From positions 806,001 through 870,000 of the forward strand of contig NZ_SJOD01000001.1 in the NCBI RefSeq assembly GCF_004331175.1: 64,000 nt of DNA. Direction: 5' to 3'. Origin of the DNA: Acinetobacter sp. ANC 4178 (GTDB lineage Bacteria > Pseudomonadota > Gammaproteobacteria > Pseudomonadales > Moraxellaceae). Below are positions 1-64,000 of this stretch, in pieces (the stretch's first letter is position 1; every line of letters starts with the position of its first letter). Under the pieces are notes generated by a model, which was not told the origin of the DNA, did not search any database, and saw only the letters and a list, made by a program, of their open reading frames with translations. A program made the position numbers and the translations under genes.

Positions 1-110
1 GAAGTATGATCTTTCCATTCCGAACCAAAAAAGCTGTAGCGCTTTCCATCGTCTCCTTGAATCACGCCTTCATTAATCTGGAAATTAAAATCTACTAATG
101 TACCTTTCAT
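1..110 (-). CDS. N-terminal part of an unidentified protein, runs off the window
   Basis: An open frame begins at an ATG complementary to 108-110 and reads off the left edge. The first residues are MKGTLVDFNFQINEGVIQGD, followed by GKRYSFFGSEWKDHT. The pattern of alternating hydrophobic and glycine residues suggests a small beta-rich, cold-shock-like N-terminal domain, as I recall from Acinetobacter membrane proteins of the TM2/DUF805 type, but only 36 residues are visible. No function is assigned. The frame has no stop and the sequence reads as protein, so it is probably a real gene. Confidence 0.5.
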   Translation of the reverse strand, partial: MKGTLVDFNFQINEGVIQGDDGKRYSFFGSEWKDHT

Positions 111-205
111 TATAAAGTTCCAATTGATATTCAATATTTTATTGTTGGAAGATTCATCATACTGGAACATTTTATTTTATAAAACACATTCATGTAACAG
201 GCTCT

Positions 206-227
206 AAAATGCCTTACTGGCATTTTT
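206..227. terminator. Hairpin, likely rho-independent terminator
   Basis: AAAATGCC and GGCATTTTT form an 8-bp stem around a 5-base loop, with A-rich and T-rich flanks. It lies between the partial left-edge gene and the end of the paa operon and could work in either direction. Apart from this and the hairpin at 385-404, nothing else is seen in the gene-free stretch 111-423. Confidence 0.5.
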
Positions 228-384
228 AAAAGGCTGTGTCCATTCAAGTTTTTACCAATAAAATCGATGCGAAAAGTTATCTTATACCCAACACAAAATG
301 GGAAGATTTTCGCTAGCTAAAATGTGAAGTGTTGAAGAATATTGAAGATATTAAGTTTAAAGATAGATACAGATACACAAAGAA

Positions 385-404
385 ATGGCTCCACGTGAAG
401 CCAT
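385..404 (-). terminator. Probable terminator of the paa operon
   Basis: ATGGCT and AGCCAT pair around an inner CACGTG with one mismatch each side. On the minus strand the stem is followed by TTTCTTTG. It lies about 20 bases past the paaY stop codon, the expected place for the end of the twelve-gene paa transcript. Confidence 0.55.
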
Positions 405-423
405 ATATTCCAAAGTCTCAACG

Positions 424-1026
424 TTAAACTGCTTTGCTCTTAATCACATGGTCAGTATTAAAATGCTTATGGGTTAAGCGTTCTGTCGTGTTTTCCATTA
501 AGGGCTCAACCTCCTGCATTGTATTTAAACAACGTGTGGTCAGATCAATATATTGCTGTGTGCCTTTGAACTTCCACGCAATTTCTTTTTCTTCCAAGCA
601 ACGAATCACACGTGCAGGACTGCCGACCACCAAGGAATTTGCTGGAATTTCAGCTTTGGCTTTCACCGTGCTATTGGCACCGACAATGGTATTTTCACCA
701 ATAATAGCTTCATCCAAAATTACGCTGTTCATGCCAATTAAGACATTTTTAGCAATATGGCAACCATGCAAAATTGCGCCATGTCCAATATGACCAAACT
801 CTTCCACCACAGTCACATTGTTTGGAAAACCATGAATAATACAGGAATCCTGCACATTGGCATTTTTATGAATATGAATGCCGCCAAAGTCTGCGCGCAA
901 GGCAGCAAAAGGACCAATATAAGCCCCTTCTTCAACAATCACATCCCCAATTAAAACTGCTGTAGGATGCACATAAGCTTTGGGGCTCACCACGGGAATG
1001 ACACCATCGATGGCATAACACGGCAT
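424..1026 (-). CDS. paaY: PaaY, hexapeptide-repeat thioesterase of phenylacetate catabolism
   Basis: This is a left-handed beta-helix protein of the gamma-carbonic-anhydrase-like family, 200 residues, the usual PaaY length. Hexapeptide turns run from about residue 15 to 145 (for example [13 protein letters not shown] and [14 protein letters not shown]), with histidines in the positions that bind the trimer-interface metal. Known PaaY proteins hydrolyse CoA thioesters, including dead-end ring-hydroxylated CoA products, and so protect the pathway. It is the last gene of the paa operon, 35 bp after paaX, as in E. coli where paaXY also sit together. Confidence 0.9.
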
Positions 1027-1061
1027 AGTTTCTTCCTTAAACTGTAGGGCTATATTTAAGC

Positions 1062-2012
1062 TTAGTAACTCGGCTCTTCCTGCTTTAAGCCACCAAAACG
1101 CTTATAGAATTGTGGATGTGCAGGTGGCATTGAACCTTCAGACGTCCGTGCGATGTCGAGGAAGAATTCATCCCCTGCCAGCACCACGGTTTGATACAGA
1201 TTACTGCTTAAATTACGTGAATTGAGCGACAGCCAGTTCGATGGCAATAATTCAAAAGGTAAATTTGGATCTTTCAGTAAAATTCGACGATATTGATGAA
1301 TCAATAGAATACGAATCTGAAACGCTTGCATCGGATTCAATTCTTCTTCGCTTTCGACCAAATTAAAGAATTCTCTGAAATCACTGATGAACTTTTCATA
1401 ACGCTGATGCAGCTCTTGTACTGGCCAATTGATTTCGACCATACGTTTTACCGTTGGATAAGACTCTTGCCATAACTGCAAGGCTTCTGCTTTAAAGATT
1501 ACCACTTGATCGGTCATTTTTAAGCTGAGCAACAGATTTTGTAATTTCAGATGATCACAGCCGGGATATGCCATAACATTGGTAGCGATATTGGCAAAAC
1601 CGAGCCATTCCAACTCTTTTTTCAAGGTGACTTTATTTTCCAGTTCCACCGAACTGAGTAAGACCAGATCCCATTTTTGGTCCCACTCTTGTTGAGTAAA
1701 ACTATAAATTTTCTGGTCTGCCATAATGAAACGTTGGCGACTGCTTTCCGTGACACGGTAGTAACTGGTGCGTCCAATTTTCTCGGAAATCAGCCAACCA
1801 TTTTGGACAAGGCGAAATACGGCTGTACGAACTGAACGCTCGTTAAAACCAAACACATCCATTAACTGAATTAAGCTGGCCAGACTAATAATGCCACCAC
1901 GGTGAAAAATACAGTCACCAAAGATGGTCATAATCAGCGAGGTACCGCTCAGTGCTTCGTTGCTAATGAAATCATCAATAACTTGTTTTAATTTTAGATT
2001 CATTTCGTTCAA
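1062..2012 (-). CDS. paaX: PaaX, phenylacetyl-CoA-responsive repressor
   Basis: This 316-residue protein matches the PaaX family: an N-terminal winged helix (about residues 20-100, including [20 protein letters not shown]), the central PaaX domain and the C-terminal PaaX-like domain. Family members repress paa promoters and release DNA when phenylacetyl-CoA binds. Here the gene is inside the operon, between paaK and paaY, so it should be autoregulated from the paaA promoter. The likely binding sites are the GATAC-N27-GTATC repeats at 11525-11561 and 13973-14009. Confidence 0.92.
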
Positions 2013-2068
2013 CTATTACCTTGTCAGATCAGAATGATAAATCATGAGATCTATCATTCAACTAAAAC

Positions 2069-3361
2069 TTATGCCGATTTTCGAATATCAAAGACGCGTT
2101 GCGCTTTCCCCTCAGAACGTGGCAGGCTGCCTTCTGGTAAAATTTCAACCATGACTGAAATACCGACCATGGTTTTAATTTGGGCTTTCAATAAAGCGGC
2201 GATTTGCGGCGTCAATGTTTCACTCACATCTCTACGCATTTCAGCACGAATATGCAAAGTATCCAAGTGTCCTTGTTTGCAAATTTGAATTTGGTAGTTC
2301 GGCACCAATTGCGGAATGTGCAAAATTTGCTCTTCAATTTGTGATGGGAACACATTTACGCCACGAATAATCATCATGTCATCACTACGACCCACAATTT
2401 TATCCATACGGCGCATAGGGCGCGCAGTCCCCGGCAATAAGCGGGTCAAATCGCGGGTACGGTAGCGAATCACGGGCATGCCTTCTTTGGTAATGGTCGT
2501 GAATACTAACTCGCCCAACTCACCATCTGGGAGCACTTCACCTGTTTCAGGGTGAATAATTTCTGGATAGAAGTGATCTTCCCAAATGGTCGGACCGTCT
2601 TTACTTTCTAGGCATTCCATCGCAACGCCCGGCCCCATCACTTCGGATAAGCCATAAATGTCCAAGGCATCAATGCCTAAACGATCTTCAATCTCACGGC
2701 GCATTTCATTGGTCCACGGTTCAGCACCAAAAATGCCTGTTTTAATAGAGCAATCTTTTGCGGTACCAAATTTCTTTTCTAATGCTTCAATAATATTTAA
2801 GCAGTACGATGGCGTCACCATCAACGCTGTCGGCTTAAAGTCCTGAATCAATTGCGCTTGGCGCTCAGTTTGACCACCAGACATAGGAATCACGGTTGCA
2901 CCCAAACGTTCTACGCCATAATGCGCACCCAGACCACCTGTAAACAGACCGTAGCCATAAGACACTTGAATAATATCTTTATTCGACAATCCTGCTGCAC
3001 GTAATGAGCGCGCGACCACGTCTGACCAGACATTAATGTCATTTTGGGTATACCCTACAACAGTCGGCTGACCTGTTGTACCCGATGATGCATGAATACG
3101 GATAATCTGTTCTTGTGGTACTGCGAACATGCCAAACGGATAGTTATCACGTAAATCTTTTTTGGTGGTGAACGGAAATTTTGCCAAGTCTTCTAAAGAT
3201 TTGAAATCATCAGGATGTACCCCTGCTTCATCAAATTTCTTTTTATAGACTGGGCTATTTTGATAGGCGTGTTGCAGTGTCTTTTTCATGCGCTCCAATT
3301 GCACACTACGTAATTCATCCACTGATACCGTTTCAATTTTTTCCATTGCATTGTTATTCAT
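2069..3361 (-). CDS. paaK: PaaK, phenylacetate-CoA ligase
   Basis: This AMP-forming ligase converts phenylacetate, ATP and CoA to phenylacetyl-CoA, the first step of the pathway and the source of the PaaX inducer. It has 430 residues, the usual length. The adenylate-binding loop is HASSGTTGQPTVVGYT (around residue 91), followed by YGLSEVMGPG, the YRTRDL hinge region, and the C-terminal swing domain with RGVNVFPSQIEE. The start at 3361 is supported by AAGGA eight bases upstream. It lies between paaJ and paaX. Confidence 0.94.
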   Translation of the reverse strand: MNNNAMEKIETVSVDELRSVQLERMKKTLQHAYQNSPVYKKKFDEAGVHPDDFKSLEDLAKFPFTTKKDLRDNYPFGMFAVPQEQIIRIHASSGTTGQPTVVGYTQNDINVWSDVVARSLRAAGLSNKDIIQVSYGYGLFTGGLGAHYGVERLGATVIPMSGGQTERQAQLIQDFKPTALMVTPSYCLNIIEALEKKFGTAKDCSIKTGIFGAEPWTNEMRREIEDRLGIDALDIYGLSEVMGPGVAMECLESKDGPTIWEDHFYPEIIHPETGEVLPDGELGELVFTTITKEGMPVIRYRTRDLTRLLPGTARPMRRMDKIVGRSDDMMIIRGVNVFPSQIEEQILHIPQLVPNYQIQICKQGHLDTLHIRAEMRRDVSETLTPQIAALLKAQIKTMVGISVMVEILPEGSLPRSEGKAQRVFDIRKSA

Positions 3362-3421
3362 ATTGTTAATTCCTTAAGCAGTCTTCCTGACTGCGAGTTA
3401 ATTCATTTTGGAATGAAGTCC

Positions 3422-4633
3422 TTAATCCACATTTTCTATAATCAGTGCGACACCCTGTCCTACACCGACACACATGGTGCAGAGTGCATATTTTCCTTTG
3501 CGTCGTTTAAGTTCTTTCATCGCAGTAATCACCAAACGGGTTCCACTCATTCCCAGTGGATGACCCAATGCAATGGCACCACCATTTGGATTGACACGCT
3601 GATCATCGTCTTGCAAACCCAATTCACGCATCACGGCAAGTGACTGCGCTGCAAAGGCTTCATTCAGTTCAATCACATCCATTTGATCAAGACTTAAGCC
3701 CGTTTGCTTCAAGATTTTTTGTACCGCAGGCACAGGACCAATGCCCATATATTTGGCTTCAACACCTGCTTGGGCAATTGCCACCACTTTCGCCAATGGT
3801 TTTAAGCCATGTTTAGATGCAAATTCTTGACTACCCAATAACATACAAGCTGCGCCATCATTGACACCTGAGGCATTACCCGCAGTCACCGAACCGCCTT
3901 CTTTACGGAAAGGGGCTTTTAAAGCAGCCAGTGTATCGACTGTGGTATCTGCACGTGGGTGCTCATCACTCGCAATCGTAATGCTATTTTTCTTACGGTC
4001 TTGAATGGTCACAGGCAAAATTTCTTCTGCCAAAATACCATTTTGCTGTGCCAGTGCGGTTTTTTGCTGACTGCGGTAGGCAAATAAGTCTTGATCATCA
4101 CGACTAATTTGATACTTTTCCGCCACGTGTTCAGCCGTTTCAGGCATGCTATCCACACCAAAAGTGGCTTTAAATTTTGGATTGATAAAACGCCAGCCAA
4201 TGGTGGTATCGAAGATTTCAGGCGTACGGCTAAATGCAGTCGTCGCTTTAGATTGTACAAATGGTGCACGGCTCATCGACTCTACACCACCTGCCAATAC
4301 AAACTGGACTTCTCCCGATTTAATGGCACGTGCTGCAAGTCCTACCGCATCTAAACCAGAAGCGCATAAACGGTTCACGGTAATTGCAGGAACTGAATCG
4401 GGTAAACCCGCCAATAAGGATGCCATACGCGCGACATTACGGTTATCTTCACCTGCTTGGTTGGCACAACCTAAAATCACCTCATCCAATTCTTCCCAAG
4501 GCAAATGCGGATGTTGATTTTTCAAATATTGAATCGGTAATGCGGCCAAATCATCGGCACGAATGCCACTTAAACCACCTGCATAGCGACCAATCGGTGT
4601 ACGAATGCCGTCTAAAATATAAACTTGTTCCAT
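3422..4633 (-). CDS. paaJ: PaaJ, 3-oxoadipyl-CoA / 3-oxo-5,6-dehydrosuberyl-CoA thiolase
   Basis: This acetyl-CoA acyltransferase performs the two thiolytic steps of phenylacetate degradation, giving succinyl-CoA and acetyl-CoA. The nucleophilic cysteine is in VNRLCASGLDAVG, the catalytic histidine in GGAIALGHPLGMSGTR and the second cysteine in CTMCVGVGQG. The start is placed at 4633 (MEQVYILDGIRT) because AGGAAGAAG lies just upstream; a longer reading from 4657 would overlap the end of paaH. The protein also resembles PcaF of the beta-ketoadipate pathway; its place in the paa operon decides the name. Confidence 0.92.
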   Translation of the reverse strand: MEQVYILDGIRTPIGRYAGGLSGIRADDLAALPIQYLKNQHPHLPWEELDEVILGCANQAGEDNRNVARMASLLAGLPDSVPAITVNRLCASGLDAVGLAARAIKSGEVQFVLAGGVESMSRAPFVQSKATTAFSRTPEIFDTTIGWRFINPKFKATFGVDSMPETAEHVAEKYQISRDDQDLFAYRSQQKTALAQQNGILAEEILPVTIQDRKKNSITIASDEHPRADTTVDTLAALKAPFRKEGGSVTAGNASGVNDGAACMLLGSQEFASKHGLKPLAKVVAIAQAGVEAKYMGIGPVPAVQKILKQTGLSLDQMDVIELNEAFAAQSLAVMRELGLQDDDQRVNPNGGAIALGHPLGMSGTRLVITAMKELKRRKGKYALCTMCVGVGQGVALIIENVD

Positions 4634-4646
4634 TTGTCTTCTTCCT

Positions 4647-6203
4647 TTAGCCTGCAATAAGAAATTGTTGTGATTGCGGGCTGTTTTGCACCTGTCCTCG
4701 TGCAGTTTTCTTCGCTAAATATATACTTGGTCTGTAGCGTTCTTCACCATAAACACGATACAGATTTTTAAGAATTTGTAAAATAGTGTTGTATCCAATT
4801 TTTTCCGCCCACTGGAACGGACCTTGTGGATAATTCACACCATATTTCATTGCAGAATCAATATCTTGCTCAGATGCAATTCCATGTAAAACTGCTTCAC
4901 ATGCTTCATTCACCAACATGGAAATAGTTCGTAACACATAAAGTCCTGCATGATCCTGTGTCCAAAGTGGTATCACATCCATACCAATGAACAAAATATC
5001 AACAATGGACTGATCAACTTCCGAACATGCCACTGAAGCTACAACAGGAATCGCTTTGGCTTGCGCCCAATCTGCATGCCAATCCATCAACACGACTTTC
5101 TGATCTGCATAATCCAAATCAACCGACTCGCCCAATGAAAGACGGATTGAAACTTCACCGACTAGGATTTCATCCTGCACGCCTTCTTGATACTTCACTT
5201 CAAGATGCGAAGCATGTGCCAAGCGTTGAATCAAGCCTGAAGAATGTTTCCAATCACCTTTGACCGTGACCGCCAATTTCTCAACCGATTTGGCATAACG
5301 CACAGGCAATTCAAACTGTGGGCTTGGCGTTGCTTGCGCATAATCGTAAAAACCTTGTTGGGTTTTACGACCCAAACAACCGGCATCGACCAATTCTTTT
5401 TGAATCAGCGATGGACGATAACGTGGCTCATAAAAGAATTCTTGATAAACACTTTGTGTGACCGAAAAATTGACATCCTGACCAATTAAATCAGTCAATT
5501 CACACGGTCCCATGGCAAAGCGGCCACATTCACGCAGAATAAAATCTAATTGTTCAGGGCGTGTGACATTTTCCTGTAACGCTCGGAAGGCTTCCGCATA
5601 ATATGGACGTGCCACACGATTCACAATAAAACCTGGGGTAGATTTTGCCAAGACGGGTACTTTTTTCCACGAGGTCATCAGTTCCAACAAAGCATCGGCA
5701 ATCGCTGCTGAACTTTTTAAGCCACGAATAATTTCTACCAATTTCATCACAGGTGCGGGGTTAAAGAAATGTAACCCAACGACACGCTCTGGGTGCGGAA
5801 TTGCAGCCGCAATGGCTGTAATCGAAATTGAAGAGGTATTCGATGCAAAAATTGTTTCTTTAGAACACACTTCGGCCAACTGTTGAAATAAGCTTTGCTT
5901 GACTTCTTTCTTTTCCACAACCGCTTCAATAATCAATTGTGCGGATGCTAACTGTGACAATTCCTGTGCAATGCTTAAATTGGCAAAGGTGCTGTCATAC
6001 AGTTCCTGCGTCATTTTTCCAGCTTGCACACGTTTCGTCAGTTGCGCAGCAAGTTGTTGTAATGCAGCTTCAGTTTTACTGACATCCACATCATATACAA
6101 AGGTTGGATGCCCATGCATCGCGGCCAATTGGGCGATACCAATTCCCATGGTACCTGCACCAATTACAGCGACAGGCGCTTGCTGTAAATTGATCTTATC
6201 CAT
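4647..6203 (-). CDS. paaH: PaaH, 3-hydroxyadipyl-CoA dehydrogenase
   Basis: This NAD-dependent 3-hydroxyacyl-CoA dehydrogenase oxidises 3-hydroxyadipyl-CoA to 3-oxoadipyl-CoA. The Rossmann motif is VIGAGTMGIGIAQLA (residues 13-27), the catalytic region includes GLHFFNPAPVMKLVEI, and NRVARPYYAEA starts the C-terminal domain. A second 3HCDH-type domain fills the last third. At 518 residues it is a long, two-domain PaaH. It starts 3 bases after the paaG stop codon, so the two are probably translationally coupled. No paaI lies between it and paaJ. Confidence 0.92.
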   Translation of the reverse strand: MDKINLQQAPVAVIGAGTMGIGIAQLAAMHGHPTFVYDVDVSKTEAALQQLAAQLTKRVQAGKMTQELYDSTFANLSIAQELSQLASAQLIIEAVVEKKEVKQSLFQQLAEVCSKETIFASNTSSISITAIAAAIPHPERVVGLHFFNPAPVMKLVEIIRGLKSSAAIADALLELMTSWKKVPVLAKSTPGFIVNRVARPYYAEAFRALQENVTRPEQLDFILRECGRFAMGPCELTDLIGQDVNFSVTQSVYQEFFYEPRYRPSLIQKELVDAGCLGRKTQQGFYDYAQATPSPQFELPVRYAKSVEKLAVTVKGDWKHSSGLIQRLAHASHLEVKYQEGVQDEILVGEVSIRLSLGESVDLDYADQKVVLMDWHADWAQAKAIPVVASVACSEVDQSIVDILFIGMDVIPLWTQDHAGLYVLRTISMLVNEACEAVLHGIASEQDIDSAMKYGVNYPQGPFQWAEKIGYNTILQILKNLYRVYGEERYRPSIYLAKKTARGQVQNSPQSQQFLIAG

Positions 6204-6206
6204 GTT

Positions 6207-6998
6207 TTAGCAACCTTTATATTCTGGGGTGCGCTTTTGCATAAAGGCTTGTACGCCTTCACGGTAATCACTTGAACGACCTGCCAAACGCTGTAAATCA
6301 CGTTCTAGAATCAACTGATCATCTAAATTATTGTGTGCAGCCGCATGAATGGCTTTCTTAATCAGGGATAAACCATAAGTCGGTTGTTTTGCCAAATGTT
6401 CAGCCAGTTTTTGTGATTCTGCTTTCAAGGCATCATCTTCAACCACTTGCCAAATCATGCCTAATTGCACCGCTTGCTCTGCTGGAATTTTATCGCCCAA
6501 CATGGCTAAGCCCATTGCCTGCGCACGACCCACCAAGCGTGGCAGGAACCATGTGCCACCAGAATCTGGAACCAAGCCTAAGCGGCAAAACGCTTGGATA
6601 AATGATGCTGATTTTGCAGCAACCACCAAGTCACAAGCCAAAGCAATGTTGGCACCCGCACCTGCTGCAACACCATTCACGGCACAGATCACAGGTTTAG
6701 GCATTTCAGTAATCAGTTTGATCAACGGGTTGTAATATTTTTCAATCGACAAGCCTAAATCGGGCGCGTCTGCATTGGGGTCCACCACACGGTCATTTAA
6801 GTCCTGACCTGCACAGAAACCACGACCTTCTGCCGAAATCACCACTGCACGAATATTGCTGTCTTTCGACCATGCTTTGAGTACGCTCGATACTTCTTTG
6901 TGCATGGTTTCATTAAAGCTGTTAAGTTGTTGTGGACGGTTAAAAGTGAGATAGCCCACTGCATTTTTTTCTTCAACGATTACGGTTTGGTATTCCAT
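6207..6998 (-). CDS. paaG: PaaG, ring-1,2-epoxyphenylacetyl-CoA isomerase
   Basis: This crotonase-fold enzyme isomerises the ring epoxide of phenylacetyl-CoA to oxepin-CoA. It has 263 residues. The CoA-binding loop is SAEGRGFCAGQDLNDR, the oxyanion-hole segment is GVAAGAGANIALACDL, and the acidic residue expected of PaaG is in LGLVPDSGGTWFLP, which has Asp where hydratases carry Glu. Its ATG overlaps the paaF stop codon by one base (TAATG). Confidence 0.92.
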   Translation of the reverse strand: MEYQTVIVEEKNAVGYLTFNRPQQLNSFNETMHKEVSSVLKAWSKDSNIRAVVISAEGRGFCAGQDLNDRVVDPNADAPDLGLSIEKYYNPLIKLITEMPKPVICAVNGVAAGAGANIALACDLVVAAKSASFIQAFCRLGLVPDSGGTWFLPRLVGRAQAMGLAMLGDKIPAEQAVQLGMIWQVVEDDALKAESQKLAEHLAKQPTYGLSLIKKAIHAAAHNNLDDQLILERDLQRLAGRSSDYREGVQAFMQKRTPEYKGC

Positions 6999-7768
6999 TA
7001 CACACCTCTAAATTCTGGTTTTCTTTTCTCTAAAAAGGCATTGATGCCTTCTTGACGATCTTGTGTTGCCGCCAACCAAACAAAATGCTGACGTTCTAGC
7101 TTTAAGCCTTGACTTAAAGTCACTTCATGAATCGATTTTAAAGATTGCTTGATGACACGAATCGCCAATGGCGCTTGTTTGGCAATTTTTTCCGCCAATT
7201 CCACGGCGTATTGCACAGTTAAGCCCACTGGACACACTTGGCTAGTAATGCCATGTTGCAGCGCGGTTTGTGCAGAAATCATTTCACCTGTCATTGCCCA
7301 ACGCATGGTGAGTTGCTGTCCCACCAAACGTGCTAAACGCTGTGTACCACCTGCACCTGGCAACATGCCTAAGCCAATTTCAGGTAAAGCAAATTGTGCA
7401 TTTTCACCCGCAAGCACGATGTCACCATGCAGTGCCAGCTCAAAACCCGCACCAAAGGCATAACCATTAATTGCCATAATTAAGGGTTTAGAAAACTCAT
7501 CAATACGCTTCCACAATTGTGGGCGCAGGTCTTGCTGAATACTGACCACATCTAGCTTAGACAATTCATTTAAGTCTGCACCTGCGGCAAAACATTGTGA
7601 ATTACCTGTAATCACCACCGCTTTGACCGACGAATCTGCTTCTAACTGTTGCAGGCAGTCAGCAATTTCTTGCAAGGTGGCATTGTTTAAGGCATTGCGT
7701 TTTTCAGGTCGATTCAGTTCAATCAGTGCTACGCCTGATTTTGGAGAACTGGTTTTAATGTATTCCAT
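6998..7768 (-). CDS. paaF: PaaF, 2,3-dehydroadipyl-CoA hydratase
   Basis: This enoyl-CoA hydratase of the crotonase family has 256 residues and hydrates 2,3-dehydroadipyl-CoA to 3-hydroxyadipyl-CoA, the PaaH substrate. QCFAAGADLNELS carries the CoA pocket, NGYAFGAGFELALHGDI the oxyanion hole with the first catalytic Glu, and LPEIGLGMLPGAGGTQRLA the second region. It lies 21 bp after paaE and its stop overlaps the start of paaG. The paaF/paaG assignment rests on the residue differences in the active site and on the usual gene order. Confidence 0.91.
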   Translation of the reverse strand: MEYIKTSSPKSGVALIELNRPEKRNALNNATLQEIADCLQQLEADSSVKAVVITGNSQCFAAGADLNELSKLDVVSIQQDLRPQLWKRIDEFSKPLIMAINGYAFGAGFELALHGDIVLAGENAQFALPEIGLGMLPGAGGTQRLARLVGQQLTMRWAMTGEMISAQTALQHGITSQVCPVGLTVQYAVELAEKIAKQAPLAIRVIKQSLKSIHEVTLSQGLKLERQHFVWLAATQDRQEGINAFLEKRKPEFRGV

Positions 7769-7789
7769 CTTACCGCTCCTTGTTCGGGC

Positions 7790-8848
7790 TTATGCGTCAA
7801 AGCTCAAACGAACATTGGCTGAAGTCGGTAATGCCTGACAGCTCAACACATAACCTTTCTCAACTTCATCTTGTTCAAGGCTGTAGTTGATCGCCATTTC
7901 GACCTGACCTTCCAGCACCTTACATTTACAGGTTGCACAGACACCGCCTTTACAGGCATACGGCAAGTCCGCACCTGCACGAAGCGCTGCATCTAAAATG
8001 CTGTCATCTTGTTTAGACACTTCAATGATCAGTTCACGACCATCCAGAATAATGTTGACCTTTTCTTCATTGCGGCTTTCGATTTGCTGTGCTGTCGCTC
8101 GTGGTGCTGTGCCCGTGTTAAAGCGTTCGGTGTGAATTTTGCTGCGTTCAATACCGAATTCTGGCAGCACTGTTTCCACCGCTGTCATCATTTCTTCTGG
8201 ACCGCAGGCAAAGCAATGATCTGTGTCTGCCTGAATCAATTCAGCCTTGAACAGTTGTTGTAATTTTTCTGCGTCAATGCGACCGTTAAAAATTTCACTG
8301 TCGTTCATTTCACGAGAAAAGATATTGATCAGTTGTAAACGCTCTTTAAAACGATCTTTTAAATCCATGATTTGTTCTGCAAACATGGTTTGTTTCCAAG
8401 AACGGTTACCATAGACCAACGTGAACTGTGCATCCGCTTGACGGTTTAAAACCGATTTCACAATCGATAAAATTGGGGTAATACCACTGCCCGCAGCAAA
8501 ACCAAGGTAATTTTGACCACCCACTTTGGCGGCTTTTTGGAAGAACACGCCTTGCGGTGGCATCACTTCAAGTACATCGCCAGCTTTTAAGTGATTATTG
8601 GCCCATGTTGAAAATTGACCTTGATCAATTTTCTTGATCGCAATACTCATGTCTTCCGCGACATCGCTACAAATGGAGTAACAACGACGCAGCTCACCGT
8701 CATCCGTCATATGACGAATCGTTAAGTGTTGTCCTGGTTGATATTCAAATGCAGCGAACTGCTCAGGTGCCAAATCAAATGCAATGCAAATTGCCTGTTC
8801 AGTTTGAGGCTGAATAGATTTAATCGTTAATGGTACAAATTGGCTCAT
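7790..8848 (-). CDS. paaE: PaaE, reductase subunit of phenylacetyl-CoA epoxidase
   Basis: This reductase passes electrons from NADPH to the PaaA di-iron centre. It has 352 residues. An N-terminal FAD-binding domain contains RRCYSICSDV, an NAD(P)-binding domain contains YLGFAAGSGITPILSI and CFACGPEEMM, and a C-terminal plant-type [2Fe-2S] ferredoxin domain has ACKGGVCATCKCKV and a final cysteine in SCQALP. It follows paaD by about 67 bp, the only sizeable gap in the ABCDE block. Confidence 0.94.
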   Translation of the reverse strand: MSQFVPLTIKSIQPQTEQAICIAFDLAPEQFAAFEYQPGQHLTIRHMTDDGELRRCYSICSDVAEDMSIAIKKIDQGQFSTWANNHLKAGDVLEVMPPQGVFFQKAAKVGGQNYLGFAAGSGITPILSIVKSVLNRQADAQFTLVYGNRSWKQTMFAEQIMDLKDRFKERLQLINIFSREMNDSEIFNGRIDAEKLQQLFKAELIQADTDHCFACGPEEMMTAVETVLPEFGIERSKIHTERFNTGTAPRATAQQIESRNEEKVNIILDGRELIIEVSKQDDSILDAALRAGADLPYACKGGVCATCKCKVLEGQVEMAINYSLEQDEVEKGYVLSCQALPTSANVRLSFDA

Positions 8849-8915
8849 CTAAAATTCCCTCTTTCTTTTCGATTTTTCAATGTGTGAGACATGGGTTCTT
8901 TGGAAATGTCTTGAA

Positions 8916-9425
8916 TTAAATGCACTTGAAATAATCGAAAGGTTCTAAGCAGTCTTGGCAACGATATAAGGCTTTACATGCTGTCGAACTAAATTCACTT
9001 AATAATTTGGTGTGCAGACTGTGGCAACGCGGACACTGAATACCATCGGTCAAAGCGACATGCGTACCACAACTGTGAGCATTCCCCTGCGGCGGTGCAA
9101 TGCCATATTGCTGCAATTTTTCTTTACCCGCTTCACTCATCCAATCCGTAGTCCACACTTCGGAAAGATCTACTACCACTTTTACTGGGGTCAAACCTTT
9201 GGCTGCAAAAGCTTGGGTAATATCTGCCGTTAAAACATCTGTCGCAGGGCAACCGCTATAGGTTGGCGTGAGTCGCACGACAATTTCATTCTGCGCGTTG
9301 AGTTCAACACCACGAATCATGCCTAAATCGAGTACCGACAAAACTGGAATTTCAGGATCAGAGACCTGAGCCAAAACACTCCAGCATTCATCTGCGACAT
9401 GTCGAATTAAATTCATACGACTCAC
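8916..9425 (-). CDS. paaD: PaaD, maturation factor for the phenylacetyl-CoA epoxidase
   Basis: This 169-residue protein has an N-terminal DUF59/MIP18-type domain (SDPEIPVLSVLDLGMIRGVE, then TPTYSGCPATDVL with the conserved Cys) and a C-terminal zinc ribbon with four Cys (CPRCHS and RCQDCLEPF). PaaD is needed for epoxidase activity and is thought to act in metal or cluster assembly. It sits between paaC and paaE as in E. coli. Confidence 0.92.
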   Translation of the reverse strand: MSRMNLIRHVADECWSVLAQVSDPEIPVLSVLDLGMIRGVELNAQNEIVVRLTPTYSGCPATDVLTADITQAFAAKGLTPVKVVVDLSEVWTTDWMSEAGKEKLQQYGIAPPQGNAHSCGTHVALTDGIQCPRCHSLHTKLLSEFSSTACKALYRCQDCLEPFDYFKCI

Positions 9426-9441
9426 TCCCTGTGATTTCGTT

Positions 9442-10197
9442 TTACCAAGTCATATTTGGATATGAACGTTGTATGTATTGCATTTCTGCGAGGATGTAAC
9501 CTAAGTGTTCCGTGTGCAGTCCTTGTTTTGCACCACTTCGATAGGCACCAGTCTCTGGAAGACTGAGTTGCATACGGACAAGTTCTGATTGCACAATCTC
9601 AAGCCATTGATCTTTTAAAATTTCAAGATTTGGAATTAAACCTGTATTCACCAACTGCATTTCAGCCGCGCTTAGTTGGAACAATTCTTGAGTAAAACGC
9701 CACAACTGGTTTAAACCATTTTGAGTTTTTTCATGTGCTTCGCCAGTGCCCAAGCTCAAACGCTCCATCCATGTGGTTGAGAAGCGCAGGTGATATTTCA
9801 CTTCTTTTAAAGATTTGAGCGCAAAGGCAGAAACATCGGCATGGTTGCTGTTGGTTAACGCTGCCAACAACAATGCGTGGTAATGATCCATCAACCATTG
9901 ACGTACGATGGTTTGAGCAAAATCACCATTTGGCTGTTCAGCCAACAATAAATTACGGTATTCACGTTCTGTTCTGAAATACGCCAGTTGGTCTTCATCA
10001 CGACCTAAACCTTCAATCTGACCTGCCAGACTTAAAGCTGTACGAGCCTGACCTAGTAAATCCAGACCAATATTGGCTAAAGCAATATCGAGTTCTAACT
10101 CCGGCGCATGTCCACACCATTCAGCCAAACGGTGTGACAAAATCAGTTGACTATCACCGACATGTAATAGGAATTCTGCTAAAACTTGTTTACTCAT
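9442..10197 (-). CDS. paaC: PaaC, structural subunit of phenylacetyl-CoA epoxidase
   Basis: This 251-residue helical protein of the ferritin-like PaaA/PaaC family forms the heterodimeric core with PaaA and has no working metal site of its own. Typical segments are LAEWCGHAPELELDIALANI near the start and KEVKYHLRFSTTWMERLSLG in the middle. It ends 16 bp before paaD and starts 17 bp after paaB. Confidence 0.93.
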   Translation of the reverse strand: MSKQVLAEFLLHVGDSQLILSHRLAEWCGHAPELELDIALANIGLDLLGQARTALSLAGQIEGLGRDEDQLAYFRTEREYRNLLLAEQPNGDFAQTIVRQWLMDHYHALLLAALTNSNHADVSAFALKSLKEVKYHLRFSTTWMERLSLGTGEAHEKTQNGLNQLWRFTQELFQLSAAEMQLVNTGLIPNLEILKDQWLEIVQSELVRMQLSLPETGAYRSGAKQGLHTEHLGYILAEMQYIQRSYPNMTW

Positions 10198-10214
10198 GTT
10201 TTTTCTCCCTTCCC

Positions 10215-10505
10215 TTACATGTGCTCAATGCCATCTGGAATGTTATAAAACGTTGGATGGCGATAAACCTTGTCTAAAGACGGATCGAAAAATTCTGGTT
10301 TTTCATCTGGCTGAGAAGACGTGATCAGTTCAGATTTAATCACCCAGATACTGATGCCTTCATTGCGACGGGTATAGACATCGCGTGCATTTTGCAATGC
10401 CACTTCATCATCTGGAGCACGAATACTACCGACATGACGATGACTTAAACCTTGTTTACTACGCACAAATACTTCGTAAAGTGACCAGTTATTTTTGTTA
10501 TCCAT
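10215..10505 (-). CDS. paaB: PaaB, bridging subunit of phenylacetyl-CoA epoxidase
   Basis: This small subunit, 96 residues, links PaaAC heterodimers in the epoxidase. The PaaB signature WSLYEVFVRSKQGLSHRHVG stands at the start, followed by APDDEVALQNARDVYTRR. The start is set at 10505 (MDNKNNW) because AAGG stands just upstream; the frame is open to 10523. It lies 30 bp after paaA. Confidence 0.93.
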   Translation of the reverse strand: MDNKNNWSLYEVFVRSKQGLSHRHVGSIRAPDDEVALQNARDVYTRRNEGISIWVIKSELITSSQPDEKPEFFDPSLDKVYRHPTFYNIPDGIEHM

Positions 10506-10535
10506 GACCTTATTTCCCTTCATCTCTGATCTGAA

Positions 10536-11480
10536 TTAAGCAACTTTCTGTGCTTGCTGCTGTTCTTGCTGTTTCTTGGCATACACTGCGGCAGATTCAC
10601 GTACCCATGCACCGCCTTCCCATGCTTTACGACGCGCTTCGATACGCTCGTGGTTACATGGGCCTTTGCCTGCAAGTACGTCAAAGAATTCATCCCAATT
10701 CACTTCACCAAATTCGTAATGACCTGTGTCTTCATTGAACTTTAAGTCTGGATCTGGAACGCTTAAACCAAGTTGCAGCACTTGCGGTACGGTGTTGTCG
10801 ACAAATTTTTGACGCAAGACATCATTACTGAAGAGTTTGACTTTCCATTGCATACTCTGTGCGCTGTTTGGAGAATTATCATCACTCGGGCCAAACATCA
10901 TCAGGGCTGGCCACCAAAAACGATTGACGGCATCTTGCGCCATTTGCTTTTGCTCTTCGGTGCCATTCGCCAATTGCATCATGGCTTCAAAACCTTGACG
11001 CTGATGGAAGCTTTCTTCTTTACAAATACGCACCATGGCACGCGCATAAGGACCATATGAAGTACGGCAAAGCGCAACCTGATTCACAATTGCAGCACCA
11101 TCCACCAACCAGCCAATCGCAGCAACATCTGCCCAAGTAAGCGTTGGATAGTTAAAAATCGATGAATATTTCATCCGACCCGCAATGAGCTTGTCCATCA
11201 TGTCATCACGGTCTGCACCTAAAGTTTCGGCGGCACTGTAGAGGTATAACGCATGCCCTGCTTCATCTTGGACTTTCGCCAACAATACGGCTTTACGTTT
11301 TAAGGTTGGCGCCCGTGTAATCCAGTTCCCTTCTGGCAACATCCCTACGACTTCAGAGTGTCCATGTTGACCAATTTGGCGAATTAAAGTTTTACGGTAA
11401 GCATCTGGCATCCAATCCTTTGGCTCAATTGAAATGTCCTTTTCAATGCGCTGATCAAAAGCTTGTTGTTGGTTATTCAT
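10536..11480 (-). CDS. paaA: PaaA, catalytic di-iron subunit of phenylacetyl-CoA epoxidase
   Basis: This is the oxygenase subunit that inserts one O2 atom across C1-C2 of phenylacetyl-CoA. It has 314 residues from the start at 11480 ([12 protein letters not shown]), which has GAGGG just upstream; the frame is open to 11543 but that extension lies over the promoter. Iron ligands are in [17 protein letters not shown] and [16 protein letters not shown], the two E-x2-H motifs. First gene of the twelve-gene operon. Confidence 0.94.
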
Positions 11481-11514
11481 TTTTCCCTCACTTATCCCAA
11501 GTGTCGATACAATT

Positions 11515-11543
11515 AAATTAAAACGATACAAAAATAAAATCAA
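11515..11543 (-). promoter_or_regulatory. Predicted sigma-70 promoter of the paaA operon
   Basis: On the minus strand TTGATT (11538-11543) and TAATTT (11515-11520) are separated by 17 bases. The start site would lie about 30 bases upstream of the paaA ATG. One half of the inverted repeat at 11525-11561 falls in the spacer and the other just upstream of the -35 box, a geometry suited to repression. Predicted by eye; no start site is known. Confidence 0.5.
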
Positions 11544-11561
11544 TATTAATTTTTAGGTATC
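11525..11561. promoter_or_regulatory. Proposed PaaX operator at paaA (GATAC-N27-GTATC)
   Basis: GATAC (11525-11529) and GTATC (11557-11561) form an inverted repeat with exactly 27 bases between the halves. The E. coli PaaX site is TGATTC-N27-GAATCA as I recall it, so the spacing agrees and the core differs by one base. The same arrangement recurs at 13973-14009. A further GATAC lies at 11506-11510, 19 bases from the first half in direct orientation. Binding itself is inference. Confidence 0.6.
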
Positions 11562-11688
11562 ATTTAATTAAAACTCACATTCTTATTTAAATTATTGTTT
11601 TAAATGTATTTATTTAAGTTTATTTTTTATTTTGAATTTTTCTCATACGAATTACGATTGACTTTTACACGTTTTAATACCAAATTAT

Positions 11689-11724
11689 GAAACATCAAAA
11701 TTAAAAAACAGTTTAAAACGTATC
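11689..11724. promoter_or_regulatory. Weaker candidate PaaX site in front of paaZ
   Basis: GTATC at 11720-11724 ends 17 bases before the paaZ ATG. Its best partner is GAAAC at 11689-11693, with 26 rather than 27 bases between and one base changed from GATAC. A TTGACT at 11658-11663 could serve as a -35 box, but no good -10 is seen. It may be a low-affinity site or chance. Confidence 0.3.
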
Positions 11725-11741
11725 ATAAAAGGAGTTTTACC

Positions 11742-13850
11742 ATGCTAGAGTTAGACAACAACTCAGTGGAGCAACACGATACAACTGAAGACCACCAAAC
11801 TCAGACGCTTAAAACCCTGAGTTCGTTGGTGTATGGGCAGGAATATTCTTCTCAAGCGGAATTACGTACGGTTTATCATGCCATTACAGGTGAAGCGATT
11901 TACCAAGTCAGTAGCCACGGCATTAACACCAAAGCCATTGTGGAATATGCGAAAAAGCAAGGCGCAGAAATTGCCACATGGACTTTCCACCAACGCGCTA
12001 ATGCTCTGAAACAAGTGGCACAATATTTATTGGAGCGTAAAGAACACTATTACGAACTGGCTAAAGCAACGGGCTGTACCCGTAAAGATGCATGGATTGA
12101 TGTCGAAGGCGGCATTGGGACTTTATTTGCTTACTCAAGCCTTGTGCGTCGTGAACTCAGTGATGAAACGGCTTTGGTTGAAGATGCATGGATTCCATTG
12201 TCTAAACACGGCAATTTTGGTGCTAAACATATTCTGACCTCTAAAGCAGGTGTAGCACTGCATATTGATGCCTTTAACTTCCCAATTTGGGGCATGCTAG
12301 AAAAAATTGCACCAACCCTCTTGGCGGGTGTGCCATGTATTGTGAAACCTGCAACTGAAGGTGCTGAGCTTACCCATGCGGTGGTGAAAGATATCTTGGC
12401 AAGTGGCTTCTTACCAGTGGGTTCACTCCAGTTAATCTGTGGTCAAATTTATGATTTAATTGAACAATTAAACCCACAAGATACCGTTACCTTCACTGGT
12501 TCAGCAGCGACTGGTCAAAGCCTGCGCGCGAATCCACACTTAAACCAATACTCAATTCCATTCTGTATGGAAGCCGATTCTGTCAACAGTGCGATTTTGA
12601 CCGAACAAGCCAACGACGAAACCATTGATTTATTTGTGCGTGAAGTGTTCCGTGAAATGACCACCAAAGCAGGACAAAAATGTACGGCGATCCGTCGTGC
12701 CTTTGTACCAGCAGCTTTACTCGAAACCGTACAAACACGCTTAGTGGCTAAACTACAAAAAGTGGTAGTAGGTGATCCTGAGCTTGAAGGTGTCACCATG
12801 GGTGCATTGGCGAGTGTGAAACAAAAGTTTAGCGTTGCGGAAAAAGTGGAACAACTCAGCCAAGATGCCAAAGTTGTACTTGGCGGCCACTTACGCAAAG
12901 ACTTCGAAATTCAAGCAAAAAATCCTGAAAAAGGCGCTTTTTATCCACCAACTTTATTGGTCTGTGAACAACCTACCGAAGCCAAACATATTCACGAAGT
13001 GGAAGCATTTGGTCCAGTTTCTACCCTTATGCCCTACCAAAATCTAGCTGAATTGGCAGATTTGGTGGCGCGTGGTGAAGGCAGCTTGGTGGCATCCGTA
13101 GTGCGTAATGTCGATGAAAACATTGAAGCTTTAATTACCAAAATTGCCCCATGGCATGGTCGTGTACATATTTTAGATGCTGAAAGCGCGAAAGAAAGTA
13201 CAGGTCACGGTTCGCCACTTCCATACTTGGTGCATGGTGGTCCAGGACGTGCGGGTGGCGGTGAAGAACTCGGTGGTTTACGTGCAGTCAAACACTACAT
13301 GCAACGTACCGCTTTACAAGGTTCACCCAATGCCCTGACTCAAGTTGGTCATAGCTGGACAGCAGGTGCGCAAGTGTTTGAAGACCGCGTACATCCGTTC
13401 AAAAAAGACTTTGATGAACTGCGCGTGGGTGAACGTTTACTCACCGCACGTCGTACCGTCACCGAAGCAGATATCGTCAACTTTGCCTGCTTAAGTGGCG
13501 ACCATTTCTATGCACACATGGATAAAATTGCTGCGGCAGATTCGCTGTTTGGAGATCGTGTAGCGCATGGTTACTTTATTGTGTCCGCAGCAGCAGGTCT
13601 GTTTGTCGATGCCGCTGCAGGTCCAGTGATTGCCAACTATGGTATGGATAACCTGCGTTTTGTCGAACCCGTAAAAATTGGCGATACCATTCAAGTCGAA
13701 TTGACCTGTAAGCAAAAAACACCGAAACCTTTACGTGACCCCAAACAAAAACCTCATGGTGTCGTGGTTTGGGACATTAAAGTGAAAAACCAGCGTAATG
13801 AATTGGTGGCCACCTATGATATTTTGACCTTGGTTGAACGGGCTGCCTAA
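11742..13850 (+). CDS. paaZ: PaaZ, oxepin-CoA hydrolase / semialdehyde dehydrogenase
   Basis: This bifunctional ring-opening enzyme has 702 residues. The N-terminal aldehyde dehydrogenase domain (about 35-530) shows [29 protein letters not shown] and the catalytic-cysteine region [15 protein letters not shown]. The C-terminal MaoC-type hydratase domain (about 560-700) shows [20 protein letters not shown] and [14 protein letters not shown]. It hydrolyses oxepin-CoA and oxidises the reactive aldehyde. AAAGGAG lies just before the ATG. It is divergent from paaA with a 261-bp shared control region. Confidence 0.94.
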
Positions 13851-13864
13851 GTCTGATGTATAAT

Positions 13865-13894
13865 AAAAGAGAATCATATGATTCTCTTTTTTTT
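13865..13894 (+). terminator. Strong rho-independent terminator after paaZ
   Basis: AAAAGAGAATCAT and ATGATTCTCTTTT form a perfect, almost loopless palindrome ending in an eight-T run, 15 bases after the paaZ stop. It separates paaZ from the MFS gene, which therefore needs its own promoter. Confidence 0.85.
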
Positions 13895-13972
13895 ATAATA
13901 CAAAATAAATGTATCTTTTAATCACAAAGTGATTGACCCCGCCTGATTTAACCCGTAGATTAAAAATAAGAA

Positions 13973-14009
13973 GATACATAATAAAAACAAAAATAAATAT
14001 AAAAGTATC
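13973..14009. promoter_or_regulatory. Proposed PaaX operator before the MFS transporter
   Basis: GATAC (13973-13977) and GTATC (14005-14009) are separated by exactly 27 bases, as at paaA. The site ends 36 bases before the MFS start codon, so a bound repressor would cover its promoter region. The match of core and spacing to the paaA site is the reason for placing the transporter in the paa regulon. Confidence 0.55.
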
Positions 14010-14045
14010 AAATTAACTCAAACAGTCAGCACAGGAAGTTGCGTG

Positions 14046-15488
14046 ATGAACGATAAATCCATCGATATAGAACTGGTTGAAAGGACGATTCAACCAGAAG
14101 CACAAAATTTTGAACACAGCCCAGTTTCAGACCATTCGCCTACGCATGATGAAACGGCGCAAACTCGTAGCAGTGCCTACCATTGGTATGTGGTGGTCAT
14201 TTGTATGGTGGCCTACATTCTTTCTTTTGTAGATCGTCAAATTTTATCCTTGATGATTGAACCAATTAAGCATGACCTAATGCTGAGTGACACCCAATTC
14301 AGCTTGTTGCAAGGTTTAGCATTTTCATTGTTCTATGCTGTTATGGGTGTACCGATTGCAGCCCTTGCCGACAAAAAATCTCGGATTAAAATTATTGCAA
14401 TTGGGATTGCCTTCTGGAGTTTTGCTACGGCGGCCTGCGGTCTAAGCAAGAATTTTCTGCAAATGTTCCTGTCTCGCCTTGGTGTGGGTGCAGGTGAAGC
14501 AGCACTTTCTCCTGCCTTCTATTCCATTGTTGCCGACTTATTTCCAAAGGAAAAACTGGGGCGTGCCTTAGGTCTGTATGCCATTGGCGCATTCATTGGT
14601 TCGGGGCTTGCCTTTTTAATTGGGGGGTATGTGATTGGTTTACTCAAGAATGTGAACTTGGTGACGCTACCACTGATTGGCGAAATTAAAACTTGGCAAC
14701 TCACTTTTATGCTGGTCGGCTTACCAGGGGTTTTATTGGCCTTACTGATGATTCTGACTGTGCGGGAACCTGAACGTAAGGGTTTGAAAATTGGTCAAGA
14801 TGGTCAAGTGCTAAAAGCCTCTTTCAAAAATTCGATCGCCTTTATTAAAACCCATAAAAAGACTTTCTTCTGTCATTTTATCGGCTTCTCTTTTTACACC
14901 ATGATGCTGTACGCATTACTCGGTTGGGCACCCGCCTTCTATATGCGTAATCATGGTTTAGATGCTAGCCAAACAGGTTACATCCTTGGCACGATTATTT
15001 TGATTGCTAATACCTCGGGCGCATTATTCTGCGGATGGTTGATCGACTTTTTCTCTAAACGTGGTTATAGCGATGCAGCCATTCGTAGTGGCATGATTGG
15101 CTGTGCCGCCCTAATTATTCCAAGTGTATTATTCACCCAAGTCGATAATATGTACTTATCCTTTGCCCTGATTTTTGTGGCGATGTTCTTCTCGACTTTT
15201 CCAATTCCAGCATCAGCGGCAGCCACCCAAATGCTCACGCCCAACCAATTACGTGCCCAAGTCTCAGCCAAGTTCCTTTTGGTGTCAAACTTGATTGCTT
15301 TAGGTATTGGAACTACGGCAGTTGCTTTAATTACCGATAAATATTTCCAAAATACCGTGATGGTGGGCAATTCAATTTCAATTGTGAATGCTGTAGCAGG
15401 CGTACTCGGTACATTCTTACTGTACAAAGGCTGCCAATATTATCGTGACAGTATTCAAGTGGAAAAACAGGCTGAACACGCACAATAA
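14046..15488 (+). CDS. MFS transporter, probably for phenylacetate or a related aromatic acid
   Basis: This major facilitator protein has about 480 residues and 12 predicted membrane segments. The first follows SSAYHWYVVVICMVAYILSF, with the signature ADKKSRIKIIAIGIAFWSF after the second segment pair and RLGVGAGEAALSPAFYSIVAD in the fourth. An acidic and polar N-terminal tail of about 45 residues precedes the membrane part. ATG at 14046 is preferred over GTG at 14043 because AGGA lies at a good distance. Substrate is inferred only from its position after paaZ and the shared operator. Confidence 0.82.
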   Translation: MNDKSIDIELVERTIQPEAQNFEHSPVSDHSPTHDETAQTRSSAYHWYVVVICMVAYILSFVDRQILSLMIEPIKHDLMLSDTQFSLLQGLAFSLFYAVMGVPIAALADKKSRIKIIAIGIAFWSFATAACGLSKNFLQMFLSRLGVGAGEAALSPAFYSIVADLFPKEKLGRALGLYAIGAFIGSGLAFLIGGYVIGLLKNVNLVTLPLIGEIKTWQLTFMLVGLPGVLLALLMILTVREPERKGLKIGQDGQVLKASFKNSIAFIKTHKKTFFCHFIGFSFYTMMLYALLGWAPAFYMRNHGLDASQTGYILGTIILIANTSGALFCGWLIDFFSKRGYSDAAIRSGMIGCAALIIPSVLFTQVDNMYLSFALIFVAMFFSTFPIPASAAATQMLTPNQLRAQVSAKFLLVSNLIALGIGTTAVALITDKYFQNTVMVGNSISIVNAVAGVLGTFLLYKGCQYYRDSIQVEKQAEHAQ

Positions 15489-15510
15489 CGATGTGACATT
15501 CAATCTATAC

Positions 15511-15538
15511 AGCGAAAGGTTTGCCTTTCGCTTTTTTA
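15511..15538 (+). terminator. Terminator after the MFS gene
   Basis: AGCGAAAGG and CCTTTCGCT form a stem with a short loop followed by TTTTTT, 22 bases after the stop. The following stretch to 15756 shows no gene. Confidence 0.8.
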
Positions 15539-15756
15539 TTTACTCACGATAAGACGCCTTGGATCAGTCTATTTTCAACCTATCATTGAGCAGAAATCAC
15601 TTCTACACCCGTTTACTTTATAAGATGCATACTCTTCTTCTAATAGACACCAAATCTCACAAACCAATGAACAGAGAGTCGTATCTAACTTGGACACTTT
15701 AAATGGGTTCTAACATTTTGATTTCGTATACCCGCCATTATGTTAAATAGCATGAT

Positions 15757-16665
15757 CTAATGGGTAATATTCAAACCATTTTTTTTCAAATTTGGATATT
15801 CATATGGAGCATCTTCAGCTGGATAACGTAAATTTTTAACACCATAAATTTGTGCAATATTCCATATGATACTTTCACCAGCAGGCAATAAGTTTGGCTG
15901 AACTTTATAAATAGCATCTTGATAAGCTGTATCACTATCAATAAATTCCCAACCTTCTGCCTTGAAGGAATTGATGATGTCTCTTAGCCAAGCTGCATTA
16001 ATCGCTCTAACATGAAGTAAAAGCACATGCTTTGGTGAACGTCCTAATGTTTCTAGCGCTAAATTAGCGTAATATTTTGCTCGATCAAGTAGATGGAAAA
16101 TATAGGCTTGTTTTAATTTTTCCAAGCTTGCTTGATCTTTTTCTTGCTGATATTTCAAAAATAATTGGTTGTAATACCAATCACTAGCATCAATGCTAAC
16201 AGCACCAGATTGATAGTTATTGGTAGTAAGCCATTTTCGTACACCATCCCTTTTTTCTAGAGTATTTCCCTCTTTAAGAAATGGAAAGCGATAACGTGGT
16301 ACAAAGCCTTCTAATGAAGAAAAGGCTTGATGACCTTCCTGCATGTCTTGTAAATAATCAGATAAATTCACTTCATTTTTATTCAGATTTAGATGTAAAT
16401 TTCCATGATTACCAATACGATGTCCTTGTTTCCCCCAATTAGAAACAATATTCAGCCCTTCTGCTCCTCCAATTTTACTTATACTGGGATAAAAGATTGC
16501 ATGAATTTTATTTTGTTTTAAGGCACTTAAAATATTCTCATTGATTTGTTGGGCTTCTGAATTAATTGATGGATCTAAACCATCATCGAAACTTAATGCT
16601 ACGCTTTTTGCGATAGCTACATTAGATAAACCTAAGAAAAAACTTAAGATAATTTTTTTAAGCAT
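15757..16665 (-). CDS. Secreted polysaccharide deacetylase family protein
   Basis: This 302-residue protein has a Sec signal peptide (MLKKIILSFFLGLSNVAIAK) and a NodB-type fold. VALSFDDGLDP carries the paired Asp of motif 1, GHRIGNHGNLHLNL the metal-binding His-x3-His of motif 2, PRYRFPFLKEG motif 3 and VLLLHVRAINA the late catalytic His. Members remove acetyl groups from peptidoglycan, chitin-like or biofilm glycans; the substrate here is not known. It stands alone, with no partner gene in its strand. Confidence 0.8.
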   Translation of the reverse strand: MLKKIILSFFLGLSNVAIAKSVALSFDDGLDPSINSEAQQINENILSALKQNKIHAIFYPSISKIGGAEGLNIVSNWGKQGHRIGNHGNLHLNLNKNEVNLSDYLQDMQEGHQAFSSLEGFVPRYRFPFLKEGNTLEKRDGVRKWLTTNNYQSGAVSIDASDWYYNQLFLKYQQEKDQASLEKLKQAYIFHLLDRAKYYANLALETLGRSPKHVLLLHVRAINAAWLRDIINSFKAEGWEFIDSDTAYQDAIYKVQPNLLPAGESIIWNIAQIYGVKNLRYPAEDAPYEYPNLKKNGLNITH

Positions 16666-17186
16666 AAAGTGACTCTATTATTTGAAATTACTTATGATGA
16701 ATCACTAGCCTAACATTTTATTTTATAGTTAAACTTTCCTAAAATTAACATAATGCACGTTATAGGTAATGCTTGAAATTTTCCTTTAAGCAACAATATC
16801 TTAGTCAAAGCTGTTCTAGGGTTCATCGCACTGGAACAGCTTTTTAGTGATTTTTCATGTTCCACGATCAATAAATAATCAAAGTTCCACGGTTTTGTGT
16901 AGTCTCATTTAACCCTAAAACAGAAAAAAATGTCCAGATGAAATAAGAATAGATGTCCAAGTAGTTAGTGATTTTGCAATAAGATTTCAAGCATATTCCA
17001 TCTTAGCTTTATTCGCACTTCCTGATGATTTTTAAATAGATGTAAATGATCGACTGTTGATTGATCTCGCTTCCCATCTTCGAAACTGTATCTTCAGGAT
17101 ATTGATTGGCATCATTTTGCGGTAAAAATCTAGTATCTTAAATTATTTCCAATATACTGGATTTTAAATTCTTATCAGATCCTGAC
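16666..17186. other. Gene-free stretch before the XRE regulator
   Basis: No coding frame is convincing. The only structure seen is a hairpin at 16807-16845: AAAGCTGTTC and GAACAGCTTT with a 17-base loop, ending in a T-run. It lies about 140 bases upstream of the deacetylase start and points the other way, so it does not terminate a known gene; it could end a small RNA. Confidence 0.4.
16807..16845 (+). terminator. Orphan terminator-like hairpin
   Basis: A ten-base stem (AAAGCTGTTC with GAACAGCTTT) around a 17-base loop ends in TTTTT. No gene on the plus strand ends before it in the preceding 1.3 kb. A short untranslated RNA is possible; no clear promoter was found. Confidence 0.4.
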
Positions 17187-17759
17187 ATGGATATTCATCA
17201 ACAGATCTCACAGCGTATTCGTGAATTGCGTCTAGCACGTGGTTATACCTTGGAAGAACTCGCTGCACGCAGTAATGTCAGTCGCGCCATGATTTCTATG
17301 ATTGAACGTGCGGCGGCAAACCCCACTGCTGTGGTACTCGATAAGCTTGCGAATGGGCTAGGCGTTTCACTGGCCAGTTTATTTAACGGTGCAACAAACA
17401 CACAACCGTTCAATCCTTTACTACGCCATGCCGAGCAACCCGTTTGGCAAGATCCTGAATCTGGCTATATTCGGCGTAGCCTCACCCCTCAGGGTTTAAA
17501 AACTTCAACGCAACTGGTCGAAGTGCTTTTTCCCGCACAGGGGCGTATCACCTATGATCTGCCTCAACGTGATCAGGCCATTCAACAGCAAATTTGGATC
17601 ATTGACGGGCAACTTGATATTCAATTGGGAGAGCAATGCTATCAACTCCTTCAAGGTGATTCTCTGGCTATGCTTTTAGATCATCCCATTATTTTTAGCA
17701 ATCCTAGTGCAGAACCTTGTCGCTATGTTTTAGCGATTGAAGATAGAAAAACCCCATAA
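17187..17759 (+). CDS. XRE-family regulator with C-terminal cupin domain
   Basis: This 190-residue protein has an N-terminal helix-turn-helix (residues 6-62, including YTLEELAARSNVSRAMISMI) and a cupin-type sensory domain (about 105-185, including LQGDSLAMLLDHP). Such proteins usually repress a small adjacent catabolic or acetyltransferase gene. The GNAT gene follows after 33 bp and is probably its operon partner. Ligand unknown. Confidence 0.85.
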   Translation: MDIHQQISQRIRELRLARGYTLEELAARSNVSRAMISMIERAAANPTAVVLDKLANGLGVSLASLFNGATNTQPFNPLLRHAEQPVWQDPESGYIRRSLTPQGLKTSTQLVEVLFPAQGRITYDLPQRDQAIQQQIWIIDGQLDIQLGEQCYQLLQGDSLAMLLDHPIIFSNPSAEPCRYVLAIEDRKTP

Positions 17760-17792
17760 ATATACGCCCCTTACCTCTGCTTGGAGCCTGTG

Positions 17793-18344
17793 ATGTCACA
17801 AAATGAAGTCTCAGCAACCGAATTAAAACTGATTGACTGCAATGAAACCGAGCACGCAGCCGCTATTTTAGAGATTCTGAATGAAGCGATACTGAATTCC
17901 ACCGCTCTATATGACTATCAACCACGTACATTACAAAGTATGCAGTCGTGGTTTGCCATCAAACGAGAGCAAAATTTTCCTGTGCTTGGCATCGTTAATT
18001 CGACTGGAAAATTACTCGGCTTCTCGACATGGGGAAGCTTCAGAGCTTTTCCTGCCTATAAATATACCGTCGAACACAGCGTTTATATTCACCATGCACA
18101 TCGTGGTGGTGGGCTGAGTAAAATATTGATGCAAACCCTAATTGAAAAAGCACAGCAACAACAATTACATGTGCTAGTCGGATGTATTGATGCAGATAAT
18201 ACCGCCAGTATTCAGTTACATCAAAAGCTCGGCTTTACCCATTCGGGTACAATTCGACAAGCAGGATTTAAATTTGGACGCTGGTTAGATGCCGCATTTT
18301 ACCAACTAACGCTTACGACCCCGCTACATCCTCAGGATGGCTGA
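17793..18344 (+). CDS. GNAT N-acetyltransferase, phosphinothricin-acetyltransferase-like
   Basis: This GNAT-fold acetyltransferase has 183 residues from ATG at 17793, which has GGAG six bases upstream; the frame is open from 17781. The acetyl-CoA binding region is HRGGGLSKILMQTLIEKA and the late motif is NTASIQLHQKLGFTHSGTIR, the pattern seen in phosphinothricin and methionine-sulfoximine acetyltransferases. It is probably co-transcribed with and controlled by the XRE-cupin regulator. The natural substrate is unknown. Confidence 0.82.
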   Translation: MSQNEVSATELKLIDCNETEHAAAILEILNEAILNSTALYDYQPRTLQSMQSWFAIKREQNFPVLGIVNSTGKLLGFSTWGSFRAFPAYKYTVEHSVYIHHAHRGGGLSKILMQTLIEKAQQQQLHVLVGCIDADNTASIQLHQKLGFTHSGTIRQAGFKFGRWLDAAFYQLTLTTPLHPQDG

Positions 18345-18371
18345 CTCAGTCTTTCACGGTATTTAAAACAA

Positions 18372-18396
18372 ATAAGGGAGCATTATGCTCCCTTAT
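18372..18396. terminator. Bidirectional terminator between GNAT gene and pobA
   Basis: ATAAGGGAGCAT and ATGCTCCCTTAT form a perfect palindrome between two converging genes, 28 bases past the acetyltransferase stop and 20 bases past the pobA stop. Confidence 0.8.
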
Positions 18397-18415
18397 AAAT
18401 GGCTACAAAAAAGGG

Positions 18416-19651
<1,236 letters not shown>

Positions 19652-19704
19652 CTAATTTCAGATTACGCTGGGATGTTTTTTTGAGCTATATCGCTATTTT
19701 TAAA

Positions 19705-19740
19705 TTGACCGTATATCATTAGAGTTGTCCGTATATCGGA
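19705..19740. promoter_or_regulatory. PobR operator repeats between pobA and pobR
   Basis: TTGACCGTATATCATT (19705-19720) and TTGTCCGTATATCGGA (19725-19740) are direct repeats exactly 20 bases apart, so they face the same side of the helix. The second also contains the palindrome TCCGTATATCGGA. PobR of A. baylyi is known to bind repeated sequences in the same divergent region. Confidence 0.75.
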
Positions 19741-19771
19741 CAAAACCATGTCAATATTTGGAAAAAGCAGC

Positions 19772-20587
19772 ATGAACACTGAACAAGATCATCTGTTGCA
19801 TCCGCTGTCTGAAGAGGTTATTCCGCAGGCGGACTACATTGCAGGATTAGCTAAAGGTTTACATATTTTAGAAGCTTTTGGGGTAGATCGGCAGCGCCTG
19901 AATGTGACCCAAGTGGCTGAACGCACGGGCATCAGCCGGACTGCTACACGACGCCATTTAAAAACTTTAAAGTTTTTAGGATATTTAGACAGTGATGAAC
20001 ATTATTTTTGGTTAACCCCGCGAGTCTTACGTTTTTCCAGTGCTTATTTAAGCTCGGCTCATCTTCCTAAAGTGGCACAATCTTTACTGAATTTATTGTG
20101 TGCACAGACTTCTCTGACCTTTTCCATGGTCGTTCTGGATGAACATGAAGTGGTACCGATTGCCCGAAGCTATCTCCCACAACAAGATCAGTTTCGGGTC
20201 AATCCATATGGTATGCATTTGGGCAATCGCCTGCCTGCACATGCCACTTCAACAGGTAAAGTTTTATTGGCCGCTTTATCGAAAGAAACACAACAGACTT
20301 GGGTCGATAAATATGGACTAAAACGCTTAACCCCGCTCACCATTACCGATAAAAATCAGTTTTATGCCGAACTCGAAACTGTTGCATTATCGGATTATTG
20401 TCTTTCTAAAGAAGAACATGAGTTGGGGATTATTGCACTTGCTGTACCCGTGTTAAATGCACAAGGTCAGACCATTGCCGCCATTAATTGTATGTCGCAA
20501 AGCAACCGCACCAGTGAAGAGTATTTAATACAACAAGTTTTACCCTTATTAAGACATGCGGCAAATGAGTTACGTGGCTTAATTTAA
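19772..20587 (+). CDS. pobR: PobR, IclR-family activator of pobA
   Basis: This IclR-type regulator activates pobA in response to 4-hydroxybenzoate. The winged helix covers about residues 20-85 (RLNVTQVAERTGISRTATRR), and the ligand domain follows with RLPAHATSTGKVLLAAL and EHELGIIALAVPVLNAQG. ATG at 19772 is chosen because GGAA lies before it and the protein then has 271 residues, the length I recall for A. baylyi PobR; the frame is open from 19748. It is strikingly similar to the baylyi protein. Confidence 0.92.
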   Translation: MNTEQDHLLHPLSEEVIPQADYIAGLAKGLHILEAFGVDRQRLNVTQVAERTGISRTATRRHLKTLKFLGYLDSDEHYFWLTPRVLRFSSAYLSSAHLPKVAQSLLNLLCAQTSLTFSMVVLDEHEVVPIARSYLPQQDQFRVNPYGMHLGNRLPAHATSTGKVLLAALSKETQQTWVDKYGLKRLTPLTITDKNQFYAELETVALSDYCLSKEEHELGIIALAVPVLNAQGQTIAAINCMSQSNRTSEEYLIQQVLPLLRHAANELRGLI

Positions 20588-20749
20588 GTCATATTCAGAC
20601 TTAAGCCCCTACTCAGACATTGAAATGTTGGAGATTTAATCCAGAACATATAACTGAATGAATCGCACCAATGTGTTCAGCAGAAAAAAACTATGACAAT
20701 TGCATGGCTTTTTTCAATTTTAAGAGATCAAAAAAACTGATCTTCCCTC

Positions 20750-21346
20750 TTATTTCACAGGAATCATAAGATGTTGATAAGGCGTACCTGACCACATGAT
20801 ATAAGGGACTGTGGTATCAGGCTGTGCACTCTTTGGATACATATCATAAAAACTTTGCGATGCACCCACAATCATGACATGTGGACCTGTTTGCAGCCAA
20901 TGATTGTTTGCGGTTGGCTTGGTTGCATAAGGATCAACATTGCTCGCATCAGTCCCTCCCATAAGCATGTACATAAAACCAATTTTACCTTCTACTGGCT
21001 TTTTATGACCAATCCAAGCTTCTGCCCATGCTAATGCGGCGGGGTCCATACACATCGGGTCTGGGCCTGGTGATGCAGGGTTATCTGGCATGCAGGTAAA
21101 GTTATTTTGTCCTTTACGCAAAACGCGCATTTTTCCATTGGCATCCATTGCCACGATGGTCGCTTCAGCACTGACATTCATTGGTGCCGCACTCATAGCA
21201 CTCATCATCGCTTTTTTATCATCGGCGGAATGCGAGCTATGCATTGCCATGTCCATACTAGGACCGTTGTAATCATCCATAGCGAAAGTCATGGGGGACA
21301 ATAAAGAAATACATCCAGCAGTTATTAAAAATTTGAGGAAATTCAT
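20750..21346 (-). CDS. Exported protein of unknown function
   Basis: This 198-residue protein has a Sec signal peptide (MNFLKFLITAGCISLLSPMT, cleavage near FAMDD). The mature part is rich in Met and has a Cys pair in FTCMPDNP and DPMCMDPAALAWAEAW, then FMYMLMGGTDASN and HVMIVGASQSFYDMYP. I do not recognise a family. TCGGAGG before the ATG is a strong ribosome site. The His/Met-rich stretch after the signal could bind metal, which is only a guess. Confidence 0.75.
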   Translation of the reverse strand: MNFLKFLITAGCISLLSPMTFAMDDYNGPSMDMAMHSSHSADDKKAMMSAMSAAPMNVSAEATIVAMDANGKMRVLRKGQNNFTCMPDNPASPGPDPMCMDPAALAWAEAWIGHKKPVEGKIGFMYMLMGGTDASNVDPYATKPTANNHWLQTGPHVMIVGASQSFYDMYPKSAQPDTTVPYIMWSGTPYQHLMIPVK

Positions 21347-21703
21347 GGCATATCCTCCGATTTTGAGGTTAAGTGTGTAATGAAAACTTTCGTTCTACAC
21401 TACACCTGCCATAGCTTTTAAAAATGGAATGAAACTCAAGATTATCATTCTTATCAAGTCTATTTTTTAGCCAAAAAAGGACAAAGTCAATATCATGGAT
21501 ACCTTATATTACAAAAGATAAAATTATATAAAAATCAGCACTATGACGCTTCACTCTATTCATTCTGTGTTTCTTTTGTTCTATATAATTTCCGGAATTT
21601 TGTATGACTAACAATACTACTATACAAACAAGCCAATGAGTCATCTTGTGAAAACATCGGCTTAAGTAGGATTCGAGTTAAAATTACGTTCTAATTTAAT
21701 AGT
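21347..21703. other. Gene-free stretch between two minus-strand genes
   Basis: No frame reads as protein. AT content rises sharply here, towards the type VI island. No repeat or strong hairpin was found. Confidence 0.4.
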
Positions 21704-22210
21704 CTATTCACGTTTATCACTAGATTGAATAATAGAATTTTTTGATATTATTATATTATCAGCTACTGTTTTGCTTTTTTGGGTAATCCCCCCAAAAACA
21801 ATTTTGCAAGAAATATCTTTAAATAGCATTTTTTCAACTTGCTCTTTTTCTGCACAGATATTCATTGACTCATCTTCGCAAAATTTAAAGTATCCCTGTG
21901 AAATATATTTCTTATTTTCAATTCGCCCTTCATCTATATCAACCGAACCAACAACAACATAATTTTGAATCCCATCACACTTTAAGCGTGAATATTTATA
22001 TTTTTCTCTTTGATAATAATCACTTAAATTTGTTTCTGTTACTACATCAAATTTAAATATACCACCACTTAACCCATCTAGATAAGAGTATGTTAGATTA
22101 ATTAGACTTAGATCATTAACAACTACGTCCTTATCATTTTTTTCTAAAGGACTACATGCTAATAATAAAACACAAGTTAACATTAATAGGAAAAATTTTA
22201 TTTTAGACAA
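21704..22210 (-). CDS. Predicted lipoprotein of unknown function
   Basis: The frame is open from 22300 next to the IS5-type end, but the lipoprotein signal begins at residue 32, so a TTG start at 22210 is preferred (then KIKFFLLMLTCVLLLACS). The lipobox LLLAC gives Cys as the first mature residue. An ATG at 22267 is another possible start. The mature domain of about 145 residues has three or four Cys and is not recognised. Its place downstream of a type VI toxin array allows a periplasmic immunity role, but nothing proves it. Confidence 0.6.
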   Translation of the reverse strand: MSKIKFFLLMLTCVLLLACSPLEKNDKDVVVNDLSLINLTYSYLDGLSGGIFKFDVVTETNLSDYYQREKYKYSRLKCDGIQNYVVVGSVDIDEGRIENKKYISQGYFKFCEDESMNICAEKEQVEKMLFKDISCKIVFGGITQKSKTVADNIIISKNSIIQSSDKRE

Positions 22211-22300
22211 CTCTCTCAATAAAATATCTTGGGCACTTGAATTACCAATAATTTTTTCTTGTATCATCAGTCTAAAATCCGCATGTCTATAATTTGTCAC

Positions 22301-22948
22301 GGCTTTGTTGCATAAACATTAAAAAGTTAAATTTACCCAGATCTACACAAATTTAAGTTACAACTCGAGTATGTGGTCGGCCTAATTCCGTAAACTTATT
22401 TAAGACTGCCACTCGTGTATGAATCTCATTCACTTTGCTTTGAAAGTTCCTAGCACGGAGTTTATCCCCCAATAATTTGATGCAATGCATCTTGGTTTCA
22501 ACCAAACTTCGGCGATGATAGCCTGACCACTTTTTCCATATGGTTCCGCCTAAACGTTTAACTGCTCGAAGTAATTCATTTCGCTCTCGCGAATGAACTT
22601 TCGTATCTTTCCATGGCTTCGCATTTTTCCTAGGTGGAATCACCACATGTGCTTGCCGATCCGCAATGACCTGACGGCACTGCTTAGTATCGTAAGCTCC
22701 ATCACTATAGACGGAATGGAGTTGTTCATCTTGTGGAATCTGATTGAGTAAATCACCGAGTACCTGTGCATCACTCACAATGTTGGTCGTGAGCTGAACA
22801 GCTCGTATTTGTAAGGTTTCAGCATTTATACCAATATGTAATTTACGCCATTGGCGGCGATATTCAGGGTGATGTTTCTTTCGTTTCCATTCTCCTTCAC
22901 CTAGAAACATTAAGCCAGTAGAGTCGACAAGTAGATGATGAGTGAATC
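22301..22948 (-). mobile_element. IS5-family element remnant, 3' half of transposase
   Basis: GGCTTTGTTGCATAAA at 22301 is an IS5-type terminal repeat. The frame from about 22948 to 22353 encodes the catalytic half of a DDE transposase: LLVDSTGLMFLGEGEW has the first Asp region, SVYSDGAYDTKQCR the second Asp, and RRSLVETKMHCIKLLGDKL the Glu region. The N-terminal third is missing; it is replaced at about 22948 by part of an unrelated IS481 element. Confidence 0.75.
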
Positions 22949-23136
22949 TACATCACCTGATTCAACAAGTTCTTGATAACGGTTAAAGGTATCTCCAGAG
23001 ACAACCATGACTTTACGAGCTCTGGATACATTCCTGAAGTTCTTCGGCTAAATTGAGTAAGCCTACTTTGTGTTTGATGATTTGATTGTTAGTATGCAAC
23101 ATAAGAAAGTTACCTTTGTTTGATTAAGATTCGACA
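22949..23136 (-). mobile_element. IS481-family element remnant, 5' end with frameshift
   Basis: TGTCGAATCTTAATC, complementary to 23122-23136, looks like an IS481-family end. The ATG near 23103 starts MLHTNNQIIKHKVGLLNLAE, the familiar start of an IS481 transposase. A one-base shift near LQ moves the frame to NVSRARKVMVVSGDTFNRYQ, followed by ELVESGDVDSL, where homology stops at the IS5 junction. The element is dead. Confidence 0.7.
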
Positions 23137-23207
23137 CCTTTATCAAAATGGGTAACTTTCTCTTTTTCAAGATCAATGTCTGATTAGATCTGAACTAATA
23201 CACATAA

Positions 23208-23278
23208 TTAACTCTTCAACATTCCACCTTTCATTACATCTAAGTCAATATGTCTACAATTTTGCCATTTCTTATCTA
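23208..23278 (-). pseudogene. Orphan 3' end of a type VI toxin gene (second copy)
   Basis: On the minus strand this reads WQNCRHIDLDVMKGGMLKS and stop. The end of the intact toxin at 24573-25280 reads DCRRIDLDVMKGEILKS. The bases after the stop (TTATG) are those that start the immunity genes, but from 23202 leftwards the sequence no longer matches, so a third immunity copy has been cut off at its start codon. No start for this fragment. Confidence 0.7.
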
Positions 23279-23366
23279 CCAAGACGCTATAAGTTATCAG
23301 AACCCAATATAGTCTTATTCTCTCCTTCAAAACCAGCTCAAGAGTGAGCTTAAATTTTTAGAAAAT

Positions 23367-23888
23367 TCACTCATCATCAAAATTCAAATTACTTTCTTCA
23401 AAAGATTTTAAATCTTTAAAAGTCATTTTCTTTTCAAAAACTGTTTTGAAAATAGTATCTATCTTTTGTAATGCTACTGGATTATTAAAGTCGAAAAGAA
23501 TAGCAATCTCATTATACCACTCATCTTCTGGAGCATTTGTTTCCCATCTATCCCCCCAACGGTCATCTCTACTTATTTGAACTGAAAAATAAGCTTCACC
23601 ATTATTATGTTGTATTATTTCTCTTGTTCCTAAAAAAATAACTAATTCTAATTCCGGCAGTTTACATGTTAATGGAAAAGCAACTATTCCCTCAGGATTT
23701 CCTCTGAACTCCATATAACCGTAAGCATATGACCAATCTGTATACGATTCTTCTGGGATATAACACTTTAAAATATTCGTCAAACATAAAAACATAGCGC
23801 AGTAATCATCATAATTAGTATTCCAATTTAAAAATGGAAACTGAGGATGATTACGAAAGAAATTTACGACTTGCTCAATTTTACTCAT
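23367..23888 (-). CDS. Candidate type VI immunity protein, copy 2
   Basis: This 173-residue protein is a close paralogue of the neighbour at 24049-24570: the first 75 residues are nearly identical, the middle (residues 75-105) differs most, and the last third is again similar (WGDRWETNAPEDEWYNE). No signal peptide, so cytoplasmic. Acidic and aromatic-rich. No named family is recognised. Its role is inferred from position directly behind the toxin array and from duplication, both common for immunity genes. Confidence 0.75.
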   Translation of the reverse strand: MSKIEQVVNFFRNHPQFPFLNWNTNYDDYCAMFLCLTNILKCYIPEESYTDWSYAYGYMEFRGNPEGIVAFPLTCKLPELELVIFLGTREIIQHNNGEAYFSVQISRDDRWGDRWETNAPEDEWYNEIAILFDFNNPVALQKIDTIFKTVFEKKMTFKDLKSFEESNLNFDDE

Positions 23889-23892
23889 AATT

Positions 23893-23960
23893 AACTCTTA
23901 GTATTTCACCTTTCATTACATATAAGTCAATATGTCTACAATTTTGCTGTTTCTTATCTA
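23893..23960 (-). pseudogene. Orphan 3' end of a type VI toxin gene (first copy)
   Basis: The minus strand reads QNCRHIDLYVMKGEILRVN, matching the toxin C-terminus DCRRIDLDVMKGEILKS; a one-base deletion near the end removes the toxin stop codon. Upstream, to 24048, the match fades but the two spacers of the array remain alike. This shows that the duplicated unit was toxin tail plus immunity gene, not the immunity gene alone. Confidence 0.7.
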
Positions 23961-24048
23961 GCAAGGCACTATAATTTATCAGAACCAAATAAAGTCTTAT
24001 TCTCTCCTTCAAAACCAACTCAAGAGTGAGCCTGAATATTTACACAAC

Positions 24049-24570
24049 TCACTCATCATCAAAATTCAAATTACTTTCTTCAAAAGATTGTAAATCTTTA
24101 AAAGTCATTTTCTTTTTTACGATATTTTTCAAAATCATATCTATTTTTTGTAAAGCTAAAGAATTATTAAAATCAAAGGAAATAGAAATACCATTATACC
24201 ACTCATCTTCTGGAGCATTTGTTTCCCATCTATCCCCCCAACGATCATCTCTAGTTACATAAATTCCCAAATAAGACTCATCTAATTCTATTTGTTCAAT
24301 TTTTCGTGGACCGAAAAATAAACATAATTCTAACTTTGAATTTATACACGTCAGTGGAAAATCAACTATTCCCTCAGGATTTCCTCTGAACTCCATATAA
24401 CCGTAAGCATATGACCAATCTGTATACGATTCTTCTGGGATATAACACTTTAAAATATTCGTCAAACATAAAAACATAGCGCAGTAATCATCATAATTAG
24501 TATTCCAATTTAAAAATGGAAACCGAGGATGATTACGAAAGAAATTTACGACTTGCTCAATTTTACTCAT
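24049..24570 (-). CDS. Candidate type VI immunity protein, copy 1 (next to toxin)
   Basis: This 173-residue cytoplasmic protein starts 3 bases after the stop of the toxin gene, the usual place for the cognate immunity gene. It begins MSKIEQVVNFFRNHPRFPFL and ends ESNLNFDDE like its paralogue. The variable middle section (LTCINSKLELCLFFGPRKIE) probably determines specificity. Function is inferred from context only. Confidence 0.78.
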   Translation of the reverse strand: MSKIEQVVNFFRNHPRFPFLNWNTNYDDYCAMFLCLTNILKCYIPEESYTDWSYAYGYMEFRGNPEGIVDFPLTCINSKLELCLFFGPRKIEQIELDESYLGIYVTRDDRWGDRWETNAPEDEWYNGISISFDFNNSLALQKIDMILKNIVKKKMTFKDLQSFEESNLNFDDE

Positions 24571-24572
24571 AA

Positions 24573-25280
24573 TTAACTCTTTAATATCTCGCCTTTCATT
24601 ACATCTAAATCTATTCTTCGGCAGTCTAAAGGTGGACGTACTTCACCAATACGATGTGTTCCATCAAAACTAAAGGAATGTTTACCAACAGTAACCCCAT
24701 AAGGCACTTTCTGTTCCATCCATTTTATTAAAGCTTTATATGCCTTCGTTGCACCTTTATGATAATCATTAGGATTTTTAATTTTTTGATCAGGTTTACT
24801 ATGCCCTTCTATTTTTAACATAGCTATACGCATTGAAAGTGCATATTGCTTACATAAAAGTAATGGGGGTGGGACTGGTTGATTTGTCCAAGCACTACCA
24901 GCTTCAGTTGCAGTTACAATCATGCGATATCCATTTTGTGCTTGGATTCGACCACTGTGTTGCCCTTTATTACATTCTTTATTATTACTACTGCAAGATT
25001 TTTCTAACTCTTTAGTCTTTGCTTTACTTGATGCTAATGCTCTATCTTTTTGTTCCTGTGAAATAGATGACCGGCTATCCTCTATATCCTCTTCTGCTAC
25101 ATTAATATTAATATTATGCATTCCTGAAATTGTCCCATCACCTAATGTGGATGGGGTTAAAACTCCAATCAATATTGCGCCGATAGGATTTGCTCTAGTA
25201 CCTGTTTTAACAACAGTACCTGCCGTTTCAGAGACTGTTCCCCATCCACCAAAACTACCTATATCTGCTGCTACTGCCAT
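24573..25280 (-). CDS. Candidate type VI effector (toxin) of unknown activity
   Basis: This 235-residue protein has a glycine-rich N-terminal part with PIGAILIGVLTPSTLGDGT, a motif seen in type VI and colicin-like cargo proteins. A short charged linker (about 60-95) leads to a Cys-containing region (KSCSSNNKECNKGQHSGRI) and a C-terminal domain ending DCRRIDLDVMKGEILKS. I do not recognise the toxin fold; basic and polar residues around His/Arg (SFDGTHRIGEVRPPLDCRR) would suit a nuclease. Its ATG overlaps the previous gene by 10 bases and has GGAGAAAG before it. The immunity gene follows directly. Confidence 0.7.
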   Translation of the reverse strand: MAVAADIGSFGGWGTVSETAGTVVKTGTRANPIGAILIGVLTPSTLGDGTISGMHNININVAEEDIEDSRSSISQEQKDRALASSKAKTKELEKSCSSNNKECNKGQHSGRIQAQNGYRMIVTATEAGSAWTNQPVPPPLLLCKQYALSMRIAMLKIEGHSKPDQKIKNPNDYHKGATKAYKALIKWMEQKVPYGVTVGKHSFSFDGTHRIGEVRPPLDCRRIDLDVMKGEILKS

Positions 25281-25696
25281 GTTTCTTTCTCCAAGGCAGC
25301 ATAGAATTTTTGGGATTCAGAATTATTCAAGCAACTTTCTACAATCCCTGCTAAAACATCTATTCTTAAATATGGGGGCCATAACCTTTCTTCTAAAATT
25401 CCCCTATTCCATTTGTCTTCATCAATATTATATTTATTCACAATGAAGCAAATCTCCCCATAGACCGCGCGCCATTTGTTGTAGTCGATGTCGTCTTCTA
25501 AACCATGTAAATATTTTTTCACGCGAGTTTGAGCAAGAAGTAAAAAATCAACACCTTTCTTCTCATCATCATCAAAATATTTTTTGGAAAGCGATGGAAA
25601 TTTTTCTTTTAACCTATTCCAATTCCACAAAGCTAATTCTTCTTCACGATCTGTAATGAATGAATCGATTTGTTCTTGCGTAAACTTAATTGCCAT
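25271..25696 (-). CDS. Small protein of the vgrG cluster, function unknown
   Basis: This 141-residue soluble, helical, acidic protein begins MAIKFTQEQIDSFITDREEE and has Trp-rich stretches (LALWNWNRLKEKFP, EERLWPPYLRID). It starts one or two bases from the end of the DUF4123 gene and overlaps the toxin start, so it is translated with both. No family is recognised. Candidates are an effector-specific chaperone or loading factor. It has no signal peptide and no catalytic motif is visible. Confidence 0.7.
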   Translation of the reverse strand: MAIKFTQEQIDSFITDREEELALWNWNRLKEKFPSLSKKYFDDDEKKGVDFLLLAQTRVKKYLHGLEDDIDYNKWRAVYGEICFIVNKYNIDEDKWNRGILEERLWPPYLRIDVLAGIVESCLNNSESQKFYAALEKETWQ

Positions 25697-25697
25697 A

Positions 25698-26213
25698 TCA
25701 ATCGCTCACTAAATTATTAAAGGTGTCGTTGGCTTGCTGAACCCACCAATTATTCAAGGGCTTAAATAATTTTTGATATTCCTGCTCATCCAACATCTTA
25801 TCTAGGATTTTAGTAATGGATGGATCATAAAACCGGAACAAAGCCAGCTCACCATTCGGCATCTCGGCCTGTAAAAATGGCTGTAAATGCTTTATTAGTG
25901 ATTGTTTAGACAAAGATGTTTCTATCAGTGAAAACATCCCTATATTCTCGCTGACTAAAAGCGTCCGTTGCAGTACTTCATTATTTTCTTGTTTGATGTG
26001 CAGCAACAAAGGAGATACTTCTAAAGGTGAAGTTTCATCGATAGTGCCGTGAAATAAGTTCCCAATTTGATTGAATTGTTTTTCCGGCAATGTCTTTAAC
26101 CACCGTCTGATGTAGATATGATTTTTTGCAGTATCTAAAAGCAAATAAAAATTTAAACTTGGATTCGATTCTTGCTGTTGAGAAATATGATCAAAGAGCT
26201 GATTAGTATTCAT
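25698..26213 (-). CDS. DUF4123 protein, type VI effector adaptor/chaperone
   Basis: DUF4123 (Tap/TEC) proteins load a specific effector onto VgrG. The ATG at 26213 (MNTNQLFDHISQQQ) is used; it follows the vgrG stop TGA after one base, a sign of coupling, whereas the frame is open from 26258. The domain spans most of 171 residues, with FYLLLDTAKNHIYIRRWL near the start and FRFYDPSITKILDKMLDEQE late, the usual R-x-Y/F-DP motif. Confidence 0.82.
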   Translation of the reverse strand: MNTNQLFDHISQQQESNPSLNFYLLLDTAKNHIYIRRWLKTLPEKQFNQIGNLFHGTIDETSPLEVSPLLLHIKQENNEVLQRTLLVSENIGMFSLIETSLSKQSLIKHLQPFLQAEMPNGELALFRFYDPSITKILDKMLDEQEYQKLFKPLNNWWVQQANDTFNNLVSD

Positions 26214-26214
26214 A

Positions 26215-28845
26215 TCAAATTTCCCGATGTACAAACGGTAATGATTTCCTAGCCGCATCTAATAAACATGGAATACAGATTTTGCTAGAAATATTCGGCA
26301 ACTGAAAATTATGATTGCTCCCTTTAAGAAACTTAGTTTGAGAAGATTTTACTTCGACTAATCCGGGGCTATTAATTTCAATTGAACCATCAGTTTTTAT
26401 TTTGATGTACCCACCACCACAAGTCAGCATAATTTCTTTTTTGGCTGCAATCGTGATGGCATTTTCAGTACTCATAATCTTGCAATCTTTTAAAGATGCT
26501 AAATCTAGCTCATCATTTTGTGCATGAATCTTGATATTCCCTTGTGAGGCAAAAGCATTAATTCCCTTTTCTTGTGTATAAAAACTTAAGCCTTTTGCTG
26601 CATGAGCAGTCAATTCACCAGATGAGCTCAAATCAAATTGTTTCCCAGCCATCATTTTTAGATTGTCTTTAGCAACATGAGTTTGATTTTGCTGGCTTAC
26701 TGAAATAAAGTCCTTGGGAGCACTGACTAAAATATTAGATTCTTCGAATTTTTCTAAGGTACTCTCAACTTGAGTTAGAAGACCTTGACTAATTTGATAA
26801 TTTTCATCTTGAAAGACTTTACTGGTTCGAGCATTGTTTTCTAGGGTTTTAAGTTGATCTAATGACTCCTTCAATTGCATTAACAGTTCTTGAATATTCA
26901 ATTGAATATCTGAAGCATTATTTTGGCTTGCAGCACTAATTAGTAAACCTTTACCTGCACGTACTGCCCCCCAAGCATCAGTACGCAGTTCAAAGCCTTC
27001 TCCTCGGTCTTCACTTTCTTCGGTGGCTTTGGGATGACTCAGTTTACCTAAGTTGAGTTGACTTGCCGCATGGCTGCTTTGCAACTGGGCACTAATTTGA
27101 CCTGTGGTGTCATCAAATCGGAGCTGGTTAAAGCCCTCTCCCTGATATTCTTTAGATTTAATGCCTGCCAGTTTTTTGGTATCAGGCAGTTGTCCTGCAT
27201 GATCGAATTTTGTAGGAGAACGCTGTGCTTCATGAAGACGTCCCACCACGAAAGGACGATCAATGTCTCCTTGAAAGAAGTCAATGACTACAATTTCCCC
27301 AATTCGTGGCAAGAAACGTGCCCCGTAGCCTTCACCTGCCCATGGGGTCAGTACATCCACCCAAGCAGAGTCCGTATCGTTATCATTGCTGCCCGCACCA
27401 CCATCATGCGTATGGTCTTCATTTCTTGTGAATAGAAAGCGAACTTTGATGCGTCCCCATTCATCGACATGGATTTCTTCACCATTCGGTCCAACCACCT
27501 GAGCACGTTGCGGGTGAGCAAGTGGTCGATGCTGCTCGGGATGATAAGCGGGGACAGTTTTAATCTGTCGACGTTGTAAGCTCAGCAGATTGCCTTGGCG
27601 TTGTTCACTTGCAATGCTGCTCTGTGTAGACGTGAATTGCCAATGACTTTGTTGGAGAAGTTGCTCCAATTGCTGGTTTAAATCTTTCGGTAGGTTATTT
27701 TGGCTATAAAAGGTTTTTTCTGTAATGAGAAATTCTTTGTCTGCACCACTGTGTTGATTAATTTCTGGATGATCTTGCAGTTCAAACCAGTAACCCACAT
27801 GAGCATCTCGCACCGTAGACTGTGCACAGAAATGCTTGGCTTGTGCATGGTAATAGTCCGATAGCTGCTGGTTAAATTGTTCTAGTTGCGGATTGCCCGA
27901 TGCTGTTGCACCATCCTCCCCATTCAGGTCTTGCATCCATGCAGGTGCAAAATGCCATGCTTGCTCTAGTCCTAAACTCGCAACATCATATTGCTCACTC
28001 TGCTGATGTTTGCTTTGCACGCTGCCTGCACCATCATCTTGGGTCAGTGCATCAGCTTGCCAGCGCTGAACATGCACTGCTGTGGGCTGTAACTGGCGTT
28101 GTGCCTGCCAATCGATAATGCTATCTACGGCTTGAACGGCACTGCTTTGATGAAAGCGAATAAAACGTCGTGGCAGAGCTTGGTAGTGTTGGTTATCATC
28201 AATTAAGCGTAGCTTTTGTGCTTGAATCGGTTGGTGAATTTGGGCAAGCAGTGTTTGGGCTTCATCAATCAGCCAACTCATCCCTTCGCTTCTCATTAGG
28301 CGCGTCAGAAAATCATAATCACTTTCATTGCTTTGCATGATGAAAGGTCGAATGTCGTACTCTCGGCTCAACCCTGCTAAATCAAGGCTCAGGCTTGCCG
28401 CAAATAGCGGACTTTTTTGTTGCCACTCTTGGAACAGAATGTTGACCACATCCACCACATTTTTATTCATAAACACACGACTGTTACGGCGTTGTTTCCA
28501 TAATGTGGTCGGGTCTTCAAGTGTGAGGCGATATAAGGTCAGTGCACCATCACTTGCTCCAGCTTGAGCTTGGGTGATGATCCCTGTGATACGGCTCAAT
28601 TGGCCTGTGTCAGTCACTTGGTCTATAGCAACCTGACAGCCAATAAACTGTTTTAGCGGAATAAATGCATGTGTCGACAAGCAAATTAAACTGGCGGTTA
28701 AGCCTTGATTTAAGCCATGCGTCCCATCTATTCGCTGTAAATAGACCTGCTGATTCAGCAACGCATTGGCAAACTGGATATGTAATACACGCTTTTGTGT
28801 AGTGAATCCCAGCTGTTCAAAAGCAGCATAAATATGATTCAACAT
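26215..28845 (-). CDS. vgrG: VgrG spike protein of type VI secretion
   Basis: This VgrG/TssI family protein has 876 residues. The phage gp27-like part covers about 1-400 (QSNESDYDFLTRLMRSEGMS), the gp5-like OB fold about 440-560 (VVGPNGEEIHVDEWGRIKVR, HDGGAGSNDNDTDSAWVDVL, FLPRIGEIVVIDFFQGDIDR), and a DUF2345 C-terminal region has repeats of beta strands (KMMAGKQFDLSSSGELTAHA). No extra enzymatic domain is seen. It is an orphan spike: no core type VI genes lie in the window. Confidence 0.93.
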   Translation of the reverse strand: MLNHIYAAFEQLGFTTQKRVLHIQFANALLNQQVYLQRIDGTHGLNQGLTASLICLSTHAFIPLKQFIGCQVAIDQVTDTGQLSRITGIITQAQAGASDGALTLYRLTLEDPTTLWKQRRNSRVFMNKNVVDVVNILFQEWQQKSPLFAASLSLDLAGLSREYDIRPFIMQSNESDYDFLTRLMRSEGMSWLIDEAQTLLAQIHQPIQAQKLRLIDDNQHYQALPRRFIRFHQSSAVQAVDSIIDWQAQRQLQPTAVHVQRWQADALTQDDGAGSVQSKHQQSEQYDVASLGLEQAWHFAPAWMQDLNGEDGATASGNPQLEQFNQQLSDYYHAQAKHFCAQSTVRDAHVGYWFELQDHPEINQHSGADKEFLITEKTFYSQNNLPKDLNQQLEQLLQQSHWQFTSTQSSIASEQRQGNLLSLQRRQIKTVPAYHPEQHRPLAHPQRAQVVGPNGEEIHVDEWGRIKVRFLFTRNEDHTHDGGAGSNDNDTDSAWVDVLTPWAGEGYGARFLPRIGEIVVIDFFQGDIDRPFVVGRLHEAQRSPTKFDHAGQLPDTKKLAGIKSKEYQGEGFNQLRFDDTTGQISAQLQSSHAASQLNLGKLSHPKATEESEDRGEGFELRTDAWGAVRAGKGLLISAASQNNASDIQLNIQELLMQLKESLDQLKTLENNARTSKVFQDENYQISQGLLTQVESTLEKFEESNILVSAPKDFISVSQQNQTHVAKDNLKMMAGKQFDLSSSGELTAHAAKGLSFYTQEKGINAFASQGNIKIHAQNDELDLASLKDCKIMSTENAITIAAKKEIMLTCGGGYIKIKTDGSIEINSPGLVEVKSSQTKFLKGSNHNFQLPNISSKICIPCLLDAARKSLPFVHREI

Positions 28846-29222
28846 AATGTTTTTAATAAATATAAAGTGGATGTCGTAATTATAAAGTTTGCGGTATAGT
28901 ATAAAAATTTAGCGTTTTTGACCAGCGCCAAGCTGAATTTTATGACACTTTATGACGTAAATTGACAATCTAGAAAGAAAATTATGCAGCATTACTCACG
29001 TTACAGATGAATGGTGCTGTGATTGAAAATGCTTTGAGCATTCAACTCAAAAAAATAATTAATATAAATAAAAATCAATATGATAAGTTTAATTTATTTT
29101 TAAACCTCTCTCCAAATTCTGAGATACTTTACAAAATACTGATCAACAGAATATTCCACCTAATTCAGGCTTTCTGTGTTTACAAAATTATTTCACTTCA
29201 ACCACATAGCATTATTCAAAAA
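28846..29222. other. Gene-free stretch between vgrG and dsdC
   Basis: Very AT-rich. It should hold the vgrG promoter, but no clear -35/-10 pair was identified on the minus strand. No hairpin or repeat stands out. Confidence 0.35.
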
Positions 29223-30134
29223 TCAGGTCTGTGCTTTTAACCATGTTACAAAAGCATCGACTTTCGGCAACACCCGACCTTTCGGCAAAGCAAGGTAATA
29301 ATGCTGTTCACATGCCAAAGACATTTCAGGAAATGGGATTATTAATCTTTCATTTTCAAGATCTTGTTGCACTAACTTTTTTCTCCCCATGCAAATGCCC
29401 AAATGCTGTTTTGCAGCCAAGAGCGCCAAATCTGAGCGATCAAACTGCATGCCCTTTGACGTATTCAGTTCTACTGCAAAATGACTTGCCCAACTCCGCC
29501 ACTCTTCAGTTCCCGTACCGTTGTGCCATGCTTGGCTGTCATGCAACAAAGTACAATCTTTTAAATGCTGTGCATAACCAATTAAATTCATTTTTTTCGC
29601 ATATTCTGAACTACAAACAGGTACGATGTGTTCATCCATCAAGTAATCATAATTTAAATGTTGTGATGATTGATGGCCAAAATACAGCGCTAAATCAATA
29701 CCTGTGCGTTGAAAATTCACCATCTCATTGCCTGTTAAAATGGACAATTCGATCAATGGATATTGTTGGATAAAATCCTGCAATTTAGGAATCAGCCAAC
29801 ATTGAGTAATCGAGGGTCGTGCATAGATGGTGAGAGAACCTGCCAAAGCCTGATTTTGAATTGCTTTTATTTCAGTATTTAAATGGTCAAAAGATAGTTG
29901 CAAAGCCGCCAGCAATCTGTGTCCTGCATGGCTCAAGACCACTTTACGATGCAACCGTTCAAATAATTGGATGTTGAGTTCTTTTTCTAATTGATTAATT
30001 TGATGGCTGACAGCACTCGGTGTCAAACATAACTCAGCGGCTGCCATGGCAAATGATTCGTGTCTTGCAGCAACTTCAAAAGTATAAAGTTTGGATAACT
30101 GAAAACCTGTTAGGTTGTTATAGAACATACTCAT
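29223..30134 (-). CDS. dsdC: LysR-type regulator, probably DsdC
   Basis: This 303-residue LysR protein has an N-terminal winged helix (SFAMAAAELCLTPSAVSHQI at about 27-46) and an effector domain with GSLTIYARPSITQCWLIPKL. It is divergent from dsdA across about 230 bp, the normal dsdC/dsdA arrangement, so D-serine-dependent activation of dsdA is expected. The name depends on context; the sequence itself shows only the GcvA/DsdC-like subgroup. Confidence 0.75.
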   Translation of the reverse strand: MSMFYNNLTGFQLSKLYTFEVAARHESFAMAAAELCLTPSAVSHQINQLEKELNIQLFERLHRKVVLSHAGHRLLAALQLSFDHLNTEIKAIQNQALAGSLTIYARPSITQCWLIPKLQDFIQQYPLIELSILTGNEMVNFQRTGIDLALYFGHQSSQHLNYDYLMDEHIVPVCSSEYAKKMNLIGYAQHLKDCTLLHDSQAWHNGTGTEEWRSWASHFAVELNTSKGMQFDRSDLALLAAKQHLGICMGRKKLVQQDLENERLIIPFPEMSLACEQHYYLALPKGRVLPKVDAFVTWLKAQT

Positions 30135-30368
30135 TTGTTTTATCTCTATTCATGGCTCTCATCTTGATAAAAAAGTTAAGCATACGTTTTAACTTAAAAT
30201 CAATTCATCTAAATATGTTTTATTCAACACTAAAGCACATTACAGATGAATTATTTTCACGCATAAATCAAATATCATCATTTGACCCCGTGTAGTAAAT
30301 ACATTGAAATAAGCTCACCGTCATTGTCTTGCCACTGAATATTTCTGTTTTTAGCCTGCAAAACCTAT

Positions 30369-31718
30369 ATGAGCCATCACATGAATCCTCAACAGATCCA
30401 GCAACTCACTCAACAGTACCCCGTCGTTAAAACATTGATCGAACTGAAAGAAACCATTTGGTTTAATCCTGATTTCACGACATTAGCAGAAGGATTGCCT
30501 TATGTTGGACTTCATCAGGCAGATATTGATGACGCACGTGAGCGTTTAGCTCGCTTTGCACCCTATTTAATGACTGCATTTCCAGAAACGGCCGCAAACA
30601 ATGGCATCATTGAATCTGAACTGGTATCTATTCCAAAGATGCAACAGCAATTAGAGATACAATTTGAACAAAAAATTGAGGGAAAACTTTGGCTTAAAAA
30701 AGATAGCCATTTACCCATTTCTGGCTCGATTAAAGCCCGTGGAGGTATTTATGAAGTGCTCTATTTTGCAGAAAAACTAGCACTCGATGCAGGCTTACTC
30801 ACCCTTCAAGACAACTATGCCAAATTAAACTCGTCTGAATTTAAAAAGTTTTTCAGTCAATATCGTATTGCAGTAGGGTCAACTGGAAATCTAGGGCTAT
30901 CGATTGGCATCATGAGTGCACAACTGGGTTTTGATGTAACAGTACATATGTCGGCAGATGCTCGGCAATGGAAAAAAGACAAATTACGTGCACATGGTGT
31001 TATCGTAGTTGAATACACAGAAGATTATGGTGTTGCAGTTGAAGCAGGACGCAAAGCCGCGCTTTCAGATCCAAACTGCTATTTTATAGATGATGAAAAC
31101 TCCAAAAACCTGTTTTTAGGCTATGCCGTGGCAGGGGAACGTTTAAAGCAGCAATTACAACAACGTGATATTCAAGTCGATCAAGAACACCCTTTATTGG
31201 TCTACTTACCTTGTGGTGTCGGTGGTGGCCCAGGTGGTGTGGCCTTTGGTTTAAAAATGGCATTTGGCGATCATGTGCATTGTTTTTTTGCCGAACCAAC
31301 ACATTCTCCTTGCATGTTATTGGGCATTGCCACGGGCTTGCATGATCAAATCTCAGTACAAGACATCGGCATCGACAACATCACCGATGCAGATGGACTC
31401 GCTGTTGGCCGTGCTTCTGGGTTTGTTGGTCGTGCTATGCAACGTTTATTGGATGGTCTTTACACTTTGGACGATCAAACGCTCTATTTATTGCTGGGTT
31501 TGCTGGATCAAACCGAAAAACTGCAATTAGAACCTTCAGCTCTAGCTGGCATGTTGGGGCCCGTACTCATTTCAAAGCATCCTGAATATGCTGCAATGCA
31601 TCATTTCACGGCGCAACAACTGCAGAATGCCCATCATATTGTTTGGGGCACGGGGGGCGGCATGGTGCCAAAGGAAGAGATGGCAAACTATTTAGCCAAA
31701 GCAGCTACATCAAATTAA
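30369..31718 (+). CDS. dsdA: DsdA, D-serine dehydratase
   Basis: This PLP enzyme of fold type II turns D-serine into pyruvate and ammonia. It has 449 residues. The Schiff-base lysine is in [15 protein letters not shown], the phosphate-binding glycine loop is [14 protein letters not shown] and [20 protein letters not shown] is the substrate-loop region. Start at 30369 or at the ATG twelve bases on; neither has a good ribosome site. Detoxifies D-serine or uses it as a carbon source. Confidence 0.93.
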
Positions 31719-31745
31719 GTTTTTTCTGCCAGTTCACTCCAGCAG

Positions 31746-31791
31746 TGTAGAAACAGTGCTTCAGCACATAGGCTAAAGGTGTGTTTCTACA
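31746..31791 (+). terminator. Probable terminator after dsdA
   Basis: TGTAGAAACA and TGTTTCTACA pair across a loop that contains a second small hairpin (GTGCTTCAGCAC). TTCTTTT follows. It lies 28 bases after the dsdA stop. Confidence 0.55.
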
Positions 31792-31832
31792 TTCTTTTCA
31801 ACCTCAATGAAATACAATCCATACCGCATGAT

Positions 31833-32606
31833 TTAAATGTCTTTGATAAAATTATGAATCAAATTCAGGACTTCAGTTTCTTTTTCTTGATGCGGAAAAT
31901 GACCACAATCCTTTAAAATTTGTAGTTCAGTCTCGCCCGCTGCCAAATCAACAAAACGTTGGGGTTGAGCCAACGTTGCATATTCATCTTGCTCGCCATG
32001 AATCACCAACATTGGACAGTGAATCTGACGAATCTGGTCATTAATATTCCAATCTACAAATGTAGGGGACAACCATGTATCCGTCCATGCATTTAAAACC
32101 CACTGCGCTTTATCGCCATGAAATTTTGCTAATCGCCCAATAAATTTTTCATTATTAAAACTATGTTTAGCTTTCAGGATACCTGCTAGGGTTACATCTT
32201 CGACTTCAGTTTGTGCTGAAGCCGTAATGACGGCACGACATTGTTCTGGATACACTCCTGCACAAACTGCTGCCATGCCACCTCCAACACTGTGTCCCAT
32301 AACCAGAAACTGCTCAAGCTGAAAATGCTGTAGCACCTGTTGAAATGTAGAGGATGCTTCATCGGTCACAAAATTTAAATTTAACTGGGCTAATGGCGAT
32401 GACTTACCAAAACCTAGACGATCATAAGCAATGACATCCCTTTGCGTCGTTGCGGCAAGTTTCTCAGGAAAAGCTTTCCAGAGTTCTACACTTCCCAATG
32501 ATTCATGCAATAAAATGATAGGGGCTTGCTGATTCACTCCAACTGACCATCGCTTTATATAAATTTGCTGATCTGCAAAGTTTATTATTTGTTCTAAAAT
32601 ATTCAT
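31833..32606 (-). CDS. Alpha/beta hydrolase
   Basis: This 257-residue protein has the alpha/beta hydrolase fold: HESLGSVELWKAFPEKLA, nucleophile elbow GHSVGGGMAA (Ser about 106), acid in VIHGEQDEYATLA, and the late His in LKDCGHFPHQEKE. No signal peptide. The family covers esterases and C-C hydrolases; the substrate is unknown. It stands alone between dsdA and the adhesin stump. Confidence 0.85.
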   Translation of the reverse strand: MNILEQIINFADQQIYIKRWSVGVNQQAPIILLHESLGSVELWKAFPEKLAATTQRDVIAYDRLGFGKSSPLAQLNLNFVTDEASSTFQQVLQHFQLEQFLVMGHSVGGGMAAVCAGVYPEQCRAVITASAQTEVEDVTLAGILKAKHSFNNEKFIGRLAKFHGDKAQWVLNAWTDTWLSPTFVDWNINDQIRQIHCPMLVIHGEQDEYATLAQPQRFVDLAAGETELQILKDCGHFPHQEKETEVLNLIHNFIKDI

Positions 32607-32792
32607 TCTCTTTTACTTTTGATTAAAATTCCATATAGGTTCAGATACTAATCAAAAATAAAGAAAAGTGGTGACCCATGATTCAATCTTGCAATACATA
32701 TAGTCATTGAGCACAACCCAATTGCATGACTTAGAGCCTCATCTATTTAGGTAAAAATGAATCCGTGGTTAATTTTGTCTTAAACCATCCGA

Positions 32793-33310
32793 TTAAAAAT
32801 GGTAACCAAAGCCAACCGTCGCACCTGTATTCTTCTGACTATCTGTTGTAGCTCCAAATTTAACGGTAACACCACTTTCAAATACTGCACTTGCCCCTAT
32901 CGCCACAGCCGTTTCACCTCGATAGCTTGCTCCTGCAATACTAAACATCCCTCGACCATAATCAAATGCCTGAGGTAGCCATGTTAAAGCCATGGCACCT
33001 GCAATCCCAGCGCGTAATTCATCATTCTCAGATTGAAAAGTTGCTTCAAGATTACTGATACGTTGGTCTGTATATTCATTGGCTGATTTTAAAATGTGAT
33101 TATCTCGTGCAATAGCCTCTGCCCGATCAACTTTGCTCACTGCAATATTATCGACATAAGTCTTATCCGCTTTGATTTGCTCAAGTCTGATTAACTCCGC
33201 ATCTTGAGTTTGGTTTTTGGTATTTTGTTCTGCTTTATTTTGGGCAATAACCGTATCTTGTGCCGTATTTTTTGCGTCTTGTTCGGCTTTATTTTGCGCA
33301 ATAAGCAGGA
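32793..33310 (-). pseudogene. C-terminal stump of a trimeric autotransporter adhesin
   Basis: The frame runs without a start codon from about 33310 to 32793. It encodes a coiled-coil stalk with a repeat (IAQNKAEQDAKNTAQDTV, then IAQNKAEQNTKNQTQDAEL), a neck, and the YadA-type membrane anchor (GIAGAMALTWLPQAFDYGRG, ending GATVGFGYHF). An in-frame TAA lies just upstream of the stalk. The head and signal peptide are gone, so it cannot be exported. A GTG at 33140 could start a short product but would lack a signal peptide. Confidence 0.75.
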
Positions 33311-33375
33311 TTCTAGTTATTTAGATCAGAATATTTAAAATAAAAACCGATCCTCATTCTTTTTAATAAGCATAG

Positions 33376-33401
33376 AAAAGCCGCACAATATGCGGCTTTT
33401 T
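33376..33401. terminator. Terminator between adhesin stump and DszC-like gene
   Basis: AAAAGCCGCA and TGCGGCTTTT form a perfect ten-base stem with a five-base loop. T-runs exist on both strands, so it can end the minus-strand sulfur operon. Confidence 0.8.
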
Positions 33402-33415
33402 AATTTCAATCCATT

Positions 33416-34672
33416 TTAAGCCGCAATTTCTTTTTGATTAAGCACTGGGCTGTTTCCAATTTGCCAAACATAAGGCAACGGCGCTTGATTTACCACCCAA
33501 TCTCCTATCACCTTCTGTTTATAAATAAGTGGATTATGGGAAGAAACCACACGTGCATTGCGCCAGAATCGGTCTAATTGCTTTTCTGTGGTACTGGCAG
33601 ACGCACCGAGTGCATTAAACAGTTCAGTCGTTAAATTCAGCACCAGTTCAGAAATGACCACCTGCCCTTGTGAAGATGCGAGTTCAGCAGAGTCATTGGC
33701 TTGTAGTTCCACATTTTCATCATTTTGGAAATGACTCAAATACGCGTTGTCCAATGCTTCGGCAGTGCTTAAAGTAATTGCTTCAGCCGCATAGGCCTGT
33801 GCAGAGGCTTTACCAATCACTTGTAAAATTTGTGCATCATTACGAACCAAATCTGCATTGCCATGACTGAAGATGCGGGTACGCTGACGCACTTCATGCG
33901 TAAAAACTTCTACCGCATTTTGTGCAATACCCGCCAAAGTTGCTAAATGCACGACTTGATAAAATGCAGTTTGATATTTAAATCTCTCTTCAAATGGCAA
34001 GATGTGATCACGGGTAACTTCAACATTTTGAATATTCAAAGTTCCGCTACCTGTGGTTTTCTGACCAAAACCATCCCAATCATCAACAATTTGAATACCC
34101 TCTACCTGTGTTGAAACCGCAGCAATAACGTGCTGATTTGTGGTTTCATCGAAGGCAAATAAATCAATCCAATCTGCAAAAATAGTCCCTGTCGAATAAT
34201 ATTTCTGACCATTTACAGAGAGCTTGCCACTTTGTGACTCTGTCACACGCGTGACGACATCACCTATTTCTACGTTGCCTATTTCCGTCCATGCATTTCC
34301 TACAAGGTCACCTTTTACAAAGCGCTCAAACCATAAGGTTTGTGGCTCTGTCTTATGGGCATTTAAACGATCTTCCACAAAAGCAAAATGTCCACGCAAT
34401 GCCTGAACCACATTAGAATCTGCTTTTGCTAGCTCAATTAAGAGTTGAAAGAGCTGCTTTTGCGATACGCCATCTCCACCAAAAACGACAGGAACACGTA
34501 GCGCGCCAAATCCCGCCTGCTTTAACCATTGAATCGGGTCATAAGGTAATATTCGGTTTTTTTCACGCTCTAGTGCGCCCTCTGCGATGCGCTGAAAAAT
34601 AGCACGGAATTTTCCAGCCACTTGCTCGTAATGAGCGCCTAAAGACAAGTTTTGATTATTTTGAATAGTCAT
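33416..34672 (-). CDS. Acyl-CoA-dehydrogenase-like flavin monooxygenase (DszC/SfnB type)
   Basis: This 418-residue protein has the acyl-CoA dehydrogenase fold: an N-terminal helical domain, the middle beta domain with SVNGQKYYSTGTIFADWIDL and WDGFGQKTTGSGTLNIQNVE, and a C-terminal helical domain ending IGNSPVLNQKEIAA. The family includes DszC and SfnB, FMN-dependent enzymes acting on organosulfur compounds. It follows the paralogue at 34685 by 12 bp. Remnants of a close homologue's 3' end occur at 43556-43600 and 45494-45536. Confidence 0.8.
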   Translation of the reverse strand: MTIQNNQNLSLGAHYEQVAGKFRAIFQRIAEGALEREKNRILPYDPIQWLKQAGFGALRVPVVFGGDGVSQKQLFQLLIELAKADSNVVQALRGHFAFVEDRLNAHKTEPQTLWFERFVKGDLVGNAWTEIGNVEIGDVVTRVTESQSGKLSVNGQKYYSTGTIFADWIDLFAFDETTNQHVIAAVSTQVEGIQIVDDWDGFGQKTTGSGTLNIQNVEVTRDHILPFEERFKYQTAFYQVVHLATLAGIAQNAVEVFTHEVRQRTRIFSHGNADLVRNDAQILQVIGKASAQAYAAEAITLSTAEALDNAYLSHFQNDENVELQANDSAELASSQGQVVISELVLNLTTELFNALGASASTTEKQLDRFWRNARVVSSHNPLIYKQKVIGDWVVNQAPLPYVWQIGNSPVLNQKEIAA

Positions 34673-34684
34673 AATATTTTCCTA

Positions 34685-35935
34685 TTAACTCCATGCATGA
34701 CGTGGTGGCGGAACATCATTTAAATAATAATTCCCAACAATATTGAGTTTCCAACGGACAGGATCATGCAGAGTATGTGTACGTGCATTGCGCCAATGAC
34801 GGTCTAAATTCAACTCCGACAGCGTTGAGCGTGTACCTGAAAGTTCAAACAGTTTATTGGCCGCCAATAAGGCAATCTCTGTGGTCAGTACTTTAGATTC
34901 TGCTGTAATTAAAGTGGCTTCAGACACAGTTTCTTCTGTTGGATTCAGCAAAGCTTGATCAATTGCTTCACCCGCCAAAGCAAGCACAGCTTCTGCAGCG
35001 CGCAGTTTAATTTTTAACTCACCAATATTGGCTATGGTGTATGGGTCTTGCGATGCTCGTTCTAAACCAGAATCAATCCATGGCCGTGCATAAGCACGGA
35101 CATACGCAATCGTTTCGTCAATCGCTCCACGTGCAATCCCAGCATCAACAGCAGATTGAATAAATTGCGAGATTGCTCCTGCGGCGGTTGGTCGTTCAAA
35201 GGCTTGATAAATCGGCACAATGTATTTTAAATCGACCTGAACATTCTCTAACTGTACCGACCCACTGACTGTGGTGCGCTGACCAAATCCACTCCAATCA
35301 TTTACAATCGTCAAGCCTGGCGTATGTTGAGGCACTAATGCAGCAAAGGGCTTCCCTTCTTCGCTTACAGCCACTATAGGTATCCAATGGGCGAGTAATG
35401 CACCTGTGGCAAAAAATTTCTGACCATTAATAACAGCGTGCCCATCTTTAAATTCAATTCTTGTTGTTAAATCTGCAACGGTTTTAGAGCCTTTTTCAGA
35501 AAATGCATTTCCAAACCGTTTTCCCTGCAAAACTTGAGCAAAGAAAAACTCTTGCTGCTCCAATGAAGCATCCAAACGAATATGTTCTAAAAACGCCCAA
35601 TGGTTTTGTGCAATTTGCCCTAAAGATGAATCTGCACTGGAAATAATTTTGACCACTTCTGCAAGAGTTTTATAGCTGACACCCGCACCGCCAAATTGCT
35701 TAGGAATAGTAATGCCCCAAAGACCAGAAGCTGAATATTGTTGCACTTCTTGCAATGGAAGTTGTCGTTCATAATCACGTTTAGAGGCTTCTTTGGCAAA
35801 TGTGACTGCCAACGTTTTTGCGACTTGTATCGCTTCTTCATCTGTCCGTATGACATGAGCTAAAACATCTTGATGATAAAAGTCCCGTGGAATGTTCTGT
35901 GCACTTTCCAATTGTATTTCAATTTTTGAAGTCAT
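34685..35935 (-). CDS. SfnB-family sulfur acquisition oxidoreductase
   Basis: This 416-residue flavoprotein of the acyl-CoA dehydrogenase superfamily matches the SfnB pattern: RDYERQLPLQEVQQYSASGL, then WGITIPKQFGGAGVSYKTLA, VINGQKFFATGALLAHWIPI and WSGFGQRTTVSGSVQLENVQ. SfnB proteins help use sulfones and other organic sulfur when sulfate is scarce. It is the first gene of the two-gene operon and is divergent from the DszA-like monooxygenase. Confidence 0.83.
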   Translation of the reverse strand: MTSKIEIQLESAQNIPRDFYHQDVLAHVIRTDEEAIQVAKTLAVTFAKEASKRDYERQLPLQEVQQYSASGLWGITIPKQFGGAGVSYKTLAEVVKIISSADSSLGQIAQNHWAFLEHIRLDASLEQQEFFFAQVLQGKRFGNAFSEKGSKTVADLTTRIEFKDGHAVINGQKFFATGALLAHWIPIVAVSEEGKPFAALVPQHTPGLTIVNDWSGFGQRTTVSGSVQLENVQVDLKYIVPIYQAFERPTAAGAISQFIQSAVDAGIARGAIDETIAYVRAYARPWIDSGLERASQDPYTIANIGELKIKLRAAEAVLALAGEAIDQALLNPTEETVSEATLITAESKVLTTEIALLAANKLFELSGTRSTLSELNLDRHWRNARTHTLHDPVRWKLNIVGNYYLNDVPPPRHAWS

Positions 35936-36261
35936 TATAAAAACTCAGCTAGATTGCTATAAAACCTAAGCTAGCATTATTTTTATTTTATATTTATAAG
36001 TTAATCCACAAACGAAATCATATTTTCGAAAATACATTTCGTTATTTATGGTTAGTATTTCACATTTCTCCATATACGCTTTTATAGAGACTACAATAAA
36101 AATATAAATTTTATATTTAATTGCACATATCACCACGCCAATAAATAAATTCTTTATTTTCATAAACACTGATTATGATAATGATGTATTTTTTTATTAT
36201 TAAATCTTCAATATTTTCTCATTAAAATTATTTAATACTTTTTATATTATTTAAAACCAAG
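35936..36261. other. Divergent control region of the sulfur genes
   Basis: This is a 326-bp, very AT-rich stretch between the SfnB-like and DszA-like genes. It must hold both promoters. A minus-strand open frame of 67 codons inside it is low-complexity and not believed. No clear operator symmetry was found. Confidence 0.45.
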
Positions 36262-37656
36262 ATGACCAAGAAAATTAGATTTAATGCCTTTGAAATGAAT
36301 TGTATCGCCCATCAATCACCGGGGTTGTGGCGTCATCCGCTAGACCGTTCTACAGAATATAAAGACTTAGAATATTGGACAGATTTGGCTCAAATTTTAG
36401 AACGCGGTAAATTTGATGGGATTTTTCTGGCAGATGTATTGGGAATCTATGATGTCTATCATCAATCTGCGGAACATGCACTGACTGGTGCTGTACAAGT
36501 GCCTGTCAATGATCCGCTGCAAATTGTACCTGCCATGGCTGCTGTCACCAAGCACCTAGGCTTTGGTGTGACCACCTCTATTTCCTTTGAACATCCCTAT
36601 CCTTTTGCACGCCGTATGAGTACGTTGGACCATTTGACCAAAGGTCGTGTGGGTTGGAATATTGTGACCTCATATTTAGAAAGTGGTTCTAAAAACTTAG
36701 GTCTAAAAAATCAGGTCAGCCATGACAATCGTTATGACATTGCCGATGAATACCTTGAAGTTCTGTATAAACTTTGGGAAGGGTCTTGGGAGCAAGATGC
36801 CGTGCTTCGAGACAAAGAAAAAGGGATTTTCGCTGACTATACAAAAGTCCACCCTATTCAGCATGAAGGTGAGTATTTTACCGTCCCAGGCATTCATATT
36901 TGTGAGCCTTCTCCGCAGCGTACACCAGTTCTCTATCAAGCTGGCGCATCACACCGTGGACAAACTTTTGCCAGTCAAAATGCAGAATGTGTTTTTATTT
37001 CTGCACCAACCAAAGCGGCAGTAAAAAAACTTGTTCAAGGAATCCGCACTAAACTTGCAGAAAACGGCAAGGATCCTTCTTCAATTTTAATTTACACCAT
37101 GCTGTCTATTGTTGTAGATGAAACAGATGCAAAAGCGCAAGCTAAATTCAAAGAGTATCAACAATATGGAAGTTATCATGGTGGATTAACCTTAGCTTCT
37201 GGCTGGTCTGGGGTGGACTTCTCACAATTTAATGCTGACGATCAAGTTGAATACATTCATACCAATGCTATTCAATCTATGCTGGACTCCTATGTAAAAG
37301 CTGATCCTGATCGTATTTGGACAATTGAGGAAATTGCTAAATTTATCAGTGTGGGTGGTAATGGCCCTGTACTCGTCGGCTCACCAACAACCATTGCAGA
37401 CCGTCTACAAGAGTGGGTAGAAGATACAGATGTTGATGGTTTTAATCTTGCCTATATCTTGGCGCATAAAACATTTGAAGATGTTGTTGAATTTGTGGTT
37501 CCAGAACTTCAACGGCGAGGTGTTTACCAGACTGCATATGCCACTGGAACTTTACGTGAAAAACTATTTGGACAAGGTCCGTTGTTGCCTGAAAATCATA
37601 GAGGAGCCAGCTTCCGCTATCATCCACAAAAGAAGAAAGCCGTAATCCATGCATAA
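36262..37656 (+). CDS. NtaA/SnaA/DszA-family FMN-dependent monooxygenase
   Basis: This 464-residue bacterial luciferase-like enzyme has the usual features: GLWRHPLDRSTEYKDLEYWT near the start, FDGIFLADVLGIYDVY, SFEHPYPFARRMSTLDHLTK, GRVGWNIVTSYLESGSKNLG, and HEGEYFTVPGIHICEPSPQR. The family needs a flavin reductase supplying FMNH2 and cleaves C-S or C-N bonds. With the two SfnB/DszC-like genes it forms a plausible sulfur-scavenging set; the substrate is not known. No flavin reductase or transporter is nearby. Confidence 0.88.
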   Translation: MTKKIRFNAFEMNCIAHQSPGLWRHPLDRSTEYKDLEYWTDLAQILERGKFDGIFLADVLGIYDVYHQSAEHALTGAVQVPVNDPLQIVPAMAAVTKHLGFGVTTSISFEHPYPFARRMSTLDHLTKGRVGWNIVTSYLESGSKNLGLKNQVSHDNRYDIADEYLEVLYKLWEGSWEQDAVLRDKEKGIFADYTKVHPIQHEGEYFTVPGIHICEPSPQRTPVLYQAGASHRGQTFASQNAECVFISAPTKAAVKKLVQGIRTKLAENGKDPSSILIYTMLSIVVDETDAKAQAKFKEYQQYGSYHGGLTLASGWSGVDFSQFNADDQVEYIHTNAIQSMLDSYVKADPDRIWTIEEIAKFISVGGNGPVLVGSPTTIADRLQEWVEDTDVDGFNLAYILAHKTFEDVVEFVVPELQRRGVYQTAYATGTLREKLFGQGPLLPENHRGASFRYHPQKKKAVIHA

Positions 37657-37835
37657 AGTTTTGACAATAAATAGTTTGAATTATTCAAAAAGCTAAAGCT
37701 TAGCGCTCTATATGAATCGATCATACTGCTGTAGGTTTTCTTAAAACTTACTCGTAGAAACTGAGCCTGCAGTAGTGATTAGTATTTCACTTTATTTCCC
37801 TATACTCCTCACCATGAATGCTGCACACATTGCAC

Positions 37836-39029
37836 TCAACGCCCTGAAAATACTTGGCTTGGTTCCATCTTCAATACAGGGCGTACGCTCAATGCAGCAG
37901 CAACCAAGCAGACCAGTACAACAATCACGGCACCCAGCACAGGGGTGAACCACATTATCCGAAATGGATATCCTGCCATAATTGCCATCTGCCCAATCAT
38001 GGCACAGAGTCCCAGCCCGAGGCCCGTTCCCAGAAGCCCACACAAACCCGCCTGAGCAAATACCATGGTCAAAAGTAGTCTGGGGGTGGCCCCCATCGCA
38101 CTAAGCACCGCATAATTACGCAGGTTTTCATTCGTAAACATGTAGAGCATAACGCCTGTTACACCAAAACCGACAGAGATTGCCAAGGTTAGCATGGCTC
38201 CGATGTCTCCCACATCTTCAGAGTTCAGCAGAAACCAATGCACAGTATCCGATTTAAACTGTGCAGATGTCCGTGCACGCAAACCCGTTGCTGACTCGAT
38301 GCGAATGGCTAAGTCTTCGGGCGCTACCTTCGGTGCAGATTTGACCAGCACGAATGTGAGCTGACGTCGTTCTGGTGGCAAAATTCGAGTCGCATTCGAA
38401 AAAGTCGTATATAGCAACGGACGTGGAGGAAATCGAGGAAGTCCTTGTGACTGACCGAGAATCCGCACGCTGTGATCATTAATCAGTAATTCATCGCCTG
38501 TCATCAGTTCACGGGTGGGTGCATCGAGATCCAATTTGCCACGTGTCCCTTGATCCGACATTTGAAGTGAGGTCTCCAATTTACCAATCGTTCCTCCCGC
38601 ATCAACCACTACGGCATCAGGTACTCTCAGCAAACTAGGCATCACATCATTTTGAAGGGGTGGCATACCGATTAAGGTTGCATCATCGACACCAATCACC
38701 TGAAAGGGCTGGTAACGCCCATCTGGGAATCGGACATCTGCTGTGGCAAACATCAGTGGCACTGCTGACTGTACTCCTGCAACGCTGCGAACTCTTGCCA
38801 ATGCTTGTAGAGACATATTGGTCGTTTGCTCAACCGAGTTTACCGCAGGATCCATCACCCACACATCTACAGCACCATTCTCAGCGATGGGAGCGTAACC
38901 ACGTGTCATAATTCCAGCAAAGTAGGACGCAGCAAAGGTCACCAAAAATGAGGTAAAGGTAATACCAAAGATTAAGCCCACGTATTTAGCGCGATCACCC
39001 AGCAACATTTTTAAGGCTATACGTAACAT
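37836..39029 (-). CDS. ABC transporter permease, FtsX/DevC type
   Basis: This 397-residue membrane protein has an N-terminal segment (FGITFTSFLVTFAASYFAGI), a periplasmic domain, and three C-terminal segments (LAISVGFGVTGVMLYMFT, GLCGLLGTGLGLGLCAMIG, VLGAVIVVLVCLVAAALSV), the FtsX/MacB permease layout. DevC of cyanobacteria and MacB-type permeases share it. With the next two genes it forms a complete tripartite inner-membrane exporter. Base composition is visibly richer in G and C than the flanks. Confidence 0.85.
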   Translation of the reverse strand: MLRIALKMLLGDRAKYVGLIFGITFTSFLVTFAASYFAGIMTRGYAPIAENGAVDVWVMDPAVNSVEQTTNMSLQALARVRSVAGVQSAVPLMFATADVRFPDGRYQPFQVIGVDDATLIGMPPLQNDVMPSLLRVPDAVVVDAGGTIGKLETSLQMSDQGTRGKLDLDAPTRELMTGDELLINDHSVRILGQSQGLPRFPPRPLLYTTFSNATRILPPERRQLTFVLVKSAPKVAPEDLAIRIESATGLRARTSAQFKSDTVHWFLLNSEDVGDIGAMLTLAISVGFGVTGVMLYMFTNENLRNYAVLSAMGATPRLLLTMVFAQAGLCGLLGTGLGLGLCAMIGQMAIMAGYPFRIMWFTPVLGAVIVVLVCLVAAALSVRPVLKMEPSQVFSGR

Positions 39030-39066
39030 TTGCTACTCCTTCAATGCATGCAGACGGACAGAATCA

Positions 39067-40020
39067 TCACAACATCTTCTCGGAAGACGGTGTTGCTGCG
39101 GATTGTGAAGGCTTACTCTTCGAAGATTTATCTACTTTTGTCTCAATGAACACATCAACTTGTTGCCCAACGTAGATAGGCAAGGTGGCGTGATCAAAAC
39201 TATAAATCACCTGTAAGGCACGGGTATCGACCCGCTCGGTGTTATCGCCCGTCAGTGAGGTTTTGGGTAATACGTATGGATCAACGCGTTCAAATTTCAG
39301 AGCAGTTTGCAGATTCGGATTGCCACGCACAAATGCTACAGCCTGTGCCCCTGGCTGAATTCGCCATGCATCATTCTCATCAATATCAGCACGTACAAAT
39401 AGCCGATCATCATTGCCAAGCAACATAGAAGATTCACTCGGAGCACCACCTTGCACGAAAGCACCAATGCGTATCTTGTTTTGTAATACGCGACCATGGA
39501 TTAATGCACGTACAGTATAGCGCTCGATATCCATCTGAATTTGCTTAACCTGCGCTTGGGCAGAGGCCAACTCTGCTTGGGCAAGCTGAACTGCAAAGCG
39601 CCGATTGTTGAGTTCCTCGACGCTAATCGCACGTTTATCCGATAAGCTATTCGCAAGTTCAAATTGACTCTTGGCTTGCGCCAGACGCGCGGTAATTTCT
39701 TTGATTTTCGCCATCGCAGGTATAAGTTGTGCCTGAAGCTCACGATCATCGATCTTAAACAGCTTATCGCCAACCTTCACCTCGCTGCCTTCATGCACAT
39801 AAAGCTCAACCACAACACCAGACAGAGGCGTGCCAACCACGATGTTTCCTGTACTTGCCTCAATAATTCCTGCCCCAGCGACGTAGCGCGCAAAAGGAGG
39901 TTTTGGCGACTGTACCACCGGTTGAGATATCGGTGATTGTCGGTTACCGATCAGTACCATCGTCACCGCAAGCAACAGACCGATCAGTGCGAGTATCGGG
40001 AGTAAATATTTACGTATCAT
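39067..40020 (-). CDS. HlyD/DevB-type membrane fusion protein
   Basis: This 317-residue periplasmic adaptor has an N-terminal membrane anchor (LLPILALIGLLLAVTMVLIG), a biotinyl-lipoyl-like first half (GVVVELYVHEGSEVKVGDKL), a coiled-coil hairpin (about 100-165, many Ala, Gln and Glu), the second lipoyl half (HGRVLQNKIRIGAFVQGG) and a beta-barrel. The C-terminus is Ser/Lys-rich. It overlaps the ATPase gene stop by four bases and precedes the permease by 37 bp. Confidence 0.87.
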   Translation of the reverse strand: MIRKYLLPILALIGLLLAVTMVLIGNRQSPISQPVVQSPKPPFARYVAGAGIIEASTGNIVVGTPLSGVVVELYVHEGSEVKVGDKLFKIDDRELQAQLIPAMAKIKEITARLAQAKSQFELANSLSDKRAISVEELNNRRFAVQLAQAELASAQAQVKQIQMDIERYTVRALIHGRVLQNKIRIGAFVQGGAPSESSMLLGNDDRLFVRADIDENDAWRIQPGAQAVAFVRGNPNLQTALKFERVDPYVLPKTSLTGDNTERVDTRALQVIYSFDHATLPIYVGQQVDVFIETKVDKSSKSKPSQSAATPSSEKML

Positions 40021-40733
40021 TGCACTTCCTCCTCAGTTCCAACAGTCACTTTGGAAATCTTCCCATCATCCATGTGCGCGATACGGTCTGCGAACTCATA
40101 AATGCGAGTGTCATGTGTTACAACGACCAATGCGCGATCTGGTGCTTGTGCCACATTTCGCAGGATCTCCATCATGGCATGTCCAGTGGCATGGTCTAGA
40201 TTACTCGTCGGTTCATCACAAATAATGATTTTAGGCTCATGCACAAGCGCACGTGCGATTGCCACACGCTGCTGTTGCCCACCACTAAGTTGGCTAGGAA
40301 GTGCATCTTCACGTCCCGAAAGCCCAACCTGATCTAGAATGACCCGAGCACGTTGAAGAGCAAACTTGCGCTCTTTGCCACTGATTAATAAAGGTACGGC
40401 AACATTTTCAGCGGCAGTCAATGAAGGGAGCAAGTTGAAGGTTTGAAAAACAAAACCGATAGAAGTTCCTCGAAAATGCGCACGCTCGGCTGTATTCATG
40501 TTTTCTAAATCTTTACCGAGTATTGTGCATATGCCTGCATCACGTTTTAGGATCCCCCCGATAATTGAAATTAAGGTTGTTTTGCCGCAGCCCGAAGGGC
40601 CCGCTAGAATAAGTAATTCACCTTGATAGACTTCAAGATTAATTCCACGCAATGCAGTTACTTTCACATCACCGACACCATAGTCCTTCGTGACATCAGA
40701 GCACTTAACAGCAACCTCCTGACTCGGCTTCAT
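40017..40733 (-). CDS. ABC transporter ATP-binding protein, DevA/MacB/LolD type
   Basis: This 238-residue ATPase has Walker [14 protein letters not shown]-loop [18 protein letters not shown], signature [15 protein letters not shown], Walker [14 protein letters not shown] and switch His in [13 protein letters not shown]. It is the first gene of the exporter operon. The group exports lipoproteins, glycolipids, peptides or macrolides; the cargo is not known. No outer membrane channel gene is adjacent. Confidence 0.9.
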
Positions 40734-41446
40734 GGTTTTTGCCCCTATGTCTTGTCACAGAAAACTCGGTTTCACTTGTCTAAACTCTAGGCTAGACCAA
40801 TAACTTCTTTATCATTGTGAGCACAGCATCTCTGTAAAAATATTTGATCTAATCAACCCTAGTTTCAGAGCTTTCTTATTAATGTCTGCTACGTTATTCC
40901 TAAGAGTTCTAGCAGATCAAGCTATATTTTTAAAGGCTAAAATTTATTCTAATTCATACAATATACTATGGCATAAGCACAGTCTGTAATACCACATAAA
41001 ACTATGGAAATTTTAAATAACGTATTGATAATCACTTTGTTATTACCTATGAAAATAATGCTATGTATGATGAAGTAGAATAAATTCAGTACCGTGGCTA
41101 TATTCACAACCATTAACAATTAAATCGACCTCATACGCTCTCTTCTAGCAGTAAAAATTTACACAAGAACTTGTTGCTCTTAGGACATGTATCTAATGCT
41201 ATAAAAGGCAATTTACGGATATTAAAAATAAAAGTTGTGCTGAAAAGAGTGCCAATTGAGCTTAAACTTTTCGTGATCACCATGGTGATTGAAATATTGA
41301 GGTAATACAAAAGAATATGATTAAAAAATACAAATTCTAGGCTTAATTGAAACAAATGAACTGATTGGGTATTTTCAATAAATCTTTTAAATTCAGGCAT
41401 CTTGAATCTTATTTATTCTTGATGCCTATTTATTTCTACTTTCAAA
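40734..41446. other. Gene-free stretch upstream of the ABC exporter
   Basis: 713 bases, AT-rich. It should hold the exporter promoter, near 40735-40800. An 89-codon minus-strand frame (41131-41400) is hydrophobic, lacks a ribosome site and was not accepted. An imperfect inverted repeat (AGGCATC at 41395 with GATGCCT at 41421) might end the cation-transporter transcript. Confidence 0.4.
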
Positions 41447-42331
41447 TTATATCGGGTCAATGTGAGTAACCACATCAATTACATTATGTTTTTTGAGGAC
41501 TTCATTTCTGGCATCTACTGCTATTTTATGTCCTTCTCTTACACTTTGCTCGCCACTGACTTCCAAATGAACATCCACAATAATCATATCACCCATTTTA
41601 CGGGTTCTGAGTTGATGCAAACCCAATATACCCTCTTTATTCAATAAGGTTTCTTTAATAGCAGCAATCTCATCTTCATTTGCCGACTTGTCCATCAAAT
41701 CATGTAAGCCTGTCCAGCTAAAGTCGAAACCCATTTTAGCAATCATTAAACCGACAATTAACGCCGCGATTGGATCAAGAATCGGGTATCCCGCAAGATT
41801 CCCTATAATCCCTAATGCCACAACAAATGAAGATGCTGCATCTGAACGTGCGTGCCAAGCATTCGCAATCAATAAACTCGATTTTACTTTTTTGGCAATA
41901 GAGAGCATATAGCGGAACAAGAGTTCCTTACAGATCAATGCGGTTATTGCTACCCAAAGCGCTATGCTATGAACTTGGGGAATTTGCTCAGGATGAAGAA
42001 TTTTATGGGTTGCCGTCCATAGCATTCCGACCCCAACGGACAGTAAAATTAAACCCAGTATAAAAGATGCTGCATTTTCAAAACGAAGATAACCATAAGG
42101 ATGAACGTCATCTGGCGCTTTTTGACTATGACGATTGGCCACTAATACAATAAAGTCCGCAACTAAATCACTTAAAGTATGAATACCATCTGCAACTAAA
42201 CCTTGTGATTTAGAAAACAGACCAATCCATATCTGCCCAATCGATAAGAAAACATTAACAGCAACACTTATCCATGTTGACTTTGAAGCAGCTTTCGCCC
42301 TTAACTCAAGATCAATATTTGATTCAATCAT
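41447..42331 (-). CDS. Cation diffusion facilitator family transporter (FieF-like)
   Basis: This 294-residue CDF protein has six predicted membrane segments. The paired metal-site motifs are in LVADGIHTLSDLVADFIVLV and NAWHARSDAASSFVVALG (each with H-x3-D), plus the DDVHPYG loop and a C-terminal cytoplasmic domain (KMGDMIIVDVHLEVSGE). It exports divalent metals such as Fe2+ or Zn2+. It follows the cytochrome b561 gene by 19 bp and is probably its operon partner. Confidence 0.88.
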   Translation of the reverse strand: MIESNIDLELRAKAASKSTWISVAVNVFLSIGQIWIGLFSKSQGLVADGIHTLSDLVADFIVLVANRHSQKAPDDVHPYGYLRFENAASFILGLILLSVGVGMLWTATHKILHPEQIPQVHSIALWVAITALICKELLFRYMLSIAKKVKSSLLIANAWHARSDAASSFVVALGIIGNLAGYPILDPIAALIVGLMIAKMGFDFSWTGLHDLMDKSANEDEIAAIKETLLNKEGILGLHQLRTRKMGDMIIVDVHLEVSGEQSVREGHKIAVDARNEVLKKHNVIDVVTHIDPI

Positions 42332-42350
42332 AATCTTTCAAGCTCTTGGT

Positions 42351-42860
42351 TCACTTTTTAAAATAAAGCATACTTTTCAAAATGTTATCTTTAAATACAT
42401 AATGATGAATTAATGCAGTCAATGCATGAAAGCCTATTAGCACCATGAAAGAACTACCTAGAAATTCATGGATTTCTCCAATTTTTTCAACATCCCATGA
42501 ATTACTCATGAGAGGTAAATTCATTCCAAAAAGCTGATAACTCTCTGTTAAACCAGATAAAGTAACCCAGCCCAGTACAGGAATTAAAAACAACAATGAA
42601 TAAAGCGTGTATTTCACCATCAAAAATAAAGTTCGTTGATATTTACTCATAGGCTTGTTCAGCGGAATATCTTTTCTATAAGTAAAAATCATTATAATTC
42701 TGATAAAAAATAGCAAAAATACGGATACCCCAGCGAAAACATGGAGTTCTCCACTTTTTAGATGTACGGTTGGGTCTCCACCTGTGAGATACGCCAACAC
42801 CACAAGGCAAAGTGTAAGCCAATGCATAATCATTATTGGAAAAGGATATTTATTTTTCAT
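42351..42860 (-). CDS. Cytochrome b561
   Basis: This 169-residue integral-membrane di-heme cytochrome has four membrane segments with the heme His in MIMHWLTLCLVVLAYLTGG, KSGELHVFAGVSVFLL, IGEIHEFLGSSFMVL and IGFHALTALIHHYVF. ATG at 42860 is chosen because GGGG lies five bases upstream; the frame is open from 42878 with TTG. It moves electrons from the quinone pool. The pairing with a CDF exporter suggests a metal or oxidative-stress role. Confidence 0.85.
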   Translation of the reverse strand: MKNKYPFPIMIMHWLTLCLVVLAYLTGGDPTVHLKSGELHVFAGVSVFLLFFIRIIMIFTYRKDIPLNKPMSKYQRTLFLMVKYTLYSLLFLIPVLGWVTLSGLTESYQLFGMNLPLMSNSWDVEKIGEIHEFLGSSFMVLIGFHALTALIHHYVFKDNILKSMLYFKK

Positions 42861-43371
42861 AACAACCCCAAAATTCAAAAATATAAATCGATATTAATAC
42901 CTTACAAAAGTGACCTTAAATTTAAATTAATTTTTTTAAATATTTAAAAAATCAAATACTAGAAAATACCATCCAGCACCTAATAAAAATAATCATTCTT
43001 AATTACATTAATCTTATCCTATAAAATAAACATCAGACTCGACTAAGTTTCAAAGATTCTATTCTGTTCAATCCGAAAATATTTCACATGTAGCTTTTAT
43101 GTATAAAATTCAGAAAATAAATATGTTTACCGTTTTTCTGTTTTATGAAAAATGGAGGAATAAATTCTACCTAATCCTCCCCATCTATTTAAAAAGAAAA
43201 TATATATCTCATTAATCCTAACTTTAAAAATCCTACACTTAAGTTTATCTTCAAATAAGCCAAGCTCATTTATTTTTGCTTGAGACAAACTTCGACAAGA
43301 ATCCCCCTATTTATCTATAGTTCGCACTAGTACCTTGTCTATTTTTGATAACTCGTGTCGTTCAGCCGAAC
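42861..43371. other. Gene-free, AT-rich stretch upstream of cytochrome b561
   Basis: No convincing gene. A GGAGGA and TCCTCC pair at about 43152-43178 forms a weak hairpin. From 43372 onward gene fragments begin. Confidence 0.4.
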
Positions 43372-43533
43372 CCCACCTTTTCTATTTTCGCAGTCATTTC
43401 TGGTAGATGAATTGTATTGGCATACTGATATGAAATCTTTTGACCACAAAAGTTCATATCATCAACAGCTTTTGTATATATTGAATCTATCATGTCATCT
43501 GTGAGAATTTGATTAAAAAATATCCTAAAAAAC
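43372..43533 (-). pseudogene. C-terminal fragment of an unidentified protein gene
   Basis: A minus-strand frame ending in TGA at 43372-43374 reads as coherent protein: NQILTDDMIDSIYTKAVDDM, then NFCGQKISYQYANTIHLPEM, ending TAKIEKVGFG. About 50 codons are open, with an in-frame stop upstream where the duplicated block begins. The source gene is not recognised. It is adjacent to repeat copy A, so it was probably cut by the same rearrangement. Confidence 0.4.
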
Positions 43534-43534
43534 C

Positions 43535-43717
43535 AAATTCATCAAAATTAGCATTTTAAGCAGAAATTTCTTTTTGATGAATCACTGGATTATTTCCAAT
43601 AGATCTCTTGCATAAACCACAAAATGATCATCTTTCTGATTGATGAAAAAGCTCTAATATCTATGAAAAATATGGTTATTCTAAAAAAGATTTCACATAA
43701 AATTCACTATCTAATAC
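43535..43717. repeat. 182-bp direct repeat, copy A
   Basis: Nearly identical to 45473-45654, same orientation, with about ten differences. It has two parts. 43556-43600 is the 3' end of a DszC/SfnB-like gene on the minus strand (IGNNPVIHQKEISA, compare IGNSPVLNQKEIAA at 33416). 43601-43717 begins AGATCTCTTGCATAAACC, which resembles an insertion-sequence end. The IS982 element starts at its right edge. Confidence 0.75.
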
Positions 43718-44689
43718 CCGAATCGCGGATAAGAAATTGACTTGAAAAATAAAGGAACTAGAGCCATCAGTTGAGTTACCACACCAAACTTAAAGCTCTA
43801 GTCCTGATGTTCAATAGTACCGAATTATTCTGCGTAATCGATGATTTCTTTCTTGAATTTGAAGCAACTTATTGGAAATTTCTCAAACAAAGTCATCACT
43901 CTATAAGAATTCGACCAGCCCAATTGAGTCTCTCAGAAATCAATTTTATCGCCATTTGGTATAAGTGTTCTCATATCAACAATTTCAAAGCATTCTTTTC
44001 ATGGTTGAAACAGAATAAAAATCATTTATTTAAAAATTTACCCTGCTACCAACGGATGATTCACCTCATCAATATGCATCAATTGGCACTACATGCTTTA
44101 CATGTCGCCTTAATGAAAGACCAACGCAGCCAATATTTATGGGTTGATTCAACCACTTTACCTGTCTGTAAAAATCAACGGATTCAACGCCATAAATCAT
44201 TAGCTAAAATTGCATCACGTGGTAAAAGCTCGATGGGCTGGTTTTATGGCTGTAAATTACATATCGGGATGAATCAATTGGGTGAAATAGCATGTTCTGC
44301 TTTATCTAATGGACATGTGGCTGACATAAAAATGGTTGAGCATTTAGTTGAAGGCTTAGAAGCAAAGCTTTATGCAGATCGTGGCTATATCAGCCAAGAC
44401 TTAAAAAGCAGATTAAAAAGTCAAGGTATTGATTTGATTACATATCATCGAAAGAATATGCAGTCTGTTCAACTCTGTGTATGAGATGAATATCACTTAA
44501 AACAGCGTAATAAAATAGAAATGTTATTCAGCTTATTGAAAGGTCAATACAATTTAGTGACGAGTAAAGCACGTAGTATTCATGGATTTCTAAGTGGGAT
44601 TTACGCATCGTTATGCGCATATCAATTAACCCAACGAAATAAACCAAAAATTCAAATTATGGAATCCTTGACTTAAACAGGATTCGGGT
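43716..44689 (+). mobile_element. IS982-family insertion sequence, inactive
   Basis: The ends are ACCCGAATC (43716) and GATTCGGGT (to 44689), an inverted pair, and the inside holds one IS982-type transposase gene. Total 974 bp, the usual size. No target-site duplication is seen, so the flanks have been rearranged after insertion or by it. Confidence 0.8.
43771..44676 (+). pseudogene. IS982 transposase with in-frame stop
   Basis: The frame encodes 301 residues interrupted by TGA at 44482-44484. Before the stop: QYLWVDSTTLPVCKNQRI and LEAKLYADRGYISQDLKSR with the catalytic Asp residues. After it: EYHLKQRNKIEMLFSLLKGQ with the Glu, then the usual end RSIHGFLSGIYASLCAYQL. The sequence is otherwise intact, so inactivation is recent. 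Confidence 0.85.
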
Positions 44690-44734
44690 TATGTATAATG
44701 AATTTTATAAATATTATTTAAGCCATAAATACTG

Positions 44735-45154
44735 ATGCAATCATTATCAACCATCGCATTATATCTTGCAGCAATCTTGACGTTATGTGCTGCCCTACTC
44801 CATTTTATTTGTGTTGTTTGGGGGGCAAATGGTTATCGTTTTTTAGGGGCAGGTAAAAGCATAGTCGATATGGTTGAAAGAGGAAAATTATATCCACATT
44901 TAATCACTATCGCTGTAGGTTTAATGCTCTTGCTATGCTCAACTTATGCATATTTTGCCGCAAAAGGAATAACACGATTACCATTTAGTAACATCATACT
45001 CTCAATGCTTGCAGTGACCCTCCTTATTCGTGGTTTTTCTTTTCCAATATTGAAGTCAAAATTCGTTGGTAATAGTGATTTATTTTGGTATATCAGCTCA
45101 GCTTTTTGTTTAATTTTAGGTGGACTGTATGCAGTAGGTATATCTTTAAGTTGA
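44735..45154 (+). CDS. Small membrane protein of unknown function
   Basis: This 139-residue protein has four predicted membrane segments (TIALYLAAILTLCAALLHFI; LITIAVGLMLLLCSTYAYF; FSNIILSMLAVTLLIRGFSF; LFWYISSAFCLILGGLYAVG). No family is recognised with certainty. It starts 46 bases after the IS982 end; TTGACT inside the IS (44668) and TATAAT at 44694-44699 could form a promoter, though 20 bases apart. Confidence 0.65.
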   Translation: MQSLSTIALYLAAILTLCAALLHFICVVWGANGYRFLGAGKSIVDMVERGKLYPHLITIAVGLMLLLCSTYAYFAAKGITRLPFSNIILSMLAVTLLIRGFSFPILKSKFVGNSDLFWYISSAFCLILGGLYAVGISLS

Positions 45155-45472
45155 AAAAGAATGTTTTTGGTCGGTAAAACTATATTCGATCTGATCGAGT
45201 TCAGAATTTTATGATGTCGTTGCAGAGGGTGTTCATCTGCTTGTGATCACGGTATAGATTACATATTCTTTCGATGATAAGTTATTAAATCAGAGCCTTG
45301 TACATTTAATCGACTCTTTAATTCCCGACGAATTCATCATTAACAGTAGCTTACAGCCAAAGCCCACTCCATAGAGCTTTTTCTATGCTTTGTAATTGCG
45401 ACTAGAGATTGATGCCTTTTTTAGTGTTGTAAAGAATGCTTTATAAATGCTGACCAACCAGTTTATGCAACT
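45155..45472. other. Gene-free stretch before repeat copy B
   Basis: 318 bases with no frame that reads as protein and no strong hairpin. It looks like decayed sequence between rearranged pieces. Confidence 0.35.
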
Positions 45473-45654
45473 AAATTCATCAAAATTAGCATTTTAAGCA
45501 GAATTTTTTTTGATTAATCACTGGATTATTTCCAATAGATCTCTTGCATAAATCACAAAATGATCATCTTTTTGATTGATGAAAAAGCTCTAATATCGAT
45601 GAAAAATATGGTTATTCTAAAAAAAGATTTCACATAAAATTCACTATCTAATAC
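45473..45654. repeat. 182-bp direct repeat, copy B
   Basis: It matches 43535-43717 with a few substitutions and single-base indels. The DszC/SfnB-like tail (45494-45536) here has lost the reading frame by a one-base change in the lysine codons, so copy B is the more decayed. The match ends at CTAATAC in both copies. Confidence 0.75.
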
Positions 45655-45769
45655 ATATTCTTTAATTAAAAGTTAAAGTCAGCACTTTATAACCTCAAAA
45701 AGTGCACTCATGCTTTTAAGGTTGATTGAACATATTTCATCCAATACCAACATATAGGTGGATCCTTCA

Positions 45770-46372
45770 GTGGCTATAGAATTTATTTCCAAATCAAAGT
45801 TACCTACTGCATTTGGCGATTTTGAAATTATAGCGTTTCAAGACCAAAATACTGGCGAAGAACATATTGCTCTTGTCAAAGGGATGAGTACTATTTCTGA
45901 TCAACCTGTACTCGTCAGAATTCATTCAGAATGCTTAACAGGCGATGCTTTCGCATCACTCAAATGTGACTGTGGTCCTCAATTACATTCAACTATGAAA
46001 ATGATCAATGATGCAGGTCAAGGTGTGATCTTATACCTGCGCCAAGAAGGCCGTGGCATAGGATTAACCAATAAAATTCGAGCCTATGCACTTCAAGACC
46101 AAGGACATGATACTCTTGACGCCAATTTATTATTAAATTTACCAGCAGATGCTCGTAAATATGACATGTGCACCATTATGTTAGATTATTTAAAAATAAA
46201 GAATGTAAAACTCATTACAAATAATCCGCTTAAAATTAAATCTTTAACTGATTTAGGAATTAATGTTGTTGAACGGATTCCATTAAAAGTTGGCTTAAAT
46301 ATTTTTAACAAAGCTTATCTAGAGACAAAGCAAAAACGTATGTCACATCTGTATGATAATAGTGATTTCTAA
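45770..46372 (+). CDS. ribA: GTP cyclohydrolase II
   Basis: This enzyme makes the first riboflavin intermediate from GTP. It has 200 residues from GTG at 45770, which follows AGGTGG and aligns its KLPT with the start of E. coli RibA ([13 protein letters not shown]); a GTG at 45758 is open but lies on the ribosome site. Zinc ligands are the three Cys of [19 protein letters not shown], and [20 protein letters not shown] is the catalytic loop. Stands alone. May be an extra copy, which cannot be checked here. Confidence 0.9.
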
Positions 46373-46414
46373 AAACCGATCACTTTCGGTAAAAAATCCA
46401 GATACAAAGTTCCA

Positions 46415-46436
46415 TCTCCCTTATGGGAGAGGGTTT
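46415..46436. terminator. Probable terminator between ribA and trpA
   Basis: TCTCCC and GGGAGA pair around TTAT, with GGGTTTT following on the plus strand. A second small hairpin (ACCGA with TCGGT) lies at about 46375-46391. Two converging genes end here. Confidence 0.45.
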
Positions 46437-46494
46437 TATCAGATATAGTTCTTGATAAATTAACTTTAAATATACTGATTAAAGAAACAGGATA

Positions 46495-47280
46495 TTATTT
46501 ATTTTCTCTAAGTATTTGCGAAAAAGCTGTGACTTTTTCTAAAGTCGCATTCATCCCCTTATTAAAAAAAGTATCGACAAGCGCTGAACCGATAATAATC
46601 AAATCTACTTTATTGGCTAAGGCTTTAACATGACTTTCATTTTTGATCCCAAAGCCAATTGCAACTGGAATATTAAAAATAGGCTTAATTTCAGCAATCT
46701 TTTTCTCGAGATTAGACAGATTGAAGTCTCCTCCTGTTAAGCCATTTTCTGCAACATGATATAAAAAACCTGTCGCGCGCGCTGAGATTTGCTCTAACCT
46801 TTCAACTGGGGTAGTCGGTGCTGTCATTGCAATTAAATGCATATTTTTTTCATTTAACTGCACTTCGAATTTTTCTCGATATCCATATGGAGCATCTAAA
46901 ATCAATATTCCATCTATAAGATTCTCTGTTTCGGCGATAAGTGTCTCGAAACCATATTGCATAATCGGATTTAAATAAGTCATAAAAATTATTGGTGTTT
47001 TTTCATCATATAGCCTGATTGCTTTTACCAACTCAATGGTCTGTTTTACCGTTTGACCTGCACTTAAAGCCCTAAGATGCGCTGCTTGAATTATCTCTCC
47101 ATCTGCCACTGGATCTGAAAAAGGAATGCCAACTTCAATAATGTCAGCCCCAGCTTGACCTAATTGGCTCAACAGACGACAACTTTCTACGAAATTAGGA
47201 TCTCCAGCAGTAAAATAACAGACCAGACCACTTCGATTTTCCAGTTTCAATTGCTCTAATTTTTGATCTAGACGGTTCAT
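46495..47280 (-). CDS. trpA: Tryptophan synthase alpha chain, divergent type
   Basis: This 261-residue TIM barrel cleaves indole-glycerol phosphate to indole. The catalytic Glu and Asp are kept in [20 protein letters not shown]. Other family signatures are altered: the usual D-L-P-P loop is [10 protein letters not shown], and the phosphate region reads [13 protein letters not shown] where V-S-x-x-G-V-T-G is typical. It overlaps trpB by four bases. Confidence 0.86.
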
Positions 47281-48488
47281 GCTGTAGCTCCTGCAAGATA
47301 TTTTTTGACCGTGTTTAAGTCTTTGTCACCTCTGCCACTTAAATTGACAATAATGATCTGTTCTGGCTGCATTTCTTGAGCAAGTTGAATCGCATACGCA
47401 ATCGCATGAGAACTCTCTAGAGCAGGAATAATGCCCTCCTGTTGGCTTAAAAGCTGAAATGCATTTACAGCTTCTTGATCGGTTATAGCCGTATATGTCA
47501 CACGTCCTGTTTCAAACAGAAGGCCATGCTCAGGACCAACACCAGGATAATCTAAGCCAGCTGATATAGAGTGCCCTTCTAAAATCTGCCCATCTAAATC
47601 TTGTAATAAATAGGTTAAATTGCCATGCAGCACACCAACTTGACCTTTGCAAATAGAGGCGGCATGTTCACCGCTATTTGTTCCTTTTCCACCTGCCTCA
47701 ACGCCAAACATTTTGACATTTAGGTCTTCTAGAAAAGGATGCATCAACCCTAGTGCATTTGATCCACCACCCACACAAGCAACCAAAGCATCAGGCAGTT
47801 TATTTTCTTTGAAGAGTATTTGGTTTCTGGCTTCTAGACCAATAATTTTCTGAAATTCTCTGACCATCGAGGGATATGGATGAGGGCCTGCACCCGTACC
47901 CAACAGGTAATAGGTTGTATCAACATGACGAATCCAGTCACGTAATGCTTCATTCATCGCATCTTTTAAAGTCCCACGACCTTTTTGAACACTTCTGACT
48001 TCAGCACCGAGTAATTTCATGCGTTCAACATTGATTTGTTGGCGCTGAATATCTGTTTCTCCCATAAAAATGGTACATTTCATCTTAAACAGTGCGCAAA
48101 CCGTTGCTGTTGCAACCCCATGTTGTCCAGCACCAGTTTCTGCAATGATTCTGGTTTTCCCCATAAATTTGGCCAATAAGATTTGCCCCACACAATTATT
48201 GATCTTATGTGCACCCGTATGGTTCAAATCTTCTCGCTTGAGATATATTCGAGCACCTCCTGCATAAGCTGTTAGGTTTTTTGCATAGAAAAGCGGACTA
48301 GGGCGACCAACAAAGTCCGTTAAAATCTGCTGATATTCAGCCCAAAATTCAGGTTTATGCCGAACCGTATTAAAGGCTTGCTCCAATTCTTGCAGTGCGG
48401 GCATTAAGCTCTCTGGCATGTAACATCCGCCAAATTTACCAAAAAATCCCAATTCATCGGGACCATTACCTGTATAAGGGGTTGTCAT
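47277..48488 (-). CDS. trpB: Tryptophan synthase beta chain
   Basis: This PLP enzyme joins indole and serine to tryptophan. It has 403 residues. The Schiff-base lysine is in [20 protein letters not shown], followed by [19 protein letters not shown], the phosphate-binding glycines in [13 protein letters not shown] and the late Ser region in [10 protein letters not shown]. Standard sequence throughout. First gene of the trpBA pair, divergent from a LysR regulator as in Pseudomonas trpI-trpBA. Confidence 0.94.
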
Positions 48489-48590
48489 CTCATCTCTCTT
48501 TTACTATCAAAACTTGTTTGATCTTAAAATATTTTCATTTTTCTGATAATTGATATATTTTGAGCTGATGGTGTTAGAAAATTTTACAAC

Positions 48591-49472
48591 ATGAAACGCA
48601 GAACATTACCTCCCCTTAATGCTTTAAAAGCATTTGAAGCCGTCGCCAGAAATAAAAGTTTCAGCTTAGCTGCAGAAGAATTATGTGTCACCCATAGTGC
48701 GATTAGCCATCAAATAAAACAGCTAGAAGAATGGTTAGATAAAAAATTGTTTATTCGACATTCCTCGACCATCTCTCTGACAGCGGATGCCGAAGAATTA
48801 TCGCTCGTTTGTACGCAGCTTTTTAATCGTTTAGAACAATGCGTCTTTGAGTTAACTAATAAAACGTCAGAGGTAGAAGTTGTCATAGGCGCTTCTCATA
48901 GTTTTATGGCAAATTGGCTGATTCCTCGATTAGAAAAGCTCGAAGTCATTTATCCCAATATCCATATTAAATTAATGACATGTAATGACTTAAAATTGTT
49001 AGAAAAAGAGAAAGTTGACATATTTATCAATAGCATCAGTGAGTATCATCTACTTCCCAACTTTTTGAATAAATATCTGTTATTTCCCGATAACATGGGG
49101 CCTATTTGTAATCGGGAAATAAATCATCTTCATTCCGTAAATGATCTTTTAAACTATCCATTACTTCATACCCACTCAAATAAAAGTGCATGGCATACAT
49201 GGTTTGATCAGTCCAAAATTAACTTTTCCCCAAAAACGAATGATCGTTATTTTGATAGTCTCAATTTAATGATAGAAGCGGCTGTTTCAGGCTTAGGAAT
49301 TGCCATAGCCCCTCAAATTTTAGTCGAAAAAGAAATTTTGAATGGAAGAATCATTGCCCCTTTTGGTTTTATCTATTGTGACTATAATTTTTATGCAATG
49401 GTCAGAAAAAACAATGAGAATCATGATGTCATGAATATTATTCATTGGTTAATAGCTGGAGAAAAAGGTTAA
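48591..49472 (+). CDS. LysR-type regulator divergent from trpBA (TrpI-like)
   Basis: This 293-residue LysR protein of the GcvA/TrpI group begins MKRRTLPPLNALKAFEAVAR and its helix-turn-helix is FSLAAEELCVTHSAISHQIK. The effector domain has SHSFMANWLIPRLEKLEV and SGLGIAIAPQILVEKEI. The 102-bp gap to trpB and the divergent layout suggest it controls trpBA in response to indole-glycerol phosphate, as TrpI does. This is inferred from layout, so no symbol is given. Confidence 0.8.
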   Translation: MKRRTLPPLNALKAFEAVARNKSFSLAAEELCVTHSAISHQIKQLEEWLDKKLFIRHSSTISLTADAEELSLVCTQLFNRLEQCVFELTNKTSEVEVVIGASHSFMANWLIPRLEKLEVIYPNIHIKLMTCNDLKLLEKEKVDIFINSISEYHLLPNFLNKYLLFPDNMGPICNREINHLHSVNDLLNYPLLHTHSNKSAWHTWFDQSKINFSPKTNDRYFDSLNLMIEAAVSGLGIAIAPQILVEKEILNGRIIAPFGFIYCDYNFYAMVRKNNENHDVMNIIHWLIAGEKG

Positions 49473-49596
49473 AAAAAAATTAATCATTGATCACCACAAT
49501 TCTATTTAATGTACTGACTTGAACTTCTATCTTCACATTCTGTTCACTCTAGCCCCCCTAAAGTGTGAGGATAAACGGTGAAGATGGACAGTGAAC

Positions 49597-50169
49597 ATGA
49601 ATCAAGTCAAAACGTTAATGGCAATTGCCTTATCCTTACCCGTGCTTTTCCTGTCAGGATGTAAAAGTGTTCCTCGTTATTCCTCGGATTATGCAAATGC
49701 CAGAGCCACTATTCAGGGCATAACTTTAGATGATGCAAAAGCATTAGAAATTGGCACCCGCTTCACTTCGGCATTTAATACCATGGGTACACCTAAATTC
49801 GTTGAAAATGCTGGAGCACTGTATGCAGATCAGCTTTTTATTAACGATACGCTGTCCCAATTTTCATCGCGTAAAAAACTGCTTGAACATTTTCAGGGTA
49901 TGAACCAGCGGGTGAGTAATGTAACTGTCCGTCTATTAAATACTTCGTACCATCAAGATTCTGCCTATGTGCATTGGCATATGGTTTATGATTTTAAAAT
50001 GTTCGGGAAAACACGAACAATGGATTCTTTTGGCATCAGTGAAATAAAGGTCAACCAAAATCATCAAATTATTTTCCAACAAGATTTCTGGGATCCTGCC
50101 AATGGTCTATATCGTTCTTTGCCATATGTAGGAGGAACCTATTCATGGGTACTGCCTTTCAAAAAGTAG
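49597..50169 (+). CDS. Lipoprotein with NTF2/SnoaL-like domain
   Basis: The signal peptide is MNQVKTLMAIALSLPVLFLS with lipobox LSGC, giving a lipid-anchored protein of about 190 residues. The mature part resembles the NTF2-like fold: TRFTSAFNTMGTPKFVENAG, FINDTLSQFSSRKKLLEHFQ, SAYVHWHMVYDFKMFGKTR, and a final FQQDFWDPANGLYRSLPY. The ATG at 49597 is preferred to GTG at 49591. It overlaps the next gene by 25 bases. Such lipoproteins accompany CFA and DUF1365 lipid clusters. Confidence 0.75.
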   Translation: MNQVKTLMAIALSLPVLFLSGCKSVPRYSSDYANARATIQGITLDDAKALEIGTRFTSAFNTMGTPKFVENAGALYADQLFINDTLSQFSSRKKLLEHFQGMNQRVSNVTVRLLNTSYHQDSAYVHWHMVYDFKMFGKTRTMDSFGISEIKVNQNHQIIFQQDFWDPANGLYRSLPYVGGTYSWVLPFKK

Positions 50170-50642
50170 CCATAATCACTGTGCTGATGCTCGGGAGTTT
50201 TAGTTCGTGGGCGTATGCGCAGAGCTTAAATAAATGTGGTCATGGCCCACTCATGGTGGGACAAAAACAGGTCGGTGTTGCCAGTTACTTTGCGCAAAAC
50301 TGTAATCAGTCTTGGCAAGGCCAAAACATGCAGATGGATTTTAGCTATACACAGAATATTCCAGAGTGGGCATTCAAACGTGCGGCTACATATCTACTCA
50401 AACGTAATATTAAAGATCAAAAAATGCATGCTGTTTTCAATCCAATTACCGACTTGTATCGTCCAGTAAACTCAGGAGATCTATACCAACTAAAATATAG
50501 CCATGCCACACACACCTTAAGCCTATACTTAAACCAGAAAATTCAGGGACAACTTCAGAACCCACAGGCTCAGCAATATTTTAATATATGGCTAGGTCCT
50601 CAGCCATTTAGTGCTAAATTAAAACAGCAATTAATAAAGTAG
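50145..50642 (+). CDS. Exported chalcone-isomerase-like protein
   Basis: This 165-residue protein has a Sec signal peptide (MGTAFQKVAIITVLMLGSFS, cleaved after AYAQ). It has the chalcone isomerase-like pattern at the end: GDLYQLKYSHATHTLSLYLN followed by YFNIWLGPQPFSAKLKQQLI. The family probably binds fatty acids and is found near CFA genes. Second gene of the plus-strand operon, 11 bp before the response regulator. Confidence 0.75.
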   Translation: MGTAFQKVAIITVLMLGSFSSWAYAQSLNKCGHGPLMVGQKQVGVASYFAQNCNQSWQGQNMQMDFSYTQNIPEWAFKRAATYLLKRNIKDQKMHAVFNPITDLYRPVNSGDLYQLKYSHATHTLSLYLNQKIQGQLQNPQAQQYFNIWLGPQPFSAKLKQQLIK

Positions 50643-50653
50643 TCACTACAGTT

Positions 50654-51340
50654 ATGTCTAAACATTTTATTTTGATGGTCGAAGATCATTATGAACTGGC
50701 ATCTACCTTATGCGAGTTTCTAGAAGAGCACGGCTTTGTGATCGACCATGCTCGAAACCTAAATGCTGCGCGCCAATTGCTCAAACAGCAACGCTATCAT
50801 ATTTTACTTTTAGATATTAACTTGCCTGATGGTTCGGGTTATGAACTCTGTGAATGGCTACGAAATAAAGAAGGTATGGACCTTCCTGTGCTGATGCTCA
50901 CCGCACGCGATACGCTGAATGACAAACTCAAAGGGTTCAATTCAGGAACGGATGATTATCTAGTCAAGCCGTTTGACTTTAATGAGCTGGTGGTTCGAGT
51001 CAAAGCTTTGATCAAGCGTTCACAGGGTGAAGTTTCCTCTGGCCGTCTTCAAATTCATGATCTGATTCTGGACCCTGCAAGACAGCAACTGACTCGTGCA
51101 GGACAAACCATTGAACTGCCCCCCATTCAGTTCAAACTGCTCAAACTACTGATGCGTCATTCACCTAAAGTTCTGACTAAACAGGAAATCATGATAGAAC
51201 TTTGGGGGGATGAAGAGCCTGAAAGCGATGCCCTGCGTAGTCATATTTATAATCTGCGTAAAATGGTGGACAAGCCTTTTGAAAAAAAGCTGATTCATAC
51301 CATATCTGGTGTCGGGTTAAAGATCACTTTAGAAGCATAA
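50654..51340 (+). CDS. OmpR/PhoB-family response regulator
   Basis: This 228-residue protein has a receiver domain with the phospho-acceptor Asp in ILLLDINLPDGSGYELC, Thr in LMLTARDTLNDK and Lys in DDYLVKPFDFNEL. The C-terminal winged helix covers about 130-225 (PIQFKLLKLLMRHSPKVLTK, then RSHIYNLRKMVDKPF). The stop lies 17 bp before the end of the opposing sensor kinase gene, which is its probable partner. Confidence 0.9.
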   Translation: MSKHFILMVEDHYELASTLCEFLEEHGFVIDHARNLNAARQLLKQQRYHILLLDINLPDGSGYELCEWLRNKEGMDLPVLMLTARDTLNDKLKGFNSGTDDYLVKPFDFNELVVRVKALIKRSQGEVSSGRLQIHDLILDPARQQLTRAGQTIELPPIQFKLLKLLMRHSPKVLTKQEIMIELWGDEEPESDALRSHIYNLRKMVDKPFEKKLIHTISGVGLKITLEA

Positions 51341-51357
51341 GCTTTCGAAGCTGGGTC

Positions 51358-52680
51358 CTAATTTAAATACACGACAACAATCAGTCCAGTCGTCATCGCC
51401 AGATCAACATCTTGATGGGTACTGAGATAATAATGCCGATCAAACAACTCCACTCGCCAGCCCAACTGCTTGCACAACTTCTGTACCAGTTGTAGTCCAA
51501 TGCCATGACCTTTGATCTCTAATTGCAATTGTTGCCCCGACAGTTCTTGCACCTTTGAATTATTCGGTAAAGGAATGCCGACGCCATTATCTGCAATCAA
51601 TACTGTATTTTTTTGCAGAATGACATCAATTTCTGTGCCTTGTGAATAATTCAGTGCATTCCGCAAAATATTACCAAATACCATTTTGGTCATCGATGGG
51701 TAAAGTTTACGAGGCTGTTCATCGAGGTCTTTTTGCAAATCAATCTGCATACCTTTGTTATGGCTCACGTTGTCCAAATCCTGAAGCAGATTTTCCAGAC
51801 ATTCTGAAAGCATAGTCGGTTCAGCCGTTAAAGTATCGGTGGTGTTGCGTGCGATTGCTAACAACGTATCCACCAACAGTTGCATATCTTCAATAGTGTT
51901 ATGCAAACGAGTAAACGACTTGTTATCGCCATAACGTGCCTGACATAGCTGCACATTGCCTTTTAAAATGGTCAGTGGGGTACGCAGCTCGTGGCTGACA
52001 TCGCTGGTAAACTCACGTTCGCGTTGAATAAAATCGCTTAAGACCTGATGATATTTTTCTAGCGCCTGCTTCAGATATTCTGCTTCCAGATTTGAATCCG
52101 TACGGATGTCATAAAACGGCGAAGCCTGATTTTTTTGATGTTCCCAGTCAATATGTTCTAGTGCATTGGCCAGACGGGTAATTGGAGAAAAATAGCGCCG
52201 AGCACGGCGATTCCACCACCACAGCACACTATACAGCACAAATAGGCTAACCATCAGTGGTGCCAGACCAAACAGCCAGACCAGTTTATTGACATTACTT
52301 TCGCCAAAAACCAACAGTACATGCTGCCCGTCTTTTTCACCATAAACGGTCATGCGTTCCTTGCCATCGACAAAATGCCGATTCACCCCTTGCTCAAGCT
52401 GCATCGTCTTAAATTGAGGCGGTGGCACAGTGTTCCAGCGGTAACCATACAGATTTTTAGTGTCGGGCAATTCTGCGGCAGGATTGCGTTCCAGTCGTTG
52501 CCAGTAGTGTGACATTTCCTGTTCTAGCGCTGTTCTGAGCAGAGACCCTTTAATCACCCAAGCACTGAAGCCAATCCCAATCACCACAGACAAGGCAATG
52601 AATCCGATTTGCAGCCAGTAGTAGCGGTTAAACACCTCACCCAGAGGATGATCACGTTTATCCCTAAACAACTTTAACAT
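51358..52680 (-). CDS. Sensor histidine kinase of the lipid cluster
   Basis: The start is placed at 52680 (MLKLFRDKRDHPLG) because GGGGAA lies upstream; the frame is open to 52758, within the methyltransferase gene. 440 residues. A membrane segment near 20-42 and another near 145-167 enclose a periplasmic sensor. The H box is SDVSHELRTPLTILKG, the N box NILRNALNYSQG, then IADNGVGIP and GHGIGLQLVQKL. It is the last gene of the lipid operon, 35 bp after the methyltransferase. Confidence 0.88.
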   Translation of the reverse strand: MLKLFRDKRDHPLGEVFNRYYWLQIGFIALSVVIGIGFSAWVIKGSLLRTALEQEMSHYWQRLERNPAAELPDTKNLYGYRWNTVPPPQFKTMQLEQGVNRHFVDGKERMTVYGEKDGQHVLLVFGESNVNKLVWLFGLAPLMVSLFVLYSVLWWWNRRARRYFSPITRLANALEHIDWEHQKNQASPFYDIRTDSNLEAEYLKQALEKYHQVLSDFIQREREFTSDVSHELRTPLTILKGNVQLCQARYGDNKSFTRLHNTIEDMQLLVDTLLAIARNTTDTLTAEPTMLSECLENLLQDLDNVSHNKGMQIDLQKDLDEQPRKLYPSMTKMVFGNILRNALNYSQGTEIDVILQKNTVLIADNGVGIPLPNNSKVQELSGQQLQLEIKGHGIGLQLVQKLCKQLGWRVELFDRHYYLSTHQDVDLAMTTGLIVVVYLN

Positions 52681-52715
52681 TGATGCATTCCCCGCTGGCC
52701 CATCCCACTGTTCAA

Positions 52716-53765
52716 TTATACGGCTTTCTTCTTCAACAGAAAGTGTCCAATCACCCACTCGCGTCCATGGTCATAACCAAACAGTTCGGCACAGGCCATA
52801 AAGAAAATCCGCCAACGCTGCCACCAGATTGCGGCATCTGCGCCATAGGTTTGCTCAAATAAGGGCTTCAGCTCGGTCTGTTTAGCATCCATATTTTCTA
52901 GCCAAGCATTTGCGGTACGTTCATATTGCGTACCCGCCCATTGCCAATGCTGTTCTAGCTGCAAATGCTGCTGAAAATGTAGGAAAGTTGAGGCCGCCGG
53001 CATCAAACCACCACTGAAGAAATATTGTGACATCCAGTCAAACTCATTTTTGACTTCAAACGGATAATGCAAGAAACGGTGACAGAAAATATGACACCAC
53101 AATAAGCCATCTGGTTTGAGCCAAATACTGATATTTTCAAATAGTTTTTGATAGTTACGTACATGCTCAAACATCTCGACCGACACCACACGGTCAAAAG
53201 AGGCAGGTTCAAGTTGCAACACATTGACATCACAAGTGATCACCGTCAGGTTATCCAGTTTCTTTAAACGGGCTTGTTCCTGAATATGCTCGCGCTGCGT
53301 TGAAGAATTTGACACGACCGTAATACGGGCCGTTGGATAACGCTCAGCCATATACAGACTTAAGGAACCCCAGCCACAACCAATTTCCAAAATATCCTGA
53401 CCATCTTTCAGTTGCGCTCGTTGGCAGTAGCAGGCAAGAGCGGCCTCTTCAGCTTGATCTAGCGTCGTATCAACATGTTCAAAGAGACTCGCGCTATATT
53501 TCAGACGCTTACCGAGTACTGCCTGAAAAAATGCAGTTGGCAGTTCATAGTGCTGCTCATTGGCTTTGTCTGTCTCGATAGCAATTTCACTGTTTTTCAG
53601 CATGGTCAGCACATCCATATAGCGCTGCGCTGCTAATGCGGGGTCAAACCGACCTTCTTGTGCCAGACGTTTTTTGCTCAAGATTTTAATACCAGCACGA
53701 ATCACTGGGTCTGGCACCTTGCCATTTTCGATCAGTTTTAAAGATTGTTGAATCATAAAGTCCAT
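52716..53765 (-). CDS. CFA-synthase-like SAM methyltransferase
   Basis: ATG at 53765 follows the stop of the DUF1295 gene by 8 bases and has AGG at the right distance; the frame is open from a GTG at 53792. 349 residues. SAM binding: ILEIGCGWGSLSLYMAERYP; also ELPTAFFQAVLGKRLKYSAS and SVEMFEHVRNYQKLFE, the last with the Glu-His pair. It lacks the N-terminal domain typical of true CFA synthase and resembles methyltransferases that act on unsaturated acyl chains, such as UfaM. Substrate unknown. Confidence 0.82.
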   Translation of the reverse strand: MDFMIQQSLKLIENGKVPDPVIRAGIKILSKKRLAQEGRFDPALAAQRYMDVLTMLKNSEIAIETDKANEQHYELPTAFFQAVLGKRLKYSASLFEHVDTTLDQAEEAALACYCQRAQLKDGQDILEIGCGWGSLSLYMAERYPTARITVVSNSSTQREHIQEQARLKKLDNLTVITCDVNVLQLEPASFDRVVSVEMFEHVRNYQKLFENISIWLKPDGLLWCHIFCHRFLHYPFEVKNEFDWMSQYFFSGGLMPAASTFLHFQQHLQLEQHWQWAGTQYERTANAWLENMDAKQTELKPLFEQTYGADAAIWWQRWRIFFMACAELFGYDHGREWVIGHFLLKKKAV

Positions 53766-53773
53766 GTATTTAC

Positions 53774-54553
53774 CTACTCTTTGGGTGGCCACGGAATAAA
53801 CATTGAAGTTCGTCGTTGATAGTCTTTGTAATTGTCGCCACGGTGGGTCAGTGCCTGTTTTTCACTAAAAGGAATCCCCGTAAAGTAGTACAGGAATAGC
53901 CACATCAGCAGCGGATAGACCCATAAACCATAGACTCCTGCGGCCAGACCAAGCACTGGATAGGCAAACCAATGCAGCCATTCAAAAAAATAATTCGGAT
54001 GGCGTGAGTATTTCCACAAGCCCTGATCCATGCTTTTACCTTGATTCTGCGGATTTAGCTTAAAACGATAGAGCTGCTGATCGGCCGTGCTTTCACCTAT
54101 CAAAGCTGAGAGCATGATCATGCCCGCCACAATCACAGTGACCGAAGTCCAGTCATTCCATTGCTCGGTCGAGATACTTAACAAGTTCAACATTGGGTAA
54201 GAAAACAGTAGCGCCAAACCTGCCTGAAATATAAAAAACACCAGAAAACCGAGATGCTGATAATCCCCCATCGCTCGGCGCATGTTGGCATAACGCGTGT
54301 CTTCTTGGGTTTCATGAGCATAGCGCCGCAACAGATGCCAAGTCAGCCGCGAAAACCAGATCCCACTTGCCAGTCCCAGAAATAACCGAACCAACAGCGG
54401 TGCACTGTCAATCGCCCAAGCTGCAATAATCACATTGAGCGCAATACTGAAACTCCATGCAACATCAACCAGCCCTGCTCTGCGGTTATAGGTCACCAAT
54501 ACCCAGCTACAGAGCATAATGAAGACATTGAGCAAAAATAAATCTAGCAGCAT
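53774..54553 (-). CDS. DUF1295 membrane protein (steroid 5-alpha-reductase-like)
   Basis: This 259-residue protein has five to six membrane segments. The C-terminal motif GLWKYSRHPNYFFEWLHWFA is the NADPH and substrate-binding region of the steroid 5-alpha-reductase/ICMT-like family, and YKDYQRRTSMFIPWPPK ends the protein. It probably reduces or desaturates a lipid chain in the membrane. It lies 24 bp after cfa. Confidence 0.85.
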   Translation of the reverse strand: MLLDLFLLNVFIMLCSWVLVTYNRRAGLVDVAWSFSIALNVIIAAWAIDSAPLLVRLFLGLASGIWFSRLTWHLLRRYAHETQEDTRYANMRRAMGDYQHLGFLVFFIFQAGLALLFSYPMLNLLSISTEQWNDWTSVTVIVAGMIMLSALIGESTADQQLYRFKLNPQNQGKSMDQGLWKYSRHPNYFFEWLHWFAYPVLGLAAGVYGLWVYPLLMWLFLYYFTGIPFSEKQALTHRGDNYKDYQRRTSMFIPWPPKE

Positions 54554-54577
54554 GTCGCCCTCCTGCTTTATCTCTGC

Positions 54578-55777
54578 TTAGTAAGCACTGGCTTCAAACA
54601 GCAAATGGACATCACTGATCACGCCTTCGCGGAAGCCGCCTTCGCAATAACACAGATAAAAATCCCACATTCGGATAAAGCGCTCATCAAAACCGAGTTG
54701 CATGACTTGATCACGCTGATCCAGAAAATGCTGGCGCCAATACTTCAAGGTTTGTGCATAGCTTTGACCGATATCTTCCAGATGCTTGAGACGAAGCTTT
54801 TGCTCAGAAGCCGTTTGCGTCATCACACTGATACAAGGAATGAAACTACCAGGGAAAATATAACGCTTAATGTAATCCACCGTATTTAAAGCTTTGGCAT
54901 AGCGTGCATCTTCAATCGTAATTGCCTGTATCAAGGCGAGACCATTCGGCTTGAGGAGCTCGCGGCATTTTCGGAAATAAGTTGGTAAATACTGCTCACC
55001 GACTGCTTCAATCATTTCAATGGACACTAATTTGTCGTATTTACCTTCCAATAAGCGATAGTCTTGAAGCTGTACAGACACCCGATGAGACAGTCCCGCT
55101 TCAGCAACTCGAGCGAGTGCTTCATCATACTGAGCCTTGGAAATGGTAATGGTGGTGACCTTACAGCCATAATGCTGAGCCGCATAAATGGCGAAGCCTC
55201 CCCAGCCACTACCAATTTCGACCAAATGGTCCATCGGTTTCAATTGAAGTTTCTGGCAGATCAATTCTTTTTTATAATCTGAAGCTTGTTCCAAGCTCAT
55301 ACAAGGGTCTTTAAAGACAGCACTGGAATACATCATGCTGGAATCTAAGAACAATTTAAAAAACTCATTGCTCAAGTCATAATGCTCAGCAATATTCTGG
55401 CGACTTCCATCAATCGAATTCTTACGGGATTTATACCAAGCCTTGAGTATGAACTGGCTGGCTTTTGCCACTACATTTTGATTCATTCGATCAAGCACAT
55501 CACGATTACGCGCTAGAATACGAATTACATTGACCAGATCTTCACTGCTCCAGTAACCCCGAATATAGCCTTCTGCTGCCCCCAGTACGCCATTACGGAA
55601 CAGCAAATCGATAAGGCGTTGGTCATGAACTTGAATGACCGCGTGCAAATCACTATAGTTTTCCCCGACCAAACCACTCCAAATACCTTTAAATATCAAC
55701 TGACCATGACGCAATTTCAGCATATGGCGTAGGACTATCGGCAGTTCGGTATGTTCTCCCATTAACAGTGTTTTCAT
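54578..55777 (-). CDS. cfa: Cyclopropane-fatty-acyl-phospholipid synthase
   Basis: This 399-residue protein is the family's usual length. HYDLSNEFFKLFLDSSMMYS is the acyl and bicarbonate-site region, LVEIGSGWGGFAIYAAQHYG binds SAM, and SIEMIEAVGEQYLPTYFRKC carries the catalytic Glu. It methylates double bonds in phospholipid acyl chains. The start overlaps the DUF1365 gene by four bases. A second family member lies downstream, so the two may have different products. Confidence 0.88.
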   Translation of the reverse strand: MKTLLMGEHTELPIVLRHMLKLRHGQLIFKGIWSGLVGENYSDLHAVIQVHDQRLIDLLFRNGVLGAAEGYIRGYWSSEDLVNVIRILARNRDVLDRMNQNVVAKASQFILKAWYKSRKNSIDGSRQNIAEHYDLSNEFFKLFLDSSMMYSSAVFKDPCMSLEQASDYKKELICQKLQLKPMDHLVEIGSGWGGFAIYAAQHYGCKVTTITISKAQYDEALARVAEAGLSHRVSVQLQDYRLLEGKYDKLVSIEMIEAVGEQYLPTYFRKCRELLKPNGLALIQAITIEDARYAKALNTVDYIKRYIFPGSFIPCISVMTQTASEQKLRLKHLEDIGQSYAQTLKYWRQHFLDQRDQVMQLGFDERFIRMWDFYLCYCEGGFREGVISDVHLLFEASAY

Positions 55778-56568
55778 CGTAATGTATTTCCTTTTTCTTT
55801 TTTAGGATGCCGATAAAACGGAATTTTCTTGTTCCATAAGCGCAGAGCATGTAGATAAATCCCGCTCACCATCTTAAAGGGCTCAAGAACTTTGAGAACA
55901 GCATATCGATGTTGCTGTGAAGGAAGTGTGATGGCTTCTAGCTTAAATTTCATGGTGGCATCAAATTGTAATATTTCTTGTTCAAACAGCTGCATATGAA
56001 TCACATTTTGCTGTTCTGAAAAGCTAAAACGCCAACGGTAATCCAGCGACATCGGCATGAATGGCGACACATGAAAGGCCTTTTTAAAATCAAACTGGTG
56101 GCTCTGGTAGGGTGCGTGTTCAGCTGCATTATGCCGACAATCGTGAATGTACACCTGACGTTCATTCCACGGCGTATTGGTGATTTCACTCAGCACAAAA
56201 ATCAGTTGATCGGTCGCATCAAAGATCAGATAAAACACCACCGAATTAAAACGAAAACCCAATGTCCGTGGCAAAGCCAGTACACGGATGGATGCAGCAT
56301 GTGGTAAATGATAGTTTTCGTGCTTGATCAGTAAACGTGCAACTTTCTGCCGAATCGAGCCATATTCCATGTTCAGAAAGTCACGCTCATCCAAGGTCAA
56401 TAAATTCCAACGACTAGAAGACCAGAACCAAGATTTTTGGGTAAAAGTTGCCAGTTGATCTGGATCAAACCATAAATAGCTAAGCTTTACCTCAAAAGCA
56501 TGCGATTTGGGCAAATAGCGGCGATGGCGGATTTCGGTAGAAGCGATAGCCAGTGGATACATTTGCAT
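55774..56568 (-). CDS. DUF1365 family protein
   Basis: This 264-residue protein has the DUF1365 signature: SHAFEVKLSYLWFDPDQL near the start, then LALPRTLGFRFNSVVFYLIF, TNTPWNERQVYIHD and KAFHVSPFMPMSLDYRW. Proteins of this family always lie beside CFA synthases and FAD oxidoreductases, and an acyltransferase or lipid-handling role has been suggested. It follows the FAD gene by 9 bp. Confidence 0.85.
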   Translation of the reverse strand: MQMYPLAIASTEIRHRRYLPKSHAFEVKLSYLWFDPDQLATFTQKSWFWSSSRWNLLTLDERDFLNMEYGSIRQKVARLLIKHENYHLPHAASIRVLALPRTLGFRFNSVVFYLIFDATDQLIFVLSEITNTPWNERQVYIHDCRHNAAEHAPYQSHQFDFKKAFHVSPFMPMSLDYRWRFSFSEQQNVIHMQLFEQEILQFDATMKFKLEAITLPSQQHRYAVLKVLEPFKMVSGIYLHALRLWNKKIPFYRHPKKEKGNTLR

Positions 56569-56577
56569 TCTGTACTC

Positions 56578-57861
56578 CTAAGCCGCTTGCTCAGTGTGTT
56601 GCAGCAACTGATTGACGACCCATGAAGCACTACGCGCTCCATCTTCATGAAAACCCCACCCCCAGTAGGCACCACAGTATGACGTCCGGTTCTGACCATT
56701 GACCTCGGCCCAACGTTGTTGTGCCTCAATCGCGGCAGCATCAAATACTGGATGACGGTAATATCGTTCCACCCATATTTTTTTCGGATCGAGGTTAAAG
56801 TTAGGATTGAGTGTGGCAAAGATTTGGGTTTTACAATTCAGGTTTTGCAACTGGTTCATCCAGTAACTGAAACCATAATGCATGCCACGATGCTGGAATG
56901 GAGTTGATTCGGTCGCACGGCTAGGTGTCACATGGACATGCCAGCTGGCCCATTGGCGTTTGGATTTGGGCATGATATGAGTATCGGAATGCACCACCAT
57001 ATGGTTATCCTGATAACGAAACTTGCCAAGTACTTCCCGCTCTTGCGCTGACGGGTCTGTAAGTAAATTCAAGCTATCATCCGCATGGCTGGCAAAAATG
57101 ACCCAGTCAAAACGTTCACTGCCCTGTACAGTTTCAATCACTACATCATTGGCACACCGGGATACATGAAGCACGCCCGTCTTGCGGAAAGTCATATTCG
57201 ATTGGGCCTGAATGGCACGAACATAACGCGCTGATCCACCCTTGACCGTCAGCCACGAAGGTCGCTCTTTCAGTTGCAACATACGATGGTGCTGAAAAAA
57301 GCTCACCACAAATTTATACGGAATCTGTCCAGCTTGCTCCACAGGACAGGACCACAGCGCCCCGCACATCGGATAGAGATGTTCCTGACGAAAGGCTTCG
57401 GAATAGTCATGTCGATTGAGATATGCATCAATACTGAGCTGTGCATCGACCTGTTCAACATCAATATCTTTATTCGCAGCATAGAAACGGAACAAATCCG
57501 ACAACATCACGCGAAAATCAGCGTTAAAGAAGTTTTGCGGTCTAAACAAGAGCGAGAATTTCTTCGACGGATTGTACTGCAATCCAGTGACCTGATTGTT
57601 CACCGAAAATCCCATGTCACTGCTTTGCGATTGAATCCCAAGCTCTTTGAGCATTGCACAGAACAGTGGGTAATTATGCTCATTAAATACAATAAAGCCA
57701 CTGTCCACCGCGACCTGTTCGCCATCTATATTCAACTGATGAGTATCGGTATGACCGCCAAAGTAGTTATTCTTTTCAAAGACGGTAACTTCATGCACTT
57801 TACTTAATTTCCAAGCCGCATACAAACCAGAAATACCTGAACCAATAATCGCGATTTTCAT
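56578..57861 (-). CDS. FAD-dependent oxidoreductase of the CFA cluster
   Basis: This 427-residue flavoprotein of the amine-oxidase fold has the dinucleotide motif IAIIGSGISGLYAAWKL, then FEKNNYFGGHTDTHQL, and the C-terminal FAD loop CGAYWGWGFHEDGARSA. Related proteins in other bacteria act on unsaturated fatty acids beside CFA synthases. It overlaps the desaturase gene by four bases. The exact reaction is not known. Confidence 0.86.
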   Translation of the reverse strand: MKIAIIGSGISGLYAAWKLSKVHEVTVFEKNNYFGGHTDTHQLNIDGEQVAVDSGFIVFNEHNYPLFCAMLKELGIQSQSSDMGFSVNNQVTGLQYNPSKKFSLLFRPQNFFNADFRVMLSDLFRFYAANKDIDVEQVDAQLSIDAYLNRHDYSEAFRQEHLYPMCGALWSCPVEQAGQIPYKFVVSFFQHHRMLQLKERPSWLTVKGGSARYVRAIQAQSNMTFRKTGVLHVSRCANDVVIETVQGSERFDWVIFASHADDSLNLLTDPSAQEREVLGKFRYQDNHMVVHSDTHIMPKSKRQWASWHVHVTPSRATESTPFQHRGMHYGFSYWMNQLQNLNCKTQIFATLNPNFNLDPKKIWVERYYRHPVFDAAAIEAQQRWAEVNGQNRTSYCGAYWGWGFHEDGARSASWVVNQLLQHTEQAA

Positions 57862-58844
57862 TGTAATTCCTTCGATTGAATCGTGTGAGCGCCAGTCGTA
57901 GTGAGTTTTTTCTGTTTTCTAAGTTGAGCAATTTTACTGACGTCATAGACCCGTGCTGGAATTGGCTTTAAGCCCCAGACTATCCCGAACCAAGACATGA
58001 TTTTTAGGAGGTAATACGTCACATCAATCTGCCACCAGTAAAAGCCCTGTCGGGTACTGCCTGCATAATAATGGTGATTGTTGTGCCAGCCTTCGCCCAA
58101 GGTAATGATAGATAAGAATAAGTTGTTGCGGCTTTGATCATCAGTCTCAAAATCACGGCTGCCGTAATGATGCGCCAGTGAATTGATACATAAGGTCGCA
58201 TGAATCAGCAACACGGTAGACACTACAAATCCCCAGACCAGTAATTGCAAGCCGGAAGTCCCCAGTTGCGGCCAAGCAATTGCCAACCATTCTCCTAGTG
58301 CATAAACCCCACCCGCGGTCAGCAGTACCACAATTAAACTAAACCGGTCTAGCCAGATTAATTCCGGATATTTCAGCCAGTCTTTGATGACTTCTTTACG
58401 CGTGGCAAAGTTATATTCATTCAGAAACCAACCCACATGGCTATACCAAAAACCGTGGGTAGATGAATGTGGGTCTTGTAAAGAATCTGTATAGCGGTGG
58501 TGATAACGATGATGGGCTGCCCACCATAAGGGACCACGCTGTGCACTCATGGTGCCGAGTAATACAAATAGGAACTGCACTGGACGCGAGGTCTGAAAGG
58601 TTTTATGCGACAGATAGCGATGAAAAAAAGCCGTAATAGAAAACATGCGAATCAGATAAAATGCCAGCATAAAGCCAAGCGCAAACCATGATACACCGAC
58701 CCAGAACACGGCCAGACAAGCCAGATGCAATAGAATAAAAGGCAAAATTCTCAACCACTGAATCTTGCTATTTTCAGCATTCAATATTTCAGGCTGTGCA
58801 GTTGTAGACCAGCTATCTATCCATCGTATCAGACTTTTCAACAT
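57858..58844 (-). CDS. Acyl-CoA / fatty acid desaturase
   Basis: This 328-residue membrane di-iron desaturase has three His boxes: FFHRYLSHKTF, AAHHRYHHRYTD and GEGWHNNHHYYAG, as in delta-9 acyl-CoA desaturases. Four membrane segments are predicted. It is the first gene of the minus-strand lipid operon and would make the double bonds that the methyltransferases use. Confidence 0.92.
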   Translation of the reverse strand: MLKSLIRWIDSWSTTAQPEILNAENSKIQWLRILPFILLHLACLAVFWVGVSWFALGFMLAFYLIRMFSITAFFHRYLSHKTFQTSRPVQFLFVLLGTMSAQRGPLWWAAHHRYHHRYTDSLQDPHSSTHGFWYSHVGWFLNEYNFATRKEVIKDWLKYPELIWLDRFSLIVVLLTAGGVYALGEWLAIAWPQLGTSGLQLLVWGFVVSTVLLIHATLCINSLAHHYGSRDFETDDQSRNNLFLSIITLGEGWHNNHHYYAGSTRQGFYWWQIDVTYYLLKIMSWFGIVWGLKPIPARVYDVSKIAQLRKQKKLTTTGAHTIQSKELQ

Positions 58845-58980
58845 GGACTTATCCTAATTTTAAGCTACTGTCTTTATTCTATTTGATGAGTCTAATCAGT
58901 TAGATATGAATTTTATGTGAAGTAAAGAAAAAAAAGCCGAACTGTAGAGAGATTTATCAGTTCGGCAAAGGGCTATTCGG

Positions 58981-59529
58981 TTAATGCGGCAATTTGATTA
59001 GTTTTGTTACGTCATAACCATAATGTTTCGCAGTGTCGAGATATGACTGATACGTCGCTTCATCCAGTTGCGGTTCACGTGACAAAATCCACAGGTATTT
59101 ATTACTTGGCCCACCCACCAGTGCCACTTTATATTCTGGATCTACTCGTAATACCCAGTAATGACCTTTAGTAAAGGGCAGCCATCTTAAACCTTTAGGC
59201 AAAAAGCTGACCTTCAGTTTGCTGTTACCCTGATTTTGCGAATAGGCAACACCTTCAGAGCGGATCATCTCTCCATTGACAATTCGGCAGCTATTCAAGA
59301 CTCCCATCGTTTGATCGGCATTGACGCTATATTGTGCCGTGATATTCGATACGCATTTACGCTGAAAATACATCGGTAAATGCGCAATTTCATACCATTG
59401 ACCTGCATACTTCTGAATATCCACCTGATTTACTGCTTGAGGCCTAACAGTTTCTGCTCGAGTGGTCACACTTAAGCTAATGGTGGCCAGCGCTGCAGCG
59501 GCAAAAAGTGACTTGAATAGCATTTTCAT
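58981..59529 (-). CDS. Exported lipocalin (Blc-like)
   Basis: This 182-residue protein has a Sec signal peptide (MKMLFKSLFAAAALATISLS) and the lipocalin motif YAGQWYEIAHLPMYFQRKC; later motifs are TAQYSVNADQTMGVLNSC and YLWILSREPQL. ATG at 59529 is preferred because AAGGC lies before it; the frame is open to 59568. Blc-type lipocalins bind lysophospholipids and help envelope repair. It has its own promoter, 137 bp before the desaturase. Confidence 0.88.
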   Translation of the reverse strand: MKMLFKSLFAAAALATISLSVTTRAETVRPQAVNQVDIQKYAGQWYEIAHLPMYFQRKCVSNITAQYSVNADQTMGVLNSCRIVNGEMIRSEGVAYSQNQGNSKLKVSFLPKGLRWLPFTKGHYWVLRVDPEYKVALVGGPSNKYLWILSREPQLDEATYQSYLDTAKHYGYDVTKLIKLPH

Positions 59530-59568
59530 TTTTAAGCCTTGTTTGATTGCAAACTTAAGATAAACCAA

Positions 59569-60007
59569 GTACCTGTGAACAAAGTGTGAAGATTAAATAC
59601 AGGATGAATGCAGGCGAAATTTTAATCTTATAGCCTTAAAAGATGGATAAAATCTTTTTTAGATCCCATTTTAAAGCGGTAAATTGATTTTTCCTGATTA
59701 AATGTATTCGCGCAGTCGATGACCTTGTTTTAAAAAAACTTAGCCAGATCAACAGATTCCGTCACGATTTGGATGTCTTTTATAAGATAATTAAATATAT
59801 ATATAAATAAACTTGATTAATTTTATTTTTAATGTATAGTGGGCTTAACTAGAAAAAAGTCTTGTTTCATTCAATCTCTGTTAAGTATCGTCGTTTTATT
59901 CATAATCCTTCGTTTTTTTAGATTTTAAGTCTCATTCATTATTATTTTCCAAGTTATAAGCAGTCAATAAAATGGCTAAAATTATTAAAAAATCAGTAGG
60001 ATTTATT
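59569..60007. other. Divergent control region and cspA-type leader
   Basis: This holds the lipocalin promoter on one side and, on the other, the cold-shock promoter at 59813-59840 with an mRNA leader of about 160 bases. The leader is rich in T and could form alternative structures like cspA mRNA. Confidence 0.45.
59813..59840 (+). promoter_or_regulatory. Predicted promoter of the cold-shock gene
   Basis: TTGATT (59813-59818) and TATAGT (59835-59840) stand 16 bases apart. Transcription would begin near 59847, leaving a long leader of about 160 bases before the ATG at 60008, typical of cold-shock genes controlled at mRNA level. Confidence 0.55.
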
Positions 60008-60223
60008 ATGTCAAACTCAAATATTGTTAAAGGTACAGTTAAGTGGTTCAATGAAACTAAAGGTTTTGGTTTTATTCAACAAGAATCAGGCCCAGACGTT
60101 TTTGCTCACTTCAGTGAAATTGCCAGTTCAGGTTTTAAAACCTTATTTGAAGGTCAACAAGTTGAATTCAGCATTGCTCAAGGTCAAAAAGGACCAAACG
60201 CAGTAAACATTACTGCGATCTAA
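60008..60223 (+). CDS. Cold-shock protein, CspA family
   Basis: This 71-residue OB-fold RNA chaperone carries the RNP motifs KGFGFIQQ and VFAHFSEI. It starts at ATG 60008 ([16 protein letters not shown]) with AGGA upstream; the longer reading from 59972 only adds leader. It probably destabilises RNA structure in the cold or in stationary phase. Confidence 0.93.
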
Positions 60224-60240
60224 GTCATTATCTAAATTAA

Positions 60241-60265
60241 AAAAGTACGACTCTGTACTTTTTTA
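60241..60265 (+). terminator. Terminator after the cold-shock gene
   Basis: AAAAAGTAC and GTACTTTTTT form a nine-base stem with a six-base loop and T-run, 18 bases after the stop. Confidence 0.75.
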
Positions 60266-60318
60266 ATTTAAAAGTTGTTGATCATATTCTTCGAAAAATC
60301 ATAAAAACAGGATACACA

Positions 60319-60546
60319 TTGTTAAAAATTAATGAATTAGTGGCAAAATCTACAAATGGTACTGAAATTATTGTCTCGTTAATTCCCTTAAATAAAATGC
60401 AAAATACACGTGAAGGGTTTAAAGCGATTGAAGTTGGTAAAAAAGTACTTCTAGAATCTGGCGTAGAAGTAGATTTAAATTTAGATGGCCGTACATTTTA
60501 TATCTCTATGAATCAATTATTTAAGTTAAATCACAAAGTGATTTAA
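60319..60546 (+). CDS. Small conserved-looking protein of unknown function
   Basis: A 75-residue frame begins with TTG at 60319, with AGGA six bases upstream. It starts MLKINELVAKSTNGTEIIVS and ends MNQLFKLNHKVI. Beta-rich, no Cys, no signal. No family is recognised. It lies after the cold-shock terminator and may be read through or have its own promoter. Confidence 0.55.
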   Translation: MLKINELVAKSTNGTEIIVSLIPLNKMQNTREGFKAIEVGKKVLLESGVEVDLNLDGRTFYISMNQLFKLNHKVI

Positions 60547-60616
60547 ATAAAAAACGTCTGAATGATTAAGCCATGTAATCGTTTCTCTTTCGTGCTGTTA
60601 TTCAAGGTATATCTAA

Positions 60617-60814
60617 ATGCTTAAACAAAATCTAAATATAAAAGATCAATTCGGTATCAAATATTCTATTCAGGCCACAGTTGATCACCATTTTGGTGCC
60701 AGCCAATCTTGCGCCCATGTCAAATATATAACCGTAGATGGTGAAGATATTCGACCTAGCTTTGATATGTTTTTCCAAAGTACTTCAAGTGGAAAAATTT
60801 TCAAAATTATCTAA
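60617..60814 (+). CDS. Small protein of unknown function
   Basis: A 65-residue frame starts at ATG 60617 (MLKQNLNIKDQFGIKYSIQA) and has HHFGASQSCAHVKYITVDG. No family is recognised. Codon use resembles its neighbour at 60319, from which it is 70 bp away. The two could form a unit with the cold-shock gene. Confidence 0.5.
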   Translation: MLKQNLNIKDQFGIKYSIQATVDHHFGASQSCAHVKYITVDGEDIRPSFDMFFQSTSSGKIFKII

Positions 60815-61070
60815 ATTATTCCTAGCCTATTCAGGACCGCGTCTGATTATCATGGTCTGTAAAATACACCGCATTCAAATGATCTAGCCCATGACACCAT
60901 ATTAAAAAACTATGCAGCACCATCATGGCCAAACTTTTTATTTCAACCTCTAAGGTGAAAACGGGCAAAGTCGGTGACAAGTGCTGAAAGAGTTACTTTT
61001 CTAGATGACCTAGCTTTCCACGCTTATTTCAGCCAGAAATTGTCATCGAAACATTCCTTTTTAAAAAATT

Positions 61071-61844
61071 TCAAAGCCACGCTTGGGTATCATCTGCCAC
61101 AGGTATTCCATGCATCACATGCTGAATCATGGCGTATGCAATACTGCCCTTGAACGGAATTTCGGGCAATTGATCAAACTTGAAAAATTGTGCATCACTG
61201 AGTTCATTTTCCTGAATCTGAATATCCCCTGCTTGATATTCCGCCTTGAATGCCATCATCAGATTGCTGGGAAATGGCCACGGCTGACTGGCCAGATATT
61301 GAATATTTTTAATCTGAAGCCCGACCTCTTCTAGCGTCTCACGGCGTACAGCTTCTTCCAAGGTTTCCCCTACTTCGACAAATCCAGCAATCAAACTGTA
61401 CATCTGGGTTTTGTTACGAGCATTTTTCGCCAGCAGAATTTCATCTTTAGCTCGGGTAATGATGGTAATCACACAAGGATTCACGCGCGGATATTGGTTA
61501 TAACCACAAGATGGACAGACCATAGCATACTGACTGGTGTGTTGCTGGGTGGCATGACCACATTTACTGCAAAAGCGGTGATTACGGCGCCATTCCAGTA
61601 ACTGTACCGCACGACTGGCTTGTTCAAACTGCTGTCTGTTCCAAACTTGTACCAGTTGTCTGATCGGAACCAATTCATAACCTTCTGGCACAGGCTCATC
61701 TTCTTTCAAATCCCGTGCAATGATCTTGCCATTTTCCGATAGGTTCAGATCATGCTGAAGTCTTGCTACCTGCGGCAACTGGAAATGATCATCCACGAGT
61801 AATTGCTGCTGTTTAAAAATATACGCTGTTGAATGCATGCTCAT
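61071..61844 (-). CDS. nudC: NudC, NAD+ diphosphatase / RNA decapping Nudix hydrolase
   Basis: This 257-residue protein has a four-Cys zinc site (FCSKCGHATQQH and VCPSCGYNQYPR) and the Nudix box GFVEVGETLEEAVRRETLEE followed by VGL. The QPWPFPSNLMMAF motif after it is the NudC signature SQPWPFPxS. It hydrolyses NAD(H) to NMN and AMP and removes NAD caps from RNA. GAGG precedes the ATG. Confidence 0.93.
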   Translation of the reverse strand: MSMHSTAYIFKQQQLLVDDHFQLPQVARLQHDLNLSENGKIIARDLKEDEPVPEGYELVPIRQLVQVWNRQQFEQASRAVQLLEWRRNHRFCSKCGHATQQHTSQYAMVCPSCGYNQYPRVNPCVITIITRAKDEILLAKNARNKTQMYSLIAGFVEVGETLEEAVRRETLEEVGLQIKNIQYLASQPWPFPSNLMMAFKAEYQAGDIQIQENELSDAQFFKFDQLPEIPFKGSIAYAMIQHVMHGIPVADDTQAWL

Positions 61845-61859
61845 GACAATCCTCTAATT

Positions 61860-61891
61860 AAAAAAAATCCCATACAAAACTGCGTATGGGA
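61860..61891 (-). terminator. Terminator-like hairpin in the nudC leader
   Basis: On the minus strand, TCCCATAC and GTATGGGA form an eight-base stem with an eight-base loop, followed by eight Ts, and the nudC ATG comes 16 bases later. It would end transcripts that start upstream, between 61892 and 62216, where no gene is seen. An attenuator or a small RNA end are both possible. Confidence 0.6.
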
Positions 61892-62216
61892 CAAAACCAA
61901 GGAAGCATACAGAGAGTAACTTCAATTCAAATACTAGGCGTAAGCTGCCTGAATCGCAACAACAATAATTTGTATCTATTTGATTAAAATCACATAATTT
62001 TCACATCTAATATGCATTAAGCAGTTGTTAAATTCGAGCATTGTAAAATAGCTTGAAATTTTTATAGAGAAATAAAGCTTTATCCAAATAAGGATGGCTT
62101 CTGTGCAATAGTTGATCTGCATCTGACCCAGCAACTTTAGGGTAATCTGCATTTTCACAAAAAATTGAACTGTCTACATTTACACTATTTTATCTTTTAT
62201 AGACTTTGAGATCGGT
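61892..62216. other. Gene-free stretch between nudC and the photolyase
   Basis: AT-rich, 325 bases. It holds the promoters of both divergent genes. No convincing open frame; the 60-codon minus frame at 61976-62158 is low-complexity and rejected. Confidence 0.4.
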
Positions 62217-63740
62217 ATGCGTTTCGGTTTAATTTTAGGAGACCAGCTTCATCATCAGCTCGCTACGCTCAAAGCACTGGACCGCACCCAAGATGTAATT
62301 TTAATGGCTGAAGTTGTCGAGGAAGCGACTTATGTCGCCCATCATCCCCAGAAAATTGCGCTGATTTTTAGTGCGATGCGTCACTTTGCCAAAGCGCTTA
62401 AAGCTGATGGTTGGCGTGTACGTTATCACGCTTTTAAATCTGATCGCCCTATTCATAGCCTACTGGATTTTGTGCAGTCACAACAGCAACTTTTCCCCGT
62501 AACAGAACTTGTAATTACCCATTGCGGAGAATACCGTCTACAGCAGCAGATTGAACGGCACTGGAGTCAACAACTACAATTGCAAATAACGTGTCTGGAT
62601 GATGACCATTTTTTCTGTAGTCTGGAACAGTTCCGCCACTTTGCCAGTCGCTACCAAACACTGCGTATGGAATATTTTTATCGAGAAATGCGCAAACAGA
62701 CTGGTTACTTGATGCAGGGACAGCAGCCCATAGGGCAACAGTGGAACTATGACAGCGCCAATCGCAAGGCTTGGTCGGGCAGTCCGCCCTTGCCCCCGCA
62801 ACTTAATTTTGAACGAGATCAGATTGATTTAGATGTGCTTGCACTAGTTGAACGTGAGTTTTGCCAGCATTCTGGAAGTCTTGCCAATTTTCGTTGGGCC
62901 ACCACACGCAGCAATGCCAAGCGTGTACTGGAACATTTTATTGCCCATAGTTTGCCTTATTTTGGTGATTATCAGGATGCTATGGCACAGGGAGCAGACA
63001 CACTTTTTCACAGTCTACTCTCACCTTATTTAAATTGTGGTCTGCTGTTGCCCAAAGAAGTCTGTGATGCGGCAGAAGCTGCCTACCATGCGGGTCATGC
63101 GCCACTTAATGCAGTTGAAGGTTTTATTCGGCAGATTCTGGGCTGGCGCGAATATGTACGAGGGATTTACTGGCTGTACATGCCGGAATATACCAACCGC
63201 AATGCACTGAAGCACTCATCACCACTGCCGCAATTTTACTGGAGTGGTCGTACCCAGATGAACTGTATGGCGGAATGTTTTCGCAATACCTTCCAACATG
63301 CCTATGCGCATCATATCCAGCGTTTGATGATTACTGGCAACTTTGCCCTGTTAAGTGGTGTAGACCCAAAGCAGATCAGTGAATGGTATCTGGCGGTCTA
63401 TGCAGATGCCTATGAATGGGTAGAACTCCCGAACACATTGGGCATGGTGATGCACGCCGATGAAGGCTTAATGGCTAGCAAACCCTATGCCGCTTCGGGC
63501 AATTACATTCATAAAATGTCGGATTATTGCAAACACTGTCGTTACAATGTCAAAACACGTACTGAGCCAGACAGCTGTCCTTTTAACAGTCTATATTGGT
63601 ATTTTATGATCCGACATGAAGCGATATTTCGTACTCATCCACGTATGAGCATGATCTATCGGCAACTCGATAAACTTCAAGATCAACAGCAGATTATCAC
63701 CCATGCACAGCAGCTCCTCAGTCGGATTGATGAGTTATAA
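62217..63740 (+). CDS. FeS-containing cryptochrome/photolyase family protein
   Basis: This 507-residue protein belongs to the deoxyribodipyrimidine photolyase-related group (FeS-BCP, as PhrB of Agrobacterium and CryB). It starts MRFGLILGDQLHHQLATLKA and has the FAD-domain motifs FIRQILGWREYVRGIYWLYM and TGNFALLSGVDPKQISEWYL. The cluster Cys are in MNCMAECFRNTF, YCKHCRYN and DSCPFNSLYW. It probably repairs (6-4) photoproducts with light. A DUF2256 gene follows by 3 bp. Confidence 0.9.
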   Translation: MRFGLILGDQLHHQLATLKALDRTQDVILMAEVVEEATYVAHHPQKIALIFSAMRHFAKALKADGWRVRYHAFKSDRPIHSLLDFVQSQQQLFPVTELVITHCGEYRLQQQIERHWSQQLQLQITCLDDDHFFCSLEQFRHFASRYQTLRMEYFYREMRKQTGYLMQGQQPIGQQWNYDSANRKAWSGSPPLPPQLNFERDQIDLDVLALVEREFCQHSGSLANFRWATTRSNAKRVLEHFIAHSLPYFGDYQDAMAQGADTLFHSLLSPYLNCGLLLPKEVCDAAEAAYHAGHAPLNAVEGFIRQILGWREYVRGIYWLYMPEYTNRNALKHSSPLPQFYWSGRTQMNCMAECFRNTFQHAYAHHIQRLMITGNFALLSGVDPKQISEWYLAVYADAYEWVELPNTLGMVMHADEGLMASKPYAASGNYIHKMSDYCKHCRYNVKTRTEPDSCPFNSLYWYFMIRHEAIFRTHPRMSMIYRQLDKLQDQQQIITHAQQLLSRIDEL

Positions 63741-63743
63741 AGC

Positions 63744-63887
63744 ATGAAAAAGCAACATCTTCCTAAAAAAGTCTGTATTCACTGCTTACGCCCATTTAAC
63801 TGGCGTAAGAAATGGCAACGCTGCTGGGAGGAGGTCAAATACTGTTCTGAACGATGCCGACGTGAGTCCAAACACTCTCCAAAGTAA
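63744..63887 (+). CDS. DUF2256 small zinc-binding protein
   Basis: A 47-residue protein starts at ATG 63744, three bases after the photolyase stop. It begins [20 protein letters not shown] and has a second pair CSERCRRES, so four Cys can bind zinc. DUF2256 proteins are typically next to cryptochrome/photolyase genes. The stop TAA is at 63885-63887; the palindrome AAGCGTTTAGAAACGCTT at 63887-63904 lies just after it. Confidence 0.8.
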
Positions 63888-63892
63888 AGCGT

Positions 63893-64000
63893 TTAGAAAC
63901 GCTTGTACTGCCTTGAACAATACGCCCGAATCACATCAGGTGAACGTAACTGTAAGTGCTTGGTTTTTCGACCTGTTACCCTTTTACGCCACATTTTAAA
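63893..64000 (-). CDS. C-terminal end of a TIGR03643/DUF2805-like protein
   Basis: A minus-strand frame enters from the right edge and stops at TAA (63893-63895). It reads MWRKRVTGRKTKHLQLRSPD, then VIRAYCSRQYKRF. The WRKRVxGRxTKHxxLR pattern is the end of the TIGR03643 family as I recall it, which often lies with FeS photolyases and DUF2256. Only about 35 residues are visible. Confidence 0.65.
   Translation of the reverse strand, partial: FKMWRKRVTGRKTKHLQLRSPDVIRAYCSRQYKRF

Follow-up and report, generated by a model that had tools for sequence, protein, structure and literature searches.

Inverted Repeats at the Phenylacetate Locus

The window, the whole 64,000-nucleotide stretch of Acinetobacter DNA analyzed here, carries a phenylacetate (paa) locus whose genes were named by their matches to Pfam and NCBIfam. 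The first gene of a paaA–K run, paaA (10536–11480, minus strand; TIGR02156, 515 bits), diverges from paaZ (11742–13850, plus strand; TIGR02278, 954.7 bits), beyond which lies an MFS transporter gene (14043–15488, plus strand; PF07690, 149.8 bits). The repressor gene, paaX (1062–2003, minus strand), lies between paaK, 65 bp upstream on the same strand, and paaY. Its product is a PaaX family member by both TIGR02277, whose cut-off it barely exceeds (264.8 bits against 264.55), and Pfam, as the domains PaaX, PaaX_M and PaaX_C (PF07848, 86.0 bits; PF20803, 30.5 bits; PF08223, 83.2 bits) all score over their cut-offs. Residues 8–313 also match a solved PaaX structure, 8a39 (E 1.2e-64), which we take to be that of the E. 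coli protein. Another open reading frame (15757–16665), guessed from its size to be PaaX, was ruled out since Pfam identifies it as a polysaccharide deacetylase; this gene and a transposase gene (22353–22910) are neighbors of the paa locus.

An earlier note on this DNA had described two inverted repeats with an identical five-base core and a 27-base gap, and both were found exactly, as GATAC-N27-GTATC at 11525–11561 and 13973–14009. They are the only exact occurrences in the 3.39 Mb genome, where a reversed control pattern has none, and 100 dinucleotide-preserving shuffles of the window gave a mean of 0.02 matches, with two matches in no shuffle. The first, a predicted PaaX operator over the paaA promoter (minus strand; TGATAC-N27-GTATCG reading towards paaA), is located in the 261-bp gap between paaA and paaZ, 44 bp 5′ of the paaA start codon. 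The second, a predicted PaaX operator on the plus strand (AGATAC-N27-GTATCA), is located 33 bp 5′ of the MFS gene and 3′ of a terminator-like hairpin that follows paaZ (13865–13890, plus strand). A weak promoter-like pair is present upstream of the second repeat at 13933–13961, although 1.8 such pairs would be expected by chance.

Alignment placed a −35-like hexamer, TTGATT (11538–11543, minus strand), in the middle of the paaA repeat. In the 30 leaders aligned, out of 72 from the genus, this position is conserved as TTGATT or, in the other Acinetobacter clade, as TTGACT/TTGACA, and the hexamer is therefore a candidate −35 box, even though a promoter scan did not recover TTGATT within a full promoter. 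An extra GATAC half-site (11506–11510), whose start is 19 bp away from that of the paaA repeat, is shared by some of the aligned relatives only.

A third, weaker candidate operator lies 5′ of paaZ at 11689–11724 (minus strand; TGATAC-N26-GTTTCA towards paaA, equivalent to GAAAC-N26-GTATC on the plus strand). A repeat with at most one mismatch is found on the paaZ side in 37 of the 72 Acinetobacter loci, the window included, and a relaxed pattern, for which no chance rate was computed, in 68 of them, with L139, L149, and L152 lacking it and L168 being truncated. The second half of this site is degenerate (GTTTC here, GATTC in the other clade, as GATTCA), and in this genome its E-value of 1.42 with the operator profile described below is inside the noise. 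The corresponding place in 6 of 11 Enterobacteriaceae has TGTTAC-N28-GAATCA, which suggests that half-sites ending in TAC may be acceptable even to the enterobacterial PaaX.

Conservation of the Repeat in Acinetobacter

PaaA is present in 72 of 149 Acinetobacter genomes, and the paa stretches of the 71 besides the window were taken for comparison. The pathway is thus patchy in the genus; an internal stop was seen in one of the PaaA genes (genome G070) and in two of the MFS orthologs (G096 and G067). The exact GATAC repeat occurs in 70 of the 72 paaA leaders, at nearly the same place throughout, and the remaining two (L153 and L154) have it with one mismatch, although the 72 loci are related and these counts are not independent events. 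The earlier note had made conservation at other Acinetobacter paaA genes one of the points on which its proposal could fail, and the pattern proved to be conserved. In the exact sites the core is always GATAC, with T or C before it in most. A similar result came from the MFS gene linked to paa, 36 of whose 39 leaders have the exact repeat.

When every 5-mer was counted as an inverted repeat at 26–28 bp, GATAC ranked top in both sets of leaders, with 70/72 for paaA (runner-up 31/72) and 36/39 for the MFS gene (runner-up 8/39). The gap is N27 in 42 of the paaA leaders, N28 in 26, and N26 in two, so that the strict 27-bp spacing suggested by the window holds for both sites there but widens to N26–N28 across the genus. 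In the 71 Acinetobacter stretches the counts at gaps of 26, 27, 28, and 29 were 11, 42, 26, and 5, and the other gaps tested (15–25 and 30–44) gave 0–8 of 71, with the 8 at gap 42.

The repressor accompanies the repeat. By tblastn, PaaX was found in 69 of the 70 Acinetobacter loci with a paaA leader of at least 250 bp, and the last of these loci stops at a contig end. This set of 70, which omits L168 (truncated leader) and the window, has the exact repeat in 68 leaders, compared with 70/72 overall.

Candidate Operator Letters and PaaX in Other Gammaproteobacteria

For E. coli, the operators that PaaX binds at Pa, Pz, and Px are given as TGATTC-N27-GAATCA in the available part of a review (PMC9493321). 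The window sites agree with this architecture, as the earlier note had proposed, in having inverted half-sites of about 6 bp some 27 bp apart, with one base of the core changed. The likeness extends to the genus, where two inverted half-sites 26–28 bp apart are found at divergent paaA/paaZ promoters with paaX beside the operon. The window differs from E. coli in three respects: the fourth core base is A where E. coli has T, a transporter gene is the second target, and paaX has no exact repeat ahead of it. Because the half-sites are not TGATTC, we file the window sites not as E. coli-type operators but as the GATAC form of the PaaX operator, that is, GATAC/GACAC repeats at 26–28 bp at paa loci with paaX.

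The Enterobacteriaceae have the GATTC repeat in 11 of 11 loci, spaced N27 or N28, and GATAC in none; GATTC repeats were found in this set only. Seven of the 11 (L010–L012, L014, L017, L019, and L020) also have GATTC-N26-GAATC at the start of paaX, ~19.6 kb, which is consistent with the known autoregulation at Px. The situation is reversed in 20 non-enterobacterial gammaproteobacterial loci, of which 11 have a GATAC repeat at 26–28 bp and none a GATTC repeat. As whole stretches were counted, some of these GATAC matches may be accidental; three G+C-rich 5-mers occur in 12 of the same 20 loci, one above GATAC.

Seven of eight paaA leaders from Pseudomonas, Marinobacter, Billgrantia, and Marinospirillum match GA[T/C]AC-N27/28-GT[A/G]TC, although the stretch covered lacks PaaX in six of these eight loci, so that a pairing with PaaX is presumptive there. 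Three Pseudomonas leaders match GACAC-N27-GTATC, and L076 differs; by eye, the four Pseudomonas leaders (L049, L055, L064, and L076) have an outer GATAC half-site 44–45 bp from GTATC, making three half-sites in a row. Among 12 further gammaproteobacterial loci with a PaaX of at least 30% identity, eight have a GATAC/GACAC repeat: an exact GATAC repeat beside paaX, paaA, paaZ, or paaY in six (L188, L189, L191, L192, L193, and L195), and a GACAC/GATAC repeat before paaX in L184 and in the gap beside paaY in L187. No site was found in the other four (L185, L186, L190, and L194), some of whose stretches are short.

Three repeats were sought in 54 paaA leaders from other groups whose loci have no PaaX match of 100 bits, and none was found. 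One Lysobacterales bin and one Burkholderiales bin are among these 54, and two of the loci (L041 and L073) have weak PaaX-like matches (25–26% identity). Seven remote PaaX-like loci (L196–L202) were counted apart, and neither GATAC nor GATTC is among their eight top 5-mers.

That GATAC or GACAC is found at paa genes well beyond Acinetobacter indicates that the GATAC type is widespread and that the enterobacterial GATTC looks like a departure from it, which would make E. coli and its kin the apparent exception in PaaX operator letters. Searches with the PaaX consensus of E. coli may accordingly overlook sites in many other gammaproteobacteria. The PaaX site of Pseudomonas sp. Y2 was reportedly determined by del Peso-Santos et al. 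in 2006. The review describes it as "a similar sequence" in the part available (PMC9493321), and to judge from the four other Pseudomonas leaders it is probably of the GATAC/GACAC type.

The predicted structure of the window PaaX (mean pLDDT 89.7, 18 sequences) places the recognition helix at residues 55–67 and the wing at 71–84. Across the 18 aligned PaaX sequences, four residues do not vary: R56, R59, T60, and R64. The neighboring positions 54 and 57 vary by lineage. Residue 54 is N in 15 Acinetobacter rows (T in L153), with S or A at 57; two Pseudomonas rows have N and L; 12 further gammaproteobacterial loci have N (8), S (3), or T (1) at 54 and L at 57 in all 12; and nine Enterobacteriaceae rows have G and F. 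This comparison is based on the rows printed, the other Acinetobacter rows having been aligned but not inspected singly. Since the change at positions 54 and 57 relative to the operator represents a single split in the family, it is a correlation and not proof. As the operator base and the recognition helix change together, two-residue swaps would offer a direct test of PaaX specificity.

Proposed Regulon, Alternatives, and a Candidate Mode of Control

A sequence-only profile built from 29 sites was run over 15 whole genomes, and its best match was the paa locus in all 15, many of these sites being in the model. In the genome of the window, the paaA site was the best genome-wide (E 2.8e-8), followed by the MFS site (2.6e-4), and the best place away from paa had an E-value of 0.39. 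As the paaA and MFS sites are in the model, their own scores are partly circular, and the informative part of the result is the absence of other strong matches. Five weak profile matches in other genomes (G061 1915635, G010 3378807, G054 1267741, G103 114324, and G036 C27 81818) were set aside; three are inside open frames, one is over a frame end, and that of G061 has no frame of at least 100 residues around it.

Searching genomes for targets with the bare pattern was too noisy and was rejected. TGATAC-N26-28-GTATC matches 143 of the 149 Acinetobacter genomes, some of them without paa, and its four matches in this genome equal the control; a two-mismatch operator pattern gave 128 matches here vs. 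83 for the control. A single-mismatch place before an SDF symporter gene (C1:308161, one of eight away from paa) is probably due to chance and was set aside because it overlaps the gene start.

Orthologs of the MFS transporter, at 79% identity or more, are found in 39 of the 149 Acinetobacter genomes, and all 39 are among the 72 with paaA. The carrier is a probable uptake transporter of phenylacetate or another aromatic acid, and this analysis names it as part of the predicted regulon. A second kind of transporter may also be linked to the site. Genome G036, in which the MFS gene had no match, carries one more site, absent from the model (E 0.0028; GATAC-N26-GTATC at L238:4220-4255), between an MHS-family transporter gene and a divergent aldehyde dehydrogenase gene, on a contig other than that of paa. 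In L139, two GATAC repeats 150 bp apart (14973 and 15123) precede an MHS transporter gene adjoining paaZ, and its product is 76% identical to the MHS transporter of G036. The possibility that an MFS paralog encoded elsewhere (57–61% identical) is under the same control was dropped, as the exact repeat is missing from all 10 stretches read, five of which have degenerate matches, all of them outside the 700 bp before the gene. The occurrence of sites in MFS and MHS leaders, and not at the paralog, indicates that the site goes with the carrier linked to paa, whichever subfamily this belongs to. We put forward, tentatively and at somewhat less than even odds, a broader history: PaaX operators may have split by lineage, with GATAC/GACAC in many gammaproteobacteria, GATTC in Enterobacteriaceae, and residues 54 and 57 changing in step, and the Acinetobacter operator may have moved between unlike transporter genes of two MFS subfamilies, so that PaaX would keep control of uptake whichever carrier is present.

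We consider the repeats to be operators of PaaX, the phenylacetyl-CoA-responsive repressor, with a probability of close to nine in ten. The PaaX regulon proposed in the earlier note is supported by the E. coli-like architecture, the divergent promoters, the genus-wide occurrence in paa bearers, and the presence of paaX in the same gene run; against it weighs the one base by which the paaA and MFS cores depart from the E. coli consensus. It seems improbable that the repeats instead belong to another regulator, for instance a TetR protein of the PaaR type or a global regulator, with PaaX acting elsewhere. A 2026 survey does report, in its available text, that PaaR and PaaX are predominantly together in the gene context of the Acinetobacter group (PMC13186573), and GacSA and others are described as also controlling paa in A. 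baumannii (PMC9239106, accessible part). However, the open reading frames tested to both sides of the locus, within the window's first 26 kb and the 7 kb to its left, included no TetR-type gene for PaaR, and PaaR sites are compact palindromes of about 15 bp in the review's accessible section (PMC9493321), rather than half-sites 27 bp apart. The spacing equals that of the published PaaX site, and the repeat is missing from all 54 other-group loci that have no PaaX match of 100 bits.

The remaining explanations are less credible still. That the recognition sequence of PaaX was newly altered in Acinetobacter alone, as the earlier note had suggested, is very unlikely: every exact Acinetobacter site is one base off the E. 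coli GATTC, but GATAC/GACAC at the same spacing is found at paa genes of Pseudomonas, Marinobacter, Marinospirillum, Billgrantia, and further gammaproteobacterial families, and the 11-to-0 count in the 20 non-enterobacterial loci shows that the suggestion was wrong in scope. Least credible is that the repeats arose by chance, or simply from the AT-richness of promoter DNA, and that no regulator is involved. Relaxed forms of the pattern are indeed common across AT-rich Acinetobacter genomes with or without paa, but the repeat is exact in nearly all paaA and MFS leaders while the adjoining bases vary, its gap preference is sharp, and no shuffled window reproduced the pair.

If PaaX is the regulator, its two DNA-binding heads would hold (T/C)GATAC half-sites 31–33 bp apart, approximately three helical turns and hence on the same face of the DNA. 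The half-sites flank or overlap the putative promoters of paaA–K, paaZ, and the probable aromatic-acid transporter gene, so that bound PaaX would hinder RNA polymerase. Phenylacetate, once taken up, would be converted to phenylacetyl-CoA, which would release PaaX and induce all three units. The gene paaX lacks an exact site and lies downstream of paaK in the same orientation, and it is therefore probably transcribed from the repressed paaA promoter; PaaX levels would then rise with the pathway, as negative feedback. For paaA, hindrance of RNA polymerase is a tentative mode of repression, since in E. coli PaaX at Pa is described as not competing with RNA polymerase as it does at Px and Pz (PMC9493321, available part). 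The same source reports that PaaR, an unrelated TetR repressor of Burkholderia and Thermus with a compact palindrome, also represses paa in response to phenylacetyl-CoA.

The paa pathway of Acinetobacter is tied to stress responses and infection in a study, available to us in part, in which PaaX was deleted in A. baumannii 17978 (PMC9239106), and the repeats offer a testable candidate operator for it. A PaaX iModulon, a co-expressed gene set, has been reported for A. baumannii AB5075 in work that drew on RegPrecise for AB0057, and the main text of which does not contain the word "motif" (PMC10878099). The main text of the 2026 survey covers the presence of PaaX and PaaR and contains neither "operator" nor "binding motif" (PMC13186573). 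No published Acinetobacter PaaX operator was met in the literature searched, but as subscription papers, the Y2 paper, and RegPrecise were outside its scope, the novelty of the GATAC letters is not established.

The paaA leader has an additional feature, a hairpin (CACTT-GGGAT-AAGTG; 11489–11503, minus strand) directly 5′ of the paaA ribosome-binding site. Of the 47 rows assigned to it by similarity, two were left out of the hairpin count, having 2 and 3 of 5 pairs. The hairpin keeps 5/5 pairs in 45 of the 72 leaders, all of one Acinetobacter clade, and its variants include G-U pairs and a single replacement of C-G by T-A that alters both sides. A GGA is present within 42 of the 45 loops, and CsrA is encoded in the genome. 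Together with the reported control by GacSA (PMC9239106, accessible part), this makes the hairpin a candidate CsrA/Rsm site that may link GacSA to paa and is worth testing.
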